From the NCBI GenBank assembly GCA_949130485.1, contig OX422204.1, forward strand, positions 1-64,000: a stretch of DNA of 64,000 bases, written 5' to 3'. Numbering within the stretch: the stretch's first letter is position 1; each line of letters opens with the position of its first letter. Positions 1-64,000 of this stretch are shown in pieces. The notes under the pieces are model-generated. The model did not search any database. It was not told where the DNA came from and saw only the letters and a program-made list of their open reading frames with translations. A program made the translations under genes and the position numbers. Origin of the DNA: Agelas oroides (taxonomy: Eukaryota > Porifera > Demospongiae > Agelasida > Agelasidae).

Positions 1-397
1 CTAACCCTAACCCTAACCCTAACCCTAACCCTAACCCTAACCCTAACCCTAACCCTAACCCTAACCCTAACCCTAACCCTAACCCTAACCCTAACCCTAA
101 CCCTAACCCTAACCCTAACCCTAACCCTAACCCTAACCCTAACCCTAACCCTAACCCTAACCCTAACCCTAACCCTAACCCTAACCCTAACCCTAACCCT
201 AACCCTAACCCTAACCCTAACCCTAACCCTAACCCTAACCCTAACCCTAACCCTAACCCTAACCCTAACCCTAACCCTAACCCTAACCCTAACCCTAACC
301 CTAACCCTAACCCTAACCCTAACCCTAACCCTAACCCTAACCCTAACCCTAACCCTAACCCTAACCCTAACCCTAACCCTAACCCTAACCCTAACCC
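1..397. repeat. Telomere, (CCCTAA)n
   Basis: About 66 uninterrupted CCCTAA units, which read TTAGGG on the minus strand. This is the canonical metazoan telomere repeat, and its C-rich strand reads inward from base 1, as expected for a left chromosome end. No degenerate units are visible before the array runs into C-rich satellite at about 395. Confidence 0.98.
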
Positions 398-3300
398 CCC
401 AAACACTTTGCCCCAACCCCCTTTCACTCAATTAACTATTAACACCAAACCCCCCAAACACTTTGCCCCAACCCCCTTTCACTCAATTAACTATTAACAC
501 CAAACCCCCCAAACACTTTGCCCCAACCCCCTTTCACTCAATTAACTATTAACACCAAACCCCCCAAACACTTTGCCCCAACCCCCTTTCACTCAATTAA
601 CTATTAACACCAAACCCCCCAAACACTTTGCCCCAACCCCCTTTCACTCAATTAACTATTAACACCAAACCCCCCAAACACTTTGCCCCAACCCCCTTTC
701 ACTCAATTAACTATTAACACCAAACCCCCCAAACACTTTGCCCCAACCCCCTTTCACTCAATTAACTATTAACACCAAACCCCCCAAACACTTTGCCCCA
801 ACCCCCTTTCACTCAATTAACTATTAACACCAAACCCCCCAAACACTTTGCCCCAACCCCCTTTCACTCAATTAACTATTAACACCAAACCCCCCAAACA
901 CTTTGCCCCAACCCCCTTTCACTCAATTAACTATTAACACCAAACCCCCCAAACACTTTGCCCCAACCCCCTTTCACTCAATTAACTATTAACACCAAAC
1001 CCCCCAAACACTTTGCCCCAACCCCCTTTCACTCAATTAACTATTAACACCAAACCCCCCAAACACTTTGCCCCAACCCCCTTTCACTCAATTAACTATT
1101 AACACCAAACCCCCCAAACACTTTGCCCCAACCCCCTTTCACTCAATTAACTATTAACACCAAACCCCCCAAACACTTTGCCCCAACCCCCTTTCACTCA
1201 ATTAACTATTAACACCAAACCCCCCAAACACTTTGCCCCAACCCCCTTTCACTCAATTAACTATTAACACCAAACCCCCCAAACACTTTGCCCCAACCCC
1301 CTTTCACTCAATTAACTATTAACACCAAACCCCCCAAACACTTTGCCCCAACCCCCTTTCACTCAATTAACTATTAACACCAAACCCCCCAAACACTTTG
1401 CCCCAACCCCCTTTCACTCAATTAACTATTAACACCAAACCCCCCAAACACTTTGCCCCAACCCCCTTTCACTCAATTAACTATTAACACCAAACCCCCC
1501 AAACACTTTGCCCCAACCCCCTTTCACTCAATTAACTATTAACACCAAACCCCCCAAACACTTTGCCCCAACCCCCTTTCACTCAATTAACTATTAACAC
1601 CAAACCCCCCAAACACTTTGCCCCAACCCCCTTTCACTCAATTAACTATTAACACCAAACCCCCCAAACACTTTGCCCCAACCCCCTTTCACTCAATTAA
1701 CTATTAACACCAAACCCCCCAAACACTTTGCCCCAACCCCCTTTCACTCAATTAACTATTAACACCAAACCCCCCAAACACTTTGCCCCAACCCCCTTTC
1801 ACTCAATTAACTATTAACACCAAACCCCCCAAACACTTTGCCCCAACCCCCTTTCACTCAATTAACTATTAACACCAAACCCCCCAAACACTTTGCCCCA
1901 ACCCCCTTTCACTCAATTAACTATTAACACCAAACCCCCCAAACACTTTGCCCCAACCCCCTTTCACTCAATTAACTATTAACACCAAACCCCCCAAACA
2001 CTTTGCCCCAACCCCCTTTCACTCAATTAACTATTAACACCAAACCCCCCAAACACTTTGCCCCAACCCCCTTTCACTCAATTAACTATTAACACCAAAC
2101 CCCCCAAACACTTTGCCCCAACCCCCTTTCACTCAATTAACTATTAACACCAAACCCCCCAAACACTTTGCCCCAACCCCCTTTCACTCAATTAACTATT
2201 AACACCAAACCCCCCAAACACTTTGCCCCAACCCCCTTTCACTCAATTAACTATTAACACCAAACCCCCCAAACACTTTGCCCCAACCCCCTTTCACTCA
2301 ATTAACTATTAACACCAAACCCCCCAAACACTTTGCCCCAACCCCCTTTCACTCAATTAACTATTAACACCAAACCCCCCAAACACTTTGCCCCAACCCC
2401 CTTTCACTCAATTAACTATTAACACCAAACCCCCCAAACACTTTGCCCCAACCCCCTTTCACTCAATTAACTATTAACACCAAACCCCCCAAACACTTTG
2501 CCCCAACCCCCTTTCACTCAATTAACTATTAACACCAAACCCCCCAAACACTTTGCCCCAACCCCCTTTCACTCAATTAACTATTAACACCAAACCCCCC
2601 AAACACTTTGCCCCAACCCCCTTTCACTCAATTAACTATTAACACCAAACCCCCCAAACACTTTGCCCCAACCCCCTTTCACTCAATTAACTATTAACAC
2701 CAAACCCCCCAAACACTTTGCCCCAACCCCCTTTCACTCAATTAACTATTAACACCAAACCCCCCAAACACTTTGCCCCAACCCCCTTTCACTCAATTAA
2801 CTATTAACACCAAACCCCCCAAACACTTTGCCCCAACCCCCTTTCACTCAATTAACTATTAACACCAAACCCCCCAAACACTTTGCCCCAACCCCCTTTC
2901 ACTCAATTAACTATTAACACCAAACCCCCCAAACACTTTGCCCCAACCCCCTTTCACTCAATTAACTATTAACACCAAACCCCCCAAACACTTTGCCCCA
3001 ACCCCCTTTCACTCAATTAACTATTAACACCAAACCCCCCAAACACTTTGCCCCAACCCCCTTTCACTCAATTAACTATTAACACCAAACCCCCCAAACA
3101 CTTTGCCCCAACCCCCTTTCACTCAATTAACTATTAACACCAAACCCCCCAAACACTTTGCCCCAACCCCCTTTCACTCAATTAACTATTAACACCAAAC
3201 CCCCCAAACACTTTGCCCCAACCCCCTTTCACTCAATTAACTATTAACACCAAACCCCCCAAACACTTTGCCCCAACCCCCTTTCACTCAATTAACTATT

Positions 3301-4488
3301 AACACCAAACCCCCCAAACACTTTGCCCCAACCCCCTTTCACTCAATTAACTATTAACACCAAACCCCCCAAACACTTTGCCCCAACCCCCTTTCACTCA
3401 ATTAACTATTAACACCAAACCCCCCAAACACTTTGCCCCAACCCCCTTTCACTCAATTAACTATTAACACCAAACCCCCCAAACACTTTGCCCCAACCCC
3501 CTTTCACTCAATTAACTATTAACACCAAACCCCCCAAACACTTTGCCCCAACCCCCTTTCACTCAATTAACTATTAACACCAAACCCCCCAAACACTTTG
3601 CCCCAACCCCCTTTCACTCAATTAACTATTAACACCAAACCCCCCAAACACTTTGCCCCAACCCCCTTTCACTCAATTAACTATTAACACCAAACCCCCC
3701 AAACACTTTGCCCCAACCCCCTTTCACTCAATTAACTATTAACACCAAACCCCCCAAACACTTTGCCCCAACCCCCTTTCACTCAATTAACTATTAACAC
3801 CAAACCCCCCAAACACTTTGCCCCAACCCCCTTTCACTCAATTAACTATTAACACCAAACCCCCCAAACACTTTGCCCCAACCCCCTTTCACTCAATTAA
3901 CTATTAACACCAAACCCCCCAAACACTTTGCCCCAACCCCCTTTCACTCAATTAACTATTAACACCAAACCCCCCAAACACTTTGCCCCAACCCCCTTTC
4001 ACTCAATTAACTATTAACACCAAACCCCCCAAACACTTTGCCCCAACCCCCTTTCACTCAATTAACTATTAACACCAAACCCCCCAAACACTTTGCCCCA
4101 ACCCCCTTTCACTCAATTAACTATTAACACCAAACCCCCCAAACACTTTGCCCCAACCCCCTTTCACTCAATTAACTATTAACACCAAACCCCCCAAACA
4201 CTTTGCCCCAACCCCCTTTCACTCAATTAACTATTAACACCAAACCCCCCAAACACTTTGCCCCAACCCCCTTTCACTCAATTAACTATTAACACCAAAC
4301 CCCCCAAACACTTTGCCCCAACCCCCTTTCACTCAATTAACTATTAACACCAAACCCCCCAAACACTTTGCCCCAACCCCCTTTCACTCAATTAACTATT
4401 AACACCAAACCCCCCAAACACTTTGCCCCAACCCCCTTTCACTCAATTAACTATTAACACCAAACCCCCCAAACACTTTGCCCCAACC
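398..4488. repeat. Subtelomeric 55-bp satellite, about 74 copies
   Basis: A strict 55-bp period (for example, CTTTCACTCA recurs at 421, 476 and so on). Each unit carries CCCCCC, a CACTTTG core, CCCCAACCCCC, then an AT-rich half with TTAACTATTAAC. By eye every copy looks identical until the array breaks at 4488 in mid-unit (CCCCAACC then AATTTT). No long open frame spans it. The C-rich blocks resemble degenerate telomere sequence, and the CCCAAACACTTTGC core recurs near 28830 in inverted satellite A. Confidence 0.96.
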
Positions 4489-4506
4489 AATTTTCAGTAG
4501 CTCCTC

Positions 4507-4567
4507 GCTTATATATGCAAATAAATGGCGGGCCCTACGGGCCCGCCATTTATTTGTATATATAAGC
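4507..4567. repeat. 61-nt near-perfect hairpin
   Basis: Two 29-nt arms separated by a 3-nt loop (TAC). The arms pair except for one position (G in the left arm against the T opposite A/T pairing in the right). The stem is AT-rich at its base (GCTTATATAT) and very GC-rich near the loop (GGCGGGCCC). Confidence 0.9.
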
Positions 4568-4568
4568 A

Positions 4569-4601
4569 GCGCCGCATCGTGCCGTTGGCACGAAGCGGCG
4601 C
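4569..4601. repeat. GC-rich hairpin
   Basis: Outer 7-bp stem GCGCCGC/GCGGCGC, one A-A mismatch, inner 7-bp stem TCGTGCC/GGCACGA, loop GTT. It lies one base after the 61-nt hairpin. Confidence 0.85.
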
Positions 4602-4622
4602 CGCCTATTACACTAAGGATGA

Positions 4623-4647
4623 CGCGCTGCGGCGAAGCCGCATCGCG
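4623..4647. repeat. Third short hairpin
   Basis: Inner stem TGCGGC/GCCGCA with loop GAA, one C-T mismatch, then outer CGCG/CGCG. It is the third hairpin of the cluster. Confidence 0.7.
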
Positions 4648-4825
4648 CCACAGGCTCTAAAGCGATGCTGCCTTTAGCAGTAAGCGTTTAGCGCTCTACG
4701 GTGACACATTGCACCTAATGCGCTCAGCGATGATTCATGATCTCAGTCAGCATTTAGCGGTCAGCGGCATCGCATTGCTCCAAGCGCGTGTTGGAACTAT
4801 TTATTTCCTAAATAAGTAGGCATTT

Positions 4826-7800
4826 TGCACGGTGTGGTGATGCCGCATTGGGCCAGGGGAATACCGGGGAAAGAAGCAAATTTCAGGGGAACGTGTTGGA
4901 GTGGGTGCCAGGTGAATGCAGGGGAATTCTGGGGGAATGTAAGGGCGTGTGAGCAATGTGGCAGCGGTATGCAAGGTAATGCAGGGAATACCAGTGGAAT
5001 GTATGGGAGTGGGTGCAAAGTGCCAGGGGAATGCAGGCGAATGCCAGGGGGATGTAAGGGAGTGGGTGAAATGTGCCAGGATAATACAGGGGATGCCTGG
5101 GTAACGCATGGATGTGGGTACAAAGTGCCAGGGAAATGCAGCGGAATGGCAGGGGAATGAAATGGAGTGGGTCCAAAGTGCCTGGCAAATGTAGGAGAGC
5201 AGAGGAATGCCAGATAAATGTAAGGGAGTATTGAATGTGCCAGGGGAATGCAAGGATGGATGGAAGTTGGTACAAAGTGGCAGGGGAAAGCAGGGGAATG
5301 CCAAGTGAATGTATAGGTATGTGTACAAAGTGCCTGGAAAATGAATGGGAATGCATGGAACTGGGTGCAAAATGCCAGAGGAATGCACGGGAATGAAGGG
5401 AAATACCCGGGGAATGTATGGGAGTGGGTGCAATGTGCTAGGGGATTGCAGGGGAACTCCAGGTGAACGTCTAAGTGTGCAAGGTGCCATGGGAATGTAA
5501 GGGACTGCGTGCTAAATGCCAGAGGAATACAGGGGTGAGGAAATACTAGGAGAACGTATGTGAGTGGGCGCAAAGTGCCAGGAGAATACAGGGGAATGCA
5601 AGGCAATGACGGGAATGCAGGGGAATGACAGGGGAATATATGGAAGTGTGTGCAATGTGCCAGGGGAATTCAGAGGAATGCCTGTGGAATTTAAGTGAGT
5701 GGGTGCTATGTGCTAGGGGAATGCAGGGGAACGCCAGGTGAACGTATGGAAGTGGGTCCAAAGTGCCAGGGCAAAGCAGGAAGATACCAGGAAATAAAGT
5801 GCTAGGGAAATGCATGGGAATGCAGGGGAATGCATGGGAATGCAGGGGAATGCCAAGGGAGTGGGTAAGTGCCAGGAGAATACAGCGGAATGCAGGGGAA
5901 TGCCAGGGGAATTCATGGGAGTGGGTGTAAAGTGACAGGTGAATGCAAGGGAATGCAGAGGAATGCTGGGGGAATGTATGGGAATGCAGGGGATACCAGG
6001 GAAACTTACGGGAATTGGTGCAAAGTGCCAGGTGAATGCAGTGGAATGCAAACAAATGCCAGGGGAATGACTGGATCTGAGTACAAAGTTCTAGGCAAAT
6101 TCAGGGGAATGACAGGAATGTATGGGAGGGAGCAAAGTGCCAGGTGAATGCAGGGAATTGTATGGGGTGAGTGCAATGTGCCAGGCGAATTCAGGGAAAT
6201 GCAGCGGAATGCCAGGGAAACGCATGGGAGTGGGTGCAAAGTGCCAGAGAAATGCAGGGGAAGGCAGGGGAATGTATCGGAGTGTGTGCAAAGTGCCAGG
6301 GGAATGCAGGGGAATACAGGGGAATGCCAGGAGAACATATGAGAGTGGGTGCAAAGTGCCAGGGGAATCCCAGGGGAATGTATGGCAGTGGGTGCAAAAT
6401 GCCAGGGAAATGCAGGGGGTGCAAAGAAATGCCAGGGGAACGCATTGGTAGTGTGCAAAGTGCCAGGGGAATGCAGTGGAATGCCAGGGGAATGTATGGG
6501 GGTGGGAACAAAGTTACAGGTGAATGCAGGTGAATGAATGGGAATTGGTACAAAGTACTAGGGAAAAGCAAGGAATGCCAGGGTAACGTAAGTGGGTGCA
6601 AAGTGCCAAGGGAATCGGGAATGCAGGCAATGCCAGGGGATCGCATGGGAGTGGGTGCAAAGTGCCAGGGGAATGCAGACAAATGCAGGGAATGCCAGGA
6701 GAATGTAATGGAGTGGGTACAAATGCCAGGGGAATGCAGGGGAATGCCAGGGGAACGTATGGGAGTGGGTGCAAAGTACCAGGGGAATGCAGGGAAATGC
6801 AGGGGAATGCCAAGGCAACGAATGGGAGAGCGTGCAATGGGAGTACATGCAAAGTGACCAAATGAATGCAGGGGAATGCCAGTAGAACATATGAGAGTGG
6901 ACTCAAAATGCCAGGGGAATACAAGGGAATGCAAAGAAATTCCACGGGAACGTATGGGTATGTGTGCAAAGTGCTAGTGGAATGCACGGAAATTCAAGGG
7001 AATAACAGGGGGATGCATGGGGGTACAAAGTGCCAGGTGAATGCAGGGGAATGCCAGGGCAACGCATGGGAGTGGGTGCAAAGAGCCAAGGGAATGCAGG
7101 CCAATGCAGGGAATGCCAGAAGAATGTAAGGGAGTGTGTGCAAATGCCAGGGGAATGCAGGGGAATGCCAGGGGAACGTATGGGAGTGGGTGCAAAGTAC
7201 CAGGGGAATGCAGGGGATTGCCAGGAGAAAATATGGGAGTGGATTCAAAATGCCAGGGGAATACAAGCGAATGCAAAGAAATGCCACGGGAACGTATGGG
7301 TATGTGTGCAAAGTGCTAGAGGAATGCAGGGAAATTCAAGGGAATAACAGGGGAATGCATGGGAGTGGTTACAAAGTGCCAGGGGAATGCAGGGGAATGC
7401 CAGGACAACGCATGGGAGTGGGTGCAAAGTGCCAGTGGTATGCAGGGGAATGCAGGGGAATGCCGGGGGAACGTATGGGAGAGTGTGCAATGTGCTAGTG
7501 GAATGTAGGGAAATTCAAGGGAATGCCAAGGGAATGTATGGGAGTGGGTGTAAACTGCCAGGGGAATGCAGGGGAATGCCAGGGGAACGTATGGGAGTGG
7601 GAGCAAAGTGCCAGGGGAATCAGGTGAATGTAAAGGAGTGGGTGCAAAGTGCCTGGGAAATGCAGGTGAATGCAGGGGAATGCCAGGGAAATGGAGGGGA
7701 ATGGAGGTGAATGCCAGGGGAACATACGGGAGGCTGTAAAGTGCAAGAGGGATGCAGGGGAATGCAAAGAAATGCGAGGGGGACGTATGGACCTGTGTTG

Positions 7801-10800
7801 AAAGTGCCAGGAAAATGCAGGAGAATGCCAGGGTAAAAAGAGAGGGTGTAAATGCCAGAGAATGCAGGGGGATGCGATGGAGTCAGTGCGAAGTGCAAGG
7901 GGAATACAGGGTATTGCAGGGGAATGCCAGGAGAACGCATGGGAGTGGGTGCAAAGTGCAGGGGAATGCAGGGGAATGCAAGGGAATGCAGGGGGAACAT
8001 ATGCAAGTGTTCAAAGTGCCAGGGGAATACAGGGAAATGCAGGGGAATGCTAGGGGAATGCATGGGAGTGGGTGCAAAGTGCCAGGGGAATGCGGGAGAA
8101 CGCATGGGAGTGGGCTCAAAGTGGCAGGGGAATGCAGGGGGATGCCAAGGGAATGTATGGGAGGTTGTGTAAAGTGCTAGGGGAATACAGGGGAATGCCA
8201 GGAATACGTATGGGAGTGTGTGCGTGCCAGGGGATTGCAGGGGAATGCCAGGGGAACGTATGGCAGTGGGTGCAAAATGCCAGGGGAATGCAGGGGGATG
8301 CAAAGAAATGCCAGAGGAATGCTGGCTATGTGTTCAAAGTGCCAGTGGAATGCAGGGGAATGCAGGGGAATGCCAGCGGAACGTATGGGGGTGAGAGAAG
8401 TGCCAGAGGAATCGGGAGAATGTAAAGGAGCAGGTGCAAAGTGTCTGGGAAATGCAGGGGAATGCAGGGGAATGCCAGGGAAATGGAAGGGAATGGAGGT
8501 GAATGCCAGGGGAACATACGGGAGGCTGCAAAGTGGAAGAGGGATGCAGGGGATGCAAAGAAATGCCAGGGGGACGCATGGATGTGTGCAAAGTGCCAAG
8601 GGAATGCCAGGGGAAAGCATGGGAAAGGGTATAAGTGCCAGGGAATGCAGGGGGATGTGATGGAGTCAGTGCGAAGTGCAAGGGGAATACACAGTATTAC
8701 AGGGGAATGCCAGGGGAACGCATGGGAGTGGATGCAAAGTGCCAGGGGAATGGAGGGGGATGCGGGGAAACGCATGGGAGTGGGCTCAAAGTGGCAGGGG
8801 AATGCAGGGGAATGCAGGGGTATGCCAGGGAAACGTATGGGAGGTTGTGTAAAGTGCTAGGGGAACACAGGGGAATGCCAGGGAAACGTATGGGAGTGGG
8901 AGCAAAGTGCCAGGGGAATGGGTGAATGTAAAGGAGTGGGTGCAAAGTGCCTGGGAAATGCAGGGGAATGCAGGGGAATGCCAGGGAAATGGAGGGGAAT
9001 GGAGGTGAATGCCAGAGGAACATATGGGTGGCTGCAAAGTGCAAGAAGGATACAGGGGAATGCAACGAAATGCCATGGGGGAAGTATGGATTTGTGTGCA
9101 AAGTGCCAGGAGTATGCAGGGGAATGCCAGGGGAAATGGGAGAGGGTATAAGTGCCAGGGAATGCAGGGGGATGTGATGGAGTCAGTGCGAAATGCAAGG
9201 GGAATAAAGCGTATTGCAGGCAAATGCCAGGGAAACGCATGGGAGTGGGCGCAAAGTGCCAGAGGAATGCAGGGGAATGCGGGGGAACGCATGGGAGTGG
9301 GCTCTAAATGGCAGGGGAATACCGCAGAATGCAGGGGGATGCAAGGGGAACATATGGGAATCTGTGTAAAGTGCTAGGGGAATACAGGGGAATGCCAGTG
9401 AAACATGGGAGTGTGTGCAAAGTTCCAGGGGAAGCAGGGGAATCCCAGGGGAATGTATGGGGTTTGGAGTAAAGTGCCAGGGAATGCAGGGGGATGGTAG
9501 GGAGTCAGTGCAATGTGCAAGGGGAATACAGGGTAATGCAGGGGAATGCCAGGGGAATGCATGGGAGTGGGTGCAAAGTGCCATGGGAATACCGGGGGAA
9601 CGTATGGGAGAGTGTGCAAAGTGCTAGTGGAATGCAGGGAATTTCAAGGGAATGCCAGGGGGATGTATGGGAGTGGGTGTAAAGTGCCAGGGGAATGCAG
9701 GGGAATGCCAGGGGAACGTATGGGAGTGGGAGCAAAGTGCCAGGGGAATCAGGTGAATGTAAAGGAGTGGGCGCAAAGTTCCTGGGAAATGCAGGGGAAT
9801 GCAGGGGAATGCCAGGGAAATGGAGGGGAATGGAGGTGAATGCCAGTGGAACATACGGGAGGCTGCTAAGTGGAAGAGGGATGCAGGGGAATGCAAAGAA
9901 ATGCCAGGAGGACATATGGATCTGTATGCAAAGTACCAGGGGAATGCAGGGGAATGCTAGGGGAAAGCATGGGAGTGGGTATGTGCTAGGGAAAGCAGGG
10001 GGATGTGATGGAGTCACTGCGAAGTGCAAAGGGAATACAGGGTATTGCAGGGGAATGGCAGGGGAATGCATGGGAGTGGGTGCAAAGTCCCAGGGGAATG
10101 CAGGGGAATGCAGGGGAATGCCGGGAGAACATATGAAAGTGTTCAAAGTGCCAGGGGAATACAGGAAAATGCAGGGGAATGCCAGGGGAACGCATGGAGT
10201 GGGTGCAAAGTGCCAGGGGAATGCAGGGGGATGCTGGGGGAATGCATGGGAGTGGGCTCTAAGTGGCAGGGGAATGCAGGGGAATGCAGGGGGATGCCAA
10301 AGGAACGAATGGGATGTTGTGTAAAGTGCTAGGGGAATACAGGGGAATGACAGGGAAACGTATGGGAGTGTGTGCAAAGTGCCAGGGGAATGCAGGGGAA
10401 TGCCAGGGGAACGTATGGCAGTGGGTGCAAAATGCCAGGGGAATGCAGGGGGATGCAAAGAAATGCTAGGGGTACGAATGGCTATGTGTGCAAAGTGCCA
10501 GTGGAATGCAGGGGAATGCCAGGGGAACGTATGGGGGTGGGAGCAAAGTGTCTGGGAATGCAGGGGGATGGGAAGCAGTCAGTGCAAAGTGAAAGGGGAA
10601 TACAGGGTAATGCAGGGGAATGCCAGGGGAATACATGGGAGTGGGTGCAAAGGGCCATGGGAATGCAGGGGAATGCCGGGGGAATGTATGGGAGAGTGCA
10701 AAGTGCTAGTGGAATGCAGGGAAATTCAAGGGAATGCCAGGTGAATGTATGGGAGTGGGTGTAAAGTGCCATGGGAATGAAGGGGAATGCCAGGGGAACG

Positions 10801-13800
10801 TATGGGAGTGGGAGCAAAGTGCCAGGGGAATCCGGTGAATGTAAATGAGTGGGTGCAAAGTGCCTGGAAAATGCAGGGGAGTGCAGGGGAATGCCAGGGA
10901 AATGGAGGGGAATGGAGGGGAATGCCATGGGAACATACGGGAGGCTGCAAAGTGGAAGAGGGATGCAGGTGAATGCAAAGAAATGCCAGGGGAACGTATG
11001 GATCTGTGTGCAACGTGCCAGGGGAATGCAGGAGAATGCCAGGGGAAAGTACGGGAGAGGGTATAAGTGCCAGGGAATGCTGGAGGATGTGATGGAATCA
11101 TTGCGAAATGCAAGGGCAATACAGGGTATTGCAGGGGAATGCAAGGGGAACGCATGGGAGTGGGTGCAAAGAGCCAGGGGAATGCAGGGGAATGCCAAGG
11201 GAACATATGGAAGTGTTCAAAATATCAGGGAAATGCAGGGGAATGCATGGGAGTGGGCTCAAAGTGGCAGGGGAATTCAGGGGAATGCAGCGGGATGCCA
11301 GGAGAACGTATGGGAGGTTGTGTAAAGTGCTAGGGGAATACAGGGGAATGCCAGGGAAACGTATGGGAGTGTGTGCAAAGTGCCAGGGGAATGCAGGGAT
11401 ATGCCAGGGGAACGTATGGCAGTGGGTGCAAAATGCCAGGGGAATGCAGGGAGATGCAAAGAAATGCCAGGGGAATGCATGGGTATGTGTGCAAAGTGCC
11501 AGTGGAAAGCAGGGGAATGCCAGGGGTACGTATGGGGGTGGGAGCAAAGTGCCAGGGAATGAAGGGGGATGGGAGCCAGTGCAAAGTGCAAAGTGCAAGG
11601 GGAATACAGGGTAATGCAAGGGAATGCCAGGGGATTGCATGGGAGTGGATGCAAAGTGCCATGGGAATGCAGGGCTATGCCGGGGGAACGTATGGGTGAA
11701 TGTGCAAAGTGCTAGTGGAATGCAGGGAAATTCAAGGGAATGCCAGGGGAACGTATGGGAGAGGGAGAAAAGTGCCAGGGGAATCAGGTGAATGTAAAGG
11801 AGTGGGTGCAAAGTGCCATGGGAAATGCAGGGGAATGCAGGGGAACCCCAGGTAAATGGAAGGGAATGCCAGGGGAACATACGGGAGGCTGCTAAGTGGA
11901 AGAGGGATGCAGGGGAATGGAAAGAAATGCCAGGGGGACGTATGGATCTGTGTGCAATGTGCCAGGGGAATGCAGGAGAATGCCAGGGGAAAGTATGGGA
12001 GAGGGTATAAGTGCCAGGGAATGCAGGGGGATGTGATGGAATCAGTGCGAAATGCAAGGGGAATACAGGGTATTGCAGGGGAATGCAAGGGGAACGCATG
12101 GGTGGATGCAAAGTGCCAGGGGAATGCAGGGGAATGCGGGGGAACACATGGGAGTGGGCTCAAAGTGGCAGGGGAATGCAGCGGAATGCAGGGGGAAGCA
12201 AGGGGAACGTGTGGGAGTTTGTGTAAAGTGCTAGGGGAATACAGGGGAATGCCAGGGAAACGTATGGGAGTGTGTGCAAAGTGCCAGGGGAATGCAGGGG
12301 AATGCCAGGGGAACGTATGGCAGTGGGTGCAAAATGCCAGGGGAATGCAGGGGGATGAAAAGAAATGCCAGGGGAACGCATGGGTATGTGTGCAAATTGC
12401 CAGTGGAATGCAGAGAAATGCCAGGGGAACGTATGGGGGTGGGAGCAAAGTGCCAGGGAATGCAAGGGGATGGGAGGGAGTCAGTGCAAAGTGCAAAGTG
12501 CAAGGGGAATACAGGGTAATGCAGGGGAATGCCAGGGGAATGCATGGGAGAGGATGCAAAGTGCCATGGGAATGCAGGGGAATGCCCGGAGAACGTATGG
12601 GAGTGTGCAAAGTGCTAGTGGAATGCAGGGAAATTCAAGGGAATGCCAGGGGAATATATGGGAGTGGGTGTAAAGTACCAGGGGAATGCAGGGGAATGCC
12701 AGGGGAACGTATGGGAGTGGGAGCAAAGTGCCAGGGTAATCAGGTGAATGTTAAGGAGTGGGTGCAAAGTGCCTGGGAAATGCAAGGGAATGCAGTGGAA
12801 TGCCAGGGAAATGGAGGGGAATGGAGGTGAATGCCAGGGGAACATACGGGAGGCCGCAAAGTGGAGGGGGATGCAGGGGAATGCAAAGAAATGCCAGGGG
12901 GACGTATGGATCTGTGTGCAAAGTGCCAGGGGAATGCAGGGAAATGCCAGGGGAAAGCATGGGAGAGGTTATAAGTGCCAGGGAATGCAGGGGGATGTGA
13001 TGGAGTCAGTGCGAAGTGCAAGGGGAATACAGGGTATTGCAGGGGAACGCATGGGAGTGGGTGCAAAGTGCCAGGGGAATACAGGGGAATGGAGGGAAAT
13101 GCCGGGGGAACATATGGAAGTGTTCAAAGTGCCAGGGGAATACAGGGAAATGCAGGGGAATGCCAGGGGAACGCATGGGAGTGGGTGCAAAGTGCCAGGG
13201 GAATGCAGGGGAATGCGGGGGAACGCATGGGAGTGGGCTCAAAGTGGAAGGGGAATGAAGGGGAATGCAGGGGGATGCCAGGGGAACGTATGGGAGGTCG
13301 TGTAAAGTGCTAGGGGAATACAGGGGAATGCCAGGGAAACGTATGGGAGTGTGTGCAAAGTGCCAGGGGAATGCAGGGGAATACCAGGGGAACGTATCGC
13401 AGTGGGTGCAAAATGCCAGGGGAATGAAGGGGGATGCAAAGTAATGACAGGGGAACGAATGGGTATGTGTGCAAAGTGCCAGTGGAATGCACGGGAATGC
13501 CAGGGGAACGTATGGGGGTGGGAGCAAACTGCCAACGAATGCAGGGGATGGTTGAAAGTCAGTGCAAAGTGCAAGGGGAATACAGGGTAATGCAGGGGAA
13601 TGCCAGGGGAATGCATGGGAGTGGGTGCAAAGTGCCATGGGAATGCAGAGGAATGCCGGGGGAAAGTATGGGAGTGTGCAGTGCTAGTGGAATGCAGGGA
13701 AATTCAAGGGAATGCCAGGGGAATGTATGGGAGTGGGCGTGAAGTGCCAGGGGAATGCAGGGGAATACCACGGGAACGTATGGGAGTGGGAGCATAGTGC

Positions 13801-16800
13801 CTGGGGAATCGGGTGAATGTAAAGGAGTGGGTGCAAAGTGCCTGGGAAATGCAGGGGAATGCAGGGGAATGCTAGGGAAATGGAGGGGATTGGAAGTGAA
13901 TGCCAGGGGAACATACGGGAGGCTGCAAAGTGGAAGGGGGATGCAGGGGAATGCAAAGAAATGCCAGGGGGACGTATGGATCTGTGTGCAAAGTGCCAGG
14001 GGAATGCAGGGGAATGCCAGGGGAATTCCAGGGGAAAGCATGGGAGAGGGTATAAGTGCCAGGGAATGCAGGAGGATGTGATGGAGTCAGTGCGAAGTGC
14101 AAGGGGAATAGAGTATTGCAGGGGAATGCCACGGGAACGCATGGGAGTGTGCAAAGTGCCAGGGGAATGCAGGGGAATGCAGGGGAATGCCGGGGGAACA
14201 TGTGGAAGAGTTCAAAGTGCCAGGGGAATACAGGGAAATGCAGGGGAATGCCAGGGGAACGCATGGGAGTGGGTGCAAAGTGCCAGGGGAATGCAGGGGT
14301 ATGCTGGGGAACGCATGGGAGTGGGCTCAAAGTGGCAGGGGAATGCAGGGGAATGCAGGGGGATGCCAGGGGAACGTATGGGAGGTTGTGTAAAGTGCTA
14401 GTGGAATACAGGGGAATGCCAGGGAAACGTATGGGAGTGTGCAAAGTGCAAGGGAATGCAGGAGAATGCCAGGGAAATGTATTCCAGTGGGTGCAAAATG
14501 CTAGTGGAATGCAGAGGGATGCAAAGAAATGCAAGGGGAACGCATGGCTATGTGTGGAAAGTGACAGTGGAATGCAGGAGAATCCCAGGGGAACGTATGG
14601 TGGTGGGAGCAAAGTGCCTGGGAATGCAGGGGGTTGGGAAGGAGTCAGTGCTAAGTGCAAGGGGAATACAGGGTAATGCAGGGGAATGCCAAGGGAATGC
14701 ATGAAAGTGGGTGCAAAGTGCCATGGGAATGCAGGGGAATGTATGGGAGAGCGTGCAAAGTGCTAGTGGAATGCAGGGAAATTCAAGGGAATGCCAGGGG
14801 AATGTATGGGAGTGGGTGTAAAGTGCCAGGGGAATGCAGGGGAATGCCAGGGGAACGTATGGGAGTGGGAGCAAAGTGCCAGGGGAATCAGGTGAATGCA
14901 AAGGAGTGGATGCAAAGTGCCTGGGAAATGCAGGGGAATGCAGGGGAATGCCAGGAAAATGGAGGGGAATGGAGGTGAATACCAGGGGAACATACGGGAG
15001 GCTGCAAAGTGGAAGAGGGATGCAGGGGAATGCAAAGACATGCCAGGGGGACGTATTGATGTGTGCAAAGTGCCAGGGGAATGCAGGGAAATGCCAGTGG
15101 AAAGTATGGGAGGGTATAAGTGCCAGGGAATGCAGGGGAATGTGATGGAGTCAGTGCGAAATGCAAGGGGAATACAGGGTGATGCAGGGGAATGGAAGGG
15201 GGACGCATGGGAGTGGGTGCAAAGTGCCAGGGGAATGCAGGGGAATGCAGGGGAATGCCTGGGGAACATATGGAAGTGTTCAAAGTGACAGGGGAATGCA
15301 GGGGGATGCCAGGGGAATGTATGGGAGGTTGTGTAAAGTGCTAGGGGAATACAGGGGAATGCCAGGGAAACGTATGGGAGTGTGCAAAGTGCCAGGGGAA
15401 TGCAGGGGAATGCCAGGGGAACGTATGGCAGTGGGTGCAAAATGCCAGGGGAATGCAGGGGGATGCAAAGAAATGCCAGGGAACGCATGGGTATGTGTGC
15501 AAAGTGCCAGTGAAATGCAGGGGAGTCAGGGGAACGTATGGGGGTGGGAGCAAAGTGCCAGGGAATGCAGGGGGATGAGAGGGAATCAGTGCAAGGTGCA
15601 AAGTGCAAGGGGAATACAGGGTAATGCAGGGGAATGCCAGGGGAATGCATGGGAGTGGATGCAAAGTGCCATGGGAATGCAGGGGAATGCCAGGGAATGC
15701 CAGGGAAATGGAGGGGAACGGAAGAGAATCCCAGGGGAACATACGGGAGGCTGCAAAGTGGAAGAGGGATGCAGGGGAATGCAAAGAAATGCCAGGGGGA
15801 CGTATGGATTTGTGTGCACAGTGCCACGGGAATGCAGGGGAATGCCAGGGAAAAGTATGGGAGAGGGTATAAGTGCCAGGGAATGCAGGGGGATGTGATG
15901 GAATCAGTGCAAAGTGCAAGGGGAATACAGGGTATTGCAGGGGAATGCCATGGGAACGCATGGGAGTGGGTGCAAAGTGCCAGGGGAATGCATGGGAATG
16001 CCGGGGGAACATATGGAAGTGTTCAAAGTGTCAGGGGAATAAAGGGAAATGCAGAGAAATGCCAGGGTGCAAAGTGCCAGGGGAATGCAGAGGGAATGCG
16101 GGGGAATGCATGGGAGTGGGCTCAAAGTGGCAGGGGAATGCATCGGAATGCAGGGGGAAGCCAGGGGAACGTATGGGAGTTTGTGTAAAGTGCTAGGGGA
16201 GTACAGGGGAATGCGAGGGAAACGTATGGGAGTGTGTGCAAAGTGCCAGGGGAATGCAGAGGAATGACATGGGAACGTATAGCAGTGGGTGCAAAATACC
16301 AGGGGGATGCAGGGGGATGCAAAGAAATGCCAGGGGAACGCATGGGTATGTGTGCAAATTGCCAGTGGAATGCAGGGAAATGCCAGGGGAACGTATGGGG
16401 GTGGGAATAAATTGTGCCAGGGAATGCAGGGGGATGGGAAGGAGTCAGTGCAAAGTGCAAAGTGCAAGGGGAATACAGGCTAATGCAGGGGAATGCCAGG
16501 GGAACGTATGGGAGTGGGAGCAAAGTGCCAGGGGAATCAGCTGAATGTAAAGGAGTGGGTGCAAATTGCCTGAGAAATGCAGGGGAATGCAGGGGAATGC
16601 CAGGCAAATGAAGGGAATGGAGGTGAATGCCAGGGGAACATACGGGAGGCTGCAAAGTGGAAGAGGGATGCAGGGGAATGCAAAGAAATGCCCGGGGGAC
16701 GTATGGATGTGTGCAAAGTGCCAGGGGAATACAGGGGAATGCCAGGGGAAAGCATGGGAGAGGGTATAAGTGCCAGGGAATGCAGGGGGATGTGATGGAG

Positions 16801-19800
16801 TCAGTGCGAAGTGCAAGGGGAATACAGGGTATTGCAGGGGAATGCCAGGGGAACGCATGGGAGTGGGTGCAAAGTGCCAGGGGAATGCAGGGGAATGCCG
16901 GGGGAACATATGGAAGTGTTCAAAGTGCCAGGGGAATACATGGAAATCCAGGGGAATGCCAGGGGAACGCATGGGAGTGGGTGCAAAGTGCCATGGGAAT
17001 GCAGGGGAATGCGGGGAAACGCATGGGAGTGGGCCCAAAGTGGCAGGGGAATGCAGGGGGATGCCAGGGGAACGTATGGGAGTTTTTGTAAAGTGCGAGG
17101 GGAATACAGGGGAATGCCAGGGAAACGTATGGGAGTGTGTGCTAAGTGCCAGGGGAATGCAGGGGAATGCCAGGGAAACGTATGGCAGTGGGTGCAAAAT
17201 GCCAGGGGAATGCAGAGGGATGCAAAGAAATGCCAGGGGAACGCATGGGTAGGTGTGCAAAGTGCCAGTGGAATGCAGGGGAATGCCAGGGTAACGTATG
17301 GGGGTGGGAGCAAAGTGCCAGGGAATGCAGGGGAATGGGAGGGAGTCAGTGCAAAGTGCAAAGTGCAAGGGGAATACAGGGTAATGCAGGGGAATGCCAG
17401 GGGAATGCATGGGAGTGGGTGCAAAGTGCCATGGGAATGCAGTGGAATGCCGGGGGAACGTACGGGAGAGTGTGTAAAGTGCTAGTGGAATGCAGGGAAA
17501 TTCAAGGGAATCCCAGGGGAATGTATGGGAGTGGGTGTAAAGTGCCAGGGGAATGCAGGGTAATGCCAGGGGAATGTATGGGAGTGGGAGCAAAGTGCCA
17601 GGGGAATCAGCTGAATGTAAAGGAGTGGGTGCAAAGTGCCTGGGAAATGCAGGGGAATGCAGGGGAATGCCAGGGAAATGGAGGGGAATGGAGGTGAATG
17701 CCAGGGGAACATACGGGAGGCTGCAAAGTGGAAGAGGGATGCAGGGGAATGCAAAGAAATGCCAGAGGGACGTATGGATCTGTGTGCAAAGTGCCAGGGG
17801 AATGCAGGGGAATGCCAGGGGAAAGCATGGGAGAGGGTATAAGTGCCAGGGAATGCAGAGGATGTGATGGAGTCAGTGCGAAGTGCAAGGGGAATACAGG
17901 GTATTGCAGGGGAATGGCAGGGGAACGCATGGGAGTGGGTGCAAAGTGCCAGGGGAATGCAGGGGAATGCAGGGTATTGCAGGGGAATGGCAGGGGAATG
18001 CATGGGAGTGGGTGCAAAGTGCCAGGGGAATGCAGGGGAATGCAGGGGAATGCCGGGAGAACATATGGAAGTGTTCAAAGTGCCAGGGGAATACAGGGAA
18101 ATGCAGGGGAATGCCAGGGGAACGCATGGGAGTGGGTGCAAAGTGCCAGGGGAATGCAGGGGAATGCTGGGGGAACATATGGAAGTGTTCAAAGTGCCAG
18201 GGGAATGCAGGGGGATGCAAAGAAATGCCAGGGGAACGCATGGCTATGTGTGGAAAGTGCCAGTGGAATGCAGGGGAACGTCAGGGGAACGTATGGGGGT
18301 GGGAGCAAAGTACCAGGGAATGCAGGGGGATGGGAAGGAGTCAGTGCAAAGTGCAAGGGGAATACAGGGTAATGCAGGGGAATGCCAGGGGAATGCATGG
18401 GAGGGGATGCAAAGTGCCATGGGAATGCTGGGGAATGCCGGGGGAACATATGGGAGAGTGTGCAAAGTGCTAGTGGAATGCAGGGAAATTCAAGGGAATG
18501 CCAGAGGAATGTATGGGAGTGGGTGTAAAGTGCCAGGGGAATGCAGGGGAATGCCAAGCGAACGTATGGGAGTGGGAGCAAAGTGCCAAGGGAATCAGGT
18601 GAATGTAAAGGAGTGGGTGCAAAGTGCCTGGGAAATGCAGGGGAATGCAGGGGAATGCCAGGGAAATGGAGGGGAATGGAGGTGAATACCAGGGGAACAT
18701 ACGGGAGGCTGCAAAGTGGAAGAGAGATGCAGGGGAATGCAAAGAAATGCCAGGGGGACGTATTGATCTGTGTGCAAAGTGCCAGGGGAATGCAGGAGAA
18801 TGCCAGGGGAAAGCATGGGAGAGGGTATCAGTGCCAGGGAATGCAGGGGGATGTAATGCAGTCAGTGCGAATTGCAAGGGGAATACAGTGTATTGCAGGG
18901 GAATGCCAGGGGAACGCATGGGAGTGGGTGCAAAGTGCCAAGGGAATGCAGGGGAATGCGGGGGAACGCATGGGAGTGGGCTCAAAGTGGCAGGGGAATG
19001 CAACGGGAAGCCAGGGGAACGTATGGGAGGTTGTGTAAAGTGCTAGGGGAATACAGAGGAATGCCAGGGAAATGTATGGGAGTGTGTGCAAAGTGCCAGG
19101 GGAATGCAGGGGAATGCCAGGGTAACGTATGCCAGTGGGTGCAAAATGCCAGGGGAATGCAGGGGGATGGAAAGAAATGCCAGGGGAACGCATGGCTATG
19201 TGTGCCAAGCGCCAGTGGAATGCAGGGAAATGCTAGGGGAACGTATGGGGGTGGGAGCAAAGTGCCAGGGAATGCAGGGGGATGGGAAGGGAGTCAGTGC
19301 AAAGTGCAAGGGGATTACAGGGTAATGCAGGGGAATGCCAGGGGAATGCATGGGAGTGGGTGCAAAGTGCCATGGGAATGCAGGGGAATGCCGGGGGAAC
19401 GTATGGGAGAGTGTGCAAAGTGCTAGTGGAATGCAGGGAAATTCAAGGGAATGCCAGGGGAATGTATGGGAGTGGGTGTAAAGTGCCAGGGGAATGCAGG
19501 GGAATGCCAGGGGAACGTATGGGAGTGGGAGCAAAGTGCCAGGGGAATCAGGTGAATGTAAAGGAGTGGGTGCAAAGTGCCATGGGAAATGCAGGGAAAT
19601 GCAGGGGAATGCCAGGGAAATGGAGTGGAATGGAGGTGAATGCCAGTGGAACATATGGGAGGCTGCAAAGTGGAAGAGGGATGATGGGGAATGCAAAGAA
19701 ATGCCAGGGGGACGTATGGATCTGTGTGCAAAGTGCCAGGGGAATGCAGGGGAATGCCAGGGGAAAGTATGGGAGAGGGTATAAGTGCCAGGGAATGCAT

Positions 19801-22800
19801 GGGGAAGTGATGGAGTCAGTACAAAATGCAAAGGGAATACAGGGTATTGCAGGGGAATGCCAGGGGAACGCATGGGAGTGGGTGCAAAGTCCCAGTGGAA
19901 TGCAGGGGAACGCCGGGGGAACATATGCAAGTGTTCAAAGTGCCAGGGGAATACAGGGAAATGCAGGGAAATGCCAGGGGAACGCATGGGAGTGGGTGCA
20001 AAGTGCCAGGGGAATGCAGGGGAATGCGGGGGAACGCATGGGAGTGGGCTCAATGTGGCAGGGGAATGCAGCGGAATGCAGGGGGATGCCAGGGGAACGT
20101 ATGGGAGTTTGTGTAAAGTGGTAGGGGAATACAAGGGAATGCGAGGGAAACGTATGGGAGTGTGTGCAAACTGCCAGGGGAATGCAGGGAATGCCAGGGG
20201 AACGTACGGCAGTGGGTGCAAAATGCCAGGGGAATGCAGGGGGATGCAAAGAAATGCCAGGGGAACGCATGGGTAGGTGTGCAAAGTGCCAGTGGAATGC
20301 AGGGGAATGCCAGGAGAACGTATGGGGGTGGGAGCAAAGTGCCAGGGAATGCAGTGGGATGGGAGGGAGTCAGTGCAAAGTGCAAAGTGCAAGGGGAATA
20401 CAGGGTAATGCAGGGGAATGCCAGGGGAATGCATGGGAGAGGGTGCAAAGTGCCATGGGAATGCAGGGGAATGCCGGGGGAACGTATGGGAGAGTGTGCA
20501 AAGTGCTAGTGGAATGCAGGGAATTTCAAGGGAATGCCAGGGGAATGCAGGGGAATGCCAGGGGAACGTATGGGAGTGGGAGCAAAGTACCAGGGGAATC
20601 AGCTGAATGTAAAGGAGTGGGTGCAAAGTGCCTGGGAAATGCAGGGGAATGCAGGGGAATGCCAGGGAAATGGAGGGGAATGGAGGTGAATGCCAGGGGA
20701 ACATACGGGAGGCTGCAAAGTGGAAGAGGGATGCAGGGGAATGCAAAGAAATGCTAGGGGGACGTATGGATCTGTGTGCAAAGTGCCAGGGGAATGCAGG
20801 GGAATGCCAGGGGAAAGCATGGGAGAGGTTATAAGTGCCAGGGAATGCAGGGGGATGTGATGGAGTCAGTGAGAAGTGCAAGGGGGATACAGGGTATTGC
20901 AGGGGAATGCATGGGAGTGGGTGCAAAGTGCCAGGGGAATGCAGGGGAATGCAGGGGAATGCCGGGGGAACATATGGAAGTGTTCAAAGTGCCAGGGGAA
21001 TACAGGGAAATGCAGGGGGATGCCAGGGGAACGCATGGGAGTAGGTGCAAAGTGCCAGGGGAATGCAAGGGAATGCAGGGGAATGCATGGGAGTGGGCTC
21101 AAAGTGGCAAGGGAATGTAGCGGAATGCAGGGGGATGCCAGGGGAACGTATGGGAGGTTGTGTAAAGTGCTAGGGGAATACAGGGGAATGACAGGGAAAC
21201 GTATGGGAGTGTGTGCAAAATGCCAGGGGAATGCAGGGGAATGCCAGGGGAACGTATGGCAGTGGGTGCAAAATGCCAGGGGAATGCAGGCAGATGCATA
21301 AAAATGCCAGGGGAATGCATGGGTATGTGTGCAAAGTGACAGTGGATTGCAGGGTAATGCCAGGGGAACGTATGGGGGTGGGAGCAAAGTGCCAGGGAAT
21401 GCAGGGGGGTGGGGGGGGTCAGTGCAAAGTGCAAGGGGAATACAGGGTAATGCAGAGGAATGCTAGGGGAATGCATGGGAGTGGGTGCAAAGTGCCATGG
21501 GAATGCAGGGGAATGCCTGGGGAACGTATTGGAAAGTGTGCAAAGTGCTAGTGGAATGCAGGGAAATTCAAGGGAATGCCAGGGGAATGTATGGGAGTGG
21601 GTGTAAAGTGCCAGGGGAATGCAGGGGAACGTATGGGAGTGGGATCAAAGTGCCAGGGGAATCAGGTGAATGTAAAGGAGTGGGTGAAAAGTGTCTGTGA
21701 AATGCAGTGGAATGCAGGGGAATGGCAGGGAAATGGAGGGGAATGGAGGTGAACGCCAGGGGAACATACGGGAGGCTGCAAAGTGGAAGAGGGATGCAGG
21801 GGAATGCAAAGAAATGCCAGGGGGACGTATGGATCTGTGTGCAAAGTGCCAGGGGAATGCAGGGGAATGCCAGGAGAAAGCATGGGAGAGGGTATAAGTG
21901 CCAGGGAATGCAGGGGGATGTGATGGGGTCAGTGCGAAGTGCAAGGGGAATACAGGGTATTGCAGGGGAATGCCAGGGGAACGCATGGGAGTGGGTGCAA
22001 AGTGCCAGGGGAATGCAGGGGAATGCAGGGGAATGCCGGGGGAACATATGGATGTGCTCAAAGTGCTAGGGGAATACAGGGAAATGCAGGGGAATGCCAG
22101 GGGAATGCCAGGGGAACGCATGGGAGTGGGTGAAAAGTGCCAGGGGAATGCAGGGGAATGCGGGGAAATGCATGGGAGTGGGCTCAAAGTGGCAGGGGAA
22201 CGCAGGTGAATGCAGGGGGATGCCAGGGGAACGTATGGGAGGTTGTGTAAAGTGCTAGGGGAATACAGGGGAATGCCAGGGGAACGTATGGGAGTGTGCA
22301 AAGTGCCAGAGGAATGCAGGGGAATGCCAGGGGAACGTATGGCAGTGGGTGCAAAATGCCAGGGGAATGCAGGGGGATGCAAAGAAATGCCAGGGGAACG
22401 CATGGGTATGTGTGCAAAGTGCCAGTGGAATGCAGGGGAATGCCAGGGGAACGTATGGGGGTGGGAGCAAAGTGCCAGGGAATGCAGTGGGATGGGAGGG
22501 AGTCAGTGCAAAGTGCAAGGGGAATACAGGGTAATGCAGAGGAATGCATGGGAGTGGGTGCAAAGTGCCATTGGAATGCAGGGGAATGCCGGGGGAACGC
22601 ATGGGAGTGTGCAAGGTGCTAGTGGAATGCAGGGAAATTCAAGGGAATGCCAGGGGAATGTATGGGAGTGGGTGTAAAGTGCCAAGGGAATGCAGGGGAA
22701 TGCCAGGGGAACGTATGGGAGTGGGAGCAAAGTGCCAGGGGAATCAGGTGAATGTACAGAAGTGGGTGCAAAGTGCCTGGGAAATGCAGGGGAATGCAGG

Positions 22801-25800
22801 GGAATGCCAGGGAAATGGAGGGGGATGGAGCTGAATGCCAGGTGAACATACGGGAGGCTGCAAAGTGGAAGAGGGATGCAGGAGAAAGTAAAGAAACGCC
22901 AGGGTGACGTATGGATGTGTGGAAATTGCCAGGGGAATGCCAGGGGAAAGTATGGGAGAGGGTATAAGTGCCAGGGAATGCAGGGGGATGTGATGGAATA
23001 AGTGCGAAGTGCAAGGTGAACACAGGGTATTGCAGGGGAATGGTAGGGGAATGCATGGGAGTGGGTGCAAAGTGCCAGGGGAATGCAAAGAAATGCCAGG
23101 GGAACGCATGGCTATGGGTGCAAAGTGCCAGTGGAATGCAGGGGAATGCCAGGGGAACGTATGGGGGTGGGAGCAAAGTGCCAGGGAATGCAGGGGGATG
23201 GGAAGGAGTCAGTGCAAAGTGCAAGGGGATTACAGGGTAATGCAGGGGAATGCCAGGGGGACGCATGGGAGTGGGTGCAAAGTGCCAGGGGAATGCAGGG
23301 GAATGCGGGGGAGCGCATGGGAGTGGGCTCAAAGTGCAAGGGGAATGCAGGTGAATGTAAAGGAGTGGGTGCAAAGTGCCTGGGAAATCAGGGTAATGCA
23401 GGGGAATGCCAGGGAAATGGAGGGGAATGCAGGTGAATGTCAGGGGAACGTACGGGAGTCTACCAAGTGCCAGAGGGATGCAGGGGAATGCAAAGAAATG
23501 CCAGGGGAACGTATGGATCTGTGTGCAAAGTGCCAGGGGAATACAGGGGGATTGATGGGAATGCCAAGGGAAAGTATGGGAGTGGGTACAAAGTGCCTGA
23601 GGAATGTAGGCGAATGCAGGGAAATACAATGGAACGTATGGGAGTGGGAGCAAAGTGCGAGGGGAACGCATGGGAGTGGGCGCAAAGTGCCACGGGAATG
23701 CAGGGGAATGCAGGGGAATGCCAGGGGAACGTATTGGAAGTGTGCACAATGCCTGGGGAATGCAGGGAAATGCCAGGGTAACGTACGGGAGTGGGTACAA
23801 AGTTCCAGAGGAATGTAGGGCAATTCAGGAGAATGCCAGGTAACTTATGGGAGTAGGTGCAAAGTGCCAAGGGGATGCAGGGGAATGTATAGGAATGGGT
23901 ACAAAACGCCAAAAGAACGCAGGGTAATGCAGGGAAATGCCAGGGAAACATATGGAAGTGAGTGCAAAGTGCCAGGGGAATGCAGGGGAATGCAAGGGAA
24001 TGCCGAAGGAATGTATGGGAGTGGGTGCAAAGTGCCAGAGAAATGCAGGGGAATGCAGGGGAATGCCAGTGGAATGTATGGGAGTGGGTGCAAAGTGCCA
24101 GGGAAATGCAGGGGAATGCAGGGGAATGCCAGTGGAATGTATGGGAGTGGGTGCAAAGTGCCAAGGGAATGTAGGGGAATGCAGGGGAATGCCAGGGAAC
24201 CTCTAGGAGTAGGTGCAAAGTGCCAGGGGAATGCAGGGAAATTTATGGGAGTGGGTGCAAAGTGCCAGGGAAATGCTGGGGGATGCAGGGGAATGTCGGG
24301 AACTTACGGGTGTGGATGCAAAGCGGCAGGGGAATGCAGGAAAAAGCAGGGGAATGCCACTGGACCTATGGGAGTGGATGCAAAGTACCAGGGAAATGCT
24401 TGGGAATGCTGGGGAATCCCAGGGAAATGTGAGTGCTTACAAAGTGATAGCGGGATTCAGGGAAGTGCAGGGGAATGCCAGGGGAATGTAGGGGAGTGGG
24501 TGCAAAATGCCACGGGAATGCAGGGGAATGCAAAGAAATGCCAGGGTAACGTACGGATCTGTCGGCAAAGTGCCAGGGGAATACAGGGGAATATCAGGGG
24601 AACGTATGGGAGTGGGTGCAAAGAGCCTGGGGAATGTAGGGGAATGCAGGGGAATGCCAGGGGAACGTATGGGAGTGGCTGCAAAGTGCCAGGGGAATGC
24701 AGGGGAATGCAGTGGAATGCCAGGGGAACGTATTGGAAGGTGAGTACAATGCCTGGGGAATGCAGGGGAATGCAGAAAAATGCCAGGGTAACATATGGGA
24801 GTGGGTGCAAAGTTCCAGAGGAATATAGGGCAATTCAGGGGAATGCCAGGGAACTTATGGGAGTAGGTGCAAAGTGCCAAGGGGATTCTGGGGAATGTAT
24901 GGGAGTGGGTACAAAACGCCAGAAGAATGCAGAGTAATGCAGGGGAATGCCAGGGAAACATATGGAAGTGGGTGCAAAGTGCCAGGGGAATGCCAGGGAA
25001 ACATATCGAAGTGGGTGCAAAGTGCCAGCGGAATGCAGGGGAATACAAGGGAATGCAGGGGAATGTATGGGAGTGGGTGCAAAGTACCAGGGGAATGCAG
25101 GGGAATGCCACAGCAACGTATAGGTGTGGGTAAAAGTGCCAGGGGAATGCAGGGGAATGCCAGTGGAATGTATGGGATTGGGTTCAAAGTGCCAAAGGAA
25201 TGTAGGGGAATGCAGGGGAATGCCAGGGAACATCTGGGAGTAGGTGCAAAGTGCCAGGGGAATGCAGGGAAATTTATGGGAGTGGGTGCAAAGTGCTAGG
25301 GAAATGCTGGATGCAGGGGAATGTCTGGAACTCACGGGCGTGGATGCAAAGTGGCATGGGAATGCAGAAAAAAGCAGGGGAATACCAGCGGACCTATGGG
25401 AGTGGGTGGAAAGTACCAGGGAAATGCTTGGGAATGCAGGGGAATCCCAAGGAAATGTGAGTGCTTGCAAAGTGATAGCGGGATTCAGGGAAGTGCAGGG
25501 GAATGCCAGGGGAACGTAGGGGAGTGGGTGAAAAATGCCATGGGAATGCAGGGGAATGCAAAGAAATGCCAGGGGAACGTATGGATCTGTTGGCAAAGTG
25601 CCAGGGGAATACAGGGGAATTCAGGGGAATGCCAGGGGAACGTATGGGAGTTGGTGCAAAGAGCCTGGGGAATGTAGGGGAATGCAGGGGAATGCTAGGG
25701 TAACGTATGGGAGTGGGAGCAAAGTGCCAGGGGAATGCAGGGGAATGTATGGGATTGGGTGCAAAGTGCCAAGGGAATACAGGGGAATGCAGGGGGGTGC

Positions 25801-26630
25801 TAGGGAAATGCAGGGAAACACCAGGGGAACGTATGGGAGTGGGAGCAGTGCCAGGTGAATGTAAGGGAATGCTGGGAAAACGTATAGGTGTGGTGCCAGG
25901 GGATTGCAGGGGTACATACGGGAGTGGGTGCAAAGTGCCAGGTGAATGCAGGTTAATGCAGGGGAATGCTAGGGGAATGTATTGGAGTGGGTGCAAAGTG
26001 CCAAGGGAATGCAGGGGAATGCAGGGAAATGCCAGGGAAACGTATGGGAGTCGGTAAAATGCGCCAGGGGATTGTAGGGGAATGCAGGGGGATGCCAGGT
26101 AACATGGGAGTGCAAAGTGCCAGGGAAATGCCAGGGGAACATATGGAAGTGGGTGTAAAGTGCCAGGGGAATGGAGGGGAATGCACGGCAATGCCAGGGG
26201 AATGTATGGTAGTGGGTGCAAAGTGCCTGGGGACTGCAGGGGAATGCCAGAGAAACATACAGGAGAGGATGGAAAGTGCCAGGGGAATGCAGGGGAAGGC
26301 AGGGGGATAACAGGGGAACGTATGGGAGTGGGTGCAAAGTACCAGGGGAATGCAGGGGAATGTCAGGGGAACGAATGGGAGTGCATGCAAAGTGACAGAG
26401 GGATGAAGGGGAATGCAGGGGAATGCCAGGGGAACGTATGGGAGTGGGTGCAAAGTGTCAGGGGAATGCAAGGGGAAAGACAGGGGAATGCATGGGAGTG
26501 GGTGTAAACTGCCAGGGGAATGCAGGGGGATGCCAGGGGAACGTATAGGAGTTGGTGCAAAGTGCCAGGGGAATGCAGGCGAATGCAAGGGAATGCCAGA
26601 GGTATGTATTGGTATGTGTGCGAAGTGCCA
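4826..26630. repeat. Satellite A: G-rich higher-order tandem repeat
   Basis: Short modules AATGCAGGGG, AATGCCAGGGG, AACGTATGGGAGTGGGTGCAAAGTGCC and variants repeat throughout. From about 7600 to 23430 they form a higher-order repeat: the landmark GATGTGATGGAGTCAGTGCG recurs about 17 times (for example near 12990, 14078, 16790, 17865, 20858, 21915, 22990), mostly 0.95-1.09 kb apart with some shortened copies. From about 23430 to 26630 a second arrangement repeats at about 1.0 kb (landmark AAAGTTCCAGAGGAAT near 23801 and 24810). The region before 7600 is more irregular. Long open frames occur in several frames on both strands because the modules lack stop codons; they are composition artefacts. 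Confidence 0.95.
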
Positions 26631-26639
26631 GGGGACTGC

Positions 26640-26966
26640 TAGTCTTGTGACCAACCGGAAACAACCTACGGAAAATCCGTCTGGTAACTTTGGGCTCGAT
26701 TCTGGGGCTTTTCTACTTACGACAGAGTTATTTGAACGTACCAATCAAATTGTAGCATTTCCAATTACTCGGGCGGCCCACTAGCACCCTAGCGCTTGTG
26801 CGGATGCTAATTGGTGATAATTGAAGCCATGTAGTGGTGAGAATGTCAATATATGGTCAGCGCCGGCCGTGTTCAACCCCTGCTGACGTGTGCAAAAGCC
26901 CCAGAAAGGCGCGCAATGTTATCAGACGGATTTTCTGTAGGTTGTTTCCGGCTGGTCACGAGACTA
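26640..26966. mobile_element. TAGTCT-family TIR element inserted in satellite A
   Basis: A 327-bp insertion whose first 44 bases and last 44 bases are inverted repeats with about 3 mismatches (TAGTCTTGTGACC at the left; the right arm reads TAGTCTCGTGACC on the minus strand). It is flanked by a perfect 9-bp duplication, GGGGACTGC, at 26631-26639 and 26967-26975. It has no coding capacity for a transposase, so it is a non-autonomous (MITE-like) element. It belongs to the same TIR/9-bp duplication family as copies at 44790, 45191, 46468, 51292 and 63274. Confidence 0.9.
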
Positions 26967-28786
26967 GGGGACTGCAGGGGAATGTATGGGACTGGGTGCA
27001 AAGTGCCAAGAGAATGGAGGGGAATGCAGGGGAATGCCAGGGGAAAATATGGGAGTGGGTGCAAAGTGCCAGGGGAATGCAGGGGAATGCCAGGGGAACG
27101 TACAGGAGTTGGTGCAGTGCCAGGGGAATGTAGGGTAATTCAAGGGAATGCCAGGGGAATGTATTTGTATGTGTGCAAAGTGCCAGGGGAATGTATGGGA
27201 CTGGGTGCAAAGTGCCAAGGGAATGGAGGGGAATGCAGGGGAATGCCAGAGGAACGTATGGGTATGTGTGCAAAGTGCCAGGGGAATGCATCGGAATGTA
27301 TGGGAGCGAGTGCAAAGTGCCAGGGGCATGCAAGGGAATGCAGGGGAATACCAGCGGAATGTATGGGAGTTGGTGCAAAGTGCCAGGGGAATGTAGGTGA
27401 ATGCAAGGGAATGCCAGTGGAACGTATGTGTATGTGTGCAAAGTGCCAGAGGAATACAGGGGAATGTAAGGGAGTGGGTGCAAAGTGTCAAGGGAATGGA
27501 GAGGAATGCAGTGGAATACCAGGGGAACGTACGGGAGTGGGTGCAAAGTGCCAGGAGAATGCAGGGTAATGCAGGGAAATGCCAGGGGAACGTATTCGAG
27601 TGGGTGCAAAGTGCCAGAGGAATGCCAGGGAAACATGGGAGTGGGTGCAAAATGACAGAGCAAGCAGGACAATGCGGGGGAATGCCAGGGGAATGTATGG
27701 GAGTGGGTGCAAAATGCCAGGGGAAACCTGGGGAATGCAAGGGAATAAGAGGGGAACGATGGGTATGTGCGCAAACGGCCAGAGGAATGCAGGAGAATGT
27801 ATGGGAGTGGGTGCAAAGTGCCAGGGGAATGCAGGTGAGTACAATGGAATGCCAGGGAATGCATATGAGTGGGTGCAAAGTGCCAGGGGAATGCCAGGGA
27901 AACATATGGGAGTGGGTGCAAAGTGACAGGGGAATGCAGGGGAATGCCAGGGGAACGTATGGGAGTTGGTGCAAAGTGCCAGGGGAATGTAGGTGAATGC
28001 AAGGCAATGCCAGTGGAACATATGTGTATGTGTGCAAAGTGCCAGGGGAATGCAGGGGAATGTATGGGAGTGGGCACAAAGTGTCAAGGGAATGGAGGGG
28101 AATGCAGGGGCATGCCAGGGGAACGTACAGGAGTGGGTGCAAAATGCCAGGGGAAACCTGGGGAATGCAAGGGAATAACAGGGGAACGATGGGTATGTGT
28201 GCAAAGGGCCATAGGAATGCAGGAGAATGTATGGGAGTGAGTGCAAAGTGCCAGGGAAATCCAGGTGAGTGCAATGGAATGCCAGGGGAATGTATAGAGT
28301 GGGTGCAAAGTGCCAGGGGAATGCCAGGGAAACATATGGGAGTGGGTGCAAAGTGACAGAGCAATGCAGGGCAATGCAGGGGAATGCCAGGGGAATGTAT
28401 GGGAGTGGGTGCAAAGTGCCAGAGGAATGCAGGGGAATGCAAGGGAATAAAAGGGGAACGATGGGTATGTGTGCAAAGGGCCAGGGAATGCAGGGGAATG
28501 TCAGAGGAACGTATGGGAGTGGGTGCAAAGTGGCAGGGGGGTGCCAGGGGACCATATGGGACTGGGTGCAAAGTGCCAGGAGAACCCATGGGAATGCAGG
28601 GGAATCCCACGGGAACGTATGGGGGTGGGTGCAAAATGCCAGGGGATCCCATGGGAATGCAGGGGAATGCCAAGGGAACTTATGGAAGTGGGTGCATTGC
28701 CAGGGGAATGCAGGGTGATGCCAGGATGCCAGGGTAGCACATGAGAGTAGGTGTAAATTGCCAGGGGAAAATATGGGAATGTGTAC
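26967..28786. repeat. Satellite A, distal block
   Basis: The same AATGCCAGGGG modules continue after the insertion, with a different higher-order order. The landmark AGGGGAACGATGGGTATGTG recurs near 27750, 28175 and 28453. Similarity decays toward 28700, where units become irregular. Confidence 0.9.
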
Positions 28787-28975
28787 TTTGCATCCACCCC
28801 ATATATTCCCCTGGCATTCCCCTAACCGCCCCAAACACTTTGCATCTACCCACGTACATTCCCGACACTCCCCTGACCTTGCAAAAAGACTTCATCCACC
28901 CGCATACATTCCTGACATTCCCTTGATCTCCCTCACTTTTCATTCACCCCCATACATTCCCTGACCACATACACT
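28787..28975. repeat. Satellite A remnant in inverted orientation
   Basis: After GGGAATGTGTAC at about 28785 the sequence reads TTTGCATCCACCCC, then CATTCCCCTGGCATTCCCC. This is the complement of the preceding modules (TGCCAGGGGAAT, GGGTGGATGCAAA). Units are diverged and the block ends where the 22-bp satellite begins. Confidence 0.8.
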
Positions 28976-31900
28976 ATTGCACATCACTGTGAATTAGTAT
29001 ATCATATACTATTGCACATCACTGCATATACTATTGCACATCACTGCATATACTACTGCACGGCTGCATGCAATATTATATCAATGCAAATCCTATTGCA
29101 CATCACTGCTTGCTATATTACATCAGTGCATAGACTATTGCAGAGCACGGCAGACTATAACACATTGCATATACTATTACACATCACTGCATGCTATACT
29201 ACATCACTGCATTTACCATTGCACACCACTGGGTATACTATTGTACATCACTGCACACTTTAGTACATATCTGCATATACCATTGCACATTACTACAACA
29301 GTATTGCACATTACTGCAATAGTATTGCACATTACTACAACAGTATTGCACATTACTGCAATAGTATTGCACATCACTGCATATACTATTGCACATCACT
29401 GCATATACTAAACCACATCACCGCATATATTATTGCACATCACTGCAAGCTATAGTACATCATTGCGTATACTTTTGTACATCACTGCATGCTATAGCAC
29501 AACACTGCTTATATATTGCTCATGACAGGATGCTACAGTACATCACTACATATACTATTGCACAACACTGTATGCTGTAGTACATCACTGTATACACTAT
29601 TGAACATCACTAAATATTCTATTGCACATCCCTGCATGCTAAGCCATCACTGCATTGTATACCACTCCTTATAGTACTGCACATCACTGCAGCTATAGTA
29701 TCACTGCATACACTATTGCAAATCACTGCATGCAATATAACATCACTGCATATACTATTGCACATCACTGCATATACTATTGCACATCACTGCATGTTAT
29801 AGCATATCACCGCATACACTATTGCACATCACTGCATGCCATGCATATTACATCACTGCATATACTATTGCATATCACTGCATATACTATTGCACATCAC
29901 TGCATATACTATTGCACATCACTGCATGTTATATCACATCACTGCATGTTATATCACATCACTGCATACACTATTGCACATCACTGCATGCAATATTATA
30001 TTACTGCATTACAACTGCACATTGCTGCATGCTATTGCACATCACTGCATATACTATTGCACATCACTGCATGTTATAGTATATCACCGCATACACTATT
30101 GCACATCACTGCATGCCATGCATATTACATCACTGCATATACTATTGCACATCACGGCATATACTACTGCACATCACTGCATATACTATAGCACATCACA
30201 GCATGCTATATTACATCACTGCATATTCTATTGCACATTGCTGCATGCTAGAGTACATTACTGCATACACATTGCACATCACTGCATATACTATTGCACA
30301 TCACTGCAAGCTATATTACATCACTGCATATACTACTGCACATAGCTGCATGCTATTGCATATCACTGCATATACTATTGCACATCATTGCATGCTAGAG
30401 TACAACACTGCATAAACTATTGCAGCTCACTGCATGCCATACATCACTGCATATACTATACTGCACATCGCTGCATATACAATTGCACATCATGCATTTT
30501 ATAACACATCACTGATATACTATATTACATCACTGCATATACTATTGCACGTCACTGCATCTTATATTACATCACTGCATATTGCTGCATGTTATCGCAA
30601 TCACTGAATATACTATTGCACATCACGTTATAGCATATCACTGCATATACTATTGCACATCCTGCATACACTATTGCAGATCATAGAATGTAGTATTGCA
30701 CACCACAGCATATACTATAGCACATCACTGCATGCCATATTACATCACTGCATATACTATTGTATATCACTGCATATACTATTGTATATCACTGCATATA
30801 CTATTCCACATCACTGCATGCTATAGTACATCACTTATATACTATTGCACATCACTGCATGCTACAGCTCCTCACTGCATACACTATTCCACATCACTGA
30901 ATGCTACAGTACAACACTGCACATACCATTGCACATTCACTGCATGTTTATTAAATCACTGAATATACTATTGCATATCACTGCTGCGATAGTACATCAC
31001 TGCATACACTATTGCACATTAGTGTATGCAATATTACATCACTGCATATAGTATTGCACATCACTGCTTATACTATTGCACTCACTGCATGTTATATTAC
31101 ATCACTGCGTATACTACTGCACATTCCTGCATGTTATTGCATATCACTGCATATACTATTGCACATCACTGCATGCTATAGTATATCACTGCGTATATTA
31201 TTGCACATCACTGCATATATTATTGCACATTGCTGCATGCTATTGCATATCACTGCATACACTATTGCACATCACTGGATGTTATAGTGTATCCCTGCGT
31301 ATACTATTGCACATCACTGCATGCTACAGCTCATCACGCTACACTATTCCACATCACTGAATGCTACAGTACAAAACTGCATATACCATTGCACATTCAC
31401 TGCATGCTATTGTAAATCACTGCATATACTACTGCACATCACTGCATGCCATAGTACATCACTGAATACACCATTGCACATCACTGCATGCAATATTACA
31501 TCACTGCAAATACTATTGCACATCACTTCATATACAATTGCACATCACTGCATGTTATATTACATCACTGCATATACTACTGCACATTGCTGCATGCTAT
31601 TGCATATCACTGCATCTACTATTGCACATCACTGCATGCTATAGTACATCACTGCATATACTATTGCACATCACAGCATATACTATTTCACATCACGGCA
31701 TATACTACTGCACATCATTGCATATACTACAGCATATCACAGCATGCTATATTACATCACTGCATATTCTATTGCACATTGCTGCATGCTAGAGTACATC
31801 ATTGCATATACCATTCACATCACGGCATATACTACTGCACATCATTGCATGCCATGCATATTACATCACTGCATATACTATTGCACATCATTGCATATAC

Positions 31901-33355
31901 TATTGCACATCATTGCAAGCTATATTAAATCACTGCATTCTAAACTACATCACTGCATATACTACTGCACATTGCTGCATGCTATTTCATATCACTGCAT
32001 ATAGTATTGCACATCACTGCATGCTATAGTACATCCCTGCATATACTATTGCACATAACTTTTGCACACCACTGCATTTTATAACACATCACTGATATAC
32101 AATATTACATCACTACATACACTATTGCACATCACTGCATGTTATTGTATACCACTCCTTATAGTACTGCACATCACTGCAGCTATAGTATATCACTGCA
32201 TACACTATTGCAATTCACTGCATGCATTATAACATCACTGCATATACTATTGCACATCACTGCTTATACTAATGCACATCACTGCATGTTATAGTACATC
32301 ACTGCATACACTATTGCACATCACTGCATATAGTATTGCACATCACGGCATGCACATCCGGGCATATACAATTGCACATCACTGCATCCCATATTACATC
32401 ACGCATACACTATCGCACATCACTGCATATACAATTGCACATCACTGCATGCCATATCACAACACTGCATATACTATTGCACATCACTGCATGTTATATT
32501 ACATCACTGCATATACTACTGCACATTGCTGCATGCTATTGCATATCACTGCATAGACTAGTGCACATCACTGCATGTTATAGCAGATCACAGCATATAC
32601 TATGAACATCATTGCATGCCATGCATATTACATCACTGCATATACTATTGCATATCACTGCATATACTATTGCACATCACTGCATGTTATATTACATCAC
32701 TGCAAATACTACTGCACATTGCTGCATGCCATTGCATATCACTGCATGCTATAGTACATCACTGCATACACTTTCACATCACTGCATGCAATATTACATT
32801 ACTGCATATACTACTGCACATTGCTGCATGCTATTGCATACATCACTGCATGCAACAGTACATCACTGCATATACTATTGCACATCACTGCATGTTATAT
32901 TACATCACTGCAAATACTACTGCACATTGCTGCATGCCATTGCATATCACTGCATGCTATAGTACATCACTGCATACACTTTCACATCACTGCATGCAAT
33001 ATTACATTACTGCATATACTACTGCACATTGCTGCATGCTATTGCATACATCACTGCATGCAACAGTACATCACTGCATATACTATTGCACATCACTGCA
33101 TATACTACTGCACATCACGGTATATACTACTGCACATCACTGCATATACTATAGCACATCACTGCATATTCGATTGCACATTGCTGCATACTAGAGTACA
33201 TCACTGCATATACCATTGCACATCAGTGCATATACTATTGCACATCACTGCAAGCTATATTACATCACTGCATATACTATTGCACATTGCTGCATGCAAT
33301 TGCATATCACTGCATACACTACACATCACTGGATGTTATAGTACATCCCTGCATA
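28976..33355. repeat. 22-bp satellite, first block
   Basis: Consensus unit CACTGCATATACTATTGCACAT (22 bp) with common variants such as CACTGCATGCTATAGTACAT. Copies diverge by several bases. Because 22 is not a multiple of 3, the open frames here cycle through ITAYTIAHHC-like peptides in all three plus frames and are not genes. A larger duplication is visible: 32700-32860 is nearly repeated at 32900-33070. Confidence 0.95.
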
Positions 33356-33886
33356 TAACATTTTTTGTACCGTCCCATTCTCTTTTGCACAATTTTTGAT
33401 ATTTTGTGCAAAACTTTTAGCAAAGTGCAAAAAGTTAAGTAAAAATCTTGTAAATATTTAGCGTGCTGCCTAAATTTAGGCAGCACATCATCCAAAATTT
33501 TATCAATAAATGCCTGTAGATTTGCATTATTTTGCTTCTAAATTGATGATGCCTAAATTTAGGCACACCCAGACACAAACTACACTACAGGTGCCTAAAT
33601 TTAGGCAGGGCACATTTATGTGCACCATTTAGACTACCTCCATAGCATGGCTGCCTAAATTTAGGCAGGCACTGCTAAAGCTTAGCTGAAAATGAAGACC
33701 TTATAAATTATGGCTGCCTAAATTTAGGCATCCTTATGTACTTAAAATTTGCCCAAAGTGCCTAAATTTAGGCAGCTTGACTAAAGATTTGAACAAATCA
33801 AGCCATTTATGGAGAAAAATCCTAAACATTTAGAGAAATAAGATCAAATTCCTGCAAAAGAGAATGGGACGATAACAAAGATGTTA
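33356..33886. mobile_element. TIR element with six internal palindromes
   Basis: A 531-bp island interrupting the 22-bp satellite. Its ends are 34-bp inverted repeats (about 30/34 matching), with a perfect 19-bp core CGTCCCATTCTCTTTTGCA near 33371 and its complement near 33854. The sequence at both ends allows a TA target duplication, as in Tc1/mariner-type insertions, but this is not decisive. The interior is AT-rich and contains the 16-bp perfect palindrome TGCCTAAATTTAGGCA six times, near 33468, 33549, 33589, 33649, 33714 and 33759. No open frame of note. Confidence 0.85.
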
Positions 33887-34019
33887 ATTATACTATTGCA
33901 CATAACTGCATATACAATTGCACATCACTGCATCTTATCACACATCACTGATATACTATATTACATCACTGCATATACTATTGCACATCACTGCATCTTA
34001 TATTACATCACTGCATATC
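33887..34019. repeat. 22-bp satellite, short block
   Basis: The same units resume after the palindrome element (TACTATTGCACATAACTGCATATAC) and end at the GGCGTACGGTAGTACGCC hairpin near 34020. Confidence 0.9.
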
Positions 34020-34842
34020 ATGGCGTACGGTAGTACGCCATATGTAGGGATGACCCCGAAAAAAAATGGCGGCCACATTCAAAGTGCACAAATGACACGC
34101 TCGAAATGTCCGCGTTAGATAAGTCAACGGCCTCCATGAGCCATATCAGACATTATCGAGTGCTTCCATGGGCAACAGGATCGTTAAATTTGCTGGAAAG
34201 CATCGCTAAGTACCTGACAGTCAAGTCGCTAAAAAAGGCAAATCGTCTATCTTCTGACTTCTTCTTTTGCTCACCACGATAGCACGACAACGGCTGAAGC
34301 TATTACGATTCAAACGCGAAAGATCAGCATAAATTACTGGGTATTGTACCCACCACTCATCGTTCTCAAAGAAAGAAGTCGAATTAATCGGCGATTCTCA
34401 GGTAACCCCACGCTTATGCTTGCTGCTATACGCCATTTTGTTAGAATAGAATATTCATAGCGATTACGTCAACAGAAGTTCAACAGCTACAGCACGTGAA
34501 GTTGGCATGCAGCTGCGGTTATTCTACTTCCGTAGCGATTGATTCCCAAACGATTGCATATGTTGCTACTTTCATACAGCAGTTGACGTACTTGTGCTGG
34601 ATTTGACAAGGAACGCAGTATGCGTAACGTCCACAAGAAACGGGCGCGGGATAAGCAGAACTATCTGCGAAACAAAGAAAGCAAAAGGCAAGCGTCCCGT
34701 AACAAGTACTGGAAGAACCCGGAAAAACACTCTTACTCTCCAAGGGTTCCTTTACCACAGTTATGCCTTACCTCTTTATGACCTATGTACCTGCCACCCA
34801 CCATACACAACCTACACACACCTGCCCACAATGTATAACCAG
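34020..34842. other. Non-satellite insert; probable mobile-element debris
   Basis: Opens with a 9-bp-stem hairpin, ATGGCGTAC-GGTA-GTACGCCAT (34020-34041), exactly where the 22-bp satellite stops. The rest is ordinary-complexity sequence. The only peptide of interest is a short Lys/Arg-rich frame at 34620-34781, listed separately. Confidence 0.5.
34620..34781 (+). pseudogene. Fragment with KYWKNPEK motif, possibly element-derived
   Basis: A 53-residue frame beginning MRNVHKKRARDKQNY and containing ASRNKYWKNPEKH before a TGA. The frame is also open upstream of this ATG. Lys/Arg-rich repeats with a (R/K)xxYxxNPEK pattern are common in large multi-domain proteins of invertebrate mobile elements (established only as a general pattern; I cannot name the family). 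It is short, isolated and sits among transposon ends, so a decayed fragment is more likely than a gene. Confidence 0.3.
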
Positions 34843-35168
34843 CTATAGAGCGTTCTCAGCACGTGATCACAATTCCGTATACTAGAAATGAACCGCCATT
34901 TTGGTGCACAACTTGTACAGTATGTTATTAGCAGTATATGCGATATCGATAAAAACACCCACAGGTAAGCGTTTAGGTAGCTGTTTTAACTTATGTAGCA
35001 ATGGTATTTTGTCCGATTCAACACATATTAGAAGCATTATAAGTATATCACTCATTTCGTGAAGATTGCCATAGAAGCTCCTATCTCGTTGTGCACCAAA
35101 ATGGCGGCTGTTTTCTGATTTCCTTCGTAATCTCGAACGTAATGACGTCACGTGCAATCGCTCTATAG
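34843..35168. mobile_element. Small TIR element (MITE-like)
   Basis: Outer inverted repeat CTATAGAGCG (34843-34852) with CGCTCTATAG (35159-35168). Inner perfect 20-bp inverted repeat CCGCCATTTTGGTGCACAAC (34893-34912) with its complement at 35088-35107. No coding capacity. It abuts the left target duplication of the next element, so two insertions lie side by side. Confidence 0.55.
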
Positions 35169-35172
35169 AAAC

Positions 35173-36237
35173 CAGTGGCGGATTTAGGGGGGGGTAAGGG
35201 GGGTGCAAATGCACCCCCCTTTGGCGGCTAGTAATGTATTTTGCATACATAACTGCACGAGTCCATCAAATGATTATGCAGCAGTGGCATGCAGCAACAA
35301 CAACCAGGCACAGTTACACACTCACGTATCAGTTCCTTACTGATCTCCAGACGTTTGACTAGGCCTAGAGTTGCTTCGAGATATTCAGTTCGGCCCGAGG
35401 GGTCCGCCACGGTATTTACTTTGTTCACCGCGCTTCATGCCCGATGACGTCATACTGACGTCTGTCGTCTGCCCCCTATTATTACTCCCTATGCTTACAG
35501 CTAGCGCTACAGGGTTATATTGGTAGGCATTAGCGCAGTACACATTAGCGCGGTGCAGTGCAAGCGTTCGTCAGCAGTGCCTCGTAGCCGAATGGTTAGG
35601 GCTTGGTGTTACAGTTAGGGTTAGGGTTACGGCTAGGGCCAGGGAATGGAATCCTTTCCCTTTTTTTTTTTTTTTTCTTTGTCTGTAAATGTGGTGGACA
35701 TCGTTTGTTGTGCTCTCCTGGCCTGCATTGTCGGTGTCATACGTCAGTATGACGTCATCGGGCATGCAGCGAGGTGAACAAAGTGGATCCCGGTCCGCCA
35801 CGGCGCGCCTCGGCGTACGACATTTCGAAATTCACTGGATTTCACGTGGATTTCGGATTTCAGAGTGGATTTCTGGATTTCACAGTGGATTTCTGAATTT
35901 CAGTTTGGATTTCTGCCGACAGGTTTCTTCTTGTATGTTCTTGGATATTTTAGTTATAGTTCCCAGCTTAGCAAAAATTTTTAGTTAGTTGTAGTTTTGG
36001 TTAACTAAATTTTTAAAAGGCCATACTAAAATGTATTTAGTTAAAGTTATAGTTAACTAAAACAACACTGTCGGACAGTGTACGAGATTTCTTTTGTGAC
36101 GGACCCCTCGGTAATTCGGCCTTCCAGCTATGAATGCGTTCACGTGACCGAAAGTGGGCGTGGCAACCCAAAATTTCCGGCGCGCTTGGCGCGCCGTTGA
36201 CTGAACCCCCCTTTATAAATTTCTAGATCCGCCACTG
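35173..36237. mobile_element. hAT-like non-autonomous element
   Basis: Ends are CAGTGGCGGATTTAG (left) and, on the minus strand, CAGTGGCGGATCTAG (right). Flanks are an exact GAAAC duplication at 35168-35172 and 36238-36242. CAGTGGCGGAT-type ends are typical of hAT superfamily MITEs, and a 5-bp duplication has been described for one hAT subgroup, so the assignment is plausible but unproven. Inside are a second inverted repeat of about 40 bp around CCGATGACGTCATACTGACG (about 35425-35463 against 35741-35780), a pol-III-like segment (35577-35677), and an AT-rich stretch near 35950-36060. No transposase frame. Confidence 0.7.
35577..35677 (+). other. tRNA-like / pol III promoter-like segment
   Basis: TAGCCGAATGGTTAGGGC (from 35585) resembles a tRNA D-arm and A box. 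GGAATGGAATCC (35643-35654) is a weak B-box candidate, and a run of T follows at about 35660-35677, as in a pol III terminator. Between them is GTTAGGGTTAGGGTTA (35614-35629), an interstitial telomere-like motif. The acceptor stem does not pair, so this is not a functional tRNA; a SINE-like head is possible. Confidence 0.35.
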
Positions 36238-36242
36238 GAAAC

Positions 36243-36520
36243 TGTTCCTTGGACAACACACAACATACAGTGTTACAACCCTGTCATACAACAGAACAGG
36301 TAAGACAGTCATGTATATACCACAGTGCCTTAGAACAACCACTCACACACACATGCACATACCCAATTAGACAACAGTTACACCCATGATTCCATTGTCA
36401 AGTGGATAAGTGCAAACAGCTAACATCCTCCAGAAATCCATCAACATCAACAATAAACTACATAACAAGTCATTTCACTTGGGGTGTGGTTACACAACAA
36501 CAACAAAAAAAACAACAGAA
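36243..36520. other. No gene recognised
   Basis: About 280 bp of A/C-rich single-copy-looking sequence between the hAT-like element and the long inverted repeat. I see no exon-like frame or repeat in it. Confidence 0.5.
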
Positions 36521-37202
36521 ACAAGTCACAAAAAAGTTTGCCAAACGCAAACAAGCACATGTAGGGATGAAATCCTCAAAAACCAACCAAACAAGACGGG
36601 AACGACACCACAATACTTTTACACCATCCCTACATCTTGTGCCATTTTGCCACCTGTACACAACACAAAACCCTCTACATTTGTACTTATTAGCCCACAC
36701 CAACCACAAACAAACATAGTACTTCACTCCATTCAACTATCTCACAAAATAACCCATCCTTCACAAAGCATTACAAAATTACCACTACTCACTTCACAGC
36801 CACCTGTATACAAGACAACCCATATCTATCATGCTAAACAGGCATAAAACTTAACAACATAATGCACATTCCAACATAACACACACACTCACCACTCCTC
36901 ACTCACTCCACACCTTCTACACACAACTTGGACCATACCTGCTACACTCAGTAGCAACCACCAACAACACAACATACTCACTATGCACAACACACCCACG
37001 CCACACCCTTCCATCTACAAGACAACCCTCTTCTACACACAACTAAAAAACAAATACAAACACACAGTTTTGGCAAAATGGCACAAGATGTAGGGATGGT
37101 GTAAAAGTATTGTGGTGTCGTTCCCGTCTTGTTTGGTTGGTTTTTGAGGATTTCATCCCTACATGTGCTTGTTTGCGTTTGGCAAACTTTTTTGTGACTT
37201 GT
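36521..37202. mobile_element. Perfect 132-bp inverted repeat element
   Basis: The left arm 36521-36652 (ACAAGTCACAAAAAAGTTTG...) is, base for base as far as I can check, the reverse complement of the right arm 37071-37202. The A/C-rich loop is about 418 bp. The right arm runs directly into the 22-bp satellite. Translations on opposite strands give the same peptide (HKKVCQTQTSTCRDE...), which only reflects the inverted arms. It is probably a recent foldback element or an inverted duplication. Confidence 0.75.
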
Positions 37203-38895
37203 ACTACTGCACATTGCTGCATGCTATTGCATATCAGTGAATATACTATTCCACATCACTGCATGCTATAGTACATCACTGTATATACTATTCCACATCA
37301 CTGAATGCTACAGTACAACACTGCATATACCATTGCACATTCACTGCATGCTATAGTAAATCACTGAATATACTATTGCATACACTATTGCACATCACTG
37401 CATGCAATATTGCATCACTACATATAGTATTGCACATCACTGCATATACTATTGCACATCACTGCATGCTATAGTATATCACTGCATATACTATTCCACA
37501 TCACTGCATATATTATTGCACATTGCTGCATGCTATTGCATATCACTGAATATACTATTGCACATCACTGGATGTTACAGTGTATCACTGCATATACTAT
37601 TGCACATCACTGCATGCTACAGCACATCACGCATACACTATTCTACATCACTGAATGCTACAGTACAACACTGCTATACCATTGCACATTCACTGCATGC
37701 TATTGTAAATCACTGCATATACTATTGCACATCACTGCATGCTATAGTACATCACTGCCTACACCATTGCACATCACCGCATGCAATATTATATCACTGC
37801 ATATACTATCGCAAATCACTGCATATACTATTGCACATCACCGCATATACTACTGCACATTGCTGCATGCTATTGCATATCACTGCATATACTATTGCAC
37901 ATCACTGCATGCTATAGTACATCACTGTATATACTATTGCACATTGCTGCATGCTAGAGTACATCACTGTATATACTATTGCACATCACTGCATGCTATA
38001 GTACATCACTGTATATACTATTGCACATCACTGCATGCTACAGCATACACTATTCCGCATCACTGAATGCTACAGAACACTGCATATACCATTGCACATT
38101 CACTGCATGCTATAGTAAATCACTAAATATACTATTGCATATCACTGCTGCGATAGTACATCACTGCATACACTATTGCACATCACTGCATGCAATATTA
38201 CATCACTGCATATACTATTGCACATTACTGCATATACTATTGCACATTACTGCATGTTATATTACATCACTGCGTATACTACTGCACATTCCTGCATGCT
38301 ATTGCATATCACTGCATATACTATTGCACTTCACTGCATGCTATTGTATATCACTGCATATACTATTCCACATCACTGCAAATACTATTGCACATCACTG
38401 CATATACTATTGCACATCACTGCATATACTATTGCACATTGCTGCATGCTATTGCATATCACTGAATATACTATTGCACATCACTGGATGTTGTAGTGTA
38501 TCATTGCATATACTATTGCACATCACTGCATGCTACAGCTCATCACACATACACTATTCCACATCACTGAATGCTACAGTACAACCTCATATACCATTGC
38601 ACATTCACTGCATGCTGTTGCAAATCACTACATATACTATTGCACATCACTGCATGCTATAGTACATCACATCATACACCATTGCACATCACTGCATGCA
38701 ATATTACATCACTGCATATACTATCGCACATCACTGCATATACTATTGCACATCACTGCATGTTATATTACATCAATGCATATACTACTGCACATTGCTG
38801 CATGCTATTGCATACCACTGCATATACTATTGCACATCACTGCATGCTATATTACATCACTGCATATACTATCGCACATCACTGCATATACTATA
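37203..38895. repeat. 22-bp satellite, second block
   Basis: The same unit as 28976-33355 (TATACTATTGCACATCACTGCA), ending at ATACTATATGGAGACATGG near 38895. The adjoining 38896-38990 is a short degenerate GACAGGGACAGGAA repeat. Confidence 0.93.
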
Positions 38896-38995
38896 TGGAG
38901 ACATGGACAGGGAGAGGAACAGATAGACAGGGACAGGAATATGAACAGTGACAGATGGACAGGAACATGGATGAGGACAGGGACAGGTAAGAGGG

Positions 38996-40170
38996 GCAAA
39001 GGTCTTTTGTGAGTTAATGGCTTTCAGAAAAGCCAGTTGAGACTATACAATAGGGTGGGCACCATCTTTTCACAAGCCCAGCACTGTTTCCAAGCATAGA
39101 TGTGACCTCCAAACCTCCCAGTGACCATCACAAGTTGCTCTACCATTTCTCCCCATGATAGATGCATGCTAGATATAGATCTATGTAATTACCTTAAGGG
39201 AAGCATTTACCTGCCCAACATGCATACATGATTACAATTCTCACAAAATTGTGAGAACAATGGACATTACGTGCTATTGGGGCAGACAGTCAGCTGTAAA
39301 TCAGTTGCACCTTGAAATGCAACTGGTATTTACCTGCAATGCTACAATTCTGATTATATACAATTCAGAATATTAAAAAAAAATAGTAGCTAAGTGTAGG
39401 CTAATTAGCTCCTAACTGCACAAACAAAAACACAAACTAAATTGCATCAGTTTCTATTTCTACCTAAGAAAGCTAAAGTTCCACCTGCAAAACACAACGC
39501 TGGTTACAAAAACCAAAAGCAATACAAAGCATCATGGAGCCCCAAACTTAACACAGTTGTGAACAATGTTCACAACTGCATTGTAATTAAAATAAGTATG
39601 TGTGCATTTACCTACACCCTATTCATACAAAGGCTACACCTGGTACAAACCTCACCAGTTTGTCAGGCACTTAAGTAACGTGCTAAATATGCATTCACAG
39701 TATTTAGCTACCTCCTAACCTACCTGCACACACCTGCATTCTGCCAAAGAAGGCAAAATGTAGTTAATATCTACACTAGGTACCTTGAAGTCTTGTACTA
39801 AGTCTTGCTGTTTAGAGGACTGCTTTACGATGTGGAGTATTCCGTGCTGAGACTAGAAGGGAATTGGGAGGGGCAAGAGGGAAGAGAAACACGAGAACAA
39901 CAGACAGCAGGATATTTTAAGACAACACAAGCCATGCATATTGGTAGGTTCAGTTTGTTGGCATGCACACATCTTGCTGCTTCGGAATATGCTTCAGACT
40001 TAATTAGACTAGATGGGAAAAATAGAAAGGGGGGCAAGAGGGGAGAGACACAGGACAGATTTAAGCAGGCAGCAGAGTATATTTTCTTGGACAACACACA
40101 AGCCATGCACACAACAGTGCAATACAGAACAAGATTTCTTGTAAGTCAGTGAGTCCATTCACCACCTTGC
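38996..40170. other. No gene recognised; short palindromes
   Basis: About 1.2 kb of single-copy-looking sequence. It holds two clean palindromes, TTCTCACAA-AA-TTGTGAGAA (39238-39257) and CAGTTGTGAAC-AAT-GTTCACAACTG (39554-39578). It also holds an imperfect direct duplication of a GGGGCAAGAGGG...ACAACACAAGCCATGCA block at about 39865-39938 and 40030-40110. Open frames here (up to 115 residues) show no family resemblance and no splice context I trust. Confidence 0.45.
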
Positions 40171-40248
40171 CGCCTTGGGAGAGGAGCACCCAATAATCGT
40201 GTCCCCCTCACACCCTCTATCTTCCTCTCCCACTCATTCCACACCATT

Positions 40249-40284
<36 letters not shown>

Positions 40285-40479
40285 TCACACACCCATGCAC
40301 CCTCACACCCACACACACATGCACCTTCATGCTCCCAAGCCTTCATGTCACATCTCTAAGGTCATTGAGATCTTTTGCACTTTGGTCGATCTGCTTTGGC
40401 CATTAAAACTTCCTCTAGGATCTCGTAGATACGAAACAGATGTTCATCAAAAAATGGTGGATAGCTAGAGCATGGAGGA

Positions 40480-40640
40480 TGAAAGGAGACAGAGAGGAGG
40501 GAGGAGAGGGAGAAAGGGAGGAAAGGAGGGGGAAAGGGAGGGGAGGGAGGAAAGAGGGAGAAAGGGGAGGAAAGAGAGGGGAAAGGGGAGGAAAGAGAGG
40601 GGGAAAGGGGAGGAAAGAGAAAAGTGGAGAATGGGGAAGA
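40480..40640. repeat. Polypurine tract
   Basis: A run of GGAGGAAAG/GGGAAAGG modules on the plus strand, inside the last recognisable intron of the kinase remnant. It reads polypyrimidine on the kinase sense strand. Confidence 0.85.
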
Positions 40641-40959
40641 TGAAATTTCACCCCCTCCCACACATCTCCACACCCACACACTTTTCACAACCCACATCCC
40701 CACTTACACCACAAGCATCTCACAGATGAGATACCAAGTGCCCACCAATCCAGCTCCTCCCCGTGCCCCTGTCCCTGGATGATCTGTGGAGCCAGGTACT
40801 CTGGCGTACGTACCAGTGTGCACGTCCGACTGTGAGGGGGAGAGGTGAGCCCATGAGAAATCAGTCTTTCTACTACTTGTGGGAATATTTCCCAGGCCGT
40901 TTACATTTATATTCTACTAGTATACCTTCAGTACCGAAAAAGATGACAAATGAAAATGT

Positions 40960-41685
40960 GGAGAAGAGGGGGAGAGGGGGAGAGGGGGAGAGAGTAGAGG
41001 GGAGAGAGGGGGAGGAGGGGGGAAGAGAGGGGGAAAGAGGGGGAAAGAAAAGAGGGAGAGCAGAGGGTGAGAAAGGCGGAAAGGGAGGGGGAAAGGGGGG
41101 GGAGGAAGGAGGGAGAGGGAGGGAGGACAGGGAGAAGGGAAGGGGGAGGAATGAGAGGGAGAGAAGAGGGACAGGGAGAGGGAGAGGAGGGAGGAGAGAG
41201 GAGGGAGAGGGAGGGTAGAGGGGAGCATAGAGGGGGGGAGAGGGAGGAGGGAGGGAGGAATGAGGGAGGGGAGGAGGAAGGGTAGGACGGGAAGGAGAAA
41301 GTAGAGAGGATGGGGAGGAAGGGGGAAGGAGAGGGAGAGGTGAGGGAGGGGGAAAGGTAAGGGAGGAAGGAGAGGGAGGGAGGAAGGAGAGGGAGGGAGG
41401 GGGAGGGAGGGGGAGAGAGGGAGATGGAGGCAAGGGAGGGGAAGGAGGGGAGGGAGGGGAGGGAGGGGGAGGGAGGAGGGGAGGGTGGACGAACAGGGAG
41501 GAGAGAGGGGGGAGGGGGTGGGAGGGGAGGGAGGAGGGAGGGGTAGGGAAGAGAGGGAGGAAAGAGGGGAGGGAGGGGAGGAGAGGGAGGGGGAGGAGAG
41601 AGGAAGGAGGGGGAGGAGGGGAAGGGACGCGTACGAGGGAGAGGGGAGGGAGGAGGGGGAGGGAGGGGAGGGAAAGAGGGGATGA
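40960..41685. repeat. Long polypurine tract, about 725 bp
   Basis: Almost unbroken GGGAGG/GAGAGG sequence with very few pyrimidines. Long Ser/Pro/Leu open frames on the minus strand are low-complexity artefacts. Mirror-symmetric purine runs of this kind can form triplex (H-DNA). Confidence 0.92.
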
Positions 41686-42009
41686 ATAGGCCTTGACACA
41701 TGCTAGCATAATAGGCATGAGAAGCGTAAGGGAATTATGCTGGAATAAAAATCTTTAGACCAGTGAGAATAATAGGCTAGCCTCGAACCCTTCTCTGTGT
41801 GAGAATGTTATAATTACGCGTGGGCCTCTGTTCAGAGCATGAAGATTATATTTCTGTCTCTGTTATGCTTCAGTACAATAGAAAATGAGATATTTTGTCT
41901 GTGTACTAAATAAATTTTTGCCTATAATTTGAGAATAATAGGTTAACTTCAAAAGTGTAACAGGCATAACTGGAGAGCATAAGGGAATAGGCAAAAAAGC
42001 ATTTGTGTC

Positions 42010-42315
42010 AAGGACTAGGGATGAAGGAGGGAGATGGATGGGAGCAAGGAGGGGGAGGAGGGGAGGGGGAAGGTGAGCAAAGGGAGGGGAGGAGGGGAGG
42101 GGAGGGGAGGGAGGGAAGGGGAGGGAGGGGAGGGGGAGGGAGGGAGAGGAAGGGAAGGGAGGGGAGCGGTGGGAGGGGAGGGGAGGGAAGGGAGAGGGGA
42201 GGGGGAAGGTGAGCAAAGGGAGGGAAGGAGGGGAGGGGAGGGAGGGAAGAGAGGGGGAGGGGGGAGGGAGGGAAGAGAGGGGGAGGGGAGGGAGGGGAGG
42301 GGAAGGAGGAAGGGA
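42010..42315. repeat. Polypurine tract with internal duplication
   Basis: GGGGAGGG modules. The segment GGAGGGGGAAGGTGAGCAAAGGGAGG occurs twice (about 42062 and 42198), showing a tandem duplication of about 136 bp. Confidence 0.85.
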
Positions 42316-42683
42316 AGGACACCTATACTGACCCTGTTGAGGTAGTTGAGAGCCATGATGACTTCACAAGCAAAGAGAGGTGGCACTGTCAAATCTGTAT
42401 GCTGTTCTGAGATATGTGAAGAATGCATGAGGTGGAGGGTGTGGGGTGGAGGGTGAGTTGGGTGGAAGGTGTGTGGGGTGAAGGAAGAGTTGGGTGCAGG
42501 GTGTGTGTGAAAAGTGTACAGGTAGAGGGAACATGTGTATAGAAGAGTGAGTGATGGCAAGGTCTGGTGGAGGAGTTACATGTCTTGTCACACTAGCTTT
42601 TGTTCAACAACAACATCTTGTAATAACAACATTCCACTGGCCACAATTGCAGATGGTTTGTTTTAGGAAACACCACTGGACCA

Positions 42684-42860
42684 GAGATATACATTCTTAT
42701 ATGTTGCCCAGGTAACGGGTTATATACACATTCTTACATGTTGCCTAGGTAATGGATTATATACACATTCTTACATGTTGCCTAGGGAACAGGTTATATA
42801 CACATTCTTACATGTTGCCTAGGTAATGGGTTATATATACATTCTTACATGTTGCCTAAG
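42684..42860. repeat. 37-bp minisatellite, about 5 copies
   Basis: The unit contains TTATATACACATTCTTACATGTTGCCTAGG; starts at 42691, 42728 and 42765 are exactly 37 bp apart. Noncoding. Confidence 0.85.
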
Positions 42861-43189
42861 CATATGTACATGGCAGTGATAACTGGTTTGTTCAGCTGTG
42901 AGTTCATAGAACATATCTGCTGTCAGATAAAACCGTGAACTTTGCCTCTACACAGTGAGGTCCTTCGTACTTTGACCATTCCTCCCACCCACACAATCAA
43001 TGACAGGCTACCAATGAGTTCACTATGAGAGCAGGAGAGAAGAATAGAGTGAAGGGGCGAGAGTAATAGCTCATGATAACCTGACTTTGTTTGCATGCGT
43101 GGTGTGTGCATGTGTGTACATGCGTGTGGGTGCATGTGTGTATCCATGCATGTGTATGGCATGCGTGCACTGTTTGAAAACTATTCACT

Positions 43190-44120
43190 GAATACAGTGG
43201 AACCTCTCTGATACAGACACCTTTGGATCAAAACCAGTCCTTGGGACTAAAACCAGTCCATGCCCTTGACCATTTTTGGCTGCCAAAAGTGGTCCCCCAG
43301 TTGCCAAATTTGGTCCTGCTAGGACCAGTTTTGGCAACAAAAAATAGTCCGGGGCAACATTTTTGGCAGCCAAAATCAGTCCGGGGTGCCATAGGATGGG
43401 ATGTCCCCCCTTTAATTGTCCCCCTGGACGCGTGGTCCTAGGACCAGCTGTCCCCGAGGACAACTTGTCCTAGGACCACGTGTCCCCCTAGGACAGCTGG
43501 TCCTAAGACAAGTTGTCCCCCTTAGGACGAGTTGTCCCCACATGAGTCCGAGGTTACGAAGCAGCTACATTATCCCCTGTCTGTGGCCATTCTGTCCATC
43601 AAAACTAAAAAATATCCATGCTTCAACTTGATGTCAGTAGATGGTCTCGTGCCTAGACTACATGCCTCTACTGACTAGTCTCGTTTCCAGACCGCATTTT
43701 CGGGTGGGCGCAGAAAATTCGAGTAGAAGCATAGCTAGTATTGCAAGCCAGACCCTTTCCGTTCCACAGTACTGATCGCTTTCAGTATGCCTCCACGTGC
43801 CAATACTGAAAGCGATCGGTGCTGTGGAATGGTGAAGGGTCTGGCTTGCGAGACTAAAGCGTAACATGGCAGCATGCTGTCCTCTGCATCAGACTGCTCA
43901 AGAAAATTTCGCTGAATGAGGCCAGCCTTGTTTCCAGGCCCCGCACCCAGCTTCCCATCACTGGAAAGGTGGGACTGGTACTTCGCTGTGGGGGGACATC
44001 CTGTCCTGGTTGGGGGTATTTGGTCCTAGGGCCACATGTCCAGGGGGAAATCTGGTCCGAGGGGAAACATGGTCCTCCCACACGGGGGACCACTATAATT
44101 GGGTAGGACCGATTTTTGCG
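43190..44120. other. Possible DNA element with GTCCTAGGAC palindromes, nested insertions
   Basis: Begins with ATACAGTGGAACCTCTCTGATACAGACACC, a pattern often seen at the ends of pogo/Tigger-type transposons. It continues with repeated ACCAGTCC/GGTCC motifs and a cluster of GTCCTAGGAC palindromes (43433-43540). Related GGTCC/GGACC motifs resume at about 43985-44110 after a foldback insertion (43736-43856). No second matching end was found, so the boundaries are uncertain. Open frames are short. Confidence 0.4.
43736..43856. mobile_element. TAGTCT-family foldback element
   Basis: Starts TAGTATTGCAAGCCAGACCC and ends GGGTCTGGCTTGCGAGACTA; the arms pair over about 50 bp around a short loop. Flanks AAGCATAGC and AAGCGTAAC match at 7 of 9 positions, consistent with an old 9-bp duplication. 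Confidence 0.75.
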
Positions 44121-44123
44121 TAA

Positions 44124-44169
44124 CAAGTCTCGCCTAGCCAGACTCTCTAAGTTTGGCTACGCGAGATTA
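44124..44169. mobile_element. Small foldback related to the TAGTCT family
   Basis: AAGTCTCGCCTAGCCAGACT pairs with AGTTTGGCTACGCGAGATTA around a short loop. The TAGCCAGACT/TTGGCTACGCGAGA sequence matches the elements at 63274 and 63965. No clear target duplication remains. Confidence 0.55.
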
Positions 44170-44789
44170 TAATGGAGTGAGCTTGGAAGAAGCTTTGACC
44201 ACAGCTATTCTTAGCTTACCAAAACTCGTACATGCCATCAGAGTATTTTCTCACAATAATTTGATGTAGTCTCGCAAGCCAGGCCCGTACCGTTCAGCAG
44301 CGCCAATCACGCCGCGGAACAGAAAGCGTCTCCCCTGCGATACTACAACTACTGCATATGCGGTTCCTCACCCTTGGCATCTCTTGGCAGCATCTCAGTT
44401 CACATAAGTAGACAGCCAGCAACACAACACGTGCACTCAGTGAACACTGCAAGTGGAGTAGGGTGCCCCCGCTCCATTAGGTGCGTGACCACGCCCCTTA
44501 TTCGTTTTGTTTGAGCGAGCTCCGACTAACCCTTGGCCTTGCTAGACGCACTGCCGAACAGCGGATGAACTAGGAAATGTACGTAAGTGCAGCATGTATA
44601 TTACAAATTTGAGATGAGAGCAACGTAATGCGCCTACATGTGCCAGTGGTATGACCTACTTCCAATACCAGGGGCTTGATGGGGGGGTAGGAGGGGAACT
44701 GACATGTCCTAATGGAACAAGTCGGGTACAAACCTGCGTACCATCGCCCTAAACATCTCTTACAAATACCCCATATCTCCCTGTCATGC

Positions 44790-45161
44790 TAGTCTCGGAT
44801 CCAGACCCTCGAAAAATCGAAAAGGAGGGTCTGGTATTTCGGATGGGGTGGAAGTGTACACTGCGGAATGTTAGGAATTTTATTAATTGCGGGACCTTCC
44901 GTAGCCAGTAGAACTTTCTGATGAACCAGAAACTCGCACAAACGTTCTAATCTTTCCCGCTGAGTGTTCACAGCTTTCTAAAACGAAGCAAAACGCGAAG
45001 ACGGCTCCCGTGCGGTTAGCATTTCTAATTAACGCACATCAGAATGCTAATCAAAGGCCAATCGGAAGTGCGCCTGCATACCGGGCGCAGTGTACACTTC
45101 CACCCCATCCGAAATACCAGACCCTCCTTTTCGATTTTTCGAGGGTCTGGTTCCGAGACTA
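44790..45161. mobile_element. TAGTCT-family TIR element, 372 bp
   Basis: TAGTCTCGGATCCAGACCCT at the left and AGGGTCTGGTTCCGAGACTA at the right. The inverted arms are about 75 bp and run through TCGAAAAGGAGGGTCTGG and GGGGTGGAAGTGTACACTGCG. A perfect 9-bp duplication, CTGTCATGC, flanks it at 44781-44789 and 45162-45170. No coding capacity. Confidence 0.92.
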
Positions 45162-45190
45162 CTGTCATGCACAGTGTGACAGGTAGATAT

Positions 45191-45289
45191 TAGCCTTGAA
45201 CCCAGGCTTTCCATTCCGGATTTTGTCTCACAGCTTTTCTCCAAAGCTGCGAGACAAAATCCGGAACGGAAAGCCTGGGTTCGAGGCTA
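45191..45289. mobile_element. TAGCCT-type foldback element, 99 bp
   Basis: TAGCCTTGAACCCAGGCTTT pairs with AAAGCCTGGGTTCGAGGCTA, and the two arms meet in a small loop. A perfect 9-bp duplication, GGTAGATAT, occurs at 45182-45190 and 45290-45298. It shares the TAGYCTYG terminus with the other family members. Confidence 0.92.
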
Positions 45290-45458
45290 GGTAGATATGG
45301 GGTATTTGTGGAATTCACAGAGAATTCTCCAAAGACAATTAACACAACGAGAGAGAATGTGTATAACATTTGAGGGGGACAATCCTCAGTAAGTATTAGC
45401 CAACCCCTCAGGAAAGATTCTGATGACCAACCTCAACATCCACCCCGGGTATGCAAGG

Positions 45459-45540
45459 TAGTCTCGTTCCCAGACCGCATTGTTCACGCCAGCTAGAAAA
45501 ATGCTCTCGGTAAAAGTAGTAGTCTGGGCACGAGACTGTA
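45459..45540. mobile_element. TAGTCT-family element, 82 bp
   Basis: Starts TAGTCTCGTTCCCAGACC and ends AGTCTGGGCACGAGACTGTA. Flanks TATGCAAGG and TATACAAGG match at 8 of 9 positions. Confidence 0.75.
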
Positions 45541-45847
45541 TATACAAGGTGGGGCATACCATTGAAAGGTGCGTAACTCTTCATGGGAAAACTGTGAGGT
45601 AATGCTTGGATTCCTCCTCGGAACCGTCCCAAGTTCCCCACTGGCCTGGTCTGTCTGACTTCACTTGGCATGTGACAGCTTGTGTTGTAGTTAGCAGAGG
45701 GCCTCTCAAGTTCACAATTTTGTATATTATTGTATACTAAACCTTAGTCTTTGGACACTCACCAGTTAACAACTAGCTTTGTCCCCAGACCAAAATTTTG
45801 TGTGTGTGCTCTGCAACCTCATCACTGTATTTCATGTGCACACGAAA

Positions 45848-46126
45848 ATAATATCTGAAGGTCACCAGACGTTCTGTGGTAACCAAGTGTGATCCACACT
45901 CACATTGCCTGCATCTTAGGCTTTCCCACAATCTAGCTTTTGATCGCTCACAGGAAGCACAATAGAGGGGTTACCTATCAAAAACTGAACAGTGGAAAGG
46001 CCTAGGAATGAAGCTAGCTGCATTTGGCTTGTAAGATTACATAAGCTAGTTGTCATAAGCAAGAGTCCTAGTCTCTCAAGAAGACAAAGGCTCAATAAAT
46101 TATGTTTGGTGACCTTCAGATATTTT
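45848..46126. other. Inverted repeat pair; possible diverged element
   Basis: AATATCTGAAGGTCACC near 45849 is the reverse complement of GGTGACCTTCAGATATT near 46108, a 17-bp match about 260 bp apart. I found no target duplication. Confidence 0.35.
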
Positions 46127-46467
46127 GTCTGTCCAGAGGTTAGCAGTCAAGATGGTCACGAAGCATTGGTCTGCCTCTTCTACTCACATGCTGTCTACCC
46201 ATCCATTGAACTTATGTCCCCTTCAAGAACGGAAATGGAAACGAAAGGCCATAGTGTGTGCTAGAATTCTCAGAGGTTGTTCTGTTATACCTTCCTCCCA
46301 CTTCACTCTTCATCCTCATCCAAGCCAACGACTCCATCACGCCTTCCCACTAGCCACTCCCTTTGCAAGGACTTTAGCTCATCAGTCAACCTTTTTTATC
46401 AGTAGTATTCTTACTTGCAATTTTTAGTTTAATGCAGAGCAGAGTATGCATTAGGGTCAGGCAATAG

Positions 46468-46556
46468 TAGTCTATCAAGCTAGACCCTCTCTCACCCTCC
46501 AGAAAAGTGAGAGAGGGTTATCTGGATGGTGAGAGATGGTCTAGCTTGATAGACTA
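46468..46556. mobile_element. TAGTCT-family foldback element, 89 bp
   Basis: TAGTCTATCAAGCTAGACC pairs with GGTCTAGCTTGATAGACTA. The interior has an imperfect CTCTCACC/GGTGAGAG stem. A perfect 9-bp duplication, AGGCAATAG, occurs at 46459-46467 and 46557-46565. Confidence 0.92.
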
Positions 46557-46740
46557 AGGCAATAGCAACTCAATGCTAATACAAAGCCAGCCCAAAAAGC
46601 AAATAAAAAGTGAAAAAATAAGACCAATGAACGAATGATAAACTAGGAGACAATAATTGTGAGCACAGTGCAGTTGTGCAGAGTACGTTGTAGCATGAGT
46701 GCAAATAACAGTCTTGATAATGGCGTCCAGTTCCTGTCTC

Positions 46741-46905
46741 CAAGTCTTCTGCCCCCTCCATCCACTCCATAGCAAGTCTTCTGCCCCCTCCATCCACTCC
46801 ATAGCAAGTCTTCTGCCCCCTCCATCCACTCCATAGCAAGTCTTCTGCCCCCTCCATCCACTCCATAGCAAGTCTTCTGCCCCCTCCATCCACTCCATAG
46901 CAAGT
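46741..46905. repeat. 32-bp minisatellite, 5 copies
   Basis: The unit contains CAAGTCTTCTGCCCCCTCC then ATCCACTCCATAG. A 32-bp unit shifts frame every copy, so the repeated WSGWRGQK/EWMEGAED peptides on the minus strand are not evidence of coding. Confidence 0.9.
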
Positions 46906-46909
46906 ACTG

Positions 46910-47408
46910 GGTCCTCACAGACAGGGACACCATCTGCTGGGGAGGACATGGCTACCATGGCAACACTTAGACTCAAGATTGGAGACAGGGTCATCATCAA
47001 CAGACAGGACATATTTTCTGCTACTGCAGCTGTAGAAAATTTCTACATAGTTTCATGGAGTATGCACACTTCACATTTCACACTTCACATTTCACACTTC
47101 ACATTTCACATGCACTACTTGCATCATCCAACTAACTGCATTCCAGTACTAGTGGAACACAGCTTGTACATGGCGCAAATCATCATAGCACTGCATACAT
47201 AGCAGTTGTAATACAAACTTAGCATCATGGGAGCAGGGCTAAGTAAATCCTAACACTAGCTACCTTGTAAAGGCCTCTACTGTATCTGGCATGTGCATGA
47301 CTGCTTCAACAATGGCTGTTCAAAGTTGCATACTCCAAATTGAGCCATCTCCTAGTTCACTTCAAGGTTAAAAGGGTTATCAGATAAAAATTCACTAAGA
47401 TAGAAGCC
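46910..47408. other. No gene recognised; one weak exon candidate
   Basis: A frame around 46948-47010 reads MATMATLRLKIGDRVII after a possible CACAG acceptor at about 46919. LKIGDRVII resembles the start of a CAP-Gly domain, but no glycine-rich continuation or donor follows, so I do not call it. TTCACATTTCACAC microrepeats lie near 47070. Confidence 0.3.
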
Positions 47409-47483
47409 TAGCCTCGTCCCCAGGCCCTACCTGAACACTTTCCCAATTTTTGGGGTGGGGCCTAGCACCTGGGGACGAGGCTA
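47409..47483. mobile_element. TAGCCT-type foldback element, 75 bp
   Basis: TAGCCTCGTCCCCAGG pairs with CCTGGGGACGAGGCTA. The terminal sequence is of the same class as the 45191 copy, but the flanks show no 9-bp duplication. Confidence 0.65.
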
Positions 47484-47657
47484 CAGCCGGACTCAACTGT
47501 TGAAGATTGCAGGAATGTACTTATAAACATACTTCATTTCAGAAGTTCATCTTCAACTGCCCACTCCAAAAATTAGTAATGTCTCATGACAACAACTATG
47601 TACACTGAATCATTAACAATCATTTTAATCACAAACAGCTGTGCTATCAAGTTTGAT

Positions 47658-50600
47658 CTAACTGCTGGGGTCCTTGAACTTGTGCCTGTGTCCCCGAACA
47701 TGTTTGCCTGCAACACAAGAGCCATCATTAATGTACACTAACACTGACCACACACAGGACGGAGGCTACAAACGTACCAGAATTCCTGTGTCTAATGTCA
47801 CTTGTTTCCTGAGCTCCATTGCTCTGATGGGAGCTAGTTTCCCTGAGGGCCTGCTCTTGTGATAGCTCTTCTGGCCTAAACAGAGAGAGAGATCTTTCAC
47901 AAGGTGTAATTATCTGACTTTGAAAGACTGTACAAGACCTTAGCCTCATTCCCAGGCCCAGCCCAGCAGTTGCACGCGGGGAGAGCCTGGGAACAAGACC
48001 TAGTGAGGAAGGTTACATGCTCCCACTCCATAGTGGATACTACTATCAACTCACCTAAAGTGCTTCTTTCTGTGCCTTGATCGCCTTTGTGAGTTTGCCT
48101 CTAACACCTTCTTCCACCAAGAGGAACAATTATGTGTACACATCACAAAAGGGTACACCATTGAGTGTCAGCACTACTGAACTAATTCATAGCAGCATGC
48201 TTTTGGCTGTATCAAACATGTCCAAGGGAGGAGCTAGACATCTCTTATCTTATATGTACAAGAAATGGCTTCAACAGGTGCAACCTATATAGCTGATCTC
48301 ATCACAGTGGGGAGAGCCTGAGCAAGCAGCACATTGTTATATCATGGCACACAAACCATGAAAAGCAGAGGGTTAGTGACTTCTGGCAGTCAGGGGAGCC
48401 ACTGTGCATGGCTACACAGTCATGGACTAGGCTTCACACCCAAATCATGAGCATGGCCCTAACCTGAGGTGACCTCATGCAGCCACCATCTATGGGTAGT
48501 CTGTCTTGAAGTTTGTCTGTTGTGAAGTAGTTGAGATAGCTTACAATAAACCAGACATGTAAGTTGCCATGCCTCCTTCAACTTGAGTCATCTTTCCTCC
48601 ACGCCTCTGCCGATGCTGTACTAGCTCTGGCAAGAGTGCATAAGAACGGGTGGCTTGAGTAAGAGCGTGTAACTCTAATAGAAGTCTGGTCAAAATTATT
48701 CTAAAAATAGAACACCCAGTCACATGCTTAACAACAATTGCTTTTGTCTACACAGCATGTGCAGTATGCGTTACCATTTTTAGAACTGGCGATAAATAAA
48801 TGCAGGCAAGAAGCAAACACACACATGTGCGCAATGCAGTCTCGTTAGTGTGGGGCTCGCTCAGGCTTGTCCCATTCACAATTTCAAGTGCTTACATTAC
48901 TTCCCTGCTCTTCCCGTCCACCATCACGACTGGTCCCATGCTCCTCCGATCTTACATTCATGGTCCTTCCCTGCTCTTCCCGTCCACCATCACGACTGGT
49001 CCCACGCTCCTCCGATCTTACATTCATGGTCCTTCCCTGCTCTTCCCGTCCACCATCACGACTGGTCCCACGCTCCTCCGATCTTACATTCATGGTCCTT
49101 CCCTGCTCTTCCCGTCCACCATCACGACTGGTCCCACGCTCCTCCGATCTTACATTCATGGTCCTTCCCTGCTCTTCCCGTCCACCATCACGACTGGTCC
49201 CATGCTCCTCCGATCTTACATTCATGGTCCTTCCCTGCTCTTCCCGTCCACCATCACGACTGGTCCCATGCTCCTCCGATCTTACATTCATGGTCCTTCC
49301 CTGCTCTTCCCGTCCACCATCACGACTGGTCCCATGCTCCTCCGATCGCCCTACTGCACTATTGATAGCAAGTTAATTTAATAGGAAGAAAACGAAAAGA
49401 AAAACAAAATGACAAGGGAGAAGAGAGAAGGAAGAGAGGAGTGTAGCAGGGCCCAACCTGATTTCTAGATGCTGTGGAACTGCAGGAGTATTAACGTGGT
49501 CTGTCTCATGTTGTAGTTGCTGTTTGTTGTGTTTCTGAAGTTTCTTCTTACGAGGAGGCGGCGTAGGGTGCAACTCCTGCGGCGGCGTAGGGTGTAACTC
49601 CTGCGGTGGCGTAGGGTGTAACTCCTGCGGTGGTGTAGGGTGGGACTCCTGCGGTGGCGTAGGGTGCAACTCCTGTGGCGGCGTAGGGTGTAACTCCTGC
49701 GGTGGCGTAGGGTGCAACTCCAGTGGAGGCGTAGGGTGTAACTCCTGCGGTGGTGTAGGGTGGGACTCCTGCGGTGGTGTAGGCTGCAACTCCTGCGGTG
49801 GTGTAGGGTGGGACTCCTGCGGTGGTGTAGGGTGGGACTCCTGTGGTAGTTTAGGGTGTGACTCCTGCGGTGGCATAGAGTCTGGTACAGTCTTTGAGTC
49901 CTGTTCCTCATTTCCAGAATCATCCGAGTCCTCTGTATCAGTACTGTCATCTTGCTTGTTGAGACGAGGGTGAGCAGGACGTTGACTGTGACTGCGTAGC
50001 ACAGTAGCCACCAATTTGGCAGCTACAGCTGCTGAATACGTGCATACAGCAAGTACATCATGTGAGTGCATAAGGTGTTACTACATAGGCTGTATACAGG
50101 GTTCTAACTAGAAATCTACAATAGGTATGAAACGCCCTCTCTGAAATGTTAAGTGGGAAGCCAGGTTAGTAGCTGCCGTGGGCAGGGTTTAGCCTAAATT
50201 CACCACATAGCGAGTACCCTGGCTGTACCCACTGTCAAAACAGTGGAACAGAGGTACAAACACACCTAGAGGAGGTGGGCTGTCACTGGATGCACTCTCT
50301 GATGGACCCGAATGAGAATTTGCTGCATGAACAACGCAATCACAGCGTTGAGATGGGACAAGACTGACTAGCTAGAGGACAGACTGTGCACTCACTTCTG
50401 GCTGGTCTTTTATGCTGCTGGAAACATTCATTGCATGTTCTCTCAGCTTTGGGTTCCCACTGGCTGTCTGCCAGTCTCAGGTTTAGCCGGTGCGGGGAGC
50501 AGGAGGAGCAGACGACACGACCACACTGCCGACAATGGTGCTTCCGGACAAAGGCAGAGAAACGCTGGCCACAGATCATGCAGTCCTTGGTCATGGCATC

Positions 50601-51970
50601 AGGCACCCACACTGCTCGTGTCATTTTCTCACCCCCTGAGAAATGACAAGTTGGCAGGGATGAGGGTACACACGACACTGTTTATCTTGGCACAGCAAAC
50701 TGTCAGTCCAAAAATAGTGTGTATGCTGACCATATTGCAGTACAATATTTACCCAGCCATTTTACCTAATTGCACGACTCGGTCAATATGCTTCTGTAGG
50801 TTAGCAAGCCAATTAGCTTTGTCTGCAGCTGAGAGGGCAATGACGTGGAAAGACTTGTTAGCGTGGCTGATCTGAAATGCATTGGCCACATCTACAGGAA
50901 GGAAGAAGCCGATAATCTGTCGGAATGTGTTTTGCCAGAGTGTCTGTGACTTCCTCACCTAGCTGCTCGTCCAGCTGCTCTCTGTCAAGGTCAAAGGTCG
51001 CCTGGACGGCAGACTGGTAGTGACACTTGGAACTTACAGACATCTGCGACAGAGGAAGGACTTGCTGGTGGCTATACCGACTGGCAACAATAGACCCATA
51101 TACCTGGGGGTGGGGGATGTGGGGAGGAGTGTGTGGAGGTGTGGGGAGGAGTGGAGAGACAGAGCACACTCACCAGGACGTCGTTGAAGAGGAAAAACTG
51201 TCTTCGCTTTAGTCCCTTCCGGCACACCTTCCACATGGTGCCTTCTCGAATGAAGATCCTCCCTGGTACCAGCAGCACCTGTACACAAATATAGTCTCAC
51301 AAGCCCGACCCACTTCCGCAAGAGAAGGGAAGGGTCTGGTGAACTGCGTATACAAGCCGTGTCCCACCGCACTGTACAGTGTGGTAAAATCACATTGCTG
51401 TATTTTGTCACATGACGCATTACGTCACTGTTTGTGTACAAATAGCAGTCTTGAAAACGGGGAAAGAGAGCTAGGGCATCTTTTCCGCTAGTGCAGAAGC
51501 TGTACAAAACACTTCGACTATACTTCTCGGGGAGTGTGCTTACTCTGCAACAGGTAATTCAAGAGTGCATTATTTGAAATCTGGTTACGTCATCCAGCTA
51601 ATTGCATTTCAGTGGGACACGGCTTGTATATGCAGTTCACCAGATCCTTCCCTTCTTTTGCGGAAGTGGGTCTGGCTTGTGAGACTAACACAAATACACC
51701 ATCACACTCATCACACCCCCACCTTCACACCATCACACCCTCACCGCTCCTCCAGTAAATTTGCTCTGGATTTCTGTGATCTTCTCAACGTTAAAGTCTG
51801 ACTGGGCCAGGGCAGCCTCGGCCTGCAAGTAAACAACTGGTAATAAACCAAACTGGTACTGCACGACGCGTGATGACCAGGTCGTACCACGATCGCCACG
51901 GTCTCACCTCGGTGATGTGTACATTGGCAGCATTCACCTGGCCACCTCGCTTCTTGAAGAAACTGGACAT
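47658..51970 (-). CDS. PLEKHF2: Phafin (PLEKHF1/2-like) PH-FYVE protein with long repetitive tail
   Basis: An endosomal PI3P-binding adaptor. Exons (minus): 51970-51908, 51822-51745, 51278-51174, 51103-51038, 51001-50959, 50891-50766, 50635-50396, 50031-49458, then less surely 49358-48896, 48107-48055, 47875-47778, 47707-47658. Phases agree throughout, giving about 652 residues. The PH domain begins LLVPGRIFIREGTMWKVCRK and RRQFFLFNDVLVYG and ends FHVIALSAADKANWLANLQ. The FYVE domain has the WVPD lead, the RKHHCRQCGRVVC ligand motif and four CxxC pairs. This matches human phafins in order and wording. Vertebrate phafins are about 250-280 residues; here an acidic stretch (DSTDTEDSDDSGNEEQDS) is followed by 13 copies of an 8-residue TPPQELHP repeat and, if the last exons belong, seven 22-residue RSEERGTSRDGGREEQGRT repeats and a basic tail ending KFKDPSS. 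If the later acceptor is not used, the frame ends at 49373. The 36-nt gap between exons 4 and 5 is in frame and could be retained. Confidence 0.85.
47941..47992. mobile_element. Eroded TAGCCT-type foldback
   Basis: TAGCCTCATTCCCAGGC at the left pairs with GCCTGGGAA at the right, but the outer right terminus is missing or altered. ACAAGACCT occurs at 47932-47940 and again at 47993-48001, a perfect 9-bp duplication. It lies in an intron of the extended PLEKHF model. Confidence 0.5.
48896..49358 (-). repeat. 66-bp minisatellite, 7 copies, in frame with PLEKHF
   Basis: Exactly 66-bp spacing (CTGCTCTTCC at 48904, 48970 and so on). Each copy encodes the 22-residue RSEE(H/R)GTSRDGGREEQGRTMNV on the minus strand. 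The period is a multiple of 3, so the opposite strand is also open (GPSLLFPSTITTG...), which I regard as antisense shadow. Confidence 0.9.
49556..49880 (-). repeat. 24-bp coding minisatellite in PLEKHF exon 8
   Basis: About 13 copies of a 24-bp unit (GGTGTAGGGTGGGACTCCTG and variants on the plus strand), encoding (S/L)HPTPPQE. Variation between copies is mostly silent or L/S and H/Q, as expected for a translated minisatellite. Confidence 0.9.
51292..51687. mobile_element. TAGTCT-family TIR element inside a PLEKHF intron
   Basis: A 396-bp element: TAGTCTCACAAGCCCGACCC at the left and GGGTCTGGCTTGTGAGACTA at the right, arms about 75 bp and nearly perfect. A perfect 9-bp duplication, ACACAAATA, occurs at 51283-51291 and 51688-51696. 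It lies wholly within the intron between exon 2 and the first PH-domain exon, so it does not disturb coding. No transposase frame. Confidence 0.93.
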
Positions 51971-52165
51971 GACACACAACAGACGGACTATAATAACTCA
52001 GTATGATAGTAGTGAGTATGAGCTCTGTCTGTGGGCTGGCCATGTCTCGTTCCCAGTCTAACCGCTGCACGTGGCCAAACCTCAATTTTGCGCTCCCACA
52101 GGAAGAGGGCGGAGCTAACTGTAATGATTGACAGAGATCGCGAGCGATCACGATGCGAGAGCGCG
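51971..52165. promoter_or_regulatory. Bidirectional promoter, PLEKHF / myosin-SH2
   Basis: 195 bp separate the two divergent start codons, so both genes must share promoter DNA unless 5' exons lie elsewhere. Visible motifs: CACGTG E-box near 52068, ACAGGAAGA (ETS-like) near 52098, GGGCGGAGC (GC box-like) near 52108. No TATA box is evident. Motif function is inferred. Confidence 0.5.
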
Positions 52166-55100
52166 ATGGACGGGCTCGAATACTGCGAAGATTTGTCCAC
52201 GCTGCCGGAGCTGGCGGACTCTGCCTTGTTGACATGCCTGGAGCAGCGCTACCGCAAAGGCAAAGTACAGGTGAGCGCTTGATCAGTTGCGAGCGTGATG
52301 TTGAGCTGCAGAGAGCTTGCACATGCAGCGAGACTCCAAACTATAAACTATACACTACTCTATACTCGATGAAATGATGTCTTTAAGGTCATGATGATGC
52401 ACCCCTAGTTGTATTATTGTAAGTTTGTGACCTCTCAGAGTGGGTTTAGAACATGAAGGTAGACAGTCATGTTTTTGTGGGATACCGTGCTTGGAGCACA
52501 CTAAGATGAACTGGTGATCTCACTAGGGAGGAGGTTAGTGTTAGTTTCTCTCCTCTCCCTCCAGTCTGCTGTAGGGACAGTTCTTCTGTCCGTCCGGCCC
52601 ACACTCCCACAGGCACACCTCCCCCATTCCCACCTCCACCAGCTGGCTGGGAGGGTGGGCAGGGGGATGGCAGACCATCTTGAGGACCAGGCAGTCCTGC
52701 TGTATGGCCAGCCAGGTGCCGGCAAGACCGGCACCGCCCACCAGCTACTAAAGCTACTCCTGACCTCACTGCCGAGTAGAGAGGGGATCAGGGAGAAGGT
52801 GATGGATGCATCTCTGCTTGTTGAAGCGTTTCTTCCCAGTGAAGCCCAGGGGTTAGTGGTGACCTCTCTCTTCTATGACCCCAACTGTGAGCGGATCTCT
52901 GGAGCCGAGTTTTCATTCCTCCTACCAGACTTGCAGCACCTTGCTATATTTCAGGTGAGAGGGTGGGGTGGGACATTTCCAAGGTTTGGGGGTATGAGGA
53001 ATTCAGTGCCTTTGCCTGAAGACACAACATTGTGTAAACTCGAACATTTTGTTTCTCAGCTGTTCCAGTGGATGCGATGTGGCATGACCCCCTCTCAACT
53101 AGCTTCTCTTGGCCTCTCCCCTTCCTCGGATCAACATTCACACAAGTTTCCAGCCTTGGAGGAAGCCCTGCATGGACTGGCTTGTCCCACCCCCCTCCAG
53201 GAGGGACTCTTTGCTACACTGGCTGCTGTGGCACATTTGCTGGACTTGAACGAGCGAGAGGCTGCCCGGGTTCTGGGTGGTAGTCACGAGAACCTTCGGA
53301 AACTGCTGGAGAGCACAACCAGTTACTGCATTGCCAGACATTTGTACGCCCATCTTCTTCGATGGCTTGGTCAGTGCCAGTGTAGTAGTTCTGCATTTTG
53401 TCAACAATTACATGTAGGGCAGTTCCTGTGTTGGGAAATTCCTCTTTCAATAATAGTAGCAACAAAGATGAGTCTTGTGCTTATAAGGATTCCTGGTATG
53501 TGTTATGTTGTGGCTGCAGTTGGCTGGCTGAATGAGGAGCTCAAAGGAGGAGCCCAGGACTGCCGAATAGGTCTGGTGGACCCTCCTTGTCCTCCACGAG
53601 ACAGAACAGGTGGTGGAGTCCGTCAGCTAACCCGAGGCTACATGACCGAAGTGCTCCACAACATCTACTGTCTGCGAGTGTTTGACTGGGAGCAGGTTTG
53701 CAGTGCTTGTAACATTACTGTGTGTTCTGAGCTGATTGTAAACGGGTCATCCTCAGGAGCAGTACGCCGAAGAAGGAGTGGACTGGGAGAGTATAGTGGT
53801 GGAGTACAACCACCCCTTGCAGGACACTTTTGAGCAGGTCAGTGCGACACACTGTCTGTGTAGCCCATCATTCACCATTTGTCAGTCTGTCTGTCGATCT
53901 CCCTGGTAGCCTCAGGGTCTGTTGGACAGTCTGAACTGTTCCTCTGCGGAGGACCTGGTGGAGAGGGTGGGCAGCTGCTGTACTCTCACTCCCAATGTCT
54001 GCTACACAGGAGAGGTGAGGGCATCATTTACAAGGGCTAAACTTGTGATGAAATCCAATATATTACTAGCAAGCAGGTTATGTTGCCATCTGGCTTCTAA
54101 AGTTGCCATACTTCTTTCTAAACCTTGTGAAGCCTGTTAAATGCCAGAAATGCCACGAGTTTTTCCCCCCTCCCTTCTCTTCTCTCACCCTCTCACCCCT
54201 CCTCTACTCTCCCTTCTTCTCTCTCACCCCTCCCTAATTCTCTCTCACCCTCCTCCCCCACCCTAACAGGGTGCAGGTGAATTTATTGTTGCCCACTACA
54301 GTGGCGAGTGCACCTACCACATCGATGAAAGTTGGTGTGAGCAGAACAGTGAACTACCCAGTGAGGATCTCTCTCAATGGCTCTCCTCCTCCAGCAACCC
54401 TGTGATCCAGCAGCTTGCCCAGGTGTGCTCTGTGGGTTTAGGGCTGTTTACATTGGAAACCATTATCATTGATGGTGTCTCCTGATTAACTAATTGAGAG
54501 CTGTTCCGCCCATCTACTGGAAACCACCTACAAACGACATCACCTCACTGCCTGTCCACTTGCGTTTGTTCTCTCTGCAGTCAGTGGCTGACCACAGCCC
54601 AGACCTGCTTCTAGGGGACTCCCCCTCACCATGCTCCCTCAGTGACCGTGTTCGTTGGGGGATGAAGACCCTGACAAACTGGATCACCACCTCCCACCCC
54701 CACTTTGTCCTGTGTATAGCACCCAGTGCACAACAGGTAACTTCCCACCTGGAGAGAACACTCTCCAAGCCTGGTGTTACTTGTCTTTACTCATTCTTTC
54801 CCTTCTCTCCCTTCTCTCCCTCTTCTCTCCCTCTCCCTTCTGTCCCTCTTCTCCCCTCTTCTCTCCCTCTCCTCTCCCTCTCCTCTCCCTCTCCTTCTCT
54901 CCCTCTCCTCTCCCTCTCCTTCTCTCCCTCTCCCTCTCCCTCTCCCTCTCCCTCTTCTCTCCCTCTCCCTCTCCTTCTCTCCCTCTCCTCTCCCTCTCCT
55001 TCTCTCCCTCTCCTCTCCCTCTCCTTCTCTCCCTCTCCCTCTCCCTCTCCCTCTCCCTCTCCCTCTCCCTCTCCCTCTCCCTCTCCCTCTCCCTCTCCCT

Positions 55101-55613
55101 CTCCCTCTCCCTCTCCCTCTCCCTCTTCTCTCCCTCTCCCTCTCCCTCTCCCTCTCCTCTCCCTCAGGGTGGGGAGTTTGATGGAGGACTAGTGTTACAC
55201 CAGCTCCAGCAACTGCGAGTGTTGGACACAGCTCTCATCCAGTCCTGTGGCTACCCAGTTCACATGAGCTACTCCACCTTCACTCAACAGTACGGAGTAC
55301 TACTGCTGCGAGGCACCCACCTGGAGGCCAGTCGTGAGACTTGCCAGCACGTGCTTGAGACCACGAGACTGGAAGAATGGAGGCTTGGGAAGTCCCAGGT
55401 TAGAAGCCTCTTTGATGACATGTTGTCTGTTTACTACCATTCAAAGTGTGTGTGTGTGCCATATTAGGTTTTCTTGAAGCCCTGGCACTTGGACCAGCTT
55501 GAGAGAGCAGTCACCATGTATCAGATGTCTGCCAGGAAACTGCAACAAGGTTGGTGACTGGAAGAGGTGTGTGTGACACAGGCACCACAATATGATGTTC
55601 TCTATCTGTACCC

Positions 55614-55666
<53 letters not shown>

Positions 55667-58560
55667 ATTCAAGCCTTTCGTAGGCACTTCTTGCACAGTA
55701 ACAGTGACCTTCAAAAACATGTAAGGCTCGCTTGTCACTCGCTTGTCACTCCCTCTAGATCTGATCTGTTTCAGTGTTCTCCCAACCACCCTTCCTCTCT
55801 CCTCTCTCTCCTCTCCTCTCTCTCCTCTCCCTCCTCTCCCTCCCCTCTCTTCCTGTCTTTAGGTGGTGACATTGAACACGTTTTTAGAGTATGAGGAGGA
55901 TGAGGAGGAGGAGGACTCGACCGACACTCTCTCTCCCTCCGACTCCCCACCCCTCCCACCCCTCCCACCCCCCAGACCAGAACACACCCTCAGCATAGGT
56001 ACGTGTGGGAGGTGTGCATGAAACTGACGGTCAGGAGGATCAATGCACCGTGTTTCTTTCCTTAGATGAACCTGGGGAGGAGGACGAGGAGGGGGTTACC
56101 TACCTCACCTTACTGGCAGCTAGTCAGCAAACCAGGGCAGCCAACCACACAACAGATAAGGCTAGTCTGGTTTCTCCTTGCGTGAGCTGGGTGAAAGTAG
56201 AGGCTGTGTACTCTAATTATTCCCCACTCTCCCTCCATTTGCAGTGGCCAACTGTCAGCCCCTCACACAAATCCCACAGTCCCACCCACGAGCCTCCCAC
56301 TGTCACACCCACACATAGCCCTGCTCACAAGCCTCCCACCGTCACACCCACACATAGCCCTGCTCACAAGCCTCCCACCGTCACACCCACACACAGCCCT
56401 GGTCACAAGCCTGGCAGTCAAGGAGAGTTTCCCAGTTCCGCACACAGGAAGAAGTCAAGCTGGGGCAGATCAGAGGTGAGGGAATGTGTGTGCTGCCGTC
56501 TCCCTCTCCACTCTCCCCTTCTCTCTCCCCTCTCTCCCTTGCCTACTCCTTCTCGATCTCCTGCTCCTCTCCTGACCCTAAACCTTCCCCCTATAGAATC
56601 GTCCCACAAGCAAGCAACAACCTCCTCCAGTGGAAGAACCCATTAAGAGCCAACTGTAAGTCAGACAGAGAGGCGTGATTTGCTGTCCTTTGGTGATACT
56701 GTGGCAACAACCTTTATCCAAATTCTGTGTCCACCCATTTGTGTTTCCACGGTGACAGGTGGTTTCATGGCAAGCTTTCTAGGGGTGTCGCCGAGACCAG
56801 ACTGAAGAATGTGACGGTTGACAGCTTCCTCATCCGAGAGAGCGAGAATCGTGTTGGTGAGTTTGCTCTCTCTGTGAAGTACCAGGGCGCAGTCAAACAC
56901 TTCCGCATTGACACCAAGCGAGGCTCTGGGAGGAGACGGTTTGAGCTGTTTGGTGCGCAGCACTCCTTCCCCTCCCTCACTTGTCTGGTGGACTACTACC
57001 ATGAACACTCCATCTCCAGTGCGGGCGAACTCCTCATGACTCCCTGCCCAGTCGAGGTGAGTCACCGACCTCATCAGCCTTTCTTTCAGAGATGGTGGTG
57101 CAGTGAAAGCACTTCCACAAGTGAGACAGTTTCTTGCCTTTCTCAGGTTAGTGCCATGGATGTGCCTCCCCAGTTGCCCCCCAGACGCAACGGTCTCTCC
57201 ACCATCCGAAGACCCAAACCCACCCTCCAATCCCTCCCCATACATGAGACTTCAGCGGGTAATATATTGCCATATATGGTCGTATGTAAAGCATCATGGG
57301 ATTGCATCATAATTGCTAAGCTAGTACATGGACATGTAAAGCATGGCAATTTAAACTTGTGAGTTTTCTGTGTCAGACTACAGTTCACTCATCAAGTGGT
57401 TTGCACAGGATTCTGTTTTCACTTGAACAATAGCATATATCTACAGTACACGACTGATCTTTTCATAGAGCGACGAGCAGCATGGGGCACATACCGGCCC
57501 ATGAGCCTGGGTGACCTCCCAGACAACCCTGACAAAGCCAATCCAGCACTACAGTACTCAGACAAAGTCATTGCCGCTCTGCAGAAGGAACTGGATATTG
57601 AACAGAGGATTGTGGAGGCAGCACGACGCATGGCAGAGCTCCCCACTAGCAGCAAGAAGGAAAGAACCAAGCGAAGACAAAGCCTGCAACAGTGAGCTCT
57701 AATGCAAGACCCCTTAGCCCTAACCCTGCAAGACCCCTTAGCTCTTGTGGACTGCAGACCCTTAGCCCTCATAGACTTCAAGACCCCTTAACCCTCGTAG
57801 ACTGTAAGACCCCCTATCCCTCACAGACTGCAATACCCCTAAGCCGCCCTCATGGACTGCAAGACCCCTTAGCCCTTGTGGACTGCAGGACCCCTTAGCC
57901 CTCGTGGACTGCAGACCCCTTAGCCCTCATGGACTGCAAGACCCCTTAGCCCTCATGGACTGCAAGACCCCTTAGCTCTTGTGGACTGCAAGACCCCTTA
58001 GCCCTCATAGACTGCAGACCCCTTAACCCTCGTAGACTGCAAGACCCCTTAGCCCTTGTGGACTGCAAGACCCCTTAGCCCTCATAGACTGCAAGACCCC
58101 TTAGCCCTTGTGGACTGCAAGACCCCTTAGCCCTCGTGGACTGCAAGACCCTTTAGCCCTCGTGGACTGCAATACCCCTTAGCCCTCTTATTACCATGCT
58201 CCTTCTCAGATTTTTGGTTGCATACATCATGTGTTTGAAACATGATGCAACCAAGAGCTGAGGAAGATACTGAGACTGTGATGTGGTCATCAACTCTCTC
58301 CCTTCCCGCCAGGGCACAGGCCAAGCTGTTGAGTCTGAGGCAGCAGTACCACACATTGCAGGAGCGGCGCAGGTTCCTGGAAATATCAATGAAGAACGTT
58401 CTCACCACCAGGTGAGTGGGCCATACCTTGTGCAAGTACTGCACGAGGTATGGCCCGGGTTTGAGGAGTGTGCATGTATAGGTGAGACTGGTTCATCTTT
58501 TCTCCTTTCTCCCGCAGACGAGTGTCTGAACCCCCTCCATTGCCACCCCCACGATACTGA
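52166..58560 (+). CDS. Myosin-head pseudomotor with SH2 and CUPID-like domains
   Basis: Twenty exons with fully consistent phases (52166-52270, 52565-52954, 53060-53369, 53520-53695, 53757-53837, 53910-54014, 54270-54422, 54581-54736, 55168-55398, 55468-55549, 55674-55720, 55863-55998, 56066-56181, 56245-56475, 56597-56655, 56759-57056, 57147-57258, 57469-57691, 58313-58411, 58518-58560) give 1,050 residues. Residues 1-590 follow a myosin head from start (LPELADSALLTCLEQRY) to converter (KVFLKP-like, GKSQVFLKPWHL): P-loop GQPGAGKT at 83-90, HYSGECTYHIDESW, HPHFVLCIAPS, LVLHQLQQLRVLD. Switch I (NxNSSRFGK) is not recognisable, and the DxxGFE switch II region reads LVDPPCPPRD, so ATP-driven motility is unlikely. 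One poor IQ-like segment follows, then acidic and Pro-rich linkers with KPPTVTPTHSPAH repeats. The SH2 domain (793-892) keeps FLIRES (Arg819). The C-terminus has IVEAARRMAELP and basic/coiled-coil sequence like FRMD4/INAVA CUPID, plus PPQLPPRR and PPPLPPPRY SH3-ligand motifs. It probably links phosphotyrosine signalling to actin or cytohesin partners. Confidence 0.85.
54790..55167 (+). repeat. Intronic CTCCCT polypyrimidine repeat
   Basis: About 375 bp of (CTCCCT)n and TTCTCTCC filling intron 8 of the myosin-SH2 gene and running directly into the CCCTCAG acceptor at 55167. The long Ser/Pro/Leu open frames over it are artefacts. Confidence 0.93.
55610..55662 (+). repeat. Poly-C / CA microsatellite
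   Basis: A run of about 18 C followed by (CA)n in intron 10 of the myosin-SH2 gene, just before its acceptor. Confidence 0.9.
57705..58192 (+). repeat. 26-bp intronic minisatellite, about 18 copies
   Basis: The unit GACTGCAAGACCCCTTAGCC plus CTCGTG repeats with one- or two-base variants, starting right after the donor at 57691. It makes up most of intron 18 of the myosin-SH2 gene, between the CUPID-like and coiled-coil exons. Confidence 0.9.
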
Positions 58561-58770
58561 CTATCAGTTTTATCATCAGCAATATCAATTTTATCAAAGG
58601 CATGAAAATTTATTGTACCTGTTCATGACATCATCTGAACCTATTATTACGTCACTGTACTTTGACGCATGATCTCAGTGTGACGTCACTAACTAGCCGA
58701 GAAAGAAGGTAAGAAAAAAGATACTTCTAGCCGCCAAATTTGTTTAAGATCGTGGCGACAGGAGTGGGGG
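58561..58770 (+). promoter_or_regulatory. Probable ATF gene promoter with CRE sites
   Basis: The 210-bp gap between the myosin-SH2 stop and the ATF start. It contains a perfect CRE palindrome, TGACGTCA (58681-58688), and a CRE-like TTACGTCA (58647-58654), with TTGACGCATGA between them. ATF2/7 and CREB-family bZIPs bind such sites, so autoregulation is a reasonable inference. The same gap must hold the 3' end of the upstream gene. Confidence 0.55.
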
Positions 58771-60182
58771 ATGTCTGAACAAAGTGACAAGCCGTTCAGT
58801 TGTGGTATTCCGGGCTGTGGACAGGTGAGCCAATTTCAGCTAGAAAATGGCGGGCTTCAGGGTGTGTTGGGTGCGCCCGTCGGGAAGCTCCTGTCGGCAC
58901 GAGGAGCGGGCGCGGAGTTGATCCTGGTACAGCTCGAGCGAGCTGCTTGGATCAGCTTAAAGTTCCAATTACATCACCGTCTGAAGCGTCTGTCATGATG
59001 TCAGCATCATGTCACCGCGAAATGCTTATTAGTGTTTTTCCCTTACATCATCTTTCTCACAACTGCTGCAGCGGTTCGCGAATCATGACCACCTCATCAC
59101 GCACCAGCAGAAGCACGAGTTCTCGCTCAAGTTCAAAGCTGGAGAGAGTTTATTAGTGGGTTAGTGTGCTGCATACTCCCTCCCCCCCCTAGTGTTTGTG
59201 TCACCAGTCTCTTCACACCTTCAGACCAAACACCGACCCCAACAAGGTTTCTGCGCAACCTGGAGGAGAGTGGGCTCTTCCAAGAGCTGGAGACTAACCC
59301 TTTTGACCAGGTCTGTACCCACATAACAGAAGTAGAGTGCATTTCCCCTTGTATCCAAGGTTGGATTAGTCCTACATGATCTTGATTATGCACATAACAA
59401 CCAACAAAACTAAAAGAGGGTTTTCACAGACATCATCGCTTTTAAGAATACGGAAATATACTAAAGAAAACAGCCGCCATGTTGGGTTACAATGAGAAGG
59501 TAGCTTCTATCTCGGCGAATGCAAAGAGACACTTAGAATGCTTGTAGTATGTGTTGAATTGGGTGAAGTACCACCACTCTGTAAGTTTAAAAAGCAGTTT
59601 ACCTGTTTACTGGCCAGTTTGTTTTTGATCAATACTGTCATATACTGCCATGTATAAAGCTGTACTCCAAGATGGCGGTGCAAGTTTTAGTATACGGATG
59701 TGTACGGCTTTGATGACAGTGAAAAGCCTCTATTGTTCCACCCTTAACCACCATGCTTTCTTGCTCAGGACTACATAGTGAAAGTTGTGGAAACCACCTT
59801 CATTGTTTTAGACTCATTTACTCTCACTGAGAAATGTTCGTTCCTCTTTTACTGCTTTAGGACTTCAAGCAGGCCACGAATGGACCGAAGGAGGTGAGGT
59901 GGCTAGCACCCTAACCCTTTCTGTTGTTGATGTGGTCACTGACCATCTGTCAATGTGTTCACAGGGGTCGGGCAGTCGTCAGTCAGGTGGTAAACCTACC
60001 TCCTCAGCAGAAGGGAAAGGTTGGAAGCACACTCTATCCTAGTACTGTGCAGTGTCTCACGTTAGGTTCCTCTCTCTCTCTCAGTTGAGACGCCACCAGT
60101 CTCGGCAGGCACCACTGTCACGCGTGGTACAACCACCATCCCTGTAGCTCCACCCCCCAATCTCGCCAACCCAGAGAAAGTA

Positions 60183-60226
<44 letters not shown>

Positions 60227-62017
60227 AGGTTGTTAGCTTGAGAGCTAAGAAGCTTTAAGATGGGTGCTACAGCATCTGCAGTGTATGAGGTCTGAATTGG
60301 CTCTTACCCGGTCTCAGTGACTTTCTCTGCCAGGTTCCCATGGCATCAGCGCCTGCTCATGTCAGTAACACAGCTGCCACTGCCATTACAAAGCAGGTGA
60401 GCACGCCACCCTTAACCCTGCTAGCCATAATGGCTGACATGTTTCAAACTAGTGGCTGTCTCTCCCTCAGAAGCTGCTGCAGAATATCCAGCTGAAGGAG
60501 CAACAAAAACTGTTGGAGCAGCAGCTCGCAGTACACCTGGGACAGAACCCTGAGCTGCTGGCCCAGGCACTCAAGGGAGTCATACCAGTGAGCCATTAAG
60601 TGTATGAGAAGAACGACTCCACTCTGATTAGCCCTCCCCTCCTTACCCAGGTGGCTGAAACAAGCCCGTCCAAGTCCACCACCATAGAGCAGCAGGGTAC
60701 TGAAGTGACGTTTGTAACCCCTGGGTCGGACTCTGAGCTGGTAGGCAGTGCTGTGAAAAGGTGAGCCATGTTCACATTAAACTTGTATAGCAGATGACTC
60801 CAACTACTAACACATGTTCTGTGTGTATAAACAGATGGTCATGGTAGAGGTTTTGACTGTGTTCTTGCAGGAAACGTGGGAGGAAGCCAGATGATGAGGA
60901 CCCAGAGGTGAAAAGGACAAAGTTCCTTGAGAGAAACAGGTTGGTTGCTTTCTTCCAGCCCACTCAAAGAGTTTGTCTTGCAGCCATGACCCAATTTTCT
61001 CCATAGCAGATCTGGGAGAGATCTGCAAACAAGGCTTGCCTTCTGATGCTAAGCATAGATGAGCTATTCACACTCTCACTCACACACTCTCTCTCACACA
61101 CACACACACACACACTCACACACACACACACACACAGGGCTGCAGCAAGCCGGTGCCGGGCTAAGAAGAAGCAGTGGGTGGACAGTCTGGAGAAGAAGGC
61201 AAAGGACCTCGAGGTTGTGAACCAGGCGCTGCAACAGGAGGTCCTCATGCTGCGCTCTGAGGTTCAGCAACTCAAGTCCATCCTCATTGCGCACAAAGAC
61301 TGCCCGCTCATTGTGCACCGCACTTCCAAGACAGGTGGGTGTGATAATTGGAATAGTTTTGTTGTGTGGTGTGCTCTAATTAGAATTGTCCACGGTCCTT
61401 TGTGTGTAGTGGACTCTAATTAGAATCCTTCCTATCCTTTTCCAGGGGAGTCCTCAGGAGGAGAGGCTGCAGAGATTCCTTCTGCCCCGACTGTCTCTGT
61501 CACAGCAGCTGGAGTGACATTACTCTCCCAGCTAGCCAACATGCCCTCCATGTCTCCCCTCATAGCCAGCCCGGTGCCCTCAGTGGGCAGCGTGGTACCA
61601 AACATTGGCACATCCTCCACTGTGCAGCCTACTACCATCATCATCACAACCAACGGTGTTACACAACAGGCACTAGAGGTGAGTGCCTGCCCACCTTGGC
61701 CAGCCTGGCTGGCTAGTGATCGGAGGAGATAAGCTGTAGCAAGTGGGACTGTCATGTTATGAGAGGCTTCTTTAGCCCTGAACCAAGCTCTGAATCTTCC
61801 TCAGTTCACAATATCATACCTCCTCTCCGGAGCCATGTTAGCAGCTTTGCCTTTTTGTATATTGTAAATGGAAAGGTTGTCCCTCAATGTGCAATGCTGT
61901 AGCTGCATGTACCTCTAGTCCCAATGGGATAACCATGACCCATCCATGGACTCCCTTCAGGTTGGGAAAGATGTCGAGATATCGGCAGACTCAGAAACAC
62001 AGACCATGGAACAGTAG
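58771..62017 (+). CDS. ATF2: ATF2/ATF7-type bZIP transcription factor
   Basis: Thirteen exons with consistent phases (58771-58824, 59072-59159, 59225-59310, 59861-59893, 59965-60019, 60085-60182, 60334-60396, 60471-60587, 60651-60760, 60871-60939, 61138-61334, 61446-61678, 61961-62017) give 419 residues. The N-terminus is a C2H2 finger (Cys11, Cys16, His29, His33; KPFSCGIPGCGQRFANHDHL), as in ATF2/ATF7/CREB5. It is followed by DQTPTPTRFL, where Thr50 and Thr52 match the JNK/p38 sites of ATF2. A Ser/Thr/Pro-rich middle and a Gln/Leu-rich helix (LKEQQKLLEQQLAVHLGQNP) precede the basic region KFLERNRAAASRCRAKKK, the leucine zipper, and the AHKDCP tail of the family. It is a nuclear stress-responsive regulator that binds CRE sites as a dimer. 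It is a single member of the ATF2/ATF7/CREB5 group; I cannot say which vertebrate paralogue it is closest to. The start follows a short leader and matches the family N-terminus. Confidence 0.92.
60185..60224 (+). repeat. (GT)n microsatellite
   Basis: About 20 GT units just after the exon 6 donor of the ATF gene. A reciprocal (CA)n tract lies before exon 11 at about 61095-61136. Confidence 0.9.
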
Positions 62018-62122
62018 AACAAGCATCACAAGTTGTGGAACTTTTTGATTTTTTTTTCACATTGTAAACAAATCTTCATTTCTACATACACTGGTGAGAA
62101 TAGTGACTTTTCATGTGCACAT

Positions 62123-63457
62123 TTATTCAGTGTCAGAGTTGTGTGTGAAGACAGTGTGAGTGGGAGTCTTGTGTGCTTGTGTACATGCAACATAGCCTGG
62201 GAAATGGTATTCAATACCTAGCTCCTTTAGCCTGGCCCTCTTCTGCCGATCTCGACTGAGGAGGCGAGACACACGTCTGCGATGTTCTGCCATGGTATGA
62301 GCCTGAATAGAAAATGAAAACCTAAGTAGGTGGAGGTATGTGCTCTAATTAGTGCACACCTTACCGCATTGTGCTGCTTCTGAGTCCATTGCTGTCGCTG
62401 ATGAAGTGGAATCTCCCTCACCCTCCTACCGCTCCTCCTGATTCTCCCTACACCAACAAACTGACCTGAGAGATGAAAGAGAAGATTAATGATTCAGAGG
62501 GATTATTCCTAGCTTTTCATCTTCCACATGTGAGGAAACACAGTTGCTCCCCCCCATTAGTGCAAGGCTTGGTGCCGTCTCACATTTGAGAAGCTTGTTG
62601 AACATCAAGTAGTTGTTCATCGTGTCTGCCACAACCTTGGCCACCTCATCACACTCAAACTCGATGAACGCATAGCCTTTGGATCGTCCACTCTGTGAGA
62701 ATTTAGAGGCACACACAATAAGCTTAGTAAAGGTATGTCTGACAGTGTCCCTACCTTCCTGCTCCTTGCAAGCCTCAGCCGTGTGACTGTCCCAAACTGA
62801 GTAAAATACTTTCTCATCTCTTCCTCGTAGAACCCGTGGGGTATGTGACCCACGTATACCACTCCTGGACGAAGGGTGCCACCCTAACATTTGAGCAAAA
62901 TTCCGATGATAGGGTGCATGCTTGCACAAAATTACATATCAGGAGGGAACACCTTATTCCTGAGCATTATGCACCTATCACTTTTTTGAGGGGATTGGAT
63001 CGCCTACTGTAGGGGAAATGGATGTTTTAACTATAAATTTGCCTGAGGTAACCAATTTCCGACTATTGGGGCACTGTGCTCAGTCAAATTCCCATCATGT
63101 GCCCAATTGGGGGGTAGTGGAGCATAATATTGTTCAGTTATCATCATGTGCCCAACTGGGGGGTAGTGGAGCATAATATTGTTCAGTTATCTGCACAAAT
63201 TATGCTGAGTTATGCTCACACAAATTATGCTTGTATATCTGTGCATGTCATATAGTGCAGTGTGCATGTAGTGTAGTCTCGCGTAGCCAGAGTTTGGCTA
63301 CGCGAGACTACATGTAGTGTGGCCGTTTGAAGACACAGTTACAGGTGATACGAACCTCCTCCTTTTTCTGTCGCCTTTTCCTCTTCTTCTCCAGCCGTTT
63401 CTTGCCTCGCTCCTTCCGCCTTGCGTCCACAACACTCCGATCCACCTTCGACTCCAT
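62123..63457 (-). CDS. NIFK: NIFK-like nucleolar RRM protein
   Basis: Five minus-strand exons (63457-63356, 62883-62755, 62692-62584, 62465-62365, 62302-62123) in consistent phase give 206 residues. The N-terminus is very basic ([16 protein letters not shown]). The RRM runs [34 protein letters not shown], then [20 protein letters not shown] and [16 protein letters not shown]; this RNP1/RNP2 wording and the TMNNYL motif match NIFK, the MKI67 FHA-interacting protein in ribosome biogenesis. The C-terminal exon has [13 protein letters not shown], like the GIDYDFPS segment of NIFK. Human NIFK is about 293 residues; this one is shorter and lacks an obvious FHA-binding Thr-rich tail. Reading through the donor at 62584 gives an alternative end at 62486. 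The gene converges on the ATF gene with 105 bp between stops. Its first intron holds a 37-bp foldback element (63274) and a roughly 50-bp tandem duplication at about 63094-63190. Confidence 0.87.
63094..63190. repeat. Two-copy 49-bp tandem duplication
   Basis: CATCATGTGCCCAATTGGGG...TTGTTCAGTTAT occurs twice in succession with one difference (AATT/AACT), within NIFK intron 1. Confidence 0.85.
63274..63310. mobile_element. Minimal 37-bp TAGTCT-family foldback
   Basis: TAGTCTCGCGTAGCCA pairs with TGGCTACGCGAGACTA around a 5-base loop. A perfect 9-bp duplication, CATGTAGTG, occurs at 63265-63273 and 63311-63319. It is essentially two fused termini with no interior. Confidence 0.92.
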
Positions 63458-63629
63458 CACGGATGGACGCTGCCGGAGCCGTGAAGCTTCCTAAGTTCCT
63501 AGATCGACAAACGCACGTGTGTCGCCGATCGTATGGATATGGAGGCGTGGCACCATACGGAGAAAACCTTGCACCGCATAAATAGATATTAAATTTTGGT
63601 AAACTAGAAAGTGGGCGTAGTCATTAGCC
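63458..63629. promoter_or_regulatory. Bidirectional promoter, NIFK / AGMO-like
   Basis: 172 bp separate the divergent start codons. The stretch contains CGCACGTGTG (E-box, near 63512), CGCCGATCG, and a GGGCGTAGT motif near 63613. No TATA box is clear. Shared promoter use is inferred from spacing. Confidence 0.45.
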
Positions 63630-63767
63630 ATGGAGGGGAACGTTAGCCTAGCGGTACAGAGCGGTGCGATCAGGTTTCTGAAGGGGCTGCGTCCTCTGTT
63701 CTACGTGGAGCCGCCCAGCCAGTCTTGTTTCCAGCGTGTGGAAGATGTGCCGCAATACCTTCAGAAG
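63630..63767 (+). CDS. AGMO: First exon of an AGMO-like gene (partial)
   Basis: 46 residues from ATG to a donor (AAG|GTCTGA). The segment LKGLRPLFYVEPPSQSC followed by VEDVPQYLQK resembles the N-terminus of alkylglycerol monooxygenase (TMEM195), which has a similar LFYxxxPSxxxFQxxExVPxY pattern just before the first membrane helix. AGMO is a tetrahydrobiopterin-dependent fatty-acid-hydroxylase-type membrane enzyme of the ER that cleaves alkylglycerol ethers. The rest of the gene, including the His-box catalytic domain, would lie beyond the window. The call rests on one short exon. Confidence 0.6.
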
Positions 63768-63964
63768 GTCTGACAATTAGAGAGGGGCCGGGGGAGGGGG
63801 TGGGGGACAGTGCACGGTCTCTATCTTTGCTATGGGCGAATCTGGGAAGCTTCTCCCATTGCAAGTAGTATGATCCAATTAGAGCTGTCTCCAGGTGTAG
63901 TGTAACCCAGGCGACTAGACTAGTTCTGGGAGCTCACCTGATCAGCAGTGATCCACCTGATCAG

Positions 63965-64000
63965 TAGTCTCGCGTAGCCAGACTCTCGCAGGGAGGGAGT
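63965..64000. mobile_element. TAGTCT-family element, cut by window end
   Basis: TAGTCTCGCGTAGCCAGACTC matches the left terminus of the 63274 element; the right end lies outside the window, in the presumed first intron of the AGMO-like gene. Confidence 0.6.

Follow-up and report, generated by a model that had tools for sequence, protein, structure and literature searches.

The closest described relatives of the locus presented here are myosins that carry an SH2 domain in the tail. Class XXVIII animal myosins, with IQ, a short coiled coil and SH2, were described in 2007 and found in Nematostella, Xenopus, chicken and some fishes (PMC2375034). A class-28 myosin has been reported for Capsaspora (PMC5583752), myosin III-like SH2 myosins in choanoflagellates and filastereans (PMC3942036), and a sea-star SH2 transcript carries the name myosinIIIb-like (PMC11593052). 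A first-pass annotation of this DNA had noted SH2 myosins in choanoflagellates (PMC3942036); they are not limited to that group, as animal class XXVIII indicates (PMC2375034). Myosins that are not motors have a precedent as well: in class XVIII, the P-loop and switches depart from the consensus and ATPase activity is negligible (PMC11112018). When the literature on SH2 and HR1 myosins was searched (sponges, choanoflagellates, holozoans and class XXVIII), mostly in papers free of subscription, no myosin was recognised that had SH2 together with HR1 or CUPID.

The gene described here belongs to the sponge Agelas oroides and lies in a window of 64,000 nucleotides (the whole stretch of DNA analysed). 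With confidence that is about even, we read it as encoding an unconventional myosin of the SH2-tailed kind, the motor of which would have decayed into a pseudomotor and which would serve as a phosphotyrosine-triggered cytoskeletal scaffold, not as a transporter. In terms of described architectures, we regard it as a motor-degenerate variant of the known SH2-tailed kind with an HR1-like tail.

Positions 52166-58560 of the + strand (the strand of all features of the gene) hold 20 exons that, once joined, give an open frame of 1050 residues with a single terminal stop. The spliced model starts at 52166, its stop codon ends at 58560, exon phases are consistent and 19 of 19 introns are GT-AG; the first-pass proposal of 20 exons in consistent phase is thus reproduced with the same coordinates and exon count. 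Exon borders were picked by hand so as to keep the frame open. Consistent phase by itself is therefore no independent evidence, and such evidence comes from the colinear domain matches described below. A leave-one-out codon score, whose training set left out exons 12-14, ranked the model frame best of three in 17 of the 20 exons, with exons 14, 15 and 20 as exceptions. Exons 6 and 17 were ahead by a narrow margin only, and scores near or below zero were obtained in exons 6, 8, 12 and 17. With the model frame not preferred in some exons, details of the linker are uncertain. Acidic and rich in proline, this linker occupies exons 12-15 (55863..56655) and repeats a PPTVTPTHSPAHK-type unit; the frame stays open across exons 11-15, between the head and the SH2 domain. 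No AATAAA or ATTAAA signal was detected between head and SH2; since the 540 bases that follow the stop lack one too, that absence says little. Given that the spliced frame is open and that SH2-tailed myosins have been described before, the head and SH2 exons probably belong to one transcript. As predicted from genomic sequence, the locus is a real, unusual protein-coding gene model with an open frame.

The myosin head (aa 1-596; 52166..55549) is encoded by exons 1-5 (52166-52270, 52565-52954, 53060-53369, 53520-53695 and 53757-53837) and exons 6-10 (53910-54014, 54270-54422, 54581-54736, 55168-55398 and 55468-55549). Pfam Myosin_head matches the whole protein with 155.3 bits (E 2.6e-45; cut-off 33.3), a significant score that places it in the myosin superfamily, as had been proposed. 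Myosin-X is the best relative of the head in the PDB (E 4.8e-34), with a colinear alignment of aa 6-117 and 245-582. In Pfam, the best stretch runs from profile position 332 to 679, and exon 2 by itself covers 66-138. Residues from about 117 to 245 are aligned by neither the Pfam nor the PDB match, indicating that this stretch of the head is shortened or unrecognisable. The earlier description of the head as full-length but degenerate was, in consequence, generous in its first half, as the alignments are partial; degeneracy is evident, as neither switch is recognisable.

Motor motifs were located by aligning the head with joined pieces of two myosins of the same genome, one that we take to be class V-like and one that we take to carry MyTH4. 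The pieces of the latter do not reach switch II, whereas those of the former do. The P-loop, GQPGAGKT (aa 83-90; 52706..52729), keeps the Walker-A pattern and differs from the usual GESGAGKT at two positions. Where switch I would be expected (PSEAQGLVVTSLF, aa 126-138; 52835..52873), the NDNSSRFGK of both comparators is missing in the alignment, and EAQGLVVTSLF is found there. At the place of switch II (LVDPPCPPRD, aa 287-296; 53573..53602), located by the PDB match and the class V-like comparator, a DIYGFE-type motif is missing, and DPPCPPRD stands where the class V-like comparator has DIYGFE. In the SH1-helix region (QLQQLRVLDTALI, aa 504-516; 55201..55239), placed by the PDB match and the comparator alignment, arginine replaces the glycine of myosin-X and of the class V-like comparator. 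Other elements are retained, namely a relay-like segment, FVLCIAPS (FVRCIKPN in myosin-X) and the converter sequence GKSQVFLK. NCBIfam returned only weak P-loop ATPase matches for the model.

An active motor has three intact elements, the P-loop and the two switches, and only the P-loop is kept here. Because switches I and II are required for ATP hydrolysis, their joint loss points to a pseudomotor; as the P-loop is kept, nucleotide binding may persist. A tentative interpretation is that the head no longer hydrolyses ATP through the normal myosin cycle and is used as a folded platform that may bind F-actin or make protein contacts, whether or not nucleotide sits on the P-loop. Class XVIII myosins (Myo18A/B) have altered P-loop and switch motifs in common with this gene, and by analogy their negligible ATPase suggests the same for this head; their tails, however, differ, and SH2 is not described in the available part of the source (PMC11112018).

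At the end of the head, LQQAFRRHFLH (aa 594-604; 55540..55696), which is split between exons 10 and 11, resembles an IQ motif by eye. Pfam listed no IQ match at E <=10, in a search whose HMMER filters drop weak matches. The SH2 domain (aa 794-892; 56759..57056) is contained in a single exon, exon 16, and includes FLIRES and KHFRI. Its Pfam score on the whole protein is 59.8 bits (E 2.9e-16; cut-off 21), so that SH2 is found in the tail as in class XXVIII, and the FLIRES motif previously annotated as intact is indeed present at aa 816-821. Its closest PDB match is RasGAP (E 2.5e-20). Two putative ligand motifs are also found by pattern: PQLPPR (aa 900-905; 57168..57185), which fits the PxLPxR pattern of SH3 ligands, and the C-terminal PPRY (aa 1047-1050; 58546..58557), which fits the PPxY pattern of WW ligands. 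In common with class XXVIII, the protein has a myosin head and a tail with SH2 and a short coiled coil; it differs in that switches I and II are unrecognisable, IQ is seen only by eye, and an HR1-like coiled coil follows the SH2; the accessible part of the class XXVIII description makes no mention of whether any motor of that class is likewise degenerate (PMC2375034). The choanoflagellate and filasterean proteins also have a head and a tail SH2, and the accessible part of their description mentions neither dead motors nor an HR1-like tail (PMC3942036).

The coding sequence of the HR1-like coiled coil (aa 964-1022; 57570..58367) runs to 57691 in exon 18 and resumes at 58313 in exon 19. Intron 18, between its two halves, houses a 26-base tandem repeat of 18.8 copies (57703-58187). 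On the spliced tail, HR1 (PF02185) scored 25.8 bits (E 1.1e-5) over 61 of 67 positions, short of the Pfam cut-off of 33.1; on the whole protein the score was 19.7 bits, also under that cut-off. A search of the sponge's own genome (259 Mb in 141 contigs, as in all own-genome searches) gave seven HR1 matches, three of them over the cut-off. Exon 18 of the window ranked fifth, with an E of 0.2 that alone is not significant, and 2 of 14 control prokaryotes also matched at E <=10. An HMM made from the three own-genome HR1s over the cut-off gave the spliced tail 19.4 bits, a score reached by none of 2000 pattern-keeping shuffles (best 13.7), none of 2000 full shuffles (best 9.3) and none of 141 natural coiled-coil windows (best 9.3), of which 112 came from one locus. 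By these controls, the similarity goes beyond that of a generic coiled coil. When 10 control tails (nine shuffles and one reversal) were submitted to Pfam, neither HR1 nor CUPID was listed for any of them at E <=1. Alignment of the three own-genome HR1s with the tail by hhalign gave a probability of 72 (E 3.4e-5), and one of the three matched the tail by blastp with 30.5% identity over 59 positions, in a database made of those three. A profile combining the three HR1s and the tail retrieved the PKN1 HR1 structures 4nkg, 1urf, 1cxz and 9rxe. The two matches of a PDB search with the tail alone (E 0.24 and 0.44) were taken as unrelated. Compared with the HR1 of PKN, the tail has the same IEQR...AA..M pattern and both helices, but it scores below the Pfam cut-off, contains one repeat and is not accompanied by a kinase domain.

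Genome-wide profile searches detected 97 SH2 and 97 Myosin_head matches. When positions are compared by eye, two of the SH2 matches, C16:6151672 and C16:6182341, turn out to follow myosin exons. The corresponding loci are neighbours (L036/L053, C16:6140500-6157000; L054/L055, C16:6171000-6187500), and both show GESGAGKT, NDNSSRFGK and DIFGFE followed by FLKYWH, WFHG and FLIR, in this order and on one strand. In each of them, head and SH2 are inferred to form one gene, so that the genome probably carries two SH2 myosins with intact motor motifs besides the degenerate one. Such a set offers a natural comparison between working and retired motors coupled to phosphotyrosine signalling. Among the 44 of 72 candidates that were scored, the best matches to the SH2 domain of the window were the SH2 exons C22:5447885 and C22:5829432 (44 and 43%). 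These belong to two loci, L058 and L059 (C22:5446000-5450000 and 5827500-5831500), which, read by eye, closely resemble each other, each with its SH2 in one exon ahead of Kelch-like repeats. Of the 97 SH2 matches, 11 fall on contig C22, and 10 of these, the window SH2 included, span the whole profile in one exon. Relatives of the model were also sought in viral and prokaryotic collections; the 78 and 186 pattern matches obtained, respectively, were in no case confirmed.

The existence of these loci raises the possibility that the gene is a diverged class XXVIII myosin, duplicated from a common ancestor with both C16 loci, SH2 included. The order of head, IQ-like segment and SH2 is the same as in the C16 loci, which are also the best own-genome matches to the converter region of the window (identities of 33%, E 5.3e-4, and 31%, E 6.5e-4, with 44 of 72 candidates scored in the head and SH2 comparison). 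FLKxWHxDxL is common to this converter and the C16 loci, and a codon pattern for FLKYWH was found only at the two C16 places. However, over aa 410-533 a myosin at C13:4927835, which we take to be myosin II-like, matches equally well (29%, E 5.2e-4; 49.7 bits in a separate search), so the local head matches point two ways. Exon structure also differs, as the window SH2 sits in one exon and the C16 SH2 matches cover profile positions 1-44. Furthermore, the SH2 of the window is identical to those of L058 and L059 at 43 of 97 positions and to that of copy A of the C16 myosins at 33 of 95. In a tree of seven SH2 sequences, 98% ultrafast bootstrap supported its grouping with L058 and L059, separate from the SH2 of the C16 myosin as well as three more. 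This tree included the window, copy A and five of seven given loci, leaving L051, L052, SH2-myosin copy B and the rest of the 97 matches outside, and sampling is therefore small; a separate acquisition of the window SH2 is a hint from few sequences. Finally, no HR1-like stretch was detected in the 16.5 kb of sequence scanned for each of the C16 loci (best E 1.5). Descent as a class XXVIII duplicate thus seems unlikely to us, if worth keeping in mind.

Two further explanations concern the integrity of the gene and the nature of its tail. The head and the SH2/HR1-like exons might belong to two genes, or to a decaying pseudogene from which nothing is translated. The codon score of linker exons 14 and 15 and the hand-chosen borders of a model predicted from genomic DNA would be compatible with this view, which we nevertheless consider very improbable: the spliced frame runs through 1050 codons without an internal stop, the codon score ranks the model frame first in most exons, and the SH2-tailed myosin is an established architecture. 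As for the tail, the first-pass annotation had likened it (IVEAARRMAELP, KKERTKRRQ) to CUPID, a domain that would make the protein recruit cytohesin Arf-GEFs to phosphotyrosine sites and actin. The window stretch does rank first among three own-genome CUPID (PF11819) matches, no shuffled or reversed tail gave such a match, and there is a local resemblance to profile positions 100-135 of 136, the portion held in common with the CUPID of INAVA, FRMD4A, FRMD4B and CCDC120 (PMC6226287, in its available part). Scores, however, were below the cut-off of 22.4 in every scan, with at most 36 of 136 positions covered: 18.3 bits on the unspliced exon-18 frame (E 0.0025), 16.3, 17.4 (E 0.0048) and 17.2 bits on three spliced tail pieces, and 12.9 bits on the whole protein (E 0.11). 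Genome-wide, the window stretch had an E of 1.03, and none of the three matches passed the cut-off. The first 99 profile positions, around three quarters of the domain, found no match, and HR1 outscores CUPID on the spliced tail. The two domains may have a helical pattern in common over this segment, and the CUPID match might then be a side effect. We give very little credence to the CUPID assignment, and the tail appears better described as HR1-like, though below the Pfam HR1 cut-off. The other two own-genome CUPID matches, L039 and L040, were regarded by eye as chance.

Returning to the SH2-tailed pseudomotor, its product is probably a phosphotyrosine-recruited, possibly Rho-linked scaffold, whose mechanism can be outlined by inference. 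The SH2 domain would recruit the protein to tyrosine-phosphorylated partners. The HR1 of PKN binds Rho-family GTPases; with an HR1-like tail, a Rho-type GTPase is a better-motivated partner than an Arf-GEF, and by this analogy it is the most plausible candidate for what the coiled coil would bind. The proline motifs may bring SH3 or WW partners, and the net role would be that of a cytoskeletal scaffold triggered by phosphotyrosine instead of a transporter. Hence, the scaffold proposed by the first-pass annotation stays plausible for a myosin-derived, degenerate head with SH2, while its Arf-GEF side is not supported, given the sub-cut-off CUPID scores. A doubtful speculation goes further: the retired motor of an animal myosin might have been rebuilt as a phosphotyrosine-to-Rho adaptor, made of a pseudomotor, an SH2 of other origin than that of the older SH2 myosins and a Rho-binding HR1-like tail, with the SH2 perhaps gained through exon shuffling from an SH2 family that has many members on the contig of the gene. 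Pseudoenzymes that keep the fold without catalysis often turn into regulators, and class XVIII provides a precedent among myosins.

The window begins with a perfect, telomere-like CTAACC array (1-397), followed by a 55-base satellite (386-4488) and by degenerate satellites at ~6.0-28.7 kb; with these at the window start, the gene is apparently close to the end of a chromosome. Downstream of the myosin gene, a C2H2-like stretch reminiscent of ATF2 was noticed by eye at ~58.8-59.2 kb, in a frame (58788-59156) without Pfam match, and a bZIP domain lies at 61007-61423 (+; 40.0 bits). A weak RRM_1 match follows at 62486-62938 (−; 22.4 bits, cut-off 20.7). Just upstream of the myosin gene, a FYVE zinc finger is encoded on the opposite strand (50340-50681, −; 70.3 bits).
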